A DNA stretch of 49,253 nucleotides from an uncultured Clostridia bacterium. GTDB lineage: Bacteria; Bacillota; DTU014. The stretch lies in assembly GCA_900016865.1 (NCBI GenBank), contig FIZI01000023.1:1-49253 (forward strand). Direction: 5' to 3'. Shown here one piece after another: positions 1 to 49,253 of this stretch. The notes beneath the pieces are model-generated. The model saw nothing but the letters and a program-made list of their open reading frames with translations. It did no database searches and was not told where the DNA came from. The stretch's first letter is position 1, and each line of letters starts with the position of its first letter. A program made the translations under genes and the position numbers.

Positions 1-1
1 A

Positions 2-355
2 ACTTGCAGCTGTGCGGATCAAACAATGTCTTACGAGGACATGGCACAAGCACTGAGCAAAGTGACAGGAGCTCCTGTTTGCATGACTCTGGGGCCGGAC
101 GGCTCGCTGTGGGCGTCTCCGGGCAAGAGCACCAGAGTGCCCGGAGTCCCGGTGCCTCCACCTATAGACACGGTTGGCGCAGGTGATTGCTTCCTGTCAG
201 CACTGACTGCATCGCTTGCTGCCGGTGCTTCTGGAGTGGAGGCTGCGTCACTAGGCAACCTGGCGTCTGCGGTCACTATCAAGAAGCTCGGTACGACCGG
301 GACTGCGACCCCCGGTGAGGTCATAGCCGTATTGACAAGCCTATCGCAGCAGTAG
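2..355 (+). CDS. PfkB-family carbohydrate kinase, C-terminal part
   Basis: The last 117 residues of a ribokinase/fructokinase-like (PfkB) sugar kinase; the frame is open to the left edge, so the N-terminus lies outside. The diagnostic C-terminal signature is visible as DTVGAGDCF, in which the Asp of GAGD is the catalytic base that activates the sugar hydroxyl and the GAG forms the anion hole. Family knowledge: these enzymes phosphorylate free sugars or nucleosides with ATP in the cytosol. The substrate cannot be read from this fragment. The next gene, a HAD phosphatase, starts 18 bp downstream on the same strand, so the two are probably co-transcribed. The opposing DUF2961/GH172 gene suggests a carbohydrate-use context (inference). 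Confidence 0.85.
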   Translation, partial: TCSCADQTMSYEDMAQALSKVTGAPVCMTLGPDGSLWASPGKSTRVPGVPVPPPIDTVGAGDCFLSALTASLAAGASGVEAASLGNLASAVTIKKLGTTGTATPGEVIAVLTSLSQQ

Positions 356-373
356 ATGAAAGGAGCTTGACAA

Positions 374-1183
374 GTGATCGAGATAATCCGGCAGTCGCCA
401 ACACAGAACGGGCAACTAAAGGTGGCTATCTTTGATTTCGACGGGACCATCTCAACCCTGCGCCACGGTTGGGAGCAGGTCATGGGACCTATGATGATTG
501 AGATGATCTGTGGAGAACACGAACCCACGGATCAAATAGTATCCGAGGTCTGGGAGTATATAGACCAGTCCACCGGCATTCAAACGATCTATCAGATGCA
601 GTGGCTAAGAGAAGCTGTTCGCAGGCACGGGCTAAACCCTGTAGTTCACGACGCTTGGTGGTACAAGGGCGAGTACAACCGCAGACTGATGGCTCGAGTG
701 GACAAACGCTTAGAAGAACTCAACTCCGGCAGGGCTCAAGCGGAGGATTTCATGATCGCGGGAAGTGCGGAGTTCATCCAGACACTGGCAGAGCGCGGCA
801 TTGAGGTGCACATAGCCAGCGGCACAGACCACCCGGACGTGGTGAACGAAGCAAGGGCACTTGGGCTCTTGGAGTCATTCGCTCAGGTATCGGGCGCGCC
901 CGTTGATAGGGCGGACTGCTCAAAGGAAGCGGTCATCCGCAACCTCATCGAAGGCAGAGGCCTAAGCGGCAGCGAGCTGCTCGTCGTCGGTGACGGCAAG
1001 GTAGAGATCGCGCTTGGCAAAAAGGCAGGTGCCGCAGCACTCGGAGTCGCCAGTGATGAGGTCAACCGCCGCGGGATCAATCCGCAAAAACGAAACAGGC
1101 TGCTCGCAGCAGGGTCGGATGCGATCGTAGGCGACTTCACAGATCCGGCATCGATCCTGTCGTGGTTGGGATTTGCTGAATAG
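374..1183 (+). CDS. HAD-superfamily hydrolase (phosphatase)
   Basis: A 269-residue haloacid-dehalogenase-type hydrolase, probably a small-molecule phosphatase in the cytosol. Motif I is DFDGT with nucleophile Asp21 and acid/base Asp23. Motif II is the Ser in IASG (about residue 149), the motif III Lys is near residue 184, and motif IV is GDGKVE (206-211). A helical cap of about 100 residues sits between motifs I and II, as in phosphoglycolate-phosphatase-like members. It starts with GTG behind a strong AAGGAGCT. It follows the PfkB kinase gene closely. A kinase next to a phosphatase suggests conversion of one sugar phosphate or clearance of a dead-end product, but the substrate is unknown. 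Confidence 0.85.
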   Translation: MIEIIRQSPTQNGQLKVAIFDFDGTISTLRHGWEQVMGPMMIEMICGEHEPTDQIVSEVWEYIDQSTGIQTIYQMQWLREAVRRHGLNPVVHDAWWYKGEYNRRLMARVDKRLEELNSGRAQAEDFMIAGSAEFIQTLAERGIEVHIASGTDHPDVVNEARALGLLESFAQVSGAPVDRADCSKEAVIRNLIEGRGLSGSELLVVGDGKVEIALGKKAGAAALGVASDEVNRRGINPQKRNRLLAAGSDAIVGDFTDPASILSWLGFAE

Positions 1184-1215
1184 CCAGGCTATTCGAGTCG
1201 AGCTTCAAACACTGC

Positions 1216-1302
1216 CTCGATGCTTACAAAAGGGTCCGTCAGCCCCGCTGACACCAGGCTACAACACCGCCAGTGCCGTCATCGAGAGCTGCACGGACCC
1301 TT
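1216..1302. repeat. Overlapping inverted repeats between convergent genes
   Basis: Three complementary pairs lie in 134 bp between two converging genes. AAGGGTCCGT (1230-1239) pairs with ACGGACCCTT (1293-1302). GTCAGC (1238-1243) pairs with GCTGAC (1247-1252) across a CCC loop. CTCGATG (1216-1222) pairs with CATCGAG (1280-1286) and crosses the first pair, which would make a pseudoknot. There is no clear U-run, so a plain intrinsic terminator is not a good fit, although a two-sided transcription barrier is the simplest role. Confidence 0.5.
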
Positions 1303-1317
1303 CTTGCATCCTCCAGC

Positions 1318-2403
1318 TTAAATGATCTCGAGATAATCCCTATCCGGCAACTCAGGGAACGGTTGATGTGGTAGAGTCTGATACCAATACGCTACTGATG
1401 CTATGTCGTCTTGGAGAGGCAAGTACCGGCCATTTGATCTCCAGCCGAGTGCCTGAATCGTGACTCGTAGGTCAGACTTAAACCGTATCGGATCAGTAAT
1501 GTGCCAGCGATACATGCCGAATCTAGTTTGAGACCGATATACTCCGTCAGGCCTTATCACCTGAGGCAGGCCCGAGTAAGGCGTAGTAAACTCCTGATAT
1601 TGGTGAGTTCCCTTGTTCTCAAAGTTGTACGACCCGCAGAAATAATCCTCTGTACCTGTGCCGCATATCGTAGGGAACTCGTCGTCTCCGTCTATGTAAA
1701 ACTTGATCTCGCCTTCTCCCCACCAGCCAGCGTTGTTAACGCCCCAGGCCATGTACGTCCCAACGTAATGCCCCTGGCCCTTCACTCCGTCAAGTATCGT
1801 GTAGACCTGCTTGTATGGGAGAGGGTTGACCCTTCTAAACTGAGCATGGAAATAGGCAGCGTCATCCGGAACATCCGTCAAGGCATAGGTGATCTGGTAA
1901 AACAGCACCATCGGCTCGCTGCCCCTGTTTGTCATGGTCATCTTGAACCCTTTCCTAAAGGGCATCACGAAATAGCTGTTAAACGCGCTTCCAGGGTTGA
2001 CGCATATTGCGAGAGAGGAGACTTGAGCATACTCATTCCAACCACAAGCAAAGAAGTCCCCCACCGGGCACTCGACTGACGGATAGTCCAAGCCGTCCCA
2101 GTAAATGCGAAAGATAGAATCACGCCATCGGCCAGTGGGCGTCATCCATATATGTTGAATGGCTCCCGAACCACTGACCTCTCCCATCACAAAGGTCTCC
2201 CCCGGCTCGATGACTACGCTAGGCGACACCTTCCAGCCTTGCCCCAGCTCTCTCGCAGCATGCGCTCCTGTCCCAGTCGTTGCCATTCCGCCCTTGCCCT
2301 TTTCACCAGTGAAGTTCTCCGGGCTGATCGAACGCGTCTCCGCGTTAGACAACCTAAACAGATTCGAGAGGCTCATTCCTAGGCCGTTGAAGAAGTGACT
2401 CAT
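1318..2403 (-). CDS. DUF2961 / GH172-family protein
   Basis: A 361-residue protein of the DUF2961 family, now glycoside hydrolase family 172. Characterised members act on fructofuranose or D-arabinofuranose linkages, for example difructose dianhydride I synthase/hydrolase and exo-D-arabinofuranosidases. Family hallmarks are seen in order: SGSGAIQHIWMT (about 77-88), an aromatic/acidic WWGEGE segment (227-232) and GTGTEDYF (248-255), whose glutamates are candidate catalytic residues. No signal peptide is visible, so it is probably cytosolic and would act on imported oligosaccharides (inference). Its ATG has the strong SD GGGAGGAGATC. It converges on the sugar kinase/phosphatase pair. Substrate is not predictable from sequence alone. 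Confidence 0.85.
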   Translation of the reverse strand: MSHFFNGLGMSLSNLFRLSNAETRSISPENFTGEKGKGGMATTGTGAHAARELGQGWKVSPSVVIEPGETFVMGEVSGSGAIQHIWMTPTGRWRDSIFRIYWDGLDYPSVECPVGDFFACGWNEYAQVSSLAICVNPGSAFNSYFVMPFRKGFKMTMTNRGSEPMVLFYQITYALTDVPDDAAYFHAQFRRVNPLPYKQVYTILDGVKGQGHYVGTYMAWGVNNAGWWGEGEIKFYIDGDDEFPTICGTGTEDYFCGSYNFENKGTHQYQEFTTPYSGLPQVIRPDGVYRSQTRFGMYRWHITDPIRFKSDLRVTIQALGWRSNGRYLPLQDDIASVAYWYQTLPHQPFPELPDRDYLEII

Positions 2404-2573
2404 GTTGATCTCCTCCCACTTACAAGTTGAGAAGCCTCCAGGGCTGTCCGTTGACCGGCCTATGTCGGTCTAGGGATAGCTCGACTCCCTGACCTTATTC
2501 AACGTCTTCTATGCTAATCCTGTGTGTCCGCGCGAGATGAACCCATTCAGTGTCAAAGCGCCTCAGAGGCGGC

Positions 2574-4886
2574 TCAACGCGTCGCTGCAGGCTTTCTTTC
2601 GGGCGTGAGGTATACAGAGAGATAGAGGATCGCCACAGCTGCATAGTGCAACACAAGAGCTCCTGCCACTACGCCCGAGTCATTGAACAAGAGCGCGACC
2701 AGGGCTGCAACTGTAGTGCCGGTCAGGCCTTTCACCGTTCCTCTATACCTGTCTTTGATCCGGCGAATCAGGGGAGTAGGCCTGTAGAGAAGCCACGCTA
2801 CAGCAGCTAGGCCAACCACCAGAGCTCTTGACCACACGCTGTATCTAAAGAGCTTTAGATTCATCTGAAGCTTTCTCTTGATGATTTCAATGGCCTCATA
2901 GATACCGTTGGCATCTATAAGCCGCACTGATCTTCCCAAGTGGCTAGGTCCCCCAGGATTGAGGTACAGGTCGAGGACTATCATTACCCCCACCACCAAG
3001 ACGGGAAGGGCTAGCGCAAAGAAAATACCGCGTCTCGTCAGCCTTTCTCTATAGATAAGCAATGCTGTCACTGGCATCGAGACCGCAGCAGTTATGGCGC
3101 CGCCGACGTTCGCACCCACCATTGGCAATGCTATGGTAAGCAGCACTGCTATGTAAATGGCGATCGCGAGTGGACGCCACCAGTACGCTGAACGCTCAGA
3201 AACATCCAGCATAGCGGTGGTCCCCATTAAGGTCGATCCAACCAGGACGCCCATGTACTCATTCCCGATTCCGTAAAACCTAGCACCAGCCATTGGGTCG
3301 TATCCGAGTACTGAGTTTTGTATGAGATTCGTGCCTGTATACGCATCAATGGTTATGGCTGTGGCAGTGGCCAAAGACACGACGGCTATAGGTAGGACAG
3401 GGTTGGAGCTTGCCTTTTGAACAACCAGCGACATCGCAAGTGCAAGGACAACTGCAGCGCACAAAGCTTGGTAGACTCCTCTCAGGTCAAACACGGCGAT
3501 CAACAACAGCGCCAAGGGCATAAACGCCATCAACACGAGAGCTGTCAGCAGCGCCTTCTGCAACCACAGGACGTCGGGCCGCAATATCACGTAGATCAAA
3601 GCAATGACATACGCCAATATGTACGCTCCGACTATCGGCCTGAGGATCACTCTGCGCTGGATCCCTGTTGCCGTAGCTCGCTCCAGTTGAGTTAAAAGCA
3701 AACCTGCAACATCCGATGTTGCCTCTGCCTCGACTGCATTTCCGTCAAATGACTCAGGCGGCTCAATTCCAAACGCACCGAGAATGGTCGGAGCTACGTC
3801 CAGGTTTGCCACAATTCCTTTGCGCCTGGTAGTGGCAGAAGTCAGGACGCCACGCATCGACCCGTCTCCGGCCCACAATACCAGCAGAGTAAAGGTGTTG
3901 CCAAGTGCAATGTCGTGTCTGGGTGGAGTGGGGACAAGCAGCATCACTCTGTCTTCATTGTCCGCCTGACTGAGAGCTACGCCAACAAGCGCATCCAGGC
4001 GTTCTAGCACTTGGTCGCGCACCTCGGTTACCGATGGCTCCGAATAACTCAAATGCGCGTCATAAAGCCTTGCCAAGTCACCGATTTCCATCGCTATGAC
4101 TTCTCTATCTGCACCGTCTTGTGTGCTGCCTTTGAGCTTGTCATGGATGATGGCTGAGAGATAGTCGTAATCAGTTCTGATACCAAAGACGCTGTCTGCG
4201 TCTTGAACAACGGGTGTCTGTACCGATCCTCTGGGTATAACTCCCCATCTATCCATAAAAATGGCTGTCATGTGCCGCTTCGGCAAGTTCGTATCAGCGT
4301 TTCCAAAATAGCTGATCTCAACCCCGGCTTCGAGCAATGCAGACCCTAGAGAGCCAGGCACAGGCTCATAAGCCGATGCCCTGTTGGCAGACAGGATCTC
4401 GATTATAGAGAGATTCACGATTTCACCCGATGTGCGTCTGCCGGTGCGCCTCATATAGACCAGTTCTGCTGTCGCAAGAGGCAGGTCTGATCGCTCCGAA
4501 TCGAACGGCACCTGAGCGAACACTTCGGATGTCTGGGAGACTCCCTTAATGGGAGCTATCGGCGCTTTGGCATCAAAGGCTTGCGCGGATGCAGCAGGCC
4601 CGAGCGCCCTCGCACCTGCACCTATTGTCACGGCTGCGTTCTCCGGACTCGTAGCGCCAGCAGTGGCAGTGTTCATGAGACCTGCAGCGCCCTCATCGAG
4701 TAGGCGCCTCAAGTTGGGCAAGTCTGTGTGAATAATATCACTGACAGACAGTTGATCGACAATAAGAACGAGGAAATCTACGTCGGCTGCTGCTGTATCG
4801 TGACAGTAGGCAACCAGTGTAGCGAATACCAGCGCAGCACAAATCGACCTTGACACCGTCATTCGTCTAGACAACGCCTTCACCAC
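2574..4886 (-). CDS. Alkaline-phosphatase-like domain fused to a polytopic membrane domain, function unknown
   Basis: A 770-residue protein. It has an N-terminal signal-like hydrophobic segment (about 11-27). An extracytoplasmic domain of roughly 360 residues resembles the alkaline phosphatase/sulfatase superfamily: an early Asp in LIVDQLS, a TSPENA segment where the nucleophile would lie, a PRHD segment, and AGDGS and DVAPTIL segments like those near the metal-binding end of phosphopentomutase-type folds. From about residue 400 come roughly ten to twelve TM helices. Conserved-looking membrane motifs are FYGIGNEYMG (537-546), GANVGGAI and FNDSG (734-738). Proteins of this architecture occur in spore-forming clostridia and are uncharacterised. 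It could modify a lipid-linked or envelope glycan phosphate (inference). The start is GTG with AAGGTGA upstream. A short GC-rich palindrome (2559-2571) lies just past the stop. Confidence 0.7.
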   Translation of the reverse strand: MVKALSRRMTVSRSICAALVFATLVAYCHDTAAADVDFLVLIVDQLSVSDIIHTDLPNLRRLLDEGAAGLMNTATAGATSPENAAVTIGAGARALGPAASAQAFDAKAPIAPIKGVSQTSEVFAQVPFDSERSDLPLATAELVYMRRTGRRTSGEIVNLSIIEILSANRASAYEPVPGSLGSALLEAGVEISYFGNADTNLPKRHMTAIFMDRWGVIPRGSVQTPVVQDADSVFGIRTDYDYLSAIIHDKLKGSTQDGADREVIAMEIGDLARLYDAHLSYSEPSVTEVRDQVLERLDALVGVALSQADNEDRVMLLVPTPPRHDIALGNTFTLLVLWAGDGSMRGVLTSATTRRKGIVANLDVAPTILGAFGIEPPESFDGNAVEAEATSDVAGLLLTQLERATATGIQRRVILRPIVGAYILAYVIALIYVILRPDVLWLQKALLTALVLMAFMPLALLLIAVFDLRGVYQALCAAVVLALAMSLVVQKASSNPVLPIAVVSLATATAITIDAYTGTNLIQNSVLGYDPMAGARFYGIGNEYMGVLVGSTLMGTTAMLDVSERSAYWWRPLAIAIYIAVLLTIALPMVGANVGGAITAAVSMPVTALLIYRERLTRRGIFFALALPVLVVGVMIVLDLYLNPGGPSHLGRSVRLIDANGIYEAIEIIKRKLQMNLKLFRYSVWSRALVVGLAAVAWLLYRPTPLIRRIKDRYRGTVKGLTGTTVAALVALLFNDSGVVAGALVLHYAAVAILYLSVYLTPERKPAATR

Positions 4887-5071
4887 AGTTTAGTGTCACC
4901 TTGGCACAGGACTGTATTCTAAGGCTCGCGACATGAAGGGGGCGTAACAAGCACTTCAAAGAAACACGGATGTGCCAATGTGGCAGGGAGGACTTTGATT
5001 GCCTGCAATAGAAGAATGACTTGTTATTGATGCCGGAGGCTAGTACTTACTATGGTTATGGTGATGACATC

Positions 5072-6367
5072 ATGAAACGCGATTTCACACAGACGCCCTA
5101 CGATCTCAATTGTCCAGACCCCAAAGATAGGCTTGAAAGCCTGCGAGCCTGCATGAGAGGTGTAATAGGCGGCCGGATTGACAAGCCACAAAAGGGGATT
5201 GACGTCAACAACCACATCCACACGACATTCTCATTTTCTCCTTACTCCCCTACACTGGCTGTTTGGAAGGCGTACATGGCCGGACTACAGACTGCAGGGA
5301 TCATGGACCACGACTCAATTGCAGGAGCTCGTGAGTTCATTGAGGCCGGACGCATAGTGGGCATGGCCACCACTATCGGAGTCGAGTGCAGAGTCGACTT
5401 CTCGGACACTCCCCTTAGCGGTCGGTCAATCAACAACCCGGACCAGAGATCCATAGCGTACGTGGCGCTGCACGGGATCCCGCATACGCAGATCGACAGG
5501 GTTCAGGAGTACTTCGTTCCATACACAAAGGCGAGGCACGATCGCAACAGGCTCATGGTATCTCGCCTCAACTCAATCGTCTCTCCTCTTGGCATTTCGC
5601 TGGACTACGACGAGGACGTGCTGCCCATATCTGAGAGCGCTCGCGGGGGCAGTGTCACAGAGCGACACATCCTATACGCACTCTCCTGCAAGCTGGTCCA
5701 AAAGTACGGGAAAGGCAGTGCCCTGGTGGATGCAGTCAAAGGGCAGCTCGGCATCGAAATCCGGCCCAAAATAGAGGCATTTCTACTTGATGAATATAAC
5801 CCGCACTACGAGTACGATCTACTGGGAGTGCTGAAGAGCGACTTAGTGGCGAGCTTCTATGTTGATGCGACCGACGAATGCCCAAAGGTGCACGATATCG
5901 TTGAGTTGTCCAGAGAAGTCGGTGCCATCCTTGCATATGCATACCTAGGCGACGTCGGGGAATCAGTTACAGGCGACAAGAAGACCCAGAAATTCGAAGA
6001 CGACTATATAGAAGAACTCTTTGAAGTCATAAAGGATCTTGGGTTCAACGCTGTCACATACATGCCGACTCGGAACTCACCGGATCAGCTAAGGACCGTC
6101 AAGAGCCTCTGTGAGCGGCATGAGCTCTTTCAGATAAGTGGCGAAGACATCAACTCTCCCAGACAGCCGTTTGTGTGTGAAGCATTGAGGAATCCCGAAT
6201 TCCACAACCTCATTGACTCGACATGGGCGTTGATAGGGCATGAGCTGTCTGCGACTGAAGACCTGAGCCAAGGTATGTTCTCTCCACAAACAGTGCAGAG
6301 ATGGCCTTCGCTAAAAGAGAGGATAAAGATCTTCAAGGCTATTGGCCTTGAGGCAGATCGCGACTAG
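5072..6367 (+). CDS. PHP-domain metallohydrolase
   Basis: A predicted cytosolic PHP-domain protein of 431 residues. The metal-binding signature appears as HIH (48-50), a DHDS cluster (79-82) and a following Glu (about 105), the order expected of histidinol-phosphatase/polymerase-associated PHP domains, which bind two or three metals and hydrolyse phosphoesters. The specific substrate is unknown. Length exceeds a minimal PHP domain (about 270), so there is extra sequence in the middle. The start is uncertain: in-frame candidates are TTG 5021, ATG 5030 and ATG 5072. None has a strong SD at proper distance; 5072 was chosen because the conserved-looking sequence begins there. It is divergent from the membrane protein gene and ends at a strong hairpin. 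Confidence 0.75.
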   Translation: MKRDFTQTPYDLNCPDPKDRLESLRACMRGVIGGRIDKPQKGIDVNNHIHTTFSFSPYSPTLAVWKAYMAGLQTAGIMDHDSIAGAREFIEAGRIVGMATTIGVECRVDFSDTPLSGRSINNPDQRSIAYVALHGIPHTQIDRVQEYFVPYTKARHDRNRLMVSRLNSIVSPLGISLDYDEDVLPISESARGGSVTERHILYALSCKLVQKYGKGSALVDAVKGQLGIEIRPKIEAFLLDEYNPHYEYDLLGVLKSDLVASFYVDATDECPKVHDIVELSREVGAILAYAYLGDVGESVTGDKKTQKFEDDYIEELFEVIKDLGFNAVTYMPTRNSPDQLRTVKSLCERHELFQISGEDINSPRQPFVCEALRNPEFHNLIDSTWALIGHELSATEDLSQGMFSPQTVQRWPSLKERIKIFKAIGLEADRD

Positions 6368-6381
6368 GCTTGAAGTTCAGG

Positions 6382-6418
6382 AGACGCCCGGCTGCCTATG
6401 TTATGGCCGGGCGTCTTT
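6382..6418. terminator. Bidirectional terminator between convergent genes
   Basis: A perfect 11-bp stem, AGACGCCCGGC (6382-6392) with GCCGGGCGTCT (6406-6416), and a 13-nt loop. It lies 15 bp after the PHP gene stop and 45 bp beyond the stop of the opposing regulator gene. The flanking T-runs are short on both strands, so it can serve either direction, most likely as a bidirectional intrinsic terminator. Confidence 0.75.
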
Positions 6419-6460
6419 CAAGGCATCCGAGTCACGGCATCTACTGCCCAAGCAGTCGCC

Positions 6461-6751
6461 TCAGCTCCTGTTGGAGCGGCTGCACTCGTCCTCCACCGCC
6501 GCACACACCAGGTGTACGGCACTGCAGTCAGCGCAGCGCTTCACCTCGTGCGTCCTTGCAAAGTCCTCCCAGTGTCTCAGCTGATCCATAGTGAGGCTGC
6601 CTGTCCCCTTGCACAATGGACAGATATTGTCCAAAGCAACGAGGATCGCCCTGCGGATGAACTCGGACCTATTGGGCACTCCCTCCATTGCCCTTGCCAA
6701 TTCCGCATCGACCTTAAACGTTATGACTTCCTGTCTCGACTGCTTCGCCAT
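6461..6751 (-). CDS. Ribbon-helix-helix regulator with a zinc-ribbon-like C-terminus
   Basis: A 96-residue protein. The N-terminus (about 7-40, with VITFKVDAELA and NRSEFIRRAIL) is a CopG/Arc-type ribbon-helix-helix DNA-binding domain, which works as a dimer. The C-terminus has CPLC (44-47) and CADC (73-76) plus His60, His68, His80, Cys83 and Cys90, so a metal site is likely. The gene is the last of the zinc importer operon, which suggests metal-dependent autorepression of that operon (inference). The chosen ATG has GGAGAGG 7 nt upstream and overlaps the end of znuB by 38 bp; a longer reading back to 6817 would lie wholly inside znuB and has no support. It is not a Fur/Zur-type regulator. Confidence 0.75.
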   Translation of the reverse strand: MAKQSRQEVITFKVDAELARAMEGVPNRSEFIRRAILVALDNICPLCKGTGSLTMDQLRHWEDFARTHEVKRCADCSAVHLVCAAVEDECSRSNRS

Positions 6752-7661
6752 CTTGTACACCTCTCCAGCACCCAGCACTCTGTTCAACCTCGCCCTGCTT
6801 GATCTGTACAGCTCCACCCCTGTTGCGAAATCTGCGCACGGCGAGGGCCAGTGCGTAAGCGATGCCCGCGATAAGGATCACCGTCGGGCCTGTCGGCAAG
6901 TCGTACGCATAGCTAACGCCCAGTCCGGTGGATGTAAAAATCATGCACAACAACGCAGCAGTCACCATCATAGCCTTTAGCGACCTGCAGAACAGCCCTG
7001 CGATAGCAGCAGGCAGAGTCAGGAGCGCAACCACCATTACTATACCTACAACACCCACCATGAGTACGACCGTGAGCGCAGCAAGACAGAGCATGAGAGT
7101 TGAATACATGCCGACTCGCAACCCGCGTGCAATCGCGAACTCGCGGTCAAAGATCACAGCTGCAAACTGATGGTAGAACACAACTGCTACAAGCAATATC
7201 ACCAGGTCCAGCCCGACTATAAGCCACAAGTCTTGCCTTGACATAATCAGTATATTGCCGAAAAGATAGCTCATCGGATCCACGTACCCGGGAGTCTTGG
7301 CCAAGAACAAGACTCCTACAGCCATCCCAACCGACCAGAGAGCGCCGAGTATTGTGTCCTCCCTCTGACGGGCCCGTTGACTGACTGCACTGACCAGGAC
7401 CGCAGCCAGCAGAGCAAACACCAACGCACCGTGTATCGGCTGGATAAAAGTGAGGCCCTGGGCTCTGTTAAGATAGAGCGCCAAACCGATGCCGCCCAGC
7501 ACCGCGTGCGATATCGCTCCTGCCATATAACTAATGCGCTGGACAACTACATACGTTCCAACAACGCCAAACGCCATGCTCGAAAGCACGCCTGCGATCA
7601 GGGCGTACCTCAGGAAGGGGATGTCCTGACTCAGCAGGGCTCCGACGAACTCAGACACCAC
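6714..7661 (-). CDS. znuB: Zinc/manganese ABC transporter permease
   Basis: A 315-residue integral membrane protein of the ABC-3 (ZnuB/MntB) family with about eight to nine hydrophobic helices. The N-terminal pattern (YALIAGVLSSMAFGVVGTYVV, then ISHAVLGGIGLA) is the family's characteristic start, and HAVLGG is the conserved coupling region. It forms the membrane channel that works with the ATPase ZnuC and the binding protein ZnuA. It overlaps znuC by 11 bp, a sign of translational coupling. The polar C-terminal tail (about 275-315) extends beyond the last helix and overlaps the start of the regulator gene. Zinc rather than manganese is inferred from the His-rich loop in ZnuA. Confidence 0.9.
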   Translation of the reverse strand: MVSEFVGALLSQDIPFLRYALIAGVLSSMAFGVVGTYVVVQRISYMAGAISHAVLGGIGLALYLNRAQGLTFIQPIHGALVFALLAAVLVSAVSQRARQREDTILGALWSVGMAVGVLFLAKTPGYVDPMSYLFGNILIMSRQDLWLIVGLDLVILLVAVVFYHQFAAVIFDREFAIARGLRVGMYSTLMLCLAALTVVLMVGVVGIVMVVALLTLPAAIAGLFCRSLKAMMVTAALLCMIFTSTGLGVSYAYDLPTGPTVILIAGIAYALALAVRRFRNRGGAVQIKQGEVEQSAGCWRGVQDGEAVETGSHNV

Positions 7662-8406
7662 CCCTCACCACCTCTTCTGACAGCCTGTCATGGCGGATCA
7701 GCCTGGCTCGCTTGCCGTACATCTGATATACCGCCTCGGCCGTCACCTCACTGGTTGGATGGACTGCCACCGTCTTGTCGACACATACGACCTTAGTTAC
7801 GCCTTCCGGGACAAACCAAACGTCGTGCGACACCATCAGTATGGTGATCTCTTGCCTAAGATGCTCCAGAAGGCCTATTATATCCTCCCTTGCGGCAGGG
7901 TCGATGTTGGCAGTAGGTTCGTCGAGCAGGAGCAGGTCTGGCTCTCCAGCCAGCGCCCTGGCTATGAGAACTCGCTGTTTCTGACCACCTGACAGGTCCG
8001 CAAATTGCCAATCAGACAACTCCGACATCCCAAGCCGCTCCAGTGCCCTGTCGGCTGCAAGCAGGTCGCTCGTAGTATAGCCTCCTATACGGTCTGCGGT
8101 GAGGCGTCCCATCAAGACTACTTCTCTCACTGTCATCGGCACTGACAAGTCGTGACTGGACTGCTGCGCAACATATCCAATGCGGCTACGGGCTTTCTCA
8201 GGCTCCATGCCGAAAACGCGCACTGCCCCGGACTGAGGCTTGAGGAGACCGACAATCAGCTTGAGCAAGGTCGTCTTGCCTCCGCCATTGGGGCCGATCA
8301 CGTAAACAAACTCGCTCTCTGTAACCCTCAGGCTAGCGTTGACTATGACCTGCACATAGCCATATGAAAAATCCACTCTGTCGAGCTCTATCGCATAACC
8401 GGACAC
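7651..8406 (-). CDS. znuC: Zinc/manganese ABC transporter ATP-binding protein
   Basis: A 251-residue ABC ATPase that powers metal import. All catalytic motifs are intact: Walker A GPNGGGKTT, signature LSGGQKQR, Walker B LLLLDEPT and the switch His in MVSHD. The chain is near normal length for MntB/ZnuC ATPases. The GTG start has GGAGG about 10 nt upstream. It lies between the binding protein gene (36 bp upstream) and the permease gene (overlapping), so the three subunits are made from one transcript. Confidence 0.92.
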   Translation of the reverse strand: MSGYAIELDRVDFSYGYVQVIVNASLRVTESEFVYVIGPNGGGKTTLLKLIVGLLKPQSGAVRVFGMEPEKARSRIGYVAQQSSHDLSVPMTVREVVLMGRLTADRIGGYTTSDLLAADRALERLGMSELSDWQFADLSGGQKQRVLIARALAGEPDLLLLDEPTANIDPAAREDIIGLLEHLRQEITILMVSHDVWFVPEGVTKVVCVDKTVAVHPTSEVTAEAVYQMYGKRARLIRHDRLSEEVVRGGV

Positions 8407-8442
8407 TAGTCATTCGCCTCCGCTATGGAGCACCTGTGCGCA

Positions 8443-9360
8443 TTAGTCCATCGCAAGCACCAGCTGCTCTGCAATCTCTAGAAGGTTCAAAAGGACGTCC
8501 TTTTTGAGTGGATCAATGCTCACGACTGAGGCCCCTATCGCTCGGGCTATGAGCTTCGCACTCGTATCATCAAATTGAGGCTGGACAAACACCACCCGGA
8601 TCTGGTTGGACCTAGCCCGCTCTATGATGCTTGCCAAACCCTTAGCTCCCGGACTCTTGCCTTCGGACTCAATAGACACTTCAACAAGGCCGTACTCCCG
8701 CGCTATGTGGCCGAGCACCGAATGGTATGTGAGAAACTCACGTCCTGCAAACGGCGTGAGCATCTGACGCAATGAATTGTCAACGTCCTCGATCTCCAAG
8801 CACAGCTCCCTTAGGTTCCGCTCATACACCTCCGAGTGTTCCGGGTCATAAGCCGAGAGAGCCCCGGCGACTGCACGCGCCATGCCCTCTAGGTGCGCGG
8901 GTGACAGCCAGACATGAGGGTCCTCGTGACCATGGCCGTCATCTTCGCAGTGATGCCCGCAATCTGCATGCTCTATCAACTCCACCACTGTGACCTGAGC
9001 TCCCGAACCCCGGATCTTGTCCACCATTCGTTCTTCGAACGGCAGTCCCGCACTGAAATAGATGTCAGCACCTATCAAACTAACCACTTGCCTCGGAGTA
9101 GGCTCAAATGTATGAGGATCCTGCCCTGAGACAAGCAACGTGGACACTGACACAAAACCGCCGCCAATTCGCTCAATCAAGTAAGCCAGCGGCGGAATGC
9201 CTACCGATATTTCTATGGTCTCGCGGCTACCCCCAGACGAGGCTTCCCCGGTTGCAGCGCGTGCACCGCCTCCATCCAGGACAAATAAGACACACATGGC
9301 TACGACAACAAGCGCTACAGCCCGAGCCAATCTAGGAACACGAGTCAGCCATTCGCACAT
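8443..9360 (-). CDS. znuA: Zinc ABC transporter substrate-binding protein
   Basis: A 305-residue cluster A-I metal-binding protein (ZnuA/TroA family) that captures metal outside the membrane. It has an N-terminal hydrophobic export segment; there is no obvious lipobox Cys at a canonical LxxC site, so anchoring may be by an uncleaved helix. Metal ligands are seen in DPHTFEPTP (His83), DPHVW (His149), the YHSVLGH segment and an Asp near the C-terminus. Between the first two sites is a His/Cys-rich loop (about 131-145, with GHHC and GHGH) typical of zinc-specific members. The ATG at 9360 was chosen because GGAGG lies 7 nt upstream; longer reading has no SD. It is the first gene of the operon. 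Confidence 0.92.
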   Translation of the reverse strand: MCEWLTRVPRLARAVALVVVAMCVLFVLDGGGARAATGEASSGGSRETIEISVGIPPLAYLIERIGGGFVSVSTLLVSGQDPHTFEPTPRQVVSLIGADIYFSAGLPFEERMVDKIRGSGAQVTVVELIEHADCGHHCEDDGHGHEDPHVWLSPAHLEGMARAVAGALSAYDPEHSEVYERNLRELCLEIEDVDNSLRQMLTPFAGREFLTYHSVLGHIAREYGLVEVSIESEGKSPGAKGLASIIERARSNQIRVVFVQPQFDDTSAKLIARAIGASVVSIDPLKKDVLLNLLEIAEQLVLAMD

Positions 9361-9394
9361 GCCAAACCCTCCGGAATATGCCAATCACATGTTC

Positions 9395-9423
9395 ATGATA
9401 ATACCGCGTATTACCGGAGTCAA
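9395..9423 (-). promoter_or_regulatory. Promoter of the znuA operon with a palindromic operator in its spacer
   Basis: On the minus strand, -35 TTGACT (9418-9423), a 17-bp spacer, and -10 TATCAT (9395-9400), each 5 of 6 to the sigma-A consensus. The palindrome TAATAC-CGC-GTATTA (9399-9413, read on plus) fills most of the spacer and touches the -10. A repressor bound there would block polymerase directly. The natural candidate is the ribbon-helix-helix protein at the end of this operon. The transcription start would be near 9388, about 28 nt before the ATG. Confidence 0.75.
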
Positions 9424-9475
9424 GAACGATTTGTGCCGTGTATCGACAATGTGCGAGTGCCGACCCTACAGCACC

Positions 9476-10363
9476 CTATAGCAGGAGAGCAACACCCACC
9501 AAGCCAATGACGAGTCCGTATGTACGCTTTCTGTTAAGCCTCTCCCCAAAGATCACGATTGCGGATATGGTCGCAAGCAGCAATCCACCGCCGTTTACTA
9601 TAGGAAAGAACACAGAGCTTTCCATCGCTCCAGCCAAGTATAAGTTGATCTGATTGACTACAGCAAAACAAACACCGGTCGCAACTGCTAACAAGAGAGC
9701 GCCGGGCTTCCTTATGGACGAGATAAAGCCGGACGCCTGGCCTCTGCGTTCGTAGATGCGATACACTCCCAGCGAGAGGACTGTTGACACTGCAAAGGCG
9801 ATCACTAAGAACTCGCTCAGCTCATGCCTGTAGGCAGAGCTTTGGTGGATTTTCTGAGCAATGCCAACCATGCCGGTGGCCACGAAACACACCAAACACA
9901 ATGCGAGCCACCTGAGAGAGGATCCCTTTTCGTTAGCCTCCTTGTCGACAGAGAGAATCAAGGACACGAGTATGAGGAATATGCCTACGTACTGACGAAC
10001 ACTTACAGGTTCGCCCCAAAACACCTGCCCGGACATAGCCGGGATGATCATAGAAGACGTGGCGATCACTGTTGTGTAGGACATGGGCCCGATACTCAAT
10101 GCCAAGAGGTTGGATACAGAAGCAATCACTGTGAGCAATCCAAACCCGACTCCAAGCGCAATGGTAAATAGCGAGGGATGGCAAACTCCGCCTGAGATCA
10201 GGATCAGAACGATTGCAGTCACAAGGCTGGATAAGCTGATAAAAGAGTAGTGGTCTGAAGGTCTGGTCGCAACGTTCTTGCTGTACTGGTTTCGCAAAAT
10301 GGCGTAAACTAGACCCAGCAGTAGTGTAATGGCTAACAAGACATAAGCATTCATCTCTTGCAT
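9476..10363 (-). CDS. EamA/DMT-family transporter
   Basis: A 295-residue membrane protein with about ten hydrophobic helices arranged as two EamA-type halves, as in drug/metabolite transporters. The substrate cannot be predicted. The second half shows the common pattern of a helix followed by an FGERL-like turn (IVIFGERLNRKRTYGLVIG). The ATG at 10363 has AAGGAG 8 nt upstream and is preferred over the ATG two codons earlier, which is only 2 nt from the SD. The gene stands alone between the tRNA-Leu terminator and the znu promoter. Confidence 0.85.
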   Translation of the reverse strand: MQEMNAYVLLAITLLLGLVYAILRNQYSKNVATRPSDHYSFISLSSLVTAIVLILISGGVCHPSLFTIALGVGFGLLTVIASVSNLLALSIGPMSYTTVIATSSMIIPAMSGQVFWGEPVSVRQYVGIFLILVSLILSVDKEANEKGSSLRWLALCLVCFVATGMVGIAQKIHQSSAYRHELSEFLVIAFAVSTVLSLGVYRIYERRGQASGFISSIRKPGALLLAVATGVCFAVVNQINLYLAGAMESSVFFPIVNGGGLLLATISAIVIFGERLNRKRTYGLVIGLVGVALLL

Positions 10364-10523
10364 GTTCATATCTCCTTGCAGTTGACACAAATGATGCTAG
10401 AACATTGAGAATCATGCGAATTTCGTGCTGAGTTCAACCTCGCGCATCTGTGGCAGTCCCTCTTGTGCGGTATGCGTTTCAGAGGGCTCGTCAGACCGCC
10501 TCCCCTCTTGCATCATGTGATAC

Positions 10524-10562
10524 AAAAAGGCTGTCACATCGGCTGGAGCCAGTGTGACAGCC
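10524..10562 (-). terminator. Rho-independent terminator of tRNA-Leu
   Basis: On the minus strand a perfect 10-bp stem, GGCTGTCACA-type arm (10553-10562) with its complement (10529-10538), is followed at once by TTTTT (10528-10524). It lies 14 nt beyond the tRNA 3' end. A second small hairpin can form in the loop (CTGG/CCAG). Confidence 0.9.
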
Positions 10563-10575
10563 AGATACTCGATGG

Positions 10576-10663
10576 TGGTGCCGAAGGCGGGAGTCGAACC
10601 CGCACGGGCGCGAGGCCCACAGCGCCCTGAACGCTGCGCGTCTGCCAGTTCCACCACTTCGGC
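10576..10663 (-). tRNA. tRNA-Leu (anticodon CAG)
   Basis: An 88-nt tRNA with encoded CCA. The acceptor stem GCCGAAG pairs with CTTCGGC, with discriminator A. The anticodon stem CAGCG/CGCTG encloses the loop TTCAGGG, giving anticodon CAG. The long variable arm (GGGC...GCCC type) is that of a class II tRNA, and the T-arm contains GGTTCGACTCC. It has its own promoter and terminator and is a single-gene transcription unit reading CUG codons. Confidence 0.95.
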
Positions 10664-10695
10664 ACAACTCAATCTATATTGGAGATGCATGAATT

Positions 10696-10724
10696 ATGAT
10701 AGCAGACAGCTCTGCAAGTGTCAA
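10696..10724 (-). promoter_or_regulatory. Sigma-A promoter of tRNA-Leu
   Basis: -35 TTGACA (10719-10724, perfect), 17-bp spacer, -10 TATCAT (10696-10701). The -35 lies just past the stop of the upstream oxidoreductase gene. Predicted start is near 10689, leaving a leader of about 25 nt to be removed by RNase P. Confidence 0.85.
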
Positions 10725-10737
10725 TAGCAGCTGCTGG

Positions 10738-13374
10738 TTATTCGCTTAAAAACCTGTCTATCTCCTGTGCAGCAGAGTACCCATCCGCAACAGCTCGAGC
10801 CACGCCATCGCCGCCATTGACTATGTCACCGCCTGCGAAAACCCGATCCCGTGACGTCGCATACCCGCTATCTACGGTCTCGACAAGCCCCTCCTTGAAC
10901 TTAACGCCCGGCAAAGCCTGCTGCAGGCTCACTGAAGCCCTCTGGCCAATCGCCTCTATGACAAGGTCAACAGGCAGGAGGTACTCTGTCCCTTCGATCC
11001 CTTCAAAGCTTCGCCTGCCGCTGGAATCCGGATCTCCTAGCTTCGTGCGGATCACTCTGACTCCGACAAGCTCACCCGTAGGGCTAAATGAGTATCCGGC
11101 CGGCTGCTGCAATACGAGAAGGTGAACCCCTGCTTCGAGTGCACGCTGCCTCTCCTCAGGGCAAGCCGGCATCTGAGCGTAGGAACGGCGGTACAAAACA
11201 TAGACGTCGTCAGCACCCAGCTTCGCAGCAGTCACCGCCGCATTCATAGCATAGTTGCCTCCGCCGATGACCGCAACGCTGCCGCTGACAGACGTTATCG
11301 TCCCTTGCTTGACCTTTCGAAGGAACGTAAGCGCGTCCAATACCTGTGGATGCGTCTCGCCGCTAAGTGACGCAGACGCCTGCAACCCTGGGCCAATGAA
11401 CACTGCATCGTGCTTTTTGAGCAGCCAATCGAGGTTTCGATCCGAGTCGGCAGCCACCCCTCTCGCCCACGTCAGCCTATCTGGGCCAACATGTCCAAGG
11501 ATCGACCGGATTTCGCCCACTAGGACCGAACTGCTGAGTCTATCGTCAGAGAAAGCCGCAGCTGCCATATCTCCGGCTGACCCGGAACTGTCGTAGATTG
11601 TCACGCAGTGTCCGAGTTCAAGAAGCCTGATTGCGCAGGCGAGTCCTGCAGGCCCCGCCCCTACGACTGCCACACTGCGGCCTGAGGTCTTCAGAGGAAG
11701 GTCTACTGCTGTCCAACCCTGTTCACTGGCCTTCACACTGACATACCGCTGCAAGGCTTTGATAGGCGCGGAGCTGCAATCCGAGGCTTTCGGCACGCGT
11801 CCGTCCTTGGACCGTGCCTCTGAAGCTCGGACAGTTGCATCTGCCTTAGGCGCTGCAGTCGCCCGCTCCAAAATGTCATATGCAGTGCGGTCTTCGCCTC
11901 TTGCAATGGCCTCCACAAAGGCGGGCACATCTAGACCGGCGGGAGAGCCCTCTTCAGAAGTTGTGGCACTGCGATCACAGTGCTTCTCAGCGAGCTTCCT
12001 GACATATTCAGGATCCTTCAACCGTCCAGCGATATATATCGGGCCATAGATCGCCGAGTCACGCACCATACAACCTGCTCTGCCTCCGTCCCGCATTATC
12101 TGAGAGCACGAAGAGCAAGCAACGCACTGCTCTGAGGGGACCAGTCGGCCAGTCTCAAGAATATCTCTGGCAAAGTGTGGGCAAGCAAGAGCTCCCCTGC
12201 CGACACCTATTATGCTGCAGTAACCCTCTTTCTTTAGGCCGGCAGCAACTTCGGGGATAAAATGCCGCAGCCACGATATGCCTGAGAATACTGTCTTGAC
12301 CTCAGGAACGGCTAAAGAGATCTCCTTGATGATTTCCATGTTTAGCCCTATATTCGCCAAGGGGTGTTCGTTCGGCACAGTCCCACCGGCGATCGGCTTG
12401 TCATAAGGCCGTTCGATATGAGGCTTGTCGTATGGATTGCCGGTAGCGACGTTTATCAGCGTTACCCCTAGATTGCTCAATCTGCGAATCAGTTCGATCG
12501 GCTCAGATAGATCCGGGTCGAGGCTGCCGTCAGCCTTCATCCCAAAGCCGTACGGGTAAGGGGTCGCATCGTAGACCGTGAGCCTGCTGACTACACCTAT
12601 TCCGGGCACCTCGTTCAATATGCGCTGGCAAACCTCATAGAGAAAGCGGATCCTGTTTTCAAAGCTTCCTCCGTATTTACTGTTTTCCCGGGTATATGCG
12701 CCTAACAACTCGTAGACGAGGTATCCGTGACAAGCCTTGACGTCGACAGCGTCAAAGCCTGCGTCCCTCGCCAAGCGAGCCGCCTCTACAAACCTATCTT
12801 GAAGTTCATCGAGTTCTGCATCGGTGATGATTGGATAGTCAGCAGGCAGGTTGTGTGCCGGATCAAGATAAGGCGAACGGTGTGCTATCACAGGCCGCGG
12901 TTTCCCTTCAGGCTTGGAGTACCGGCCCGAGTGCGTAAGCTGGAGCACTGTGAGAGGCCGATGGCCTTCGGATACCTCGCACGCTGCCTTTAGGATCTCC
13001 TCCCTCAGAGCACGGAAAGAGTCAAGAGTCTCCTTTCTAAGCCAGAGCTGACGAGGATTTGCCCGCCCCTCCTCGACCACTGCTGTAGCCTCTACCCATA
13101 TCAGCCCCGCGCCCCCAGCTGCAAACCTGCGGTACCTCCTGAAAGTCAACTCGTCAGGTTCACCCGCGCGCGTGCCGTCAGCGCCTTCCATTGCATGAAT
13201 TCCAAGTGAATTCGGAACACTAAACCAGCCCAGGTCGACCTGTTCCCGGAGGATACTCACATCCTCACTGACCGGCAGATGATATCCCAACTCACGAGCC
13301 TTCTGAACAGCTTCTTGTAGCGTGCGAAAGCGAAATCGCTCGTGCGCCGACGCCGTAGCACCGTGATGCCTCAT
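10738..13374 (-). CDS. Old-Yellow-Enzyme-type NADH:flavin oxidoreductase fused to a GltD-like FAD/NAD module
   Basis: An 878-residue flavoenzyme. Residues about 45-410 are an OYE-like TIM barrel that would bind FMN (HSGR 148-151; KACHGYL about 213-219; YGGSFENR 234-241). A 4Fe-4S site follows at Cys417, 420, 423 and 435, spaced C-x2-C-x2-C-x11-C. Residues about 565-878 are a pyridine-nucleotide-disulfide module with GAGPAG (572-577) for FAD, VIGGGN (702-707) for NAD(P) and FAGGD (847-850). The overall plan matches 2,4-dienoyl-CoA reductase-like enzymes, which reduce activated C=C bonds. Unusually, residues about 480-560 resemble the helical Fe-S domain of GltD (FVEAIARGED, then APIKALQRYV) but retain only Cys533, so its clusters are lost. 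SD AGGAGG lies 7 nt before the ATG. Monocistronic; substrate unknown. Confidence 0.85.
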   Translation of the reverse strand: MRHHGATASAHERFRFRTLQEAVQKARELGYHLPVSEDVSILREQVDLGWFSVPNSLGIHAMEGADGTRAGEPDELTFRRYRRFAAGGAGLIWVEATAVVEEGRANPRQLWLRKETLDSFRALREEILKAACEVSEGHRPLTVLQLTHSGRYSKPEGKPRPVIAHRSPYLDPAHNLPADYPIITDAELDELQDRFVEAARLARDAGFDAVDVKACHGYLVYELLGAYTRENSKYGGSFENRIRFLYEVCQRILNEVPGIGVVSRLTVYDATPYPYGFGMKADGSLDPDLSEPIELIRRLSNLGVTLINVATGNPYDKPHIERPYDKPIAGGTVPNEHPLANIGLNMEIIKEISLAVPEVKTVFSGISWLRHFIPEVAAGLKKEGYCSIIGVGRGALACPHFARDILETGRLVPSEQCVACSSCSQIMRDGGRAGCMVRDSAIYGPIYIAGRLKDPEYVRKLAEKHCDRSATTSEEGSPAGLDVPAFVEAIARGEDRTAYDILERATAAPKADATVRASEARSKDGRVPKASDCSSAPIKALQRYVSVKASEQGWTAVDLPLKTSGRSVAVVGAGPAGLACAIRLLELGHCVTIYDSSGSAGDMAAAAFSDDRLSSSVLVGEIRSILGHVGPDRLTWARGVAADSDRNLDWLLKKHDAVFIGPGLQASASLSGETHPQVLDALTFLRKVKQGTITSVSGSVAVIGGGNYAMNAAVTAAKLGADDVYVLYRRSYAQMPACPEERQRALEAGVHLLVLQQPAGYSFSPTGELVGVRVIRTKLGDPDSSGRRSFEGIEGTEYLLPVDLVIEAIGQRASVSLQQALPGVKFKEGLVETVDSGYATSRDRVFAGGDIVNGGDGVARAVADGYSAAQEIDRFLSE

Positions 13375-13449
13375 TTTTCTGCCTCCTGCACCGAACTAAG
13401 ATCTGAAGCTTGATTCTGGAATTCTTCATTTTACTCGGCAAGTCCTTCA

Positions 13450-13498
13450 GAAACACAAACAAGCTCGCTCGACAAGAGGTCGTACTAATCGAGCGAGC
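13450..13498 (-). terminator. Probable terminator downstream of birA
   Basis: A perfect 10-bp stem GCTCGCTCGA (13463-13472) with TCGAGCGAGC (13489-13498). On the minus strand it is followed by a T-rich run, TTGTTTGTGTTTC (13462-13450). It sits about 90 bp after the birA stop and about 75 bp before the start of the oxidoreductase gene, separating the pantothenate/birA operon from the next transcription unit. The rest of this 214-bp gap shows nothing else convincing. Confidence 0.65.
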
Positions 13499-13588
13499 CG
13501 AAGCGTGAGGTCTGTTCGCCGCTACAGATGACAGTTAAGGCGGATTTCTCCTCGACGCATCACTTATGCTTGCACTGGCTGCGCTATT

Positions 13589-14554
13589 TTATGCTACAAC
13601 ATCCCCCGCATAAATCTTTCTGTATACTCCTTTAGAATCCTCAATTACCAAGGCTCCGCTCAAGTCCAAATCCCTGGCAATGCCCTCGACCATCCCCGAA
13701 GGTGTAGACACGGATACACTCCGTCCAAGGGTGCACGAAAGCGCCTTGGCCTCAGCCAAGATAGGCGCAAAGCCACAGTTCAACCACGTGCGGTAGTATC
13801 TCTCAGTGCTTGCAAGCACCGACGCGAGCAACCTTACCCTCTGCACATGCGCTCCAATCAACTCGTCCAGATTCACTGCTATGGCAGACACATCAGTGCC
13901 GGGATCGCGCACAAACGCATGCACGTTGATCCCTATGCCCACAATGATGTGGTGGATCCTATCGAGCTCACAGCTCATCTCAACGAGTATCCCGCAGAGC
14001 TTCCGGCCATTGACCAATATGTCATTTGGCCACTTTAACCGGGCGTCCACTGAGTAGTCGTCTCTCAATACGCTCGCGACAGACACGGCTGCAACAGTGG
14101 TCAACTGGGGCGCATCGCCTGGTGGAAGGTCGGGCCTCAAGACCAAGGAGAAGTACAGCCCGGTGCCCGGCTGCGACTCCCACGTCCTGCCCAAGCGCCC
14201 TCTGCCTGCGGTCTGCTCATTCGCCACAACCAGGGTGCCGTGAGGAGCCCCCTCACGGGCTATTCGCTTTGCAAACAGGTTCGTTGAGTCGATGCTGTCC
14301 AGGCAATACAGCCCCGAGCCGAGCTCATCGGTGCCAAGGTGGGCTGCGACCTCGTAGTCGCGAAGGCTGTCAGGTGCCGATACGATTCTGTAGCCGCGCC
14401 TCGGAACAGCCTCTATCTCGTATCCGTCCTTGCGCATTCGCTCGATGGCCTTCCAGACGGCATTTCGAGACACGCCCGCCTTCTTGGCCAATCTGCTTCC
14501 CGACACATAGGTGTCCGCTTTGATCAACTCTGACAGGACCAGTGCGGTTGTCAA
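13589..14554 (-). CDS. birA: Bifunctional biotin-protein ligase / biotin operon repressor
   Basis: A 321-residue BirA of the two-function type. The N-terminal winged helix (about 1-60, with [20 protein letters not shown]) binds DNA. The central ligase domain makes biotinyl-AMP and transfers biotin to a carrier lysine: GRGRLGRTW (117-125) is the adenylate-binding loop and KWPNDI (174-179) contains the catalytic Lys. A C-terminal SH3-like domain (about 270-321) is present. It probably biotinylates a carboxylase and represses biotin genes elsewhere. It starts with TTG that overlaps the panD stop by 4 bp (TTGA), so translation is coupled. It is the last gene of the pan operon. Confidence 0.95.
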
Positions 14555-14937
14555 GCCTCTATCTCCCCAACCTGTTCGCTCTCCTCAATCCTCACCTGTC
14601 GGTTGTCCGAATCCACAAATACAACCTTGGGCTTGTAGTCTTGCAGTTCCTCATCGGTATACAGCCCGTATGACATGATGATGACGAGGTCACCGGGGTG
14701 TATCAATCTAGCCGCAGCACCGTTTATGCACACCTCTCCGCTGCCCGCCTCACCCGGAATCGCATATGTCTCCAGGCGACTGCCGTTGGTGACATCTACT
14801 ACCTGCACCTTCTCATACGGCAGAATATCGGCTGCGCTCATCAGGCTGGAGTCGAGCGTGATACTACCGACGTAGTTGATGTTCGCGTCGGTGACAGTGG
14901 CACGGTGTATCTTCGATTTGCACATAACCCTGAGCAT
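14551..14937 (-). CDS. panD: Aspartate 1-decarboxylase proenzyme
   Basis: A 128-residue PanD. It converts L-aspartate to beta-alanine, the second half of pantothenate. The chain cleaves itself between Gly24 and Ser25 (seen in YVGSITLD) to create the pyruvoyl cofactor; both residues and the surrounding Lys9, Tyr22 and Thr57-region pattern are intact. The length is normal. The ATG follows the panC stop directly with no gap, and the stop overlaps the birA start, so the gene is tightly coupled within the operon. Cytosolic homotetramer in the family. Confidence 0.96.
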
Positions 14938-15786
14938 CTACTCGACCTCCACTTTGATGTTGTCTATCAAACGAGTGTGGCCAAATCTGACTGCCACTGC
15001 GATCAGCACTTGCCCCTCGATCCTCTCCAGTGGGTTCAGTGTGTCCGCGTCTACTATCTCTAGATAGTCTATATCCGCACCTTCGGACGCCTGTATGATG
15101 TCCGACATGCGTTCGCGTATATTCTGCACGTTTCGCTCGCCCTGGTCAATCATCTCCTTGGCTGCAACCAGGGACCTGTACAGCGAACGAGCAGATTGAC
15201 GCTGTTCTGGTGTCAAGTAGGTGTTTCGCGAACTCATAGCCAAGCCGTCAGGTTCACGGACTGTAGGGACTTCGACAACTTCCACATCGATGTTGAGATC
15301 CCGTACCATCCTCTTGATCACAGCAAGCTGCTGGGCGTCCTTCTGACCGAAATAGGCTTTGTCTGCCCCGACGATGTTAAAGAGCTTGGTGACAACAGTC
15401 GCAACGCCGTCAAAGTGCCCGGGCCTACTCCTGCCGCACAGGCCTTCTGTCAACTTGGAGACAGTGACCCTGGTGCTTGCATCCTTGTGGTACATCTCCG
15501 AGACTTCGGGTGCGAATACAAAATCGACATTCTCGGCCTTGCACTGTGCCAAGTCCCTGTCAAGATCTCTTGGATAGCGGTCATAGTCCTCATTTGGGCC
15601 GAACTGAGTGGGATTGACAAAGATGCTGACCACCGTCACATCGCACTCAGCCACTGACCGGCGCACCAGAGCGAGATGCCCTTCGTGAAGATAGCCCATA
15701 GTCGGGACTAGCCCTATCGTCTTGCCCTGACGCTTTAGCGGCTTTAGCGCCTGCCTGAGCTCCTCTATGCGCCTAATCAGTTGCAT
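14938..15786 (-). CDS. panC: Pantothenate synthetase
   Basis: A 282-residue PanC. It joins pantoate to beta-alanine using ATP through a pantoyl-adenylate. The nucleotide-binding HxGH motif is visible in [11 protein letters not shown] (about 29-39), the GQKDAQQ segment lies near 150 and the second motif appears as MSSRN (about 186-190). Length and domain order are those of the family, and both substrates are made by its operon neighbours (panB/panG for pantoate, panD for beta-alanine). It overlaps the end of panB by 14 bp. Confidence 0.96.
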
Positions 15787-16657
15787 TTATCTCCTGCACC
15801 GCCTTTTCTACCTCAGCCAGTACTTCAGGGTCCATTGAGTACGAGTGCTCGCTGGCAGGAAATGCGCGCGACTTGACATCGCTTATGTATGCCTCAAACG
15901 CTTCTCGCATGATGCCCGCCAGCTGCACGTATTGCTTGACAAACTTGGGCTTAAACCGCTCGAACATGCCAAGCATATCGTGAGCCACGAGCACCTGCCC
16001 GTCACAACTCGACCCAGCTCCTATACCTATGGTCGGAATGGTCAGTTTCCTGCTGACAAGTGCGGCGAGTTCTGCAGGTATCTTCTCCAGCACTATAGAG
16101 AAACATCCGATGTCCTGAAGGAGAAGCGCGTCCTCAATGAGCTGCTTGGCAGAAGCAACGGTCTTTGCCTGCAGTCCGTATCCTCCGAACATATGGAACG
16201 ACTGCGGGGTCAAACCCAGGTGGCCCATTACTGGTATGCCCGCCTCTATGATCGCTTCGATCTGGTCAGCGAAGCTCTCTCCTCCTTCGAGTTTTACAGC
16301 ATCCGCTCCTCCCTCTTGAACGAGCCTTCCTGCATTCTCAACGGCACTCTGAACAGATGATTGATAAGACATGAACGGCATGTCTGCAACTAGCAATGCT
16401 CTCTTGACACCACGCCTAACAGCCTGCGTATGATGAACCATTATATCCATAGTTGCGCTCAACGTGTTCTCGAAGCCCAACTCGACCATTGCTACAGAAT
16501 CGCCTACCAGGATCCCGTCAATTCCGGCCTGATCAAGGTAGTAAGCCATTGGATAGTCATATGCAGTGAGCATTGCTATCGGCTTGTTCTCCGCCTTCAT
16601 CTCAATAAAGGTATTGGCAGTTATCCGCTTTACCGGAGCAGTTGTTTCAGTAGACAC
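15773..16657 (-). CDS. panB: 3-methyl-2-oxobutanoate hydroxymethyltransferase
   Basis: A 294-residue PanB. It transfers a hydroxymethyl group from 5,10-methylene-tetrahydrofolate to 2-oxoisovalerate to give ketopantoate, the first committed step to pantothenate and CoA. The TIM barrel has the Mg-binding acidic residues in ILVGDSVAM and [12 protein letters not shown], and the conserved GHLGLTPQ segment. The GTG start has GAGGAGG about 10 nt upstream. The next gene downstream, panC, overlaps it. The folate-linked enzyme FolD, which makes the same C1 donor, is encoded 17 kb away in this window. Confidence 0.96.
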
Positions 16658-16733
16658 TTAGAACTCGCCTCCTCAATTGCCTCGGGACAGTAGTCTTGCA
16701 CTTGTTGACCCTCTCTCCCAAAGCCATATATTC

Positions 16734-17624
16734 TTAGGACAAAATACTAGTCAGCTCGTCTACCGACTCACTCGATATCCGCTTGCCATATTTTGCTAGT
16801 TCAGCAGTCTCGAGTCCAAGCAACCTGTATATAGCGTTTACCCGGCAGTTGTCAATCCGCTCCAACGCATCGAGATGCCCCTTGATCGTGTCTGAGTCAC
16901 CCCTGGCTATGGGCCCGGTCAGTGCCTGCTCAGGCGGCTGACTCTGGAGATTGCGCATAGTGCCTCCCATGAGGTGCGCTATCGACTCCCTGGCGAGTGC
17001 TGGATCCATCCCGCTCCTAACCATGATGTCGCAGGACAGAGCGAACAATGTCACCATGTAATTCGAAGCGATGCAAGCAGCAGCATGGTAGAGCGGTTTT
17101 GCCTCGCTCGCGATCTCTGTCGGCCGCATACCAAGAACCCCAGCAAGCTCCGACAGAGTCTGAACAGCTCCTTCGTCTCCTTCTATCGAGGCCACTGTTC
17201 CCTTCAAGTCCGATGACACGTGCGGATCGGTCGAAAACGACTTGATAGGATGTATCGATCCTACTGAGGCCCCGAGTTTCCTAAGGGGCGAGAGGATCGA
17301 CGAACTCAAAGCCCCGCTCAGATGTGCAACCACGCGAAAGCCAGGCTCTGAGGCCCTCTTGTCTGAGACTCCTTTTGTCAGCTGAAGGCACACCTCGCCA
17401 ATCGCGTCGTCGGACACAGACAACAGAAGGACACTTGACCGCTCAAACGCCTCATTGGGACTGGAGCACACCACAGAGCGATCAAGCCCGGCCAGCTGCA
17501 CCAATCTCTCTACGGACTTCTCGCTTCTGCTTGCAACTGCCACAACCTCAACACCAGTTCGACTGCACGCAAGCGCCAGAGCTGTGCCTACCCTTCCGGC
17601 TCCAACTATTCCTAGTCTCACCAT
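16734..17624 (-). CDS. panG: Rossmann/DUF2520 dehydrogenase, probable ketopantoate reductase PanG
   Basis: A 296-residue protein with an N-terminal NAD(P)-binding Rossmann fold (GAGRVG at 8-13) and a C-terminal helical DUF2520 domain; IHPIKSF is the usual joining motif and YHAAACIASNY the helical active-site region. No classical panE is in the cluster, yet panB, panC and panD are, so the missing step is reduction of ketopantoate to pantoate. A DUF2520-type enzyme, PanG, has been reported to perform this step in Francisella and some Firmicutes. Assignment rests on that and on position directly upstream of panB. SD GGAGG precedes the ATG. An alternative would be a dehydrogenase for another 2-oxo acid. 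Confidence 0.75.
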   Translation of the reverse strand: MVRLGIVGAGRVGTALALACSRTGVEVVAVASRSEKSVERLVQLAGLDRSVVCSSPNEAFERSSVLLLSVSDDAIGEVCLQLTKGVSDKRASEPGFRVVAHLSGALSSSILSPLRKLGASVGSIHPIKSFSTDPHVSSDLKGTVASIEGDEGAVQTLSELAGVLGMRPTEIASEAKPLYHAAACIASNYMVTLFALSCDIMVRSGMDPALARESIAHLMGGTMRNLQSQPPEQALTGPIARGDSDTIKGHLDALERIDNCRVNAIYRLLGLETAELAKYGKRISSESVDELTSILS

Positions 17625-17657
17625 GTCCGCCTCCAGTATCAGCCGCCATTAAGACCA

Positions 17658-17691
17658 AAGCGCCTTCAATCCGCTGGAATCGAAGGCGCTT
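17658..17691 (-). terminator. Hairpin between the ftsH unit and panG
   Basis: A perfect 10-bp stem AAGCGCCTTC (17658-17667) with GAAGGCGCTT (17682-17691) and a 14-nt loop. It lies 12 bp after the stop of the small ORF and 33 bp before the panG start. On the minus strand the stem ends in CTTTGGTCTT, a weak U-run, so termination may be partial. It would end the tilS-ftsH transcript while allowing some read-through into the pan operon, for which I see no separate promoter. Confidence 0.6.
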
Positions 17692-17703
17692 CAAAAGCAT
17701 TGA

Positions 17704-17838
17704 TCATATCAGTCCGTAATCAGCATCCAAGCTGTAGAACAATGCTCCGTCTCGGTCGTATCCCAGATCCAAGCGGAATTGTCTGAAGTTCAAAAGCTCA
17801 ACCACAAACGGTATGGCTTCCTCAACATGGAATGCCAT
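17704..17838 (-). CDS. Small hypothetical protein downstream of ftsH
   Basis: A 44-residue reading frame in the 289-bp gap after ftsH. It begins with ATG 6 nt after a GAGG and ends 12 bp before a terminator-like hairpin, so it fits the end of the ftsH transcript. The predicted peptide begins MAFHVEEAIPFVVELL and ends DGALFYSLDADYGLI; it is acidic and amphipathic, with no membrane helix and no Cys. I recognise no family. It starts 75 bp after the ftsH stop. The balanced residue composition and gene-sized spacing argue for a real gene, but a chance ORF cannot be excluded. Confidence 0.4.
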   Translation of the reverse strand: MAFHVEEAIPFVVELLNFRQFRLDLGYDRDGALFYSLDADYGLI

Positions 17839-17913
17839 CCATAGCCTCTAGCTCATCTTACATCAAACTGCAGCACTCGGCAATAGACGAGTCAGCACAT
17901 ATATCTCGCTTAT

Positions 17914-19908
17914 CTACTCTATCGCAGGCCGCAAGTCATTGGCAACCGTCTGGCCGGGCCTAGTCGGGGGTAAACCTGGGTTCGCAGCCCGCTCCTGAGT
18001 CCCTCCGCCACTGGAGACACTCTCTGCCTGCACTTCAGGTTCCTGATCAGGCTCGGGGTCGTCCAGCTCCTCGCCCCCCAACAACCTGTCAATCTCGTCT
18101 CGCTCGAGTGTCTCTCTCTCCTTGAGTGTAGTGGCGAGCAACTCCAGCTTGTCCCTGTGTTCAGTCAGTATGCTTCTGGCCATCTCGAGGCACTCGTCTA
18201 CAATCCTACGGACCTCTTGGTCGATGGCAGCAGCCACTTCCTCGCTGTAGTCCCGGTCTCTGGCAATATCGCGGCCCAAGAACACCTGGTCTGGATGGCC
18301 CTTGCCGAAAGTAAGAGGCCCAAGGCGTTCGCTCATGCCGTACTCGGTGACCATGGCTCGGGCGATCTTGGTTGCACGCTCAAGGTCAGTGTATGCGCCT
18401 GTGCTCGGCTCACCGAGCACCAATTCCTCGGCGACTCTGCCTCCAAGCAGCATCGCCACGTCGTTCATCATCTGCGATTTGGTGCGAAGCCGCCGGTCCT
18501 CCTCAGGAAGCTGCAGCGTGTAACCACCGGCCCTGCCTCTTGGGATTATGCTGACCTTGTGAACAGGATCAGCGCCCGGAAGCATCTTGCCGACCAACGC
18601 ATGCCCGCTCTCATGGTAGGCGACGATATCCTTCTCCTTGTCGCTAACTACAGAGCTCTTGCGCTGAGGCCCTGCAATGACCCGCTCAATCGCCTCTTCT
18701 GCATGAGCCATGGCAATCTGTTTGCTGCCAAACCTTGCAGCCAACAGAGCGGCCTCGTTCAGGACGTTCTGCAGATCAGCTCCTGTGAAGCCCGGTGTTC
18801 TCCTCGCCAGGATGTTGAGATCGACGTCACTGGCAAGCGGTTTGTTGCGCGCGTGTATCTTGAGGATGGCCTCTCTGCCTCGGACGTCCGGGATATCGAC
18901 AACGATCTGCCTGTCAAACCGTCCCGGCCTGAGCAGAGCTGGGTCGAGCACATCCGGCCTGTTGGTTGCCGCAAGGATGATGATGCCGGAGTTGACCTCA
19001 AAACCATCCATCTCGACGAGTAGCTGGTTCAAGGTCTGCTCTCGTTCGTCGTGTCCACCGCCCAGGCCTGCTCCCCGCTGCCTTCCGACAGCGTCAATCT
19101 CGTCTATGAAGACGATACACGGAGCGTTCTTTTTGGCCTGGTCAAACAAGTCTCTGACCCTCGATGCGCCGACGCCAACGAACATCTCGACGAAATCCGA
19201 ACCACTAATTATGAAGAACGGAACATCGGCTTCGCCTGCCACAGCCCTCGCGAGATACGTCTTTCCTGTCCCAGGAGGTCCGACCAGCAGGATGCCCTTA
19301 GGTATCCGGGCTCCCATATCTGCGAACCGCTTAGGGTTCTTGAGGAACTCAACTATCTCTGCGAGCTCCTCCTTGGCTTCGTCTACACCGGCCACGTCGT
19401 CGAACGTGATCCGCTCCTTAGCCTGCCCGTGTAGCCTCGCCCTGCTCTTGCCAAAGGACATCGCCCGGCTGCCGCCGCCCTGCACTTGGTTCAGGAAGAA
19501 CACAAAGAACGCTATCATAAGCAGCAGCGGAAGCAGACTTGGCAGCAGAGTCATCCACCATGGAGGTGTAGGCTCCGGTTCAGATATCAATCGAAGCCCA
19601 GAGACTTTGGCACGCTCGCTCGGGTTGGCGAGCATTCTATGGTATTCCTCAATGATCATGCTAGTATCTGCGGTTCTCGTCTTGAACGCGACACTTTCTC
19701 TGCTCATAGGCAGTTTGTACACGCCTTTGATCTGCTCTTTGCCTACGAGGGTCACTTCGAGCATGTAGCCGTTCTGGAAATACTCCCAAAACTCATCGTA
19801 TCGAATTGTCCTATACTGCTGTTGAGGCTGCCACAGATAAGTCGCTGTGGTAAACACTATCAGCCCCAAGAGAAGCCACAAACCTAGGCTTCTGAGGGTC
19901 CTATTCAA
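17914..19908 (-). CDS. ftsH: ATP-dependent zinc metalloprotease FtsH
   Basis: A 664-residue membrane-anchored AAA+ protease that degrades damaged membrane and regulatory proteins. TM1 is at about 8-25 and TM2 at about 119-139, bounding an extracytoplasmic domain. The ATPase has Walker A GPPGTGKT (210-217), Walker B IVFIDEID (265-272) and arginine fingers in RPGRFDR (327-333). The zinc protease motif is HESGH (432-436), and a distal Asp ligand is expected near 505. The C-terminus is a low-complexity acidic/Pro tail. It starts with TTG behind AAGGAGGAG. It is transcribed with or after tilS, as in many Firmicutes, but the usual hpt gene between them is absent. Confidence 0.97.
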
Positions 19909-19975
19909 AAGCGAGCTCCTCCTTCCCGCTCAAAAAAAAAGAGGGGCGTACTACGTCCTTCGTCAGAATACCAAC

Positions 19976-20004
19976 ATTATACCACAGTAGTATTGCAGTT
20001 ACAA
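19976..20004 (-). promoter_or_regulatory. Sigma-A promoter of ftsH (extended -10)
   Basis: On the minus strand, -35 TTGTAA (19999-20004), 17-bp spacer, -10 TATAAT (19976-19981), preceded by TG one base upstream to make an extended -10 (TGGTATAAT). The start would be near 19969, giving a leader of about 60 nt that contains a T9 run (19932-19940) and the SD. Confidence 0.75.
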
Positions 20005-20057
20005 ATCCGACGTGCGCATCAACCCCCATAGCATAAAACGTCTTTGACACTTGTCAT

Positions 20058-21494
20058 TCACCCCAACATCGGCTCCAAAGACAACCGGAGCACATTGCGG
20101 GTCTTCCTAGTTACCTTGACGCTTTCGGCTAGTCTTAGTTCCCCGATCCAGGCAATTTGTTCCCTGTCTCGTCCATACACGACCAGTGGGATCTTGTCCC
20201 TGATTTCTTGCTTGATCTTATTGTCGATGAAAAACTCTTTTAGCTTTTTTGTTCCTTTCATCCCAAGAGGTCTAAACCTATCTCCGTCACGCCTGTTTCT
20301 CACAGCCAGTCCATCACGAACGACATCGTAGTCCATATAAGCCACGCTGCGGTCGCCACTCTTGTGCCTATCGCCAAGCTCCTCGATTGGGAACACATCC
20401 GCTACGATCACACTAGAGGTGTACGGAACGACAGTAAATCCCGGGACAGCGATCGTCTTCTTGTACTTGGGCACCTTCAGAGACGCCAACATGCTGGCCA
20501 GAGTAAACTCTACCACCCCGTAGCGTTTCCTTACAATCGCACCTCCGGGCAGGCTCAAACTGCCGGACCTGTTGTCAGTACGGATGAGATCGAGCACGTC
20601 CTCTACATGGGTTGAGTAGATATCCGTGCGTTCGCCGCGAATCTTCTCGATAGCAAGCAGTATAGCACGTCTCGCAAGCGACGGATGGGCCTGCGCGAGA
20701 GCGTCCAGTTCAACCTCGAGGACTCCGTCTGCAAACCTGGAATGACTATCAAGGAGCTGTCCGGCGAGCCCGTCGATGAAGTCGTTCTCGTCAGCCATAA
20801 ACGCCGACATGTTGGTGACGGTCTCGCTGAGGTTAGGATTGTACTCTAGAAGGCGTGGGATGAGATCCAGCCTAACCCGGTTTCTGACATACTGATCAGA
20901 AAGGTTGGTTCGGTCAATGCGAAACTTGATGCCTTCTTGCCTGCAATACGACTCAATCTCCTGCCTGGAACACTGTAGCAGCGGCCGAGTCACCTTTCCG
21001 GACCATGTGTGGCTCTTGTGCTCCCGCACGGGCCTTATCCCTGTAAGCCCTCTGAGCCCAGAACCTCGCAAGAACCGCATGACAATAGTCTCGAGATTGT
21101 CGTCCCTGTGATGAGCCAATGCAATGCTCGTGCACCTGAGGGAGGCTGCAGCCGCTGCAGCTAGACGATAGCGGACCAGCCTGGCAGCTTCCTCCGGAGA
21201 CAGCTTGGCCTCCTCTGCGAACGCAGGGACGTCATAACTCTCGGCTACCAGTTGCACACCCAGTGAAGCGCAGTAGCTGCGAACTGCCTCAGCATCCTGC
21301 CGCGATTCCTCGCCCCTGAACATGTGATCAAGATGGAACGCGCAAACGCCTATTGACAGCTGTTCACGAGTCGTCCAGAGAGCGTGCAGGAGCGCCATAG
21401 AATCCGGCCCTCCAGACACAGCCACCAGCACCTTTTCCCCGGGCCCAAACATATCATACTTGCGTATAGTAGAAAGCATCTTCTGAACGAGCAT
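20058..21494 (-). CDS. tilS: tRNA(Ile)-lysidine synthetase
   Basis: A 478-residue TilS. It attaches lysine to C34 of the CAU-anticodon tRNA-Ile, so that it reads AUA; essential in bacteria. The N-terminal PP-loop ATPase is intact: SGGPDS (27-32), then the HxDH-type segment FHLDHMFRG and LAHHRDDNLET. The C-terminal substrate-binding domains show NRRDGDRFRPLGMKGTKKLK. The start at ATG 21494 is preferred because the upstream GTG at 21518 overlaps the -10 element of its promoter, and because TilS proteins typically have about 25 residues before the PP-loop motif. The following gene is ftsH, which has a promoter of its own. Confidence 0.95.
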   Translation of the reverse strand: MLVQKMLSTIRKYDMFGPGEKVLVAVSGGPDSMALLHALWTTREQLSIGVCAFHLDHMFRGEESRQDAEAVRSYCASLGVQLVAESYDVPAFAEEAKLSPEEAARLVRYRLAAAAAASLRCTSIALAHHRDDNLETIVMRFLRGSGLRGLTGIRPVREHKSHTWSGKVTRPLLQCSRQEIESYCRQEGIKFRIDRTNLSDQYVRNRVRLDLIPRLLEYNPNLSETVTNMSAFMADENDFIDGLAGQLLDSHSRFADGVLEVELDALAQAHPSLARRAILLAIEKIRGERTDIYSTHVEDVLDLIRTDNRSGSLSLPGGAIVRKRYGVVEFTLASMLASLKVPKYKKTIAVPGFTVVPYTSSVIVADVFPIEELGDRHKSGDRSVAYMDYDVVRDGLAVRNRRDGDRFRPLGMKGTKKLKEFFIDNKIKQEIRDKIPLVVYGRDREQIAWIGELRLAESVKVTRKTRNVLRLSLEPMLG

Positions 21495-21518
21495 GGATTC
21501 GTTCACCGATCCCGTCAC

Positions 21519-21527
21519 ATTATACCA
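21519..21527 (-). promoter_or_regulatory. Extended -10 promoter of tilS
   Basis: The minus strand carries TGG-TATAAT (extended -10); no good -35 is seen at 16-18 bp, which extended -10 promoters tolerate. The 12-mer GTGGTATAATGT is identical to that at the ftsH promoter. Predicted start is near 21512. The remaining 230 bp to the left-facing gene on the plus strand show no other feature I can support. Confidence 0.6.
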
Positions 21528-21797
21528 CCGACTGGCATGCTTGGTCTATCTTGAACGTAGTGGACGGACTCGTATTCATAAGATCTTCCCTAGCGTATGC
21601 GGTCTCTTGCAGAAGACGAGGAAATCTCTCATCTTATGTAGGGTTACGCTTACGGGCAGGGCACAATATCAGCGCGTGTGCATCCGTGATTTGAAAGTCA
21701 CGTCAATGCTGGTTGATCTCTCAATCCCTGCTCGAGAAGCGGACTGTCCTGATTGAGGCTCTTGAAATCGGGAAACATATGGCATGGAGGGATATAC

Positions 21798-21968
21798 ATC
21801 AACTACTTAGGCTACATAGCTATGCTTGTCGTCTTAGGCGTTGTTTACCAAACACTGACTTATGCGAGGCGAGTGCTCTCGGAAGGAAATCCTATAGGTG
21901 CAGCAGGGATCTGCGTCGTCTGCGCGCTGGCTACCGCACTTGCGGTGTACCAGCTTTTCCTCAAGTAA
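21798..21968 (+). CDS. Two-TM small membrane protein, probable non-canonical AUC start
   Basis: A 56-residue protein with two hydrophobic helices (about 3-20 and 34-54) joined by a charged loop (YARRVLSEGNP). No family is recognised. A strong SD, GGAGGG (21786-21791), is followed at 6 nt by an in-frame ATC; the only standard in-frame starts are TTG 21753 (SD-less) or ATG 21822, inside the first helix, so AUC initiation is the best reading. It converges on gerAC with 5 bp between stops. Small two-TM 'D' subunits accompany some GerA receptors in Bacillus, so a link to germination is possible (inference from size, topology and position only). Its opposite strand is a caveat. Confidence 0.5.
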   Translation: MNYLGYIAMLVVLGVVYQTLTYARRVLSEGNPIGAAGICVVCALATALAVYQLFLK

Positions 21969-21973
21969 TTCCT

Positions 21974-23161
21974 CTACGCAGACATCCCGCGCCTGCGTAT
22001 GCGAAAATCCACTTCGACAAAGAACTCAAGTTCAGGGAAGATCGATTCCCACCGACTCTTTATTTCTTTCCACCTGGCAGCAGGCATAGAACGCCTGAAG
22101 AGCTCCGCAAGCCCGAGGACGTCTGCACCTGCACTCTGTACTCTATGGATCGCGTGAGTTATCTCTCGCTGTACAAACCTGCTCAAGTCCGTGTTAACCG
22201 CCCCTATCTGCTCCGAAGTCAAGCCAGCGCCGTTCACCTCGAGCTCCATGATATCCGCCTCGCCTATGACCGACACTAACACTTTGCTGTCCTCTATGCG
22301 CTGACTGTCAACGTCAATGCGTATCTTGGGTCGATTTCTGAGGACTCTGATGCCCATCGAGCCCACGTACTCACCTGGATTCTCCAGGAAAACAATGGTC
22401 TCACCCACCTTGCCCAACACCCATAATATGCCTCTGGTCTCTGTAGCAGTCAGTTCTGTAATCAGTCTTCGGCTGCTCACTACACCTGAGCCCTCGATTC
22501 TGAGGAGCTTCTGAGGCTTGTCCTGACTGCTATATATGCTCGACTCATCGACCTTGATCATAGGAACAAGCTTCGCACCCATGCCAAGCTCGAGCATAGA
22601 GCCGAACTCTGCAACCATCACCTGCGAACTTGTAGAGTGAGTAGAGACAAACTCTGTAAGCTGTTGTATGTACATCGCGCTGCCCGGTTGAGTCGGGAAC
22701 TCTGTAGCAAACACGTCCTCGAGTCTGTCACTCGTGACATAGACAAATCCTCCCGGCCTGAACTCTCTCTCCCTGAGGAAGATGTCTGTTTCTCGAAACA
22801 GGCCTCGCTCTGCAAACTCGGAAGTCATGACAATCAGATCAGCATGCCCCCAAAACAACCTGTGCGGTATGACCTTCTGTAACTCAAGAATGGCTTCTGA
22901 AACAGTATTGCCCTCTGCCGAGAGCAACACCACTCGCTGCTGGCCTCCATCCCCTCCGCCGCTTTCTCCAGCTACAGCAGCAGGCACAGCCAGTTGGGCG
23001 ACGAGCCTGATTGGTTTCTCCTGGCCTACGTCAAGCCCCATCGCAAGGACAAATCCGGAGACCTCGATTTCAGTCCTGCTCCAACAACCTGCAAGCGTCA
23101 CTGCAGTAGAGACTGCCAACACAACTGCTAGAAACGCCCTTAGTTTATTGCGCTTGTTCAC
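21974..23161 (-). CDS. gerAC: Ger(x)C-type spore germination lipoprotein
   Basis: A 395-residue GerAC-family protein, the C subunit of a nutrient germination receptor in the spore inner membrane. It has a lipoprotein signal ending in LAGC (lipidated Cys26). Family features follow: WSRTEIEVSGFVLAMGLD near the N-terminus, a GHADLIVMTSEFAERG segment (the site of the receptor's outer domain), and the ending FVEVDFRIRRRGM-type strand. It is the last gene of the operon, overlapping gerAB by 17 bp. Length is usual for the family. Confidence 0.92.
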   Translation of the reverse strand: MNKRNKLRAFLAVVLAVSTAVTLAGCWSRTEIEVSGFVLAMGLDVGQEKPIRLVAQLAVPAAVAGESGGGDGGQQRVVLLSAEGNTVSEAILELQKVIPHRLFWGHADLIVMTSEFAERGLFRETDIFLREREFRPGGFVYVTSDRLEDVFATEFPTQPGSAMYIQQLTEFVSTHSTSSQVMVAEFGSMLELGMGAKLVPMIKVDESSIYSSQDKPQKLLRIEGSGVVSSRRLITELTATETRGILWVLGKVGETIVFLENPGEYVGSMGIRVLRNRPKIRIDVDSQRIEDSKVLVSVIGEADIMELEVNGAGLTSEQIGAVNTDLSRFVQREITHAIHRVQSAGADVLGLAELFRRSMPAARWKEIKSRWESIFPELEFFVEVDFRIRRRGMSA

Positions 23162-24242
23162 TCTGATCTCCCCTATGAAGTGCGACTGCAGCTGCGAAGG
23201 TCAACAGCGGGATGCCGTACTGGTATACCCAGCTGTACCTATCCAACAAGCCTCTAAACTCGAGAACAACTGCTATATTGTCCGGCAACACAGCCCCAAA
23301 GACGACTATAGTAGCCAAGATGTTAACGAGCGGCCTGTAGTCGTCGATGTCCAGGCTCTGCGCAAGTGCAAGTGAGCCTGCATAGAAGAAAACGCTGATC
23401 TTCAAAAATGCGGAGAACAGCCAGAGGATAACAAACAACACCTCCGCATGTTCGATGAATCCGCCAAAGCTGATTAGGCGTGCGAGGCTTAGAGTTGGGA
23501 AAAGAAGATCCACAGCTCTCTCATGGCCGAACACGCCAGTCACCGCCACGACAACTGGAAGCAGCAGTGCGAGGGCGATGGCCATGCCGATGAAGCTGGC
23601 ACGCAAAGCCCCCGACTTGCGCGTTAGGTAAGGATAGAGCATGAGTATGACGATTGATTCACCTACATATGTGGAAGCGACCAAGGCTGTTGACAAGACG
23701 GGGCCTAATCCCGGCTCAAAGAGGGGTTCCAAGCGGCCCAGATCTATTAGGGGCACCACTCCGAGCACAATCAATACAGCCGCAAGCGCAATGGGCACTA
23801 TAAACATCTGGCCAAGCTGAGCAATCGACCGCAGGCCAGCGTGAGACTCATAGACGAGGAGCACAACAAGCACAGCAAGGATTGCGCTAATGGGAGTCTC
23901 AGGCAACAAAGGAATGGCAATAGTCTGCGCGAAGACTCTCGTGTTCAAGATGCACAATCCTATCAAGTAGGCAGAGAAGCTCAAACTCAACAGCTTCCCC
24001 AACCATCTGCCGAAGACGAGAGCGAAGTATTCGGCCAGGGTCTTGGTAGGAAATCTACTTGCTAGACGGATAAACAGTGCCATACCGACTGCTCCTATTC
24101 CCCACCCAATGAGCAAAGAAATCCATGCAGAGTTCTCTGCCCCGCTTGCCAAGACGCGAGGTATGGACTGCACCTCAGCACCCATGATTGTTATGGCTAT
24201 CACTACGGACAATTGGCTAGTGCTGATTCGCTCCTGTTTCAC
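23145..24242 (-). CDS. gerAB: GerAB-family germination receptor permease
   Basis: A 365-residue membrane protein of the GerAB/ArcD/ProY transporter family, with about ten TM helices. This is the B subunit of the receptor, thought to bind the nutrient germinant (amino-acid-permease fold). The beginning, STSQLSVVIAITIMGAEVQSIPRVL, is the typical first helix. It overlaps gerAA by 4 bp (ATGA) and gerAC by 17 bp, so the three subunits are coupled. Confidence 0.9.
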   Translation of the reverse strand: MKQERISTSQLSVVIAITIMGAEVQSIPRVLASGAENSAWISLLIGWGIGAVGMALFIRLASRFPTKTLAEYFALVFGRWLGKLLSLSFSAYLIGLCILNTRVFAQTIAIPLLPETPISAILAVLVVLLVYESHAGLRSIAQLGQMFIVPIALAAVLIVLGVVPLIDLGRLEPLFEPGLGPVLSTALVASTYVGESIVILMLYPYLTRKSGALRASFIGMAIALALLLPVVVAVTGVFGHERAVDLLFPTLSLARLISFGGFIEHAEVLFVILWLFSAFLKISVFFYAGSLALAQSLDIDDYRPLVNILATIVVFGAVLPDNIAVVLEFRGLLDRYSWVYQYGIPLLTFAAAVALHRGDQSEQAQ

Positions 24243-25855
24243 TCGCTGTCTCCACCAGCCTGGCTCTGTTTTCCTTTGTTAGGAGGTGGCACCTGCCGCC
24301 TTAACCGCAAAGGCCTCAAGTACCGGGGACGGAACCTCATCATCCAAAGCGGCGCTCGGACGACAACATCCTTGTAGTCTACGGGCTCACTGAGAAACGG
24401 GCTTAGATATGGGACTCCGAGGGAGGTCAGCTGCGTGAGATGGATGGCAATGGCGGTCACTCCGGCTGCGACTCCATACAGCCCGATGACAGCAGCAGCG
24501 AGCATCAGTGGAAATCTGAGAAGCCTTATTGCCATCCCACCCGAGTGATAGGGAGTAGCAAATGACGCGAGAGCCGTGAGCGCCACTACAATCACCATGA
24601 TCGGGCTGACTAAATTGGCCTGTACAGCCGCGTCGCCGAGCAGAAGTGCGCCAACGATTCCCACTGTCTGACCCACAGGGCTGGGCAGGCGCACACCAGC
24701 CTCTCTGATTAGCTCAAGCGAGATTTCCATCAAGAACGCCTCGACTAGGGCTGGAAATGGCACTCTCTGACGAGTCGACGCAAACGCCAACGCCAGAGAG
24801 GTCGGGATCATCTCATGGTGAAAGGTAACCAGCGCTATATAGATCGCAGGAAGCAGCAAGGACACGAATACAGCGCCTATTCTCAGGACCCTCCGGGCTG
24901 AACCGAACAAAAAACGCTCATAGTAGTCCTCTGTTGACTCATAAATGTCGGTTATAAATGACGGCATGATCAAAGCAATCGGCGTACCGTCGACCAATAT
25001 ACCTATTTGCCCCTCTGCCAGAGCGGCTGCAAGTCTGTCAGGGCGCTCCGTGGTCAGGACTTGGGGAAACGGTGACCATGGGTTGTCTTCGATGAACTGC
25101 TCGATATAGCCGGCTTCTGGGAGATAGTCAATGACGATCTCAGAGATCCTTCGCTTAGCTTCCTCTACAAGCCGTTTGTTTGTGAGCCCTTCGATGTAGA
25201 CCACAAACACGTCTGTCTCAGAGAGAGTCCCAATCTTCATTGGATCCATTCTCAGTGCTGGGGTCCGAATTCTACGGCGCAAGAGCGCAGTGTTGTACCG
25301 AACAACCTCAGAGAACCCCTCTTTCGGGCCTCTGATTGTCACCTCTGACTGAGGTTCTTGGATGCCGCGGTTCGCCCACGACTTCACTTCTGTAACAATC
25401 GCCTCTGCAACCCCGTCTATGAGTATTGCAGACTCGCCGGTCATAACAAGGTCGACCATCTCATCGAACGAGTCTATACGTTTGAACTGCGAGGTGGCGA
25501 GTAGGTAGTTGACTACGTAATCTACTACGCCTCTCGAGTCCACGTCGTCGCGGTTTTCGCATTCTGGGCAATACTCGGCGGAGAAAAGCTGCATCGGCTG
25601 AATGATTGAGAGATTGAGCGTCTGACGGTCCGCAAGGCCTTCCACAAAAAAAAGCGCGGCCCTAAAGCCGCGGCCAACCGGTATCTTGAACTCCCGGACT
25701 ATGATATCAGTATTGTCAGGTCCGCACACCTGACGTATACGCTCGATATTCTCAGACAGATCTTGGCTTATCGGCGTCTTGCCCTTATCCTGCCCCTGAG
25801 TAGGCTTGCTTGTAGTGCCTTCCAGGATCCCCTTCGGCTTGATAAATCTTGGCAT
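24239..25855 (-). CDS. gerAA: GerAA-family germination receptor subunit
   Basis: A 538-residue GerA-family A subunit. The N-terminal soluble half (about 20-300) contains the DIVREFKIPVGR-like strand and the FVVYIEGLTNKRLVEE motif; PxQVLTTERPD and GQIGILVDGTPIALIMP precede the membrane domain of four to five helices, then a basic tail ending in Pro-rich sequence. Family knowledge: the subunits oligomerise in the inner spore membrane and may form an ion channel. Start: ATG at 25855 with AAAGG 9 nt upstream; the track back to 25888 has no SD. I could not identify a convincing sigma-G promoter upstream. Confidence 0.92.
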   Translation of the reverse strand: MPRFIKPKGILEGTTSKPTQGQDKGKTPISQDLSENIERIRQVCGPDNTDIIVREFKIPVGRGFRAALFFVEGLADRQTLNLSIIQPMQLFSAEYCPECENRDDVDSRGVVDYVVNYLLATSQFKRIDSFDEMVDLVMTGESAILIDGVAEAIVTEVKSWANRGIQEPQSEVTIRGPKEGFSEVVRYNTALLRRRIRTPALRMDPMKIGTLSETDVFVVYIEGLTNKRLVEEAKRRISEIVIDYLPEAGYIEQFIEDNPWSPFPQVLTTERPDRLAAALAEGQIGILVDGTPIALIMPSFITDIYESTEDYYERFLFGSARRVLRIGAVFVSLLLPAIYIALVTFHHEMIPTSLALAFASTRQRVPFPALVEAFLMEISLELIREAGVRLPSPVGQTVGIVGALLLGDAAVQANLVSPIMVIVVALTALASFATPYHSGGMAIRLLRFPLMLAAAVIGLYGVAAGVTAIAIHLTQLTSLGVPYLSPFLSEPVDYKDVVVRAPLWMMRFRPRYLRPLRLRRQVPPPNKGKQSQAGGDSE

Positions 25856-25932
25856 CACGTACATCCTTTCGGGGCACTTCAGGTCCAACTGAGGTGTTCA
25901 TTGATAATGTACCCCGAAAGAGCGCGTGCCAA

Positions 25933-26949
25933 TCACTTGGCGCACTGCTGTCTGTATTCGCGATAGATCGCATCCAGCAAGTCGATGCTGCGCTTTCCTT
26001 CTTCCCCGGTGACTAGCGGGGCACGGTCGTTGATTACAGAGTCAAGGAAGTCCTCAATCAACCTCGGATGACTGCTGCCGTAATAAGACTTGGCAGCCGT
26101 CACAAGGTCACTGTCCTCTTCTTCAAGGCTGTAAGTGTCTCCGGTAATCGTCTTAAAGTAAGTCAGCTTGTCCCCTTCGATCACTGCCGAGCCATTGGTT
26201 CCAGTGACTTCAATCCTCACATCAAACCCTGGATATGAGCACGTAGAAGCAAAGAAGTTCCCTATCGCACCCGATGAGAACTTCATTGATATAGAGGCAA
26301 CGTCTTCTACTTCGATAGAAGAATGCCCGAGCCTGTCCAGGGTTGCCGAGAAACTGCGAACATCGCCGGCGAAGTACAGAAGCAGGTCCAGAGTATGGAT
26401 CGCCTGGTTGATAAGCACCCCGCCGCCTTCTGTCTCCCACCGCCCGCGCCAAGGGCTCTCGGTGTAGTACTCTTCAGGCCTATACCAACTGACGTTGCCG
26501 GTAACACTGATCAGATCCCCCAAGACTCCTCGTTCAATGGCGCGCTTGACAGCCGACGTCGCAGGGTTAAACCTGTTTTGGAAGCATACTGCAAGACGAA
26601 CGCCTGCTTCTTTGCAGGCAGTAACAGCCATTGAAGCAGTTGCCGAGTCAGTTGCCAGCGGTTTTTCGACCAATACGTGTTTTCCATGCCTAGCTGCATC
26701 TACAACCATAGGAGAGTGCAAGTAGTGCGGGGTGCATATGAACACCGCATCTATGTCGCTTCGCTCGAGCACCTTTGTGTAATCATCATACCAGCTTTCT
26801 GCCTTGTACTTCTCTGCCAGGGTGCGAGCTCTCTCCGGCACTATGTCCACTGTAGCAACCAACTGCGCTCGCTCTGATCGGCTAAGAGCCTCTGCATGCA
26901 CCGGGCCAATAACCCCGCAGCCAACTACCGCACACCTTACCTTTTTCAC
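25933..26949 (-). CDS. Gfo/Idh/MocA-family oxidoreductase
   Basis: A 338-residue NAD(P)-dependent oxidoreductase, typically acting on sugars or inositol-like compounds. The Rossmann motif is GCGVIG (10-15) and the conserved EKPLA is at 95-99. The following C-terminal domain has the usual GGGVLINQAIHTLDLL segment, in which the His is a catalytic candidate. The GTG start has AGGAGG upstream. It lies 57 bp after nadC on the same strand and may be read from the nad operon, but a link to NAD metabolism is not evident. Substrate unknown. Confidence 0.85.
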   Translation of the reverse strand: MKKVRCAVVGCGVIGPVHAEALSRSERAQLVATVDIVPERARTLAEKYKAESWYDDYTKVLERSDIDAVFICTPHYLHSPMVVDAARHGKHVLVEKPLATDSATASMAVTACKEAGVRLAVCFQNRFNPATSAVKRAIERGVLGDLISVTGNVSWYRPEEYYTESPWRGRWETEGGGVLINQAIHTLDLLLYFAGDVRSFSATLDRLGHSSIEVEDVASISMKFSSGAIGNFFASTCSYPGFDVRIEVTGTNGSAVIEGDKLTYFKTITGDTYSLEEEDSDLVTAAKSYYGSSHPRLIEDFLDSVINDRAPLVTGEEGKRSIDLLDAIYREYRQQCAK

Positions 26950-27006
26950 TGGCAGTCACCTCCTGGAACCCAGAACTAGCGATATCTAGTTGCCGTGCAG
27001 CAGTGT

Positions 27007-27879
27007 TCACTTGGAGTTGGCGTCTTCGATCAACAGATCTAGGCTCAGGTCCAGGGAGGAGTATGAGTGCGTTAGAGCACCCATAGATATGACATCAACG
27101 CCTGTGGCTGCAACCGCCTCGATCGTGTCACAGGTCATGCCACCAGACGCCTCAACAAGGGCCCGCCCATCAATCAGCTTCACCATCTCGGCAATCTCAG
27201 ACACACTCATGTTGTCCAGCATAATCACATCCGCGCCTGCTTCAAGAGCCTGCTCGACCTCGCTTTGGGTCTCCGCCTCCACCTCAATGCGCAGCGAGTG
27301 AGGCAATCTCTTTCGCGCTCTGCGCACCGCTTCGACCAGACTGCCGGCTACTGCGATGTGGTTGTCCTTGATGAGCACTCCATCAAACAACCCAAAGCGA
27401 TGGTTGCGCCCGCCGCCACATCGAACCGCGTATTTTTCGAGCACTCGAAGTCCCGGCGTCGTCTTGCGGGTGTCGACTATTACTACATCGTAGTCTCGAA
27501 CCCTTTCCACAGCTCTCGCAGTTAGCGTCGCGATTCCGCTCATTCGCTGAAGGAAATTTAGGCTTACTCGCTCTGCTTTGAGAATCGAGCGCGCAGGCCC
27601 GATAACTCGAGCAAATACGTCTCCCTTCTTGACGGAGTCTCCGTCGCATACGAGTGCCTCAAAGACAACTGTATCGTCGATCTTCTTGAAGACTCTCTGT
27701 GCGACCGGAAGCCCACAGATGATTCCGGGCTGCTTGCAACGGAACTCACCGACAGCTCTAGTATCGCGGTCAACTATTGCCTCAGTCGTTAGGTCTCCAA
27801 ATCCCACGTCCTCTAGCAAAGCGTATTCGACCACTCTGTCAAGAACCATTGGCTCTATGTCAATTATCAGATCTTTCAC
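27007..27879 (-). CDS. nadC: Nicotinate-nucleotide pyrophosphorylase (quinolinate phosphoribosyltransferase)
   Basis: A 290-residue NadC. It converts quinolinate and PRPP to nicotinate mononucleotide with release of CO2. Signature segments are DTRKTTPGLR (136-145), RCGGGRNHR (153-161) and LIKDNHI (169-175), containing the Arg/Lys/His residues that bind the quinolinate carboxylates. Length is typical. The GTG start overlaps the nadB stop by 4 bp (GTGA). It completes the three-gene de novo NAD set. Confidence 0.96.
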   Translation of the reverse strand: MKDLIIDIEPMVLDRVVEYALLEDVGFGDLTTEAIVDRDTRAVGEFRCKQPGIICGLPVAQRVFKKIDDTVVFEALVCDGDSVKKGDVFARVIGPARSILKAERVSLNFLQRMSGIATLTARAVERVRDYDVVIVDTRKTTPGLRVLEKYAVRCGGGRNHRFGLFDGVLIKDNHIAVAGSLVEAVRRARKRLPHSLRIEVEAETQSEVEQALEAGADVIMLDNMSVSEIAEMVKLIDGRALVEASGGMTCDTIEAVAATGVDVISMGALTHSYSSLDLSLDLLIEDANSK

Positions 27880-29576
27880 AAATCAGTCATCCTCCTCAAG
27901 ACGATTCGCTTCTGCCATTCGTCGCTGCTGCTTGGGTAGTCAGTCCTGTAGTGACTGCCGCGGCTTTCAGTTCGCTCGAGTGCGGCCCTAGCCATAAGCC
28001 ACGAAACAAGAAGCATGTCCCTTAGTTCCAGGTAGTCATGGAGACCACTCGAGCAGACAGGACTGTCCGACAGGCGGGCGCTTATTCGGTCGAGTTCGGC
28101 CAATGCAGTCTCCAATTGGCATTCTGACCGCGATAACCCAACGCAGTCCCACATCACCTGCCGCATTCGCTCAGTTAGGTCCGGCACTTTGGATGAGCTG
28201 CGCGCGTCAGTAGACCATTCCTTGGACCTTGGCTGCTGGATCTGCTCAAGGCTGGGGGGCAACTCCACCTCGAGCTCAACAGCAGATTTGAGGAGATCAA
28301 GGTCGCTTGACAGCGGGCGCCAAGGCTGTTCGTCAAGATAAGCCTGTACAGCCCTATACGCAAAAACGAGTGCATCCAGCAGGGAATTGCTCGCAAGCCT
28401 GTTGGCTCCATGCACCCCGGTGCACGCGACCTCTCCACATGCATAAAGGCCCGGTATGTCCGTGCGCCCCATCAGGTCGGTGGCGATTCCGCCCATCATG
28501 TAGTGTGCAGCAGGAGCTACGGGGATCAGATCTCGCGTCATATCAAGCCCATGTTCAAGAAGTGTGCGGTAGATGGTGGGGAATCGTTTGATCAGGCCTT
28601 CTCTGGACAGGCTGGTCAGATCGAGGAACACGCAATCGTCACCCAGCCGTGACATCTCGCTGACAATGGAGCGAGCTACCACGTCCCTCGGAGCGAGTTC
28701 TGCCATTTCGTGATACTGAGGCATGAACCTCTCGCCCCTGCTGTTGACAAGCTTCCCGCCCTCTCCTCTCACCGCCTCGGAGATCAAGAAGGAAGGCCTG
28801 AGCCCCGGCCTGTAAAAAGCGGTGGGATGGAACTGGAGGAACTCCATGTCAGCCACTCTAGCGCCCGCTCTGACGGCCATGGCAATTCCGTCGCCTGTAG
28901 CTGACGGTGGATTGGTGGTGTGCTTGTAGATCTGCCCGACTCCACCGGAAGCCAGCACTACTGCATCTGCGCGAAGCCGCAACACACTCCCGCTGGAGTA
29001 GTCAAATGCGACTGCACCTACACACTCTCTGCTGCCCGACAGGATCAAGTCAACTACACGGCATTGCTCTAGGACTGTAATCTGCGGGTTTTGTCTCACT
29101 AGACGTATAAGGGTCAATGCGATCTCTCGCCCGGTAGCATCGCCTCGAGCGTGCAAGACCCTGCGCATCCTATGAGCGCCTTCACGAGTCAAGGCAAGGG
29201 AATCTCCATCGCGATCAAAGTGAACTCCCAAACTCAAGAGGTCCAGTACCCTGTCAACGCCCTCGTTTACAGTCACTGTGACTGCGTCAAGCGCGCTCAT
29301 TCCGGCACCCGCAGCCAGGGTGTCTTCGATGTGCAGTTCTCTTGAGTCCATCCGGCTTATGGCAGCGGCTATGCCACCTTGGGCGTAGTATGTATTACTG
29401 AGGGTCAGGTCCCTCTTTGTCACAAGCAGCACCGAACCTTTGCGGGCAGCCTTCAGTGCTGCATAAAGACCGGCGACTCCGCTCCCGATCACCAAGAGGC
29501 CTGCGCGACGCTCCTCGATTGGTGTTCCCAGGCCTCTGAGAATCGAGCAGCCCTCTTGTCCTGCGCCGTCACCCAA
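27876..29576 (-). CDS. nadB: L-aspartate oxidase
   Basis: A 566-residue flavoprotein that oxidises L-aspartate to iminoaspartate for NadA. The FAD-binding GSGVAGL is at 31-37, followed by TYYAQGGIAAA, the RHTNNxS-like region and CTGVHGANRLASNSLLDALVF, as in the NadB/succinate dehydrogenase flavoprotein family. In anaerobes fumarate can replace oxygen as the acceptor. The TTG start overlaps nadA by 8 bp. Length is slightly above the family average because of about 20 residues ahead of the FAD motif. Confidence 0.94.
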   Translation of the reverse strand: MGDGAGQEGCSILRGLGTPIEERRAGLLVIGSGVAGLYAALKAARKGSVLLVTKRDLTLSNTYYAQGGIAAAISRMDSRELHIEDTLAAGAGMSALDAVTVTVNEGVDRVLDLLSLGVHFDRDGDSLALTREGAHRMRRVLHARGDATGREIALTLIRLVRQNPQITVLEQCRVVDLILSGSRECVGAVAFDYSSGSVLRLRADAVVLASGGVGQIYKHTTNPPSATGDGIAMAVRAGARVADMEFLQFHPTAFYRPGLRPSFLISEAVRGEGGKLVNSRGERFMPQYHEMAELAPRDVVARSIVSEMSRLGDDCVFLDLTSLSREGLIKRFPTIYRTLLEHGLDMTRDLIPVAPAAHYMMGGIATDLMGRTDIPGLYACGEVACTGVHGANRLASNSLLDALVFAYRAVQAYLDEQPWRPLSSDLDLLKSAVELEVELPPSLEQIQQPRSKEWSTDARSSSKVPDLTERMRQVMWDCVGLSRSECQLETALAELDRISARLSDSPVCSSGLHDYLELRDMLLVSWLMARAALERTESRGSHYRTDYPSSSDEWQKRIVLRRMTDL

Positions 29577-30483
29577 TCTCTATCATCCTCTCCAAAGCCC
29601 TCACTGCTCTCTGCCGAACATCTCCATCCACCGTGATCCTCGGCGTAAGCGAAGCCAGTGAATCCCTGACATGAGTGAGGGTGGTCCGCTTCATATTGGG
29701 ACATACCAACCTGGGTGATAGAAGATAGAACTGCTTATCCGGATTCGCCTTTTTGAGCTGGTGAAGCATACCCATCTCAGTCCCGATGATCAGTGTCTTG
29801 GCATCAGTCTGCTTGGCGAAGTCCAGCATCTGAGCAGTGCTTCCGACGAAGTCGGCCATCTCTGCAACCTCTGGCCTGACTTCCGGATGTACAACGACGA
29901 GAGCTTCCGGATGAGCAGCCCTTGCTTTGATCACATCATCGGTCTGCAGTCTGTGATGTGTAGGGCAGTATCCCGGCCAAGGGATGATCTCCTTGTCCAC
30001 TCTCGCGGCCACGTACGCAGCCAGGTTTTGGTCTGGGACAAAGATCACTCGTTTTTCCTCTAGGGACTGGACCACGCGCACAGCGTTTGCAGAGGTGCAG
30101 CATATGTCGCTCTCAGCCTTGACTGCAGCCGAGGTGTTGACATAGCTGACTACTGCCGCGTCAGGGTGCTTCTCGCGCATCGCCCTGACCGACTCGGCAT
30201 CTGCCATGTCTGCCAGAGGGCACCCGGCGTCAATAGCAGGCAACAGGACCGTCTTGTCTGGAGACAATATCGCCGCACTTTCTGCCATAAAATGGACTCC
30301 ACAGAACACAATCACGCTCTGTGGCACTTTGGCCGCGGCTCGTGCAAGTGCGAGCGAATCACCGACGATGTCGGCTATATCCTGTACCTCGGGATTCTGG
30401 TAATTATGTGCAATAATGATAGCATCGCGCTCTGCTTTCAGCCTGCGAATCTCTTCTACTAGATCATTGTGAATCTCACTCAT
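29569..30483 (-). CDS. nadA: Quinolinate synthase
   Basis: A 304-residue NadA. It condenses iminoaspartate with dihydroxyacetone phosphate to quinolinate, using a 4Fe-4S cluster. The three conserved cluster ligands are visible as Cys88 (DAGCPLADM), Cys173 (GYCPTHH) and Cys261 (LVCPNMK). Conserved active-site segments AHNYQ, VFCGVHFMAE and EMGML are also present. The ATG has AGGAGAGG closely upstream. It is the first gene of nadA-nadB-nadC. The oxygen-sensitive cluster fits an anaerobic host. Confidence 0.96.
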   Translation of the reverse strand: MSEIHNDLVEEIRRLKAERDAIIIAHNYQNPEVQDIADIVGDSLALARAAAKVPQSVIVFCGVHFMAESAAILSPDKTVLLPAIDAGCPLADMADAESVRAMREKHPDAAVVSYVNTSAAVKAESDICCTSANAVRVVQSLEEKRVIFVPDQNLAAYVAARVDKEIIPWPGYCPTHHRLQTDDVIKARAAHPEALVVVHPEVRPEVAEMADFVGSTAQMLDFAKQTDAKTLIIGTEMGMLHQLKKANPDKQFYLLSPRLVCPNMKRTTLTHVRDSLASLTPRITVDGDVRQRAVRALERMIEIG

Positions 30484-30564
30484 CTAAGCCTCTCCTAGCA
30501 CGCATAACCTAGATAGCTGACAGTCTCAAGCTAACCTCATTCTAAGCGCTCGGAAAGAACGTTG

Positions 30565-32418
30565 TCAACCGGCGGCTCCCTCCATAAACATCATTGCGTT
30601 CATAAACTCGTCCTGGAACGTCGGGTCATTGCCGAGTTCGATGTAGATGGCACTAGCAGCAAGCCTGTCCGCTCTGTCTAGCAGTTCTTCAGAGAGCAGT
30701 GCCATCTTGGCACCGGTTCCGGCAGCGTTGCCAAGTGGAACGATTCGCTCCTCGTCGATTCCGGGAAGCATCCCTATGCGAACAGCTGCAGTCTTGTTGA
30801 TGTAGTTGCCGAACGCGCCTGCCAGAAAGACAGTGTCGATTTCACTGCACGATATCCCTGCTCTCTTGCAGAGAATCGAAAACCCGGCTGCTATTGCGCC
30901 CTTGGCCAACTGCAACTGGCGAACGTCTGACTGAAACAGCGATATCTCGCGCTCTGAGTTGCTAAAGAGAACAAACCTGACGCCTCGTTCGTCCTCTTTG
31001 ACTCGGCTCGCCAAGGCTGGGTCAACTCTGCCAGCAAGCTCTAAAGGCGGACAAAGCCTTCCGGTAAAATCGATAATCCCAACCCTCAGAAGCTCTGCTA
31101 CGGCGTCGACTAGCCCCGACCCGCATATGCCCATCGGTTCGCCCCCGTTGATTACACGAAGGCTGAGGCCTTTAGGAGATATTGCCACCGCCTCTATTGC
31201 CCCTGCGGAACCCCTCATCCCATGAACGATTTGAGCGCCCTCGAATGCGGGGCCTGCTGCAGTCGAACAAGCGAACATCTCGCGATCATGTACCAACACC
31301 AGTTCGCCGTTGGTGCCGAGATCGAGCAGGAGCGATGTTCCGCTTCTGCCATCCAGGCCTGCAGCAATAGCCGCGGCTACAGTGTCAGAACCGATGAACC
31401 CTCCAATATTAGGAAGAACAGTTATCAAGCCGTCGGGATGTATGTTCAGACCCAGTTGACTCGCCCGATCATGATACGCCCTGCCCATAACCCCGACGTA
31501 CGGCATAGTAGCAAGGGAAGACGTGTCGAGCCCCAGCAGCATGTGAGTCATGCAGGTGTTGCCTGCTACCGTGCAGTGGTAGATCCTATTGGCGGCAACC
31601 CCGGCCTTTGAGGCCAGCTCATTGAGAATGTCGTTAAGTGCGGAGACTATCTCAGAACGCAAGGCCTCCCTCGACTCTACAGACTGCGAAGAGTAAGTAA
31701 TGCGGGAGATCAAATCCGCCCCATGGGCAACCTGAGGATTGGTGCGCGATGCGACTGCTACTTGGCTGCCTGAGCTCAAGTCGACGAGGTACCCCACTAC
31801 TGTAGTAGTGCCGATATCGAACGCGGCACCGTAGTGTTCGCCTGTAGTATCGCCGGGCTCGACTGCTATGACGCAGTCGCCAGTGTGTGCAACAGTTAAC
31901 TGCCAATCCGACTTGCTCAGCGTATCGGGAAGGCTCTGGAGAGTGCCCAGGCTGACGTTTGCCTTGCGCCTGTCTACAGACGGGCGAAGCTCTGCGAGCG
32001 AATCCAGGATGCGGTCGAGGTGATACCGCTGGTCATCCATCGCAGGTGCAGGCGGGCTGACCACGTCCTTCTTGACCAAAGGCTGCGAAACCACTTGCTG
32101 CTGCATGGGGGTCCCTTCTACAAGTATGTTGCCTGCTGCAGACCCAGCGGAACTGTACGCACTAACCACGCAGTCGCCTGTCGGCACAGCCTGACACGCG
32201 AGTCTGATGCCCTGGCCAATCTCACTGCTGCTCAGATGACGTTTCTCTGTGTCAGTCAAATCAGACAACTGGCCGCTGACGCGCACCTTGCACTTGCCGC
32301 AAGTACCCCTTCCATTGCATGGAAGATCAAGGCTGATGCCGACTTCCCGCATCATCTGTGCAAGTGTCTTGCCCTCGTATTCGATTTCGAATGTATTAGG
32401 ACCGATTCTAACAATCAT
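30565..32418 (-). CDS. Reductive activator of corrinoid proteins (RACo/RamA-like, 2Fe-2S + ASKHA)
   Basis: A 617-residue protein. The N-terminus (about 1-85) is a plant-type 2Fe-2S ferredoxin domain with Cys34, Cys40, Cys43 and Cys75. The large C-terminal part is an ASKHA-type ATPase (DUF4445 group), with DIGTTTVVGYLVDL, LLLDLGTNGELVL, MGICGSGLVDAVAELL and FLAGAFGNYI. Family knowledge: such proteins use ATP hydrolysis to drive reduction of inactive Co(II) corrinoid to Co(I). Its gene lies 86 bp after the corrinoid protein gene, its likely target. An intercistronic hairpin lies between them. The usual methyltransferase partner is not present nearby. Confidence 0.88.
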   Translation of the reverse strand: MIVRIGPNTFEIEYEGKTLAQMMREVGISLDLPCNGRGTCGKCKVRVSGQLSDLTDTEKRHLSSSEIGQGIRLACQAVPTGDCVVSAYSSAGSAAGNILVEGTPMQQQVVSQPLVKKDVVSPPAPAMDDQRYHLDRILDSLAELRPSVDRRKANVSLGTLQSLPDTLSKSDWQLTVAHTGDCVIAVEPGDTTGEHYGAAFDIGTTTVVGYLVDLSSGSQVAVASRTNPQVAHGADLISRITYSSQSVESREALRSEIVSALNDILNELASKAGVAANRIYHCTVAGNTCMTHMLLGLDTSSLATMPYVGVMGRAYHDRASQLGLNIHPDGLITVLPNIGGFIGSDTVAAAIAAGLDGRSGTSLLLDLGTNGELVLVHDREMFACSTAAGPAFEGAQIVHGMRGSAGAIEAVAISPKGLSLRVINGGEPMGICGSGLVDAVAELLRVGIIDFTGRLCPPLELAGRVDPALASRVKEDERGVRFVLFSNSEREISLFQSDVRQLQLAKGAIAAGFSILCKRAGISCSEIDTVFLAGAFGNYINKTAAVRIGMLPGIDEERIVPLGNAAGTGAKMALLSEELLDRADRLAASAIYIELGNDPTFQDEFMNAMMFMEGAAG

Positions 32419-32444
32419 GCTGCTTGATCTCCATAAATAAGGTA

Positions 32445-32467
32445 GAGACTTCCCTTGGGGAAGTCTC
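32445..32467. other. Perfect hairpin between corrinoid protein and activase genes
   Basis: GAGACTTCCC (32445-32454), a TTG loop and GGGAAGTCTC (32458-32467): a perfect 10-bp stem. On the minus strand no U-run follows (TACCTTATTTATGG), so full termination is unlikely. It may protect the upstream corrinoid message from 3' decay or cause partial termination, giving more carrier protein than activase. Confidence 0.65.
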
Positions 32468-32504
32468 GCAAGTAGCCGATCAAAAGCCCCAACCGTCAGG
32501 CTTG

Positions 32505-33143
32505 TTAAGCAATCCCGAGCAGATCCTTTGCCAGATCAACAGCTGAGCTGGCATCCGGGGCATAGCCGTCAGCACCGATCTCATCGGCGTACTTCTGAGT
32601 TACAGGTGCGCCACCAATCATTACCTTGACCTCGTCCCTGAGCCCGTCAGCCTCAAGGCGATCTAGGGTGTCCTTCATCGCAGGCATAGTGGTGGTCAAG
32701 AGAGCAGACAAACCTATCAGCTTGGCGTTTGTCTCTTTCGCGAGCGACGAGAACTTCTCCGGTGGAACGTCGACTCCAGCGTCGATCACCTCGAAACCTG
32801 CGCCTTCGAGCATCATAGCAACAAGGTTCTTGCCGATGTCGTGCAGGTCTCCCTTGACTGTTCCAATGACGACCTTGCCTATGGGTTCCACATTGGACTC
32901 CGCCAGCAGCGGCTTAACCACAGCCAAGCCGGTCTTCATAGCCCTAGCCGCGATCAATACCTCAGGCACATATACCTCGTTCTTCTTGAACCGCTCTCCG
33001 ATCACTGCCATGCCCGGTATCAGCCCCTGATTGAGGATGTCAACAGCCGATACCCCTTCTGCGACCGCACTTTCTGCGAGCTCTTTGACTTTCGCTGCGT
33101 TTCCGGCTATTAGTGCGTCCTGCATTTCCTTGAAGTCTGCCAT
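32505..33143 (-). CDS. Corrinoid (B12-binding) methyltransferase carrier protein
   Basis: A 212-residue protein like MtmC/MtbC/MttC or the MtaC carrier proteins. An N-terminal helical cap (about 1-85) is followed by a Rossmann-like B12 domain with DLHDIGKN (99-106), where His101 is the lower-axial cobalt ligand, and conserved GLSALLTTTMP and GGAPVT motifs. It carries a methyl group between a substrate-specific methyltransferase and a second methyltransferase or tetrahydrofolate. SD AGGAGGG precedes the ATG. The co-located activase and folD indicate a one-carbon pathway. The substrate is unknown because no methyltransferase gene lies here. Confidence 0.92.
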   Translation of the reverse strand: MADFKEMQDALIAGNAAKVKELAESAVAEGVSAVDILNQGLIPGMAVIGERFKKNEVYVPEVLIAARAMKTGLAVVKPLLAESNVEPIGKVVIGTVKGDLHDIGKNLVAMMLEGAGFEVIDAGVDVPPEKFSSLAKETNAKLIGLSALLTTTMPAMKDTLDRLEADGLRDEVKVMIGGAPVTQKYADEIGADGYAPDASSAVDLAKDLLGIA

Positions 33144-33214
33144 GAATCAGTTTCCCTCCTATATCAGTTGATCATTGCAGCGGGATCAATGCAGCCCAAT
33201 AGCTGCAATCAGTG

Positions 33215-34066
33215 TCAGTCTTGTCGCTGCATTAGGGCTGCTTGAACCGTATTGTGCATCAGCATCGCGATGGTCATCGGACCGACACCCCCAGGAACCG
33301 GTGTTATGTACCCTGCTACCTCGCGTGCTGTCTCAAACTCCACGTCGCCGACCAAGCGTCCTTCGACCCGGTTGATCCCGACATCAATGACCACTGCTCC
33401 TGGCTTGATCATGTCGCCCTTTATCAGTCCGGGCCTGCCTACAGCTACGACCAATATGTCTGCCTGCCTGCACTTGGCTGCAAGATCTACGGTCTTTGAG
33501 TGACAGACGGTCACGGTCCCGCTTTCTTGCAAGAGCAAGAGTGCTGTCGGCTTCCCGACTATGATGCTCCTGCCTACGACTACGCATTCCTTTCCCTGAA
33601 CCTCAACGCCGGTGCTCTTGATCAACCTCATGACTCCTGCAGGAGTGCATGGGACAAATCCAGGCTGCCCTGCTACGAGAGATCCTAGACTTACGGCATG
33701 AAACCCGTCTACGTCCTTTCTTGGGCTTATCTCGGCTATAACTGCCTGCTCGTCGATATGGCCTGGCAGAGGAAGCTGGACCAAGATGCCGTGGATGCTT
33801 GGATCTGAGTTGAGTTGCCTTACGAGGCCTAGTAGCTCGTCCTGAGTGGTAGAGGCCGGCAAGAGATGCTGCTCCGAGTAGATGCCCAGCTCTTCGCACA
33901 CCCGCTTCTTCATATTGACATAAACCGAAGATGCAGGGTCATCTCCAACCATCACAACAGCCAAACCAGGTACGAGCCCGCCAGCCTTGATCTCGCGCAC
34001 TTGCTTCGCAAGATCCGAACGTATCTGCGCAGCAATAGCTTTCCCATCGATCAGAACAGCGGACAT
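33215..34066 (-). CDS. folD: Bifunctional methylene-THF dehydrogenase / methenyl-THF cyclohydrolase
   Basis: A 283-residue FolD. It interconverts 5,10-methylene-, methenyl- and 10-formyl-tetrahydrofolate in the cytosol. Visible signatures are the catalytic-Lys region [18 protein letters not shown] (about 95-104), [11 protein letters not shown] and the NADP-binding [11 protein letters not shown]. The end has the typical [26 protein letters not shown] lies 6 nt before the ATG. It is the first gene of folD-corrinoid protein-activase, so THF one-carbon units are probably the source or sink of the corrinoid methyl group. A GGAGcAGC-GGA-GCTaCTCC hairpin (34087-34105) lies in the leader. Confidence 0.95.
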
Positions 34067-34177
34067 ATGGCACCTCCAAAGGCACTGGAGCAGCGGAGCT
34101 ACTCCTGCATTTCTATCTTACACTGAACGTCGAGCGCTTTCATCAAAATTTACTTGCGCTGATGGGTAGAAAATTGC

Positions 34178-35611
34178 TCAAGAGAGCTCGGTTGTAAGCT
34201 TATTGACCAAACGCCTAAACGCGTCTCCCCTATCTTTATAGCTCTTGAACATGTCAAAGCTTGCGCACGCGGGAGACAAGAGGACAGCGTCTCCTGCTTT
34301 GGCCTGTGATACCGCAAGCTCAACCGCTTCGTCAAAAGACGAGGCCTGATGCACAGATCTCAGCGTTACCTCTCTATTGGATGACTCATGCTCCTGGACT
34401 GCCTTCTCTACTGACCTTCGGATCTTGGCTGAAGCCTGGCCGACAAGCACTAGCGATCTGACCTCTCGGACAATCACCCGGCCGAGCTCGTCATAGTCCA
34501 GGTTTTTGTCGTATCCGCCTGCGATCAGCACTACGGGGCCGTCAATCGCCCTGATAGCTGCGATGGTCCTGTCCGGGCTAGTAGCGATTGAGTCGTTGTA
34601 AAAAGCTATTCCGTGCCAATGACACAGCAGCTCCAATCTGTGCTCAACGCCTCTGAAGCTGCGGATAGCCTCCCGTATGCGTTCTGCGCAAACCCCGCAA
34701 ATCCTCCCCATCAGTATAGCTGCAAGACAGTTTGAAAGATTGTGTTCGCCAAGGAGCGGGATGTCGCTCCGCTTGCAGACAAGCTCAGTGGTATCTCCAG
34801 AACGATAAACCAGGTCGTCTCCAACTAGATAAGCTCCATCCGAATCCATGGGCTGCAGCCCGTAGAGCCTTGGCATTCCGCCAAACTCACCAGCCAGACT
34901 GCGAGTCCTTGGATCGTCGCAGTTGAGCACCGCGTAATCCTCTTGTGTCTGAAACCGTATGATATTCTCTTTAGCCCGGTAGTACTCATCGAGGCTCTTG
35001 TGATGATCGAGATGATTGGGCGCGAGATTGAGGATCGCTCCTATCCACGGGCTGGAGTCTACCACCTGCAACTGGAAGCTGCTCAGCTCGAGAACAACCA
35101 CAGCATCGTCGTCAATCGAATCCAATCTACTCAGTATCTCGGCACCGATGTTGCCTGCCAGGATGCATTTTCTACCCGAGTGGTTTATGATCGATGCGAC
35201 CAGACTTGCTGTCGTAGTTTTTCCTGCGCTTCCGGTGATCCCGACGACAGGAGAGCCGCACACGCGAAGAAAGAGGTTGATCTCCCCGTTGATGGAGGCA
35301 CCTCTTCTTACTGCCTGTTGAATCTCCGGGATGTGTGGACTCACTCCAGGAGAAATGAAAATCTCATCATACTTGTCTAAATCCTCAAGATACGAGTCGC
35401 CCAGGTGGTATTCTACGCCCAGCGCCTCAAGGCGGGCCAGCTTTCCTTTGCCCAATTGATCTGCTGAGCTCCGGTCCAACGCGACTACATCGCAGCCAAC
35501 GGACCTGAGAAATTCTACAACTGACATGTTGCTGATGCCGAGCCCAACGGCTGCGATGCGCCTCTGCCGTAGACGAGCAATCTCCTGCTCAAAGACTGAT
35601 GACCTGCTCAA
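34178..35611 (-). CDS. murD: UDP-N-acetylmuramoylalanine--D-glutamate ligase
   Basis: A 477-residue Mur ligase. It adds D-Glu to UDP-MurNAc-L-Ala during peptidoglycan precursor synthesis. The P-loop GSAGKTTT (127-134), the central NHLDHH (about 199-204), GEHNLSN (288-294) and HRLE are present. The C-terminal motif reads NDSIATSPDRT where Escherichia coli MurD has SKATN; related clostridial MurD proteins have a similar variant. It lies outside a dcw cluster. The longer TTG reading at 35644 overlaps the upstream regulator (TTGA), but the TTG at 35611 has AAGGGAGAG at proper spacing and is preferred. Confidence 0.9.
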   Translation of the reverse strand: MSRSSVFEQEIARLRQRRIAAVGLGISNMSVVEFLRSVGCDVVALDRSSADQLGKGKLARLEALGVEYHLGDSYLEDLDKYDEIFISPGVSPHIPEIQQAVRRGASINGEINLFLRVCGSPVVGITGSAGKTTTASLVASIINHSGRKCILAGNIGAEILSRLDSIDDDAVVVLELSSFQLQVVDSSPWIGAILNLAPNHLDHHKSLDEYYRAKENIIRFQTQEDYAVLNCDDPRTRSLAGEFGGMPRLYGLQPMDSDGAYLVGDDLVYRSGDTTELVCKRSDIPLLGEHNLSNCLAAILMGRICGVCAERIREAIRSFRGVEHRLELLCHWHGIAFYNDSIATSPDRTIAAIRAIDGPVVLIAGGYDKNLDYDELGRVIVREVRSLVLVGQASAKIRRSVEKAVQEHESSNREVTLRSVHQASSFDEAVELAVSQAKAGDAVLLSPACASFDMFKSYKDRGDAFRRLVNKLTTELS

Positions 35612-35640
35612 GTGCTGTCTCTCCCTTGCAAGGCTTAACC

Positions 35641-36405
35641 TCAAAACTCCCGCCTAAATCTGCCGGGCGTCACCTTGACGTGTTTCTTGAAAACCCTGCT
35701 AAAATAGCTGGCGTCTGAATAGCCGACCTTCTCTGCGATCTCTGCTATAGTTAACTGCGTGTCTTTGAGAAGCTTCTTGGCCTTATCAAGTCTGACCTCA
35801 GTAAGATATGATACGAAAGTTGTTCCCAACTCATCCCTGAATAAATGGCTGAGGTAGAATGGGCTGACATGAACTGCTTCTGCCACACGGTCAAGGCTCA
35901 GGTCCGGATCATGTGCGTGTCTCTTTATGTACTTGACGGCGTTGTTTATCAGCCGGAAATGGCGCTTGTTTCTACTCTCATACACAGTGTCTAGGAACCT
36001 GTCCAGGACCTTGACCAGCCAGACCCACAACTCCTCCATGCGCCTGGCCTGTCCGAGTTCGTCAAGGTACACGAAATTGAGGCCGAGCAGTTTGTCGAGG
36101 CTCGCTCCTCCCTCAACTGCAGCCCTGGAAAGCACGACCATGAGTTCAAGAGTGCGAGCTTTCATCACCTCGAAGTCGTGCTCATCGCAATAGTCTTCAT
36201 TGCAATACAAGATACTCCCGAGTATCTCATTGAGTATTTCCTTAGCCCCTGTACGGTCGCCAAGCCTGACCAGCCCGATTAGCTCGCGTTCTTTTTCAAA
36301 CGGGTACCTAGGACGAGGCGGCCTATGGCTTCGGGAGTCTGTTTCATAAGAAGCGTCACCGCCACAGCTGTTGGCATACGAGTCATAGGCAGCATTGTCT
36401 GACAT
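35641..36405 (-). CDS. AraC-family transcriptional regulator lacking a sensor domain
   Basis: A 254-residue protein. The C-terminal double helix-turn-helix (about 150-254) is complete: DLSLDRVAEAVHVSPFYLSHLFRDELGTTF, then TIAEIAEKVGYSDASYFSRVFKK. Ahead lies a linker domain found in PocR/YesN-type regulators (EKERELIGLVRLGDRTGAKEILNEIL, then MKARTLELMVVLSRAAVEGGA). The N-terminal ligand-sensing domain that normally precedes it is missing: only about 40 low-complexity residues, with a PRPRYP run, come first. The ATG has GGAGG 10 nt upstream. It lies 32 bp after the glycerate kinase gene, a likely target, and abuts murD. Confidence 0.85.
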   Translation of the reverse strand: MSDNAAYDSYANSCGGDASYETDSRSHRPPRPRYPFEKERELIGLVRLGDRTGAKEILNEILGSILYCNEDYCDEHDFEVMKARTLELMVVLSRAAVEGGASLDKLLGLNFVYLDELGQARRMEELWVWLVKVLDRFLDTVYESRNKRHFRLINNAVKYIKRHAHDPDLSLDRVAEAVHVSPFYLSHLFRDELGTTFVSYLTEVRLDKAKKLLKDTQLTIAEIAEKVGYSDASYFSRVFKKHVKVTPGRFRREF

Positions 36406-36437
36406 CCGAGGTACACCTCCATTTCCTTGTGCGCTGA

Positions 36438-37586
36438 CTACGCTTGACGGTATGAGGCACCCAACCCAATCAGCCTCATAATCCTAGCCCCGGTTCTCCT
36501 CAATAGCTCACCTGCTCTTTCAAAAGACTCCTCCAAGGTCATAGGCCCATCGGCAATAGGCACTAGAGCAGAAAACCCGAGGTCATAGAGCACTTCTGCG
36601 TCCGCTGCCACCTGGCCTGCCACTCCAACGACAGGGACATTCTGTGCGCGGGCAACCCTCGCTACACCCATCGGAGTCTTGCCGTGACTAGTCTGCGAGT
36701 CAAGCCGACCCTCGCCCGTAATGACAAGATCGCAGCCTGTAACGCGATCAGCAAGCCGGGTCGCCTCAATCACTATGTCAACACCGGGCCTCAAGGCCGC
36801 ATTGAGAAACGCCAGCATACCTGCTCCAAGCCCGCCCGCAGCTCCGGCTCCACTGACGTCCTCGACGTCTTTGTGAAGCTGCTCGCGAATCACCCGTGCG
36901 TAATTCGCTAGTGCACGGTCCAGTTCCTCGATCATCTCCTCGGTGGCGCCCTTTTGCCGACCGTATACTGCAGTCGCTCCTTTTGGCCCGGTCAATGGAT
37001 TGGTCACATCACATGCCACGATGATTTCAACATCTGAGAGCCGCGAGTCCATCCCAGACACATCGATGGCAGCCAAGTCCTTTAGAGCCGCGCCTCCCCT
37101 CTGGATCTCATTGCCTGATCGGTCTAGAAGCCTCGCACCAAGAGCCTGCGCCATCCCCGCGCCTCCGTCGTTAGTCGCAGACCCGCCTATACCAACTATC
37201 AATTTGGTCGCACCTGCATCGAGTGCAGCTTCGATCAGCTGTCCGGTGCCGTAAGTACTAGTGACTCTCGGATTTCTCTCGTAGTCCTTGAGCAACGGCA
37301 GTCCCGATGCAGCTGCCATCTCTATAACTGCAGTATGTCCGTCGCCCATAATGCCATACTCGGCTGTCACCGGTCTTCCTAGCGGATCCAAGACTTCAGC
37401 AGTCAAGATCTTGCCGGACGAAGCATCCACTAGAGACCTCACTGTGCCTTCGCCGCCGTCAGCCATGGGAACCACGTCTACCACTGCTTCGCTACACACA
37501 GACAGAATTCCATCTTTGAGTGCATTTCCTACCTCGAGCGCAGTCAAACACCCCTTGAACGAGTCCGGTGCAATGAGGATCCTCAC
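36438..37586 (-). CDS. glxK: Glycerate 2-kinase (GlxK/GarK family)
   Basis: A 382-residue glycerate kinase that phosphorylates D-glycerate with ATP, linking glyoxylate or glucarate degradation to glycolysis. Family signatures are IAPDSFKG at the N-terminus, PMADGGEGT, GIGGSATNDGGAGMAQALGA, VACDVTNPLTGPKGA and TGEGRLDSQTSHGK. The GTG start at 37586 has GGAGG 7 nt upstream; it removes a 16-residue extension in the longer reading that has no family similarity. The preceding tRNA-Gln has its own terminator. The AraC regulator is immediately downstream. Confidence 0.95.
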   Translation of the reverse strand: MRILIAPDSFKGCLTALEVGNALKDGILSVCSEAVVDVVPMADGGEGTVRSLVDASSGKILTAEVLDPLGRPVTAEYGIMGDGHTAVIEMAAASGLPLLKDYERNPRVTSTYGTGQLIEAALDAGATKLIVGIGGSATNDGGAGMAQALGARLLDRSGNEIQRGGAALKDLAAIDVSGMDSRLSDVEIIVACDVTNPLTGPKGATAVYGRQKGATEEMIEELDRALANYARVIREQLHKDVEDVSGAGAAGGLGAGMLAFLNAALRPGVDIVIEATRLADRVTGCDLVITGEGRLDSQTSHGKTPMGVARVARAQNVPVVGVAGQVAADAEVLYDLGFSALVPIADGPMTLEESFERAGELLRRTGARIMRLIGLGASYRQA

Positions 37587-37664
37587 GACAGCACCTCCGG
37601 TCACTGGCAGTACTTGTTGATTCCAGTATGACACATTAGATCAGAAAAGCGAAAAGAGAACAAC

Positions 37665-37694
37665 AAAAACGGGCCTGACTCATCAATCGGCCCG
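37665..37694 (-). terminator. Rho-independent terminator of tRNA-Gln
   Basis: On the minus strand, stem CGGGCC/GGCCCG (37689-37694 with 37670-37675), 13-nt loop, then TTTTT (37669-37665). It lies about 30 nt after the tRNA 3' end and separates it from glxK. Confidence 0.88.
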
Positions 37695-37724
37695 AATCTC
37701 ATTACAATCATATCCATATGCCAA

Positions 37725-37799
37725 TGGCTGGGGCGGCAGGATTCGAACCTGCGCATCCAGGATCCAAAGTCCCGTGCCTTACCGCTTGGCTACGCCCCA
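37725..37799 (-). tRNA. tRNA-Gln (anticodon TTG)
   Basis: A 75-nt tRNA with encoded CCA. The acceptor stem TGGGGCG pairs with CGCCCCA, with discriminator G; U1-A72 is the identity pair expected of glutamine tRNA. The anticodon loop CTTTGGA gives anticodon TTG, and the T-arm contains GGTTCGAATCC. It has its own terminator and reads CAA/CAG codons. The other 200 bp between glxK and spoVG show nothing else. Confidence 0.95.
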
Positions 37800-37906
37800 T
37801 CTCCGAACTCATCGAGAGTATAGCACGAACGAATTCGGAGTGTCAAGGCAGCCAGCAGGAGCTGGTGGTCCTGTACCAATACGACTGTCTGCGCTCACAC
37901 TGTCCT

Positions 37907-38179
37907 CTACGACTCATCCGCCTCGCTCGCAGCTGATTCGTAGTGCTGAAGGATCGCGTTCTGAATCAGCTCTCGGCACTCTGAGTTAATAGGGTGCGCG
38001 ATATCTCTGAACTCTCCCGTCGGAGTCTTGCGGCTCGGCATAGCAACGAACAATCCGTTGTGGCCCTCTATGACCCTTATGTCCCTGACCACGAACATAT
38101 TGTCGAACGTGATTGACGCTATTGCCTTCATCCTGCCTTCAGACTCAACCCTTCGAACCCGGACATCTGTGATGTGCAT
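37907..38179 (-). CDS. spoVG: Septation protein SpoVG
   Basis: A 90-residue SpoVG. It is a small, conserved RNA/DNA-binding regulator that in Bacillus influences asymmetric septation and other processes. Conserved features are [12 protein letters not shown] at the start, [18 protein letters not shown] and [22 protein letters not shown]. The ATG at 38179 has AGGGTGG 8 nt upstream and matches the family's start; the GTG at 38191 has the SD directly against it. A sigma-H promoter lies upstream, as in Bacillus subtilis. The preceding gene encodes a nucleotidyltransferase. Confidence 0.96.
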
Positions 38180-38229
38180 TAGTCTAACCACCCTTCCTCA
38201 CTGATGCTTGTCTGAGTGTACTTTCCTAA

Positions 38230-38256
38230 ATTCTACATTTATCGTAAATTTCCTTC
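38230..38256 (-). promoter_or_regulatory. Sigma-H-type promoter of spoVG
   Basis: On the minus strand, -35 GAAGGAAAT (38248-38256), 11-bp spacer, -10 GTAGAAT (38230-38236). These fit the Bacillus sigma-H consensus RNAGGAWWW and RNNGAAT at every position, with the accepted spacing. A start near 38223 leaves a leader of about 44 nt. The location in the gap directly ahead of spoVG agrees with its known sigma-H control. Confidence 0.8.
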
Positions 38257-38278
38257 TTACGTGAGAAAGGATTTTATA

Positions 38279-39046
38279 TCAGACATCACATCTGTTGACT
38301 AGTATCTCTTGAACTCGAGAGTAATCCTTGGGTTTATCGACATCAACACCTACTCCGGGGTAATCAGAAATGACAGCTCTGCCCTTTAAGCCGAGCACAT
38401 TGTAAACACGCTGCTCAATATCAAAGATCGAAAGCTGCCGGAATAGGTACTTGACAATGCACCGGAAACCAAGGAGCATCCCCAACTCGAGTGGTTTTTT
38501 TCTGAGTGAGATGACTCGATCGATCACATCGCTGTACTTGTCAAAGATGTCCGAGTCCAGTAGCAACATATTGCCGCCGGTGAACGTACCGTCCTTTATA
38601 GTCACATACGTGCGTGAGATGTCCTCAAAAGCCAACTCGACAACCTCTCTGCGCACGATTGAGTAATAGACCTGAACACTGTCATCTTGGCACCGGGAGA
38701 CGAAGTCATCGACAGCTTCGCCTGTCAACAGCGGAACGTCTGCAGTGACGATTAGTACCTTTTGCGGTGATTGGAACCTCGAGAGTCCCCGCTTCACGTT
38801 GTTTAGGATCGTATCACAGGAATCCACGAACACGAGATCCTGTCCGCAAATCCGAGATCTCAGCTCCTTAGAAGGCCCGATGACCGCGATCTCGCCGACT
38901 GACCTTGACTCTCTAAGCGCATCCAACACCCACTGGATCATGGGACGGCCCGCCACAGGTATCAACGCTTCGAGCAGCTCGTCGCTGACGGTACTGAGAG
39001 GCTGCTTGTTCAATGCTCCTGCCAAGACAATTGCGTCAACAGTCAC
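38279..39046 (-). CDS. MobA/GlmU-like nucleotidyltransferase, function unknown
   Basis: A 255-residue NTP-transferase fold protein. The nucleotide-binding start is DAIVLAGALNK, a degenerate form of LAGGxxxR, and PVAGRPMIQWVLDAL follows. The metal-binding LIVTADVPLL (about 100-109) is intact. Length is that of a single-domain enzyme, and the GlmU hexapeptide acetyltransferase half is absent. It could make an NDP-sugar, molybdopterin or other activated compound; the substrate is unknown. It lies where GlmU follows spoVG in Bacillus, but upstream of spoVG and on the same strand. The GTG at 39046 has GAGGTGG 5 nt upstream and is preferred over 39055. Confidence 0.8.
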   Translation of the reverse strand: MTVDAIVLAGALNKQPLSTVSDELLEALIPVAGRPMIQWVLDALRESRSVGEIAVIGPSKELRSRICGQDLVFVDSCDTILNNVKRGLSRFQSPQKVLIVTADVPLLTGEAVDDFVSRCQDDSVQVYYSIVRREVVELAFEDISRTYVTIKDGTFTGGNMLLLDSDIFDKYSDVIDRVISLRKKPLELGMLLGFRCIVKYLFRQLSIFDIEQRVYNVLGLKGRAVISDYPGVGVDVDKPKDYSRVQEILVNRCDV

Positions 39047-39088
39047 TTGGACCACCTCACGTCATGAAATCCGGTAGCCGTATCTTGT

Positions 39089-39820
39089 TCATCCAGATGT
39101 TTCTGAGGTGGCTGAGCTGCTCTCGCTAGTCTTTTTCTTCCCACGTCGCTGCTCCGACATAAGCTTCATCAATGCGTTTCTCGCTGCCTCAATATGCTCC
39201 TCAGCTCGCTTGCGCGCGGCACCCGGATCTCTCTCTGCAATCGCGTCCACGATCTGCACGTGTTCGTGCACGGCAATTGCCAAACGGCCTGGATACGCCA
39301 GCGACTGAGTGCGAAATCTGAGTATCTGCTCCCTCAGGTTGCTGATAATCTGAGTCAGTCGCTGATTTCTGCTCGCTTCGTAGATAACTTCATGGAACTC
39401 TATGTCGAGCTCCACTGCCTTGTCTGCATCGCCTTTGTCAAGGCAGTCTGAGGTTCTCGCAATCACACGTTCGAGCTGCTCAATTTCCTCGTCTGTAGCT
39501 CTCTCGGCTGCTAAGCCGGCAGCCAATCCCTCCAACGCACCGCGAATCTCAAACGCATCCGCTATGTCTTTGAGTGAGAGTTGTGCAACATACGCGCCCC
39601 TGCGAGGGATCATCACGACAAATCCCTCAAGTTCAAGACGCCTGATAGCTTCCCGCACAGGCGTGCGGCTCACACCCATAGCCTCTGCGAGCTGCACCTC
39701 CATAAGACGGTCGCCAGGCTCCAATCTGCGCTCAATAATCGCATTTCTCAGCGCCTCGAACACTATCTCTCGAAGCGGGCGGTAACTGTCTATCTCTATT
39801 GGTATCTTCAACTCACTCAT
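39089..39820 (-). CDS. GntR-family (FadR/FCD subfamily) transcriptional regulator
   Basis: A 243-residue regulator. The N-terminal winged helix (about 12-75) has PLREIVFEALRNAII, then AEAMGVSRTPVREAIRRLELEGFV, which is the signature recognition helix. The C-terminal FCD ligand domain (about 80-220) has the metal-binding acidic/His pattern DIEFHEVIY and HEHVQIVDAI. Regulators of this group sense organic acids or sugar acids. It starts with ATG 5 bp after the ispE stop, with the SD in the end of ispE (GGGAG), so it is co-translated. The C-terminal tail is Lys/Ser-rich and low in complexity. Confidence 0.88.
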   Translation of the reverse strand: MSELKIPIEIDSYRPLREIVFEALRNAIIERRLEPGDRLMEVQLAEAMGVSRTPVREAIRRLELEGFVVMIPRRGAYVAQLSLKDIADAFEIRGALEGLAAGLAAERATDEEIEQLERVIARTSDCLDKGDADKAVELDIEFHEVIYEASRNQRLTQIISNLREQILRFRTQSLAYPGRLAIAVHEHVQIVDAIAERDPGAARKRAEEHIEAARNALMKLMSEQRRGKKKTSESSSATSETSG

Positions 39821-39825
39821 CAACT

Positions 39826-40749
39826 TCACTCCCTCTTCAACAGCATACCAGAAGAGGCTCTCGTATACGTCACCGTGCACTCATCAAAGACACTCGATAC
39901 TTCCTGAGCTATGCTCTTGGCCTCCAACTCACTTGATACTATACCAAACACGCTCGGCCCACTGCCGGACATAGTCGCTCCCAGCGCTCCGCATTCGAGC
40001 AAAAAGCCGGCCGCCTGCTCTACTACAGGGTGAAGCGACGCCGCTATGGGATAGAACGCGTTGCTCATAGCTGCTGCTATACCGGGCAGATCGTTCTTGC
40101 TGATGGCCCGCTCGATGGCGCTGATGTCCGACTTAGTGCAGCCGCGGCCCGGCCATGTATCAAGCAAACGATACATCTCTGCGGTGGATACCTCAATCGG
40201 CGGGATAACAAGGACTACCCAGAAGTTGGATGGAGACGGTAGTTGTATCAGGCGGTCGCCTATTCCCTCAGCTCTGGCAGTGCCGCAACGGATGCAGAAA
40301 GGCACGTCTGCGCCAAGCCTGCTGCCCAGCTCCTCCATCTCCTGGCGGCTAAGGCCGAGGCCAAGCAGCTCGTTGAGGCCAACGATAGCTCCTGCAGCGT
40401 CGGAGCTTCCTCCGCCCAGCCCTGATGCAGCAGGCACGCGCTTGTGCAGGTGGATCGTGATCGCGGCACGGATCCCGCATGCCTGTAGGACGAGCTCGGC
40501 TGCTCGCACTGCAAGATTGGACCTGTCAGTCGGAGCATCATGCCCTGTGACTGTCAAGGTCACACTGGAGCCTGCTGCACCCGTGATGTCCAAACATGAC
40601 ATGACAAGGTCGTCGCCCAGCTCCAGTGACTGCATGACAGACCGTATTTCATGGTACCCGTCAGGCCTTCGCTCCAGGACATCCAGGAAAAGATTGATCT
40701 TGGAGCAGGTCCTGACTCTGACCTTGGTATTCTGTGAGAGACGATCCAT
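39826..40749 (-). CDS. ispE: 4-diphosphocytidyl-2-C-methyl-D-erythritol kinase
   Basis: A 307-residue GHMP kinase of the MEP isoprenoid pathway. It phosphorylates CDP-methylerythritol with ATP. The conserved Lys is in CSKINL (Lys17), the GHMP motif is PAASGLGGGSSDAAG (106-120) with the catalytic Asp117, and the C-terminal motif is GATMSGSGPSVFG. Length is normal. It sits 9 bp after the dacF stop and is followed by the GntR gene, so the three genes form one operon. Confidence 0.95.
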   Translation of the reverse strand: MDRLSQNTKVRVRTCSKINLFLDVLERRPDGYHEIRSVMQSLELGDDLVMSCLDITGAAGSSVTLTVTGHDAPTDRSNLAVRAAELVLQACGIRAAITIHLHKRVPAASGLGGGSSDAAGAIVGLNELLGLGLSRQEMEELGSRLGADVPFCIRCGTARAEGIGDRLIQLPSPSNFWVVLVIPPIEVSTAEMYRLLDTWPGRGCTKSDISAIERAISKNDLPGIAAAMSNAFYPIAASLHPVVEQAAGFLLECGALGATMSGSGPSVFGIVSSELEAKSIAQEVSSVFDECTVTYTRASSGMLLKRE

Positions 40750-40758
40750 GGTGCCTAC

Positions 40759-41910
40759 TTAACTGCTGAACAGGCCTTTGACAAAATTGACGACAGAACG
40801 CCAGATTCTCACGTGGACAGCCGCCTTTGGAACGTCCTCGGCTGCGTACACCGGGACGCTGTTGGCCTCGTTTTCACCGACAAAGGCTACAAAGCGGCCT
40901 ACCACAGTACCCTTCTCAATGGGAGCCTGGACTTCTTCCTGAATAATCCGGGTGCTCACCTGATCTCTCTTTGTGACCTCGACAAGAAACGTCAGATCGC
41001 CTGCTGCCACAGCATCGACAGTAAGGCTTACGCCGTCCTTTACCTCTACCTTGCCTACGACGTCGCCCTCGCTTGCAGGATTTAGCCTATCAAAAGCCTT
41101 GAAGCCATATTCCACTAGCTCTCTCGCCTTTTGCCACCTGCTGTCATCAGACTGATAGCCCATTACAACCGCTATCCTGTGCTCGTCTCCACGTGAAGCA
41201 GTGGCAGAAAGGCAGTATCCAGCATTTTGAGTGTGTCCGGTCTTCATGCCAGTGAGACCGTCCAACTGGCCTAGCAGTTTGTTTGTGTTGTAAATGGTCG
41301 TCTTACCATCCCGAATGGTCGTGTACCTCTTGGAGGTCCAGTCCAAAACTGAAGGATAGCGCAACACGAGTTCCCTGGTCATGATAGCCAAATCATAAGC
41401 CGAAGAGTAATGGCCGTCCTCTGGAAGGCCGTTCGTGTTTGTGAAGCGGGTATCTTTCAGGCCCAACCTCTCGGCTTCCTTGTTCATAAGTGTGACAAAA
41501 ACCTCTTCTGTGCCGGCCAAGTGTTCTGCGACCGCGACACAAGCGTCGTTGGCAGAAGCGATGGCAATGGCTTTCATAAGGTCCTCGAGGCTTATGCGTT
41601 CGCCTTCAGCCAAGTAGATCTGACTTCCGCCTATACCTGCGGCTTTCTTGCTGACACGGACAATATCATCGAGCGATCCCTTGCCCTGTTCGATCGCCTC
41701 CATCGCAACAAGCATTGTCATGACCTTGGTCACGCTTGCAGGAGCACGCCTGACATGGGCTCCGTCCTCAGCCAACACCTGGCCCGAGACGGTGTCTATC
41801 AGTATATAGGTGGGATCGAACGGCGTATCGCCTTGGGCCAGCGATATCCCTAGACTCGTTGTCACCACCATAATGGCAGTGAGTAAGGCAGTTAAAGCGC
41901 CCTTTCGCAT
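40759..41910 (-). CDS. dacF: D-alanyl-D-alanine carboxypeptidase (DacF-like PBP)
   Basis: A 383-residue low-molecular-weight penicillin-binding protein that trims the terminal D-Ala from peptidoglycan stem peptides. It has a signal peptide ending near ISLAQG. Active-site motifs are intact: SVTK (59-62, nucleophile Ser59), SAN (119-121) and KTG (223-225). The C-terminal PBP5-type beta domain and an amphipathic anchor helix (IWRSVVNFVKGLF) follow. DacF-type enzymes act in forespore and cortex formation, but no sigma-F promoter could be identified here. ATG 41910 has GGAGG 10 nt upstream. Confidence 0.92.
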   Translation of the reverse strand: MRKGALTALLTAIMVVTTSLGISLAQGDTPFDPTYILIDTVSGQVLAEDGAHVRRAPASVTKVMTMLVAMEAIEQGKGSLDDIVRVSKKAAGIGGSQIYLAEGERISLEDLMKAIAIASANDACVAVAEHLAGTEEVFVTLMNKEAERLGLKDTRFTNTNGLPEDGHYSSAYDLAIMTRELVLRYPSVLDWTSKRYTTIRDGKTTIYNTNKLLGQLDGLTGMKTGHTQNAGYCLSATASRGDEHRIAVVMGYQSDDSRWQKARELVEYGFKAFDRLNPASEGDVVGKVEVKDGVSLTVDAVAAGDLTFLVEVTKRDQVSTRIIQEEVQAPIEKGTVVGRFVAFVGENEANSVPVYAAEDVPKAAVHVRIWRSVVNFVKGLFSS

Positions 41911-42118
41911 TAATTTCAAACCTCCAACATAGCTTTCTACAGATATTCAGCGAGTGCTCGCCTATTCCTCCTTCGAAATGCTGGCACAGCGCAGTCCTGA
42001 AGGAAACGTAAGGGCCCTGTGGAATGATACCAAAGAGCGCAATATCAGCAATGATAGGGATAACAGGAGCGCACCGTCAAGACGGTAGCCGCTCATACCT
42101 AACTGGAGGCAGACACTA

Positions 42119-42589
42119 ATGAGAATCCGCTGTAACTACACTGATCACGCAGACCTGGCTATCAAGAGGCTGGAAAAGGGTGTCTTGCTCGTGTCCCAGC
42201 ACGAGGGGAAGACAAACGTGATGGCTATGGCATGGGGATTCCCCGGGTTTATGTGGAGCAAACCCGTGTTCATAGCTCCAGTGCGAACTTCCCGCTTTAC
42301 GCATGACCTCATCGAAGGCTCAGGTGAGTTCGTAGTATGCATACAACCGGAAACCATGGACGACATCATGATGCGCACAGGCTCGTGCAGTGGCAGAGAT
42401 GTCGACAAACTCAAGGAGCTAAACCTTGAGACGTTCAACGTTCCGGAAGTAAGCGTTCCCGGTATCGAGGGATCACTGCTTACATATGCCTGCAAAGTTA
42501 TACACAAAGCGTCTGCAGAGCCTTTGAGCAACCACACCCTGTTCTTTGGCCACGTCCTGGGAGTGTACGCTGACAAATCATTGGGCTAA
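42119..42589 (+). CDS. Flavin reductase-like FMN-binding protein
   Basis: A 156-residue protein of the flavin reductase-like, FMN-binding split-barrel group (flavoredoxin type), with VMAMAWGFPGFMWSKPVFIAPVRTSRFTHDLI as the characteristic flavin-binding stretch. Such proteins carry electrons between NAD(P)H or ferredoxin and acceptors. Short for the group, so it may lack the usual C-terminal residues. The ATG has GGAGG 9 nt upstream. It is divergent from dacF; its stop lies 2 bp from that of btuD, with no hairpin between. Confidence 0.85.
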   Translation: MRIRCNYTDHADLAIKRLEKGVLLVSQHEGKTNVMAMAWGFPGFMWSKPVFIAPVRTSRFTHDLIEGSGEFVVCIQPETMDDIMMRTGSCSGRDVDKLKELNLETFNVPEVSVPGIEGSLLTYACKVIHKASAEPLSNHTLFFGHVLGVYADKSLG

Positions 42590-42591
42590 AG

Positions 42592-43464
42592 TCAATCTTC
42601 AGGTCGGGCAGTCGCATCCTCAATCACCGGAAGTACTGTTGGCGCATGCGTTACCGGGTCGGTGTACACTACGACCTTTATCCCGTAGACGTCAGAAAGC
42701 AGCTCCGGCGTAAAGACCTCGTGAACCGGGCCGTCAGCCACTATCATTCCCTCCTTGAGCAGTACGACCCTCGTACAGTACCTGGCTGCCAATGCGAGGT
42801 CGTGAATGGCGATTATGGCGCAGCCACCATTCATGACGAACTCGCGCACAACTGCGAATATGAGTTCCTGGTGCCTGAGATCGAGGCTGGCGGTAGGCTC
42901 GTCTAGAAGCATGATGGGCGTGGTTTGCGCCAGTGTTTTGGCCATTGAGATCAGTTGCGCTTCGCCTCCGGAGATGGACGTTACGCGCCTGCCTACAAGG
43001 CCAAGCGTATCGGTCTTGCGCATGGACTCCCACACGATGCCCCAGTCCTCCTCCGACTCGCTCTCAAAGCGCGACAGGTAAGGATGCCTGCCCATCATCA
43101 CGACCTCTTCTGTAGAGAATGCGAAGTCAAGCAACAGGTTTTGGGGCATAAGTGCAGCCGCTCTTGCGATCTGCCTAGGGCTCATAGACGAGATGTCCTC
43201 TCCAAACAGCATCCCGCTGCCTGATACAGGCGAAGGGCACTTGATAATCGACTTGAGCAGTGTGGACTTCCCTGCTCCGTTCGGCCCGACCAATCCCACG
43301 AGCTCGCCTCTGCTTGCAGACAGGCTGATATCTGACAAAATGCGGCGCCCTCCGAGATCAACGGACCACTGCTTCAACTCGATTGCCGAGCGAGTTGAGC
43401 CGCCCCGACCTACCGGGTTGGGACCTACTCGGTTGGTTGTGCCTGTGTGATTCCAAGTACCCAT
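42592..43464 (-). CDS. btuD: Cobalamin ABC transporter ATP-binding protein
   Basis: A 290-residue ABC ATPase of the BtuD/FhuC type that powers uptake by BtuCF. Walker A GPNGAGKST (60-68), the signature SISGGEAQL, Walker B IMLLDEPTASLD and the switch His in AIHDLALA are intact. The N-terminal 25 residues form a Gly/Arg-rich extension before the usual start. The B12 specificity comes from the riboswitch upstream of the operon; iron-siderophore systems have the same architecture. It follows btuC by 3 bp. Confidence 0.88.
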   Translation of the reverse strand: MGTWNHTGTTNRVGPNPVGRGGSTRSAIELKQWSVDLGGRRILSDISLSASRGELVGLVGPNGAGKSTLLKSIIKCPSPVSGSGMLFGEDISSMSPRQIARAAALMPQNLLLDFAFSTEEVVMMGRHPYLSRFESESEEDWGIVWESMRKTDTLGLVGRRVTSISGGEAQLISMAKTLAQTTPIMLLDEPTASLDLRHQELIFAVVREFVMNGGCAIIAIHDLALAARYCTRVVLLKEGMIVADGPVHEVFTPELLSDVYGIKVVVYTDPVTHAPTVLPVIEDATARPED

Positions 43465-43467
43465 GGG

Positions 43468-44511
43468 CTATATCATCCCTCTCTGACGCTGGCTCCTGCG
43501 GAGCAGGTATATGAAGTATGGGGCGCCGATAAATGCAGTTACAATCCCGACCTGCAGCTCAATTGGCCTGGCGACCACTCTTGCAATCAAGTCTGCGAGG
43601 ATCAAGAACGAAGCGCCGCCGAGTGCAGAGACGGGCAGTAGAACTCTGTGATCCGGACCGACTATGAGGCGCAGTATGTGCGGCACTATCAGGCCAACGA
43701 ACCCGATCGTACCTGTAACAGAAACTGCCGCACCTGTAACCAACGAGGCTAGCGTGAGCAGGATCTTATTGGATACCTCCGGATCGACCCCGACCCCCCT
43801 CGCTCCCTCTTCTCCGAGCAGCATGACGTTGAGGTCTCTGGCAAACACCAGCATCGCCGCGCTTCCAAGAAGGACGGGTGCTGTGATCATATAGACGTGC
43901 TCATACCCGCGGCCGGACAATCCGCCCATCATCCAAAACACCATCTGCCTCATCTGATAGTCATTGCTGAAAGAGAGGATTGTCGAAGTCGCGGCACTAA
44001 ACAGAGCGCTGGCAGCGACGCCTGCCAGCAACAAAGTGCTGACAGACGCCCTGCCTTCGACTGTCGACACCAGGCGTATGAGCGTGGTCGCAACTAGTGC
44101 GCCGACAAAGGCAGCAAAGGGTGTAGCAAACAGGTGCAAAGATGCAAAACCGGTGTATATCGCTGTGACCGCACCGAGCGAAGCACCTGCCGAGACTCCT
44201 ATGATTCCCGGGTCGGCCATGGGGTTTCTAAATACCCCCTGCATCACAGCTCCTGATATGCCCAGAGCCATTCCCACCTCGCCTGCTATGAGCACCCTGG
44301 GCACGCGGACGAAATGGATTATTGTCTCGGTGCCCGCACTCCAATCCCCTCTGTCGATAAGCCCGATCTTGTACAAGATGATCTTGACCGTGTCCTTAAA
44401 GCTGACATCGACTGATCCGAGGCTGATTGCCAGTATTGCGGACACAACGAGGACCCCTGTAGATACAGCCAATGCAGCGCCAATCCTGCGACGGAACGCC
44501 AAGCTTACCAC
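43468..44511 (-). CDS. btuC: Cobalamin ABC transporter permease
   Basis: A 347-residue FecCD/BtuC-family permease with about ten TM helices. The helical core contains the AGEVGMALGISGAVMQGVFRNPMADPGIIGVSAGASLGAV segment typical of this group and FVGLIVPHILRLIVGPDHR near the C-terminus, the loop that contacts the ATPase. It forms the B12 channel with BtuD and BtuF. It follows btuF by 3 bp. An alternative TTG start at 44502 has a better-spaced GAGGTGG. Confidence 0.9.
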   Translation of the reverse strand: MVSLAFRRRIGAALAVSTGVLVVSAILAISLGSVDVSFKDTVKIILYKIGLIDRGDWSAGTETIIHFVRVPRVLIAGEVGMALGISGAVMQGVFRNPMADPGIIGVSAGASLGAVTAIYTGFASLHLFATPFAAFVGALVATTLIRLVSTVEGRASVSTLLLAGVAASALFSAATSTILSFSNDYQMRQMVFWMMGGLSGRGYEHVYMITAPVLLGSAAMLVFARDLNVMLLGEEGARGVGVDPEVSNKILLTLASLVTGAAVSVTGTIGFVGLIVPHILRLIVGPDHRVLLPVSALGGASFLILADLIARVVARPIELQVGIVTAFIGAPYFIYLLRRSQRQRGMI

Positions 44512-44514
44512 CTC

Positions 44515-45453
44515 TTATTCGAGCAACTCAGGATGCAAAATGCTAAGGAGGTCCTCAAACCCCTTCACTATGAACTGGCTTGTTGTAGTCATGTGCTTCT
44601 GGTCGACAGAGAGTACACGGCCGTTCACTACGGCGCTCAGGCCCGAAAACTTCGGATTTGAGCAGAAGTCGTTGATAACGGACTGGTCAGGCTCTCCGTA
44701 GAAGTCAAACACTATGAAGTCGGGGTCTGTAGCTATGATGTTTTCCTCGGACACATTGCCCCATCCGACTATGCCCAGTTCATCAGCAACATTGATCGCG
44801 TTGCACCTGCGGATGAGTTCGTCGTATGTCGTCCCTCTCCCGTATGTGCTTCCCCAGGTCGTGTATATTAGCACCCTAGGCATGAAGGTCGCACTAGCGG
44901 CCAGAGCGTCGAGTTCTTGCAGCTTTGCCTCCAGTTCCTTTGCAAGAGCAGTTGCCTCCGCGACTGCGCCGACTGCTTGACCCAAGGCGACAATATTCTG
45001 AGGGATCTGGCTTATCTCAACTATGTCCGCCATTACATAAACAGGGATGCCTGTCTGCTTGATCTGATTGACAACGTCAGGGTTGTTCCAAGGAGCGACA
45101 ACTACGAGGTCTGGGTTGAGTGCTATTACACTCTCGGAATTGAAGTCGATGATGTTGTCGACTTCCCTAGCCAGCTCTGCGACGTTGCTCATGCTCTCGT
45201 CTGTGTCGAAGGATGTTACGCCCACAATCCTCTCATGATCTATTAGCGAAAACAGGATCTCCGTGCCAGAGACAGCAACTGACACGATCCTCTCAGGTAC
45301 TCGCTCAAGGCGAACTGTATTTCCTACTCCGTCTACGACTTCATACGGGCTGCTCGCAAATGCAAACTGTACAGATAGCGCGACTGCAGCCAAGATTGCC
45401 AACGCGATGTATGTAACCCGGGCTGCGCGGGTCGGATAACTACGGACTGTCAT
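44515..45453 (-). CDS. btuF: Cobalamin-binding ABC transporter substrate-binding protein
   Basis: A 312-residue type III (BtuF-like) binding protein. It has a basic N-terminus, a hydrophobic signal segment (about 11-33), and the PERIVSVAVSGTEILFSL first strand-helix pair. The two lobes are joined by a long helix with VALGQAVGAVAEATALAKELEAKLQ. It gives the transporter its substrate. B12 is inferred from the riboswitch directly upstream; no lipobox Cys was seen. SD GAGGAGG lies 6 nt before the ATG. Confidence 0.9.
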   Translation of the reverse strand: MTVRSYPTRAARVTYIALAILAAVALSVQFAFASSPYEVVDGVGNTVRLERVPERIVSVAVSGTEILFSLIDHERIVGVTSFDTDESMSNVAELAREVDNIIDFNSESVIALNPDLVVVAPWNNPDVVNQIKQTGIPVYVMADIVEISQIPQNIVALGQAVGAVAEATALAKELEAKLQELDALAASATFMPRVLIYTTWGSTYGRGTTYDELIRRCNAINVADELGIVGWGNVSEENIIATDPDFIVFDFYGEPDQSVINDFCSNPKFSGLSAVVNGRVLSVDQKHMTTTSQFIVKGFEDLLSILHPELLE

Positions 45454-45487
45454 GGTCTACCTCCTCAAGTACAATCGCTCAAACATC

Positions 45488-45513
45488 AAAAAACCCCACC
45501 ATTCCGGGTGAGG
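45488..45513 (-). terminator. Intrinsic terminator of the cobalamin riboswitch
   Basis: On the minus strand, CCTCACC-cggaat-GGTGGGG (45513-45494) forms a 7-bp stem with one T-G pair, followed by TTTTTT (45493-45488). It lies between aptamer and btuF, so cobalamin binding would favour termination. A second hairpin, CGTGA/TCACG (about 45530-45555), lies between and may compete as antiterminator. Confidence 0.8.
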
Positions 45514-45613
45514 ATCTTAGGCAACAAATCTCGTGACCAGCCAGTCTCGATCACGGAGACAAAGCTCTAATCACTACATCATCCCCTTTCCGCGAAGGTT
45601 TGCTGATGTGTCA

Positions 45614-45762
45614 ATGAGGCAGGTCTCCTGGCTATCGGATCACAGCTCCTCCTCGGCCTTCCCAGCTATCTGCCAGTGGCAATGATCGGGAGGGCTCCCC
45701 GACTACAGTGGCGGGACCGCGTGGTTACCCTTGGCAGGGCTCCAACTTCCCTATTACCTCAT
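45614..45762 (-). promoter_or_regulatory. Cobalamin riboswitch upstream of btuFCD
   Basis: On the minus strand. The 5' P1 arm ATGAGG (45762-45757) pairs with CCTCAT (45619-45614). Core elements in order are TAATAGGGAA, GCGGTCCCGCCACTGT (near 45719-45704) and the B12 box AGCCAGGAGACCTGCCT (45633-45617). This matches the adenosylcobalamin class and is close to minimal length. It is followed by the terminator, so it controls transcription of the importer in response to cellular cobalamin. The rest of the 470-bp gap between btuF and ahcY holds no gene I can support. Confidence 0.93.
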
Positions 45763-45924
45763 GCAGGCCGACCCAGCAATGGCCAAGTCAGGTCGATCGG
45801 CATGAGCACCCCATCGACTCCATATTTAGTTGTAGGGCCAGAGCGCTCAAACAAGACCCGTCTTATTGTATTCTGTGCAGTGCGCGGCATTCCTCCTATG
45901 GATGAACCAATGAACGAACCAAAC

Positions 45925-47169
45925 CTAAGACTTGGACATATACCTTATCTGATCCTGGCTCAAAGCGTCTATCTCGATCCCCAGTGCCTCGAGTCTCAAA
46001 GCCGCAACTCTGTTGTCGATCTCTGCAGGCACTGGCATCACACACGGATCAAGCCTGCTCTCCTGCAGAGCGAGATACTCGAGACAAAGCGCTTGGAGTG
46101 CAAAGCTCATGTCCATTATCTCAACAGGATGACCGTCACCTGCTGCGAGATTTACGAGACGCCCTTCAGCGAGCAAGTAGACCTTTCTGCCATCACGCAG
46201 CTTGTATTCGTCTATATTGCCTCTCACCCGTGTGCACGAGACAGCCCGAGACTGCAATACCGGCTTGCTTATCTCGACATCAAAGTGCCCGGCATTTGCC
46301 AAGACGGCGCCATCCTTGAGGTTGTCTATGTGCTCCTCTGTTACAACATCTTTGCAGCCAGTGGCAGTGACTACGAAGTCTGCGTGCTTGACTGCTTCGC
46401 GCATAGGCATGACTGCGAACCCGTCCATCAAGGCTTCGTTGGCTTTGACTGCGTCCACCTCGGTCACTATGACTCGAGCACCAAGCCCCCTTGCACGCAT
46501 AGCTATACCTCGGCCGCACCAACCGTACCCCGCTACGACCGCTGTCTTGCCTGCAACTACAAGGTTAGTCGTGCGCATAATCCCATCCCACGCAGACTGC
46601 CCCGTGCCGTACCTGTTGTCAAACAGGTGCTTCGATCTTGCGTCGTTGACTGCCAGCATCGGAAATCTGAGCCGCCCCTCCGCTGCCAGTGCCCTCAGCC
46701 GGATCACGCCTGTAGTGGTCTCTTCGCACCCGCCCAATACGCCTTCGGCCAGATCCGAGCGTGACGAGTGAAGAAGGCCCACCAGGTCTCCGCCGTCGTC
46801 AAGCACCAGCGTGGGCTTGCAATCGAGCACCTTGTTGAGGTGGTCGAAGTATTCCTCGTGAGTAGCGCCATGCCACGCATGCACCTCTACGCCCATTGTC
46901 GCCACTGCCGCTGCGACATCATCCTGGGTCGAGAGCGGGTTGCTGCCTGTTAAGAACACTTCGGCTCCGCTCTGTTGGAGCGTGATGGCCAGGCATGCAG
47001 TCTTGGCCTCAAGGTGTATAGACATTGCTACTCTATGGCCTTTGAGCGGCTGTTTCTCTGCAAACACCTCACGGATTCGACCTAGCACAGGCATGTGGTC
47101 CCGCGCCCAATCGATCTTGAGCATTCCGCTCTGCCAGAGGCTGTGGTCGCGAATAGTCGAATTGCCCAT
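45925..47169 (-). CDS. ahcY: S-adenosylhomocysteine hydrolase
   Basis: A 414-residue AhcY of the short (Thermotoga/archaeal-like) type, which lacks the about 40-residue insertion of the longer bacterial and eukaryotic form. It splits SAH, a product of SAM methylation, to homocysteine and adenosine using bound NAD. Visible are HLEAKTACL, NDARSKHLFDNRYGTGQS (catalytic region), GYGWCGRGIA (NAD) and ANAGHFDVEI. Its C-terminus ends in MSKS, not the YRY tail that contacts NAD in the long type. ATG 47169 has GAGGGAG 6 nt upstream. It lies 62 bp after mtnA. Confidence 0.95.
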   Translation of the reverse strand: MGNSTIRDHSLWQSGMLKIDWARDHMPVLGRIREVFAEKQPLKGHRVAMSIHLEAKTACLAITLQQSGAEVFLTGSNPLSTQDDVAAAVATMGVEVHAWHGATHEEYFDHLNKVLDCKPTLVLDDGGDLVGLLHSSRSDLAEGVLGGCEETTTGVIRLRALAAEGRLRFPMLAVNDARSKHLFDNRYGTGQSAWDGIMRTTNLVVAGKTAVVAGYGWCGRGIAMRARGLGARVIVTEVDAVKANEALMDGFAVMPMREAVKHADFVVTATGCKDVVTEEHIDNLKDGAVLANAGHFDVEISKPVLQSRAVSCTRVRGNIDEYKLRDGRKVYLLAEGRLVNLAAGDGHPVEIMDMSFALQALCLEYLALQESRLDPCVMPVPAEIDNRVAALRLEALGIEIDALSQDQIRYMSKS

Positions 47170-47231
47170 AGATTGCTCCCTCACAGTAGTCACTGAGACA
47201 CATGCTCAGCTGGCTTTGCTCCTGATGCTCT

Positions 47232-48350
47232 TTATGCGGATTCGCACGCAGCCTTGAGCGAGGTGGCAAACGGAGGATACAGCACTCCCCGCTCAGTGAT
47301 TATGGCGCTGACTAGGCTCGCAGGAGTGACATCAAACGAAGGATTGACTACACGAACTCCCGATGGAGCTAATTGCTTATCTCCAATCGAGGTGACCTCC
47401 TCAGCCCCGCGCTCCTCAATGGGGATCTCATCTCCGCTTGAAAGCGACAGGTCTACTGTACAAATCGGAGCTGCGACGTAGAAAGGGATCCCGTGTTGGC
47501 GAGCGAGGCACGCGAGTGAATATGTCCCGATCTTGTTTGCGACATCGCCGTTTGCAGCAATGCGGTCGGCTCCGACAATCACAACATCGATCTTGCCCTG
47601 CTGCATGAGATAGCCCGCAGCACTGTCTACTATCAACGTCACATCGATGCCATCCTGCATGAGCTCAAACGCGGTCAACCGCGAGCCCTGCAAAAAAGGC
47701 CTGGTCTCATCTGCATAGACTCGCACGCGCTTTCCCATCGCAACAGCAGCGCGAACCACTCCAAGTGCTGTGCCGTACCCAACAGTGGCGAGCGCTCCAG
47801 CGTTGCAGTGAGTGAGTATAGACACCTCGTCTGCAAGCAGCCGGGCCCCGTGCACGCCGATGCTTCGGTTGACCTCAACGTCCTCACGAGCGATAGCGCC
47901 TGCTTCATCGATCATCCGCTCAACTATATCTGCACATGTGCCGGATGTCTCTCTCGCAACCTTGAGGACGCGCTCAACAGCCCACCTCAGATTGACTGCT
48001 GTGGGACGGGTAGCGATTAGGCGATCTGCGCTTTCAGATAGCGACCTTAGTAATGCGTCAGTATCAAGAGCCGAGCCGGCCTCAATGCCGGATTTCTGAA
48101 ACTTCAAAGCAGCCAATACCATCCCGTACGCTGCAGCAGCCCCAATAGCCGGGGCTCCTCGCACCTGCATCGACTGGATGGCTTCGGCCACATCGTCGTC
48201 AGTAGTGCAGACAACATACTCGATTTTGTACGGGACCTGGGTCTGATCGAGAAGTCTAAGCGATTGGCCGTCCCACTCAAGCGCACAGATTCTGCTGCCG
48301 GGGCTGTCACCTGCTACAGATCGAACGCACTGGGCTTGGGTCTTAGTCAT
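47232..48350 (-). CDS. mtnA: Methylthioribose-1-phosphate isomerase
   Basis: A 372-residue MtnA. It isomerises 5-methylthioribose-1-phosphate to the ribulose form in methionine salvage. Conserved segments are IQSMQVRGAPAIGAAAAYG, HCNAGALATVGYGTALG (with the catalytic Cys) and GADRIAANGDVANKIGTY (with the catalytic Asp). Related eIF2B-like proteins lack this set. ATG 48350 has GGAGG 9 nt upstream and overlaps the mtnP stop by 8 bp. The following salvage genes (mtnB, mtnW, mtnX, mtnD) are not in the window. Confidence 0.95.
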   Translation of the reverse strand: MTKTQAQCVRSVAGDSPGSRICALEWDGQSLRLLDQTQVPYKIEYVVCTTDDDVAEAIQSMQVRGAPAIGAAAAYGMVLAALKFQKSGIEAGSALDTDALLRSLSESADRLIATRPTAVNLRWAVERVLKVARETSGTCADIVERMIDEAGAIAREDVEVNRSIGVHGARLLADEVSILTHCNAGALATVGYGTALGVVRAAVAMGKRVRVYADETRPFLQGSRLTAFELMQDGIDVTLIVDSAAGYLMQQGKIDVVIVGADRIAANGDVANKIGTYSLACLARQHGIPFYVAAPICTVDLSLSSGDEIPIEERGAEEVTSIGDKQLAPSGVRVVNPSFDVTPASLVSAIITERGVLYPPFATSLKAACESA

Positions 48351-49137
48351 GCTCTTGGACCTCCACTGCATCAGGGGCCCTACGGCAATTGCAATCTCTG
48401 TCCTCCTCTACAGATTCAATGACCTGGAACAGTATTTTGCGAATGCTGTCAAGACTGTCATTCATCGAATCGACGACCTCTTGGTGTGTCAGACGCGTGG
48501 AGGATATTCCTGCAGCCCAATTGGTTACGACTGCTACGGTTGCGTAACACATGCCCGCCTCTCCTGCCAGAACGACCTCAGGAACGTTGGTCATGCCAAC
48601 GATGTCCCCACCCATGTACTGAAACATCCGTATCTCGGCAGGAGTCTCGAACCTGGGTCCTTCTGTGCACACATAGCAGCCCTTTTGGTGCATAGACACG
48701 CCTAGATTCTTGGCAGCCTCAAGCAGGAGCTTTCGCAGATAAGGGCAATATGGCTCGGAGAAGTCGGTATGTACCACTTTTCCGTCTTCACCGTCATAAA
48801 AGGTGGACGCTCTGCCTTTAGTGAAATCAATGAACTGATCGACTGCAACCAGATCCCCGGGCTTCATATCCTTGTTGAGAGACCCCACCGCAGAAGTAGA
48901 TACGACGCAACAGACGCCAAGCTCTTTCAGAGCCGATATGTTAGCCCTGTAGTTGATCTTGTGAGGCGGGACTGAGTGCCCAGAACCATGACGGGGCAAA
49001 AAATACACATCGCGGCCAAGATAGGCGCCCGCGCTGAGCTCGACTTGCCCGTATGGAGTCTCAACAGTCAGGGTCTGAACTTCCTTTAGCATTGAGGGGT
49101 CGTAGACTCCGGTGCCGCCAATTATAGCAACCTTCAT
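48343..49137 (-). CDS. mtnP: S-methyl-5'-thioadenosine phosphorylase
   Basis: A 264-residue MtnP. It cleaves methylthioadenosine, a by-product of polyamine and other SAM reactions, to adenine and methylthioribose-1-phosphate, the substrate of MtnA. The phosphate-binding start is AIIGGTGVYDP; RHGSGHSVPPHKINYRANI and TEGPRFETPAEIRM are family motifs, and GMTNVPEVVLAGE completes the base-binding site. A GGAGG lies 12 nt before the chosen ATG, a bit far; the ATG at 49164 has no SD. The C-terminus is His/Asp/Cys-rich (DCNCRR). Confidence 0.95.
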   Translation of the reverse strand: MKVAIIGGTGVYDPSMLKEVQTLTVETPYGQVELSAGAYLGRDVYFLPRHGSGHSVPPHKINYRANISALKELGVCCVVSTSAVGSLNKDMKPGDLVAVDQFIDFTKGRASTFYDGEDGKVVHTDFSEPYCPYLRKLLLEAAKNLGVSMHQKGCYVCTEGPRFETPAEIRMFQYMGGDIVGMTNVPEVVLAGEAGMCYATVAVVTNWAAGISSTRLTHQEVVDSMNDSLDSIRKILFQVIESVEEDRDCNCRRAPDAVEVQEHD

Positions 49138-49253
49138 ATCAGTCTGATTCCTCCAGTCTGCCATTTCCCACAGGTTGCGATCAGGGTGCGCCGCAATGCC
49201 TCGACCAACCTAGCGCTGAGTCTTAGCGTAAATGAGCAACATCCGTAACTGCA

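Follow-up and report, generated by a model that had tools for sequence, protein, structure and literature searches.

The zinc-import sensors named in a 2018 review are Zur and AdcR only (PMC6103462). An earlier comparative study, from 2004, reported that several delta-proteobacteria, among them G. metallireducens, Desulfuromonas and D. psychrophila, possess znuABC genes but neither a Zur protein nor Zur sites, and left the possibility of 'another regulatory mechanism' for them (PMC545781). Here we describe a znu operon from a window of 49,253 nucleotides (the whole stretch of DNA that was analysed) which also encodes a 96-residue protein with a ribbon-helix-helix (RHH) domain and a ribbon-like Cys/His tail, below referred to as the regulator.

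With Zur, the regulator would share the target operon and the presumed logic, i.e. repression at ample zinc, but the Fur-family fold of Zur is unrelated to it and the Zur core is absent from the promoters considered here. AdcR likewise represents zinc import control without Zur; it has a MarR fold and another operator, whereas no MarR domain, and no Fur fold (PF01475), was matched by Pfam in the 96-residue protein. In NikR, the RHH domain carries an NRSE..IR helix start. NikR and the regulator have in common an RHH N-terminal domain, a link to metal and the control of an importer (putative for the regulator). They differ in the C-terminal domain, which binds nickel in NikR and is a 46-residue Cys/His ribbon here, and in the targets, which are nickel genes for NikR and znu for the regulator. 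The NikR half-site in delta-proteobacteria, GTGTTAC, is one base off the GTATTAC of the operator proposed for the regulator, and NikR half-sites are separated by N13/14 against 3 bp in the operator described below (PMC545781). Membership in NikR was rejected on account of this spacer and of the lack of any NikR_C match in the 96-residue protein up to E = 1 (Pfam).

MetJ and omega-type RHH repressors bind as dimers to short tandem repeats, as is proposed here for the regulator, but they have other co-repressors, other repeat lengths and no metal ribbon. The CxxCxGxG zinc modules of anti-TRAP (RtpA) and DnaJ contain a stretch similar to the CPLCxGxG of the tail; only part of the tail aligns, however, and these modules come without an RHH domain and with another function.

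The operon and its 96-residue protein

The sequence-only reading described znuA-znuC-znuB followed by a 96-residue protein that joins an RHH domain to Cys pairs. This was confirmed, as the four genes were recognised by Pfam and both CPLC and CADC are present (Table 1). On the minus strand, the interval 6461-9423 holds in order the promoter, znuA, znuC, znuB and the gene of the 96-residue protein. The last three genes overlap, the regulator gene covering the final 38 nt of znuB. The start of znuA was placed at the ATG at 9360, downstream of GGAGGG, while the mechanical open reading frame begins earlier, with TTG at 9384. For znuC the best NCBIfam model is AztA, a zinc ABC transporter ATPase, with a score below the cut-off of the model.

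Table 1. Coordinates of the operon features in the window.
Feature	Positions	Strand	Basis
-35 element TTGACT	9418-9423	minus	paired with TATCAT
Operator GTAATACGCGGTATTAT, two heptads, 10-bp period	9398-9414	minus	only perfect match in 2.19 Mb
-10 element TATCAT	9395-9400	minus	best promoter-like site of the region, 10/12 matches, 17-bp spacer
znuA	8443-9360	minus	Pfam ZnuA PF01297, 6.8e-57; His-rich loop; zinc-type third ligand His
znuC, ATP-binding subunit	7651-8406	minus	Pfam ABC_tran PF00005, 1.6e-30
znuB, ABC-3 permease	6714-7661	minus	Pfam PF00950, 5.4e-67
RHH/zinc-ribbon-like regulator gene (putative), 96 aa	6464-6751, stop 6461-6463	minus	RHH_1 20.7 bits and invariant residues
C-terminal 46-aa metal-ribbon-like domain, CPLCKGTG...HW..F...H....CADC.....VC	6497-6634	minus	no indels in 68 homologues; AlphaFold2

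Assignment of the protein to the RHH superfamily is based on a marginal Pfam match (20.7 bits with a cut-off of 20.5), on invariant residues and on helices 16-23 and 28-41 in the AlphaFold2 model of the whole protein, which has a low pTM of 0.38. Among 78 homologues, 22 alignment columns are invariant: F12, K13, L18 and N27-R33 (NRSEFIR) in the first part, and C44, P45, C47, G49, G51, H60, W61, F64, H68, C73, C76 and C83 in the tail, including seven Cys/His (C44, C47, H60, H68, C73, C76 and C83). No Pfam family was found above cut-off for the 46-residue tail, which shows neither insertions nor deletions across 68 homologues. AlphaFold2 predicts the tail alone with a pLDDT of 86.8 as a CPLC knuckle, a helix carrying H60 and W61, and a beta-hairpin with the second Cys pair. 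Fold searches with the whole-protein and the tail-only models gave no significant solved relative, and therefore no fold name is claimed for the tail.

In a profile comparison of sequences, the CPLCxGxG part is similar to the zinc modules of anti-TRAP and DnaJ (3lcz, E = 0.0054), which are structural. This fits a protein that represses znu with a tail serving as a structural zinc site only, i.e. a metal-independent autoregulator, or one answering to another signal such as redox, for which the five invariant Cys could be active. We hold this to be unlikely. Seven invariant Cys/His are more than the four needed per structural site, the targets are zinc uptake genes, and a distant paralogue group not located beside znu (followed by a MerC gene in one case) keeps the Cys pairs, including those of the knuckle, without H60, H68 and C83. 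A metal-sensing tail is the reading we prefer, even if sequence cannot prove a sensor over a structural fold.

Distribution and gene neighbourhood

Searching 84,980 species genomes for relatives of the regulator gave 247, of which the best 80 were kept; 81 loci were analysed, each genome being counted once. The best 80 of 247 include Bacillota, Planctomycetota, Spirochaetota, Thermodesulfobacteriota, Myxococcota, Hydrogenedentota, Gemmatimonadota, Acidobacteriota, Lentisphaerota, Zixibacteria, Glassbacteria and others. The family spans at least ten bacterial phyla, and nearly all of the genomes are metagenome-assembled. Seven members were detected when 300 genomes of the window's phylum were searched with the single sequence, and a profile search of 349 genomes returned the same seven, all above 148 bits, with the next match at only 21.7 bits. 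Given this gap and the 22 invariant columns, we take the family to be sharply bounded and conserved beyond chance. Planctomycetota contributed eight strong members together with several divergent paralogues, and one genome has four paralogues adjoining ABC-3 metal transporters or a TonB receptor. No relatives were found in viral contigs and plasmids, and nothing convincing in PHROGs. When the regulator and Znu proteins were joined and a quick tree was built from them, most phyla clustered, with the window and its nearest relative (L017) apart from the other 14 Bacillota; horizontal transfer or an old separate lineage is therefore possible for these two.

The regulator adjoins znu genes in 72 of the 81 loci, with znuA, znuC and znuB all present in 64 and a partial set in eight more. 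The sequence-only reading placed the gene at the end of the operon it would regulate, and this holds for the window and for L017, but it is unusual: in most relatives the regulator comes first, the commonest order being regulator-znuA-znuC-znuB. In three spirochaete loci (L052, L063 and L072) it is convergent with the znu operon. Nine loci are without znu; three of these end at a contig edge, three are near a COG0523 (CobW) GTPase, and three have no metal gene, namely L024, with an unknown membrane protein adjacent, and L071 and L080, both behind an Asp/Glu racemase. Some homologues, namely L071/L080, L024/L205, L254, L255, L258 and L263, are not linked to any known metal gene.

Since the scan favours close relatives, linkage was retested in evenly drawn genomes of two phyla. 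Among 326 Desulfobacterota genomes all 23 members were beside znu, and among 326 Spirochaetota genomes 16 of 23. An association with znuACB had been put forward as a check of the architecture; the linkage proved strong, with some homologues unlinked.

Many RHH proteins are antitoxins, and one half of a toxin-antitoxin pair might lie beside znu by chance. The gene order contradicts this, as there is no conserved small partner (toxin) gene next to the regulator and the conserved neighbours are znu genes; the tail is moreover a metal-type domain. We rejected the antitoxin explanation and consider it scarcely credible.

An operator in the znuA promoter

Gapped palindromes were counted in the 250 bp upstream of the operon in the 81 sequences and compared with shuffles. 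TATTA-N5-TAATA, AATAC-N3-GTATT and ATTAC-N3-GTAAT occurred in 13 to 16 of the 81 sequences, against 2 or 3 in the shuffles. All three are faces of a single pattern, GTAWTAC-N3-GTAWTAC, consisting of two near-palindromic heptads with a period of 10 bp. Allowing up to two mismatches, this operator was found in 71 of 81 loci. Random pieces taken from these loci contained it in 18 of 810 cases, and the reversed pattern occurred in 0 of 81. When the znuA promoters of the three convergent loci and an alternative start codon in L064 are included, the number rises to 74 of 81. In 38 of these 74 loci the operator is preceded by a TTGAC, the end of which is 4 nt away in 22 loci and 6 nt away in 16.

In the window, the operator sits in the spacer of the znuA promoter and overlaps the -10 element by 3 bp, from which we infer repression by exclusion of RNA polymerase. 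With one mismatch allowed, 0.03 matches are expected in the window. The interval covered by the sequence-only reading also contains this operator and promoter (9395-9423), which were not mentioned there.

Because these 81 loci had served to derive the pattern, it was tested elsewhere. The genome of the window (2.19 Mb) has one perfect match, at the znuA promoter, and so has the genome of the nearest relative, at znuA. Matches with two mismatches in the window genome were not in excess (25 against 48 for the reversed pattern), and therefore no further target is claimed in it. Eighteen member genomes contain 25 perfect matches against 4 for the reversed pattern, a palindromic site being counted on both strands. 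The additional perfect sites of G349, located in coding sequence, and of G354 appear to be chance occurrences.

The operator stays at znuA, instead of following the regulator gene, when the latter is last (window and L017), convergent (L052, L063 and L072) or elsewhere in the genome (L218 and L280). G360 has a regulator-znuC-znuB operon without znuA and only two perfect sites, one at the operon and the other 23 bp upstream of a lone znuA on a different contig. G709 similarly has one site before regulator-znuC-znuB and the other before a lone znuA. In G362 the regulator is close to a COG0523 gene and separate from znu; the only perfect site of this genome is found between znuCB and another COG0523 gene. 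Combining the two phylum samples, the operator was present for 39 of 39 znu-linked members and for 1 of 7 unlinked ones. The operator pattern extended with the -35 element matched in 12 of 326 Desulfobacterota genomes, seven of them among the 23 with a regulator. In those seven genomes, all eight sites precede a znu gene, the regulator or the gene of an outer-membrane-type protein; in genomes without the regulator none of five sites does, and all five are beside unrelated genes. The tests on lone znuA (G360 and G709) and on G362 are independent of the first set of loci, whereas those on the window genome, the two phylum samples and the extended Desulfobacterota pattern are not wholly so, as some loci were in the first set.

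From the genome tests we conclude that the operator belongs with the regulator and with znuA. The predicted znu target and its operator are well supported. Binding itself is indicated only indirectly, by a conserved operator at the znuA promoter and without binding data, and the functional assignment rests on comparative genomics only, i.e. on the co-occurrence of the regulator with that operator at znu promoters.

An operator belonging to another regulator of the Fur family, with the RHH gene as a passenger, had to be weighed, as Fur-family genes are found in 20 of 20 member genomes tested. The only genuine Fur-family protein of the window genome, however, is PerR-like: its closest relative is B. 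subtilis PerR with 118 bits, against 47 for the zinc regulator FurB, and it has no match to the NCBIfam Zur model at 1e-8. For this reason no Zur was found in that genome. The other six Bacillota members have Fur- and PerR-like proteins whose best model is never Zur; this evidence is weaker, since the Zur model in NCBIfam represents the enterobacterial type. None of these znu promoters contains the Gram-positive Zur core GTAATnATTAC, and the operator was rejected as a Zur site. In addition, no genome of the Desulfobacterota sample that lacks the RHH gene has the operator before znu. Two heptads spaced by one helical turn are also well suited to RHH dimers, and the half-site is similar to the GTGTTAC of NikR (PMC545781). 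After these tests the passenger explanation was rejected as very improbable. The sequence-only proposal of a separate class of zinc sensor thus gains support from the znu linkage, from the operator at the znuA promoter and from the absence of a detectable Zur, with the word sensor remaining an inference.

Metal, mechanism and significance

Importers of the ABC-3 type carry Zn, Mn or Fe, and nickel is the signal for NikR, also an RHH metal sensor; manganese, iron or another ion could be what is sensed and imported here. Manganese-type substrate-binding proteins (SBPs) have Glu at the third ligand position. In 68 of 68 ZnuA-type SBPs beside the regulator, both the second and the third ligand are His, and a His-rich loop is present in half of these proteins. 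The first His ligand is replaced by Ala or another residue in about a third (NPATYEP), which may be read in favour of another metal and calls for caution on zinc. COG0523 genes as neighbours and putative targets point to zinc, the family being partly tied to zinc homeostasis (PMC2770081). On balance a metal other than zinc appears improbable, slightly more so than a purely structural tail, although sequence cannot prove zinc over another metal.

We consider it quite likely, in the absence of biochemistry, that zinc uptake is repressed by the 96-residue protein, acting as an RHH repressor that depends on metal. Two RHH dimers would take up adjacent positions on the GTAWTAC heptads, which are one helical turn apart. 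They would cover the spacer of the znu promoter together with part of its -10 element and exclude RNA polymerase. Zinc bound by the C-terminal Cys/His domain would act as co-repressor. When zinc is scarce, the protein would leave the DNA and the importer would be made together with the regulator itself, giving feedback through the operon. The sequence comparisons show the gene, the domain order, the conserved ligands, the linkage, the operator, its overlap with the promoter and znuA and znuCB as predicted targets; a COG0523 GTPase and the outer-membrane-type protein are further predicted targets, each in single lineages. Binding of the operator by the regulator, the involvement of two dimers and zinc as the ligand are inferred, as is the assumption that DNA binding is promoted, not relieved, by metal.

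No earlier description of an RHH zinc uptake regulator or of its site was found in the open-access literature, subscription papers and regulon databases being outside the scope of the search. The regulator looks like a third protein family for the control of zinc import, besides Zur and AdcR. We find it reasonably likely, with less assurance than for the repressor itself, that this is a phylum-spanning family of RHH repressors with an undescribed 46-residue metal-sensing domain and the operator GTAWTAC-N3-GTAWTAC, which replaces Zur in some lineages, as in the window genome, and whose regulon includes a COG0523 metallochaperone as well as an outer-membrane protein family not described before. 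The family is a concrete candidate for the regulation of znuABC without Zur, its presence in the species of the 2004 study not being established. With the operator and the residues named, the question of regulation is directly testable. In Planctomycetota, Spirochaetota, Desulfobacterota and many uncultured lineages, these genes are not named by any curated family model, and the family can furthermore serve there for the prediction of zinc regulons.

Membrane proteins accompanying the operator or the regulator

The coordinates of the features are collected in the table below. The outer-membrane-type proteins from two Desulfobacterota genomes (loci L273 and L280) are homologues with 54% identity and belong to no Pfam family, and in one of the two loci a lone znuA is divergent from the gene. 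We regard this protein as a candidate zinc-regulated outer-membrane channel. The membrane protein encoded after the regulator homologue is of the same kind in both planctomycetes (L024 and L205); it matched no Pfam family above the cut-off and is possibly a metal permease. Immediately upstream of the znu operon in the window is an EamA-type permease gene, which adjoins the tRNA-Leu (CAG) gene.

Features in the window and at loci of the operator or of regulator homologues
Feature	Location	Strand	Remark
tRNA-Leu (CAG)	window 10576-10663	minus	
Outer-membrane-type protein gene	L273:2-1285	minus	operator before gene; Desulfobacterota
Outer-membrane-type protein gene	L280:1791-3026	plus	operator before gene; Desulfobacterota
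Unknown membrane protein gene	L024:8317-8970		after regulator; planctomycete
Unknown membrane protein gene	L205:2892-3596		after regulator; planctomycete
Regulator member convergent to DUF1007 gene	L261:1851-2477		spirochaete

ZnuA ligands and spirochaete homologues

Ala or another residue (NPATYEP) replaces the first metal-ligand His in about one third of the regulator-linked ZnuA-like proteins (L014, L029, L049, L063 and others). Regulator homologues in spirochaete bins (L071, L080) are encoded after an Asp/Glu racemase gene and lack an operator. The L261 member has a perfect operator, yet no znu nearby.

Planctomycete paralogues

A single planctomycete genome (G536) carries four regulator paralogues (L193-L195, L213), whose neighbours are ABC-3 metal transporters or else a TonB receptor. 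The only perfect operator site of this genome is flanked by a znuA and, in divergent orientation, an ArsP-type permease gene. A distant planctomycete group (L182-L186, L198) has the pattern VVVTFRVD...PDKSAFIR...CPACxGxG...CxCCGT and lacks H60, H68 and C83, three of the seven invariant Cys/His residues of the regulator tail. In one case a MerC gene follows the regulator-like gene. This group possibly represents a regulator for another metal.
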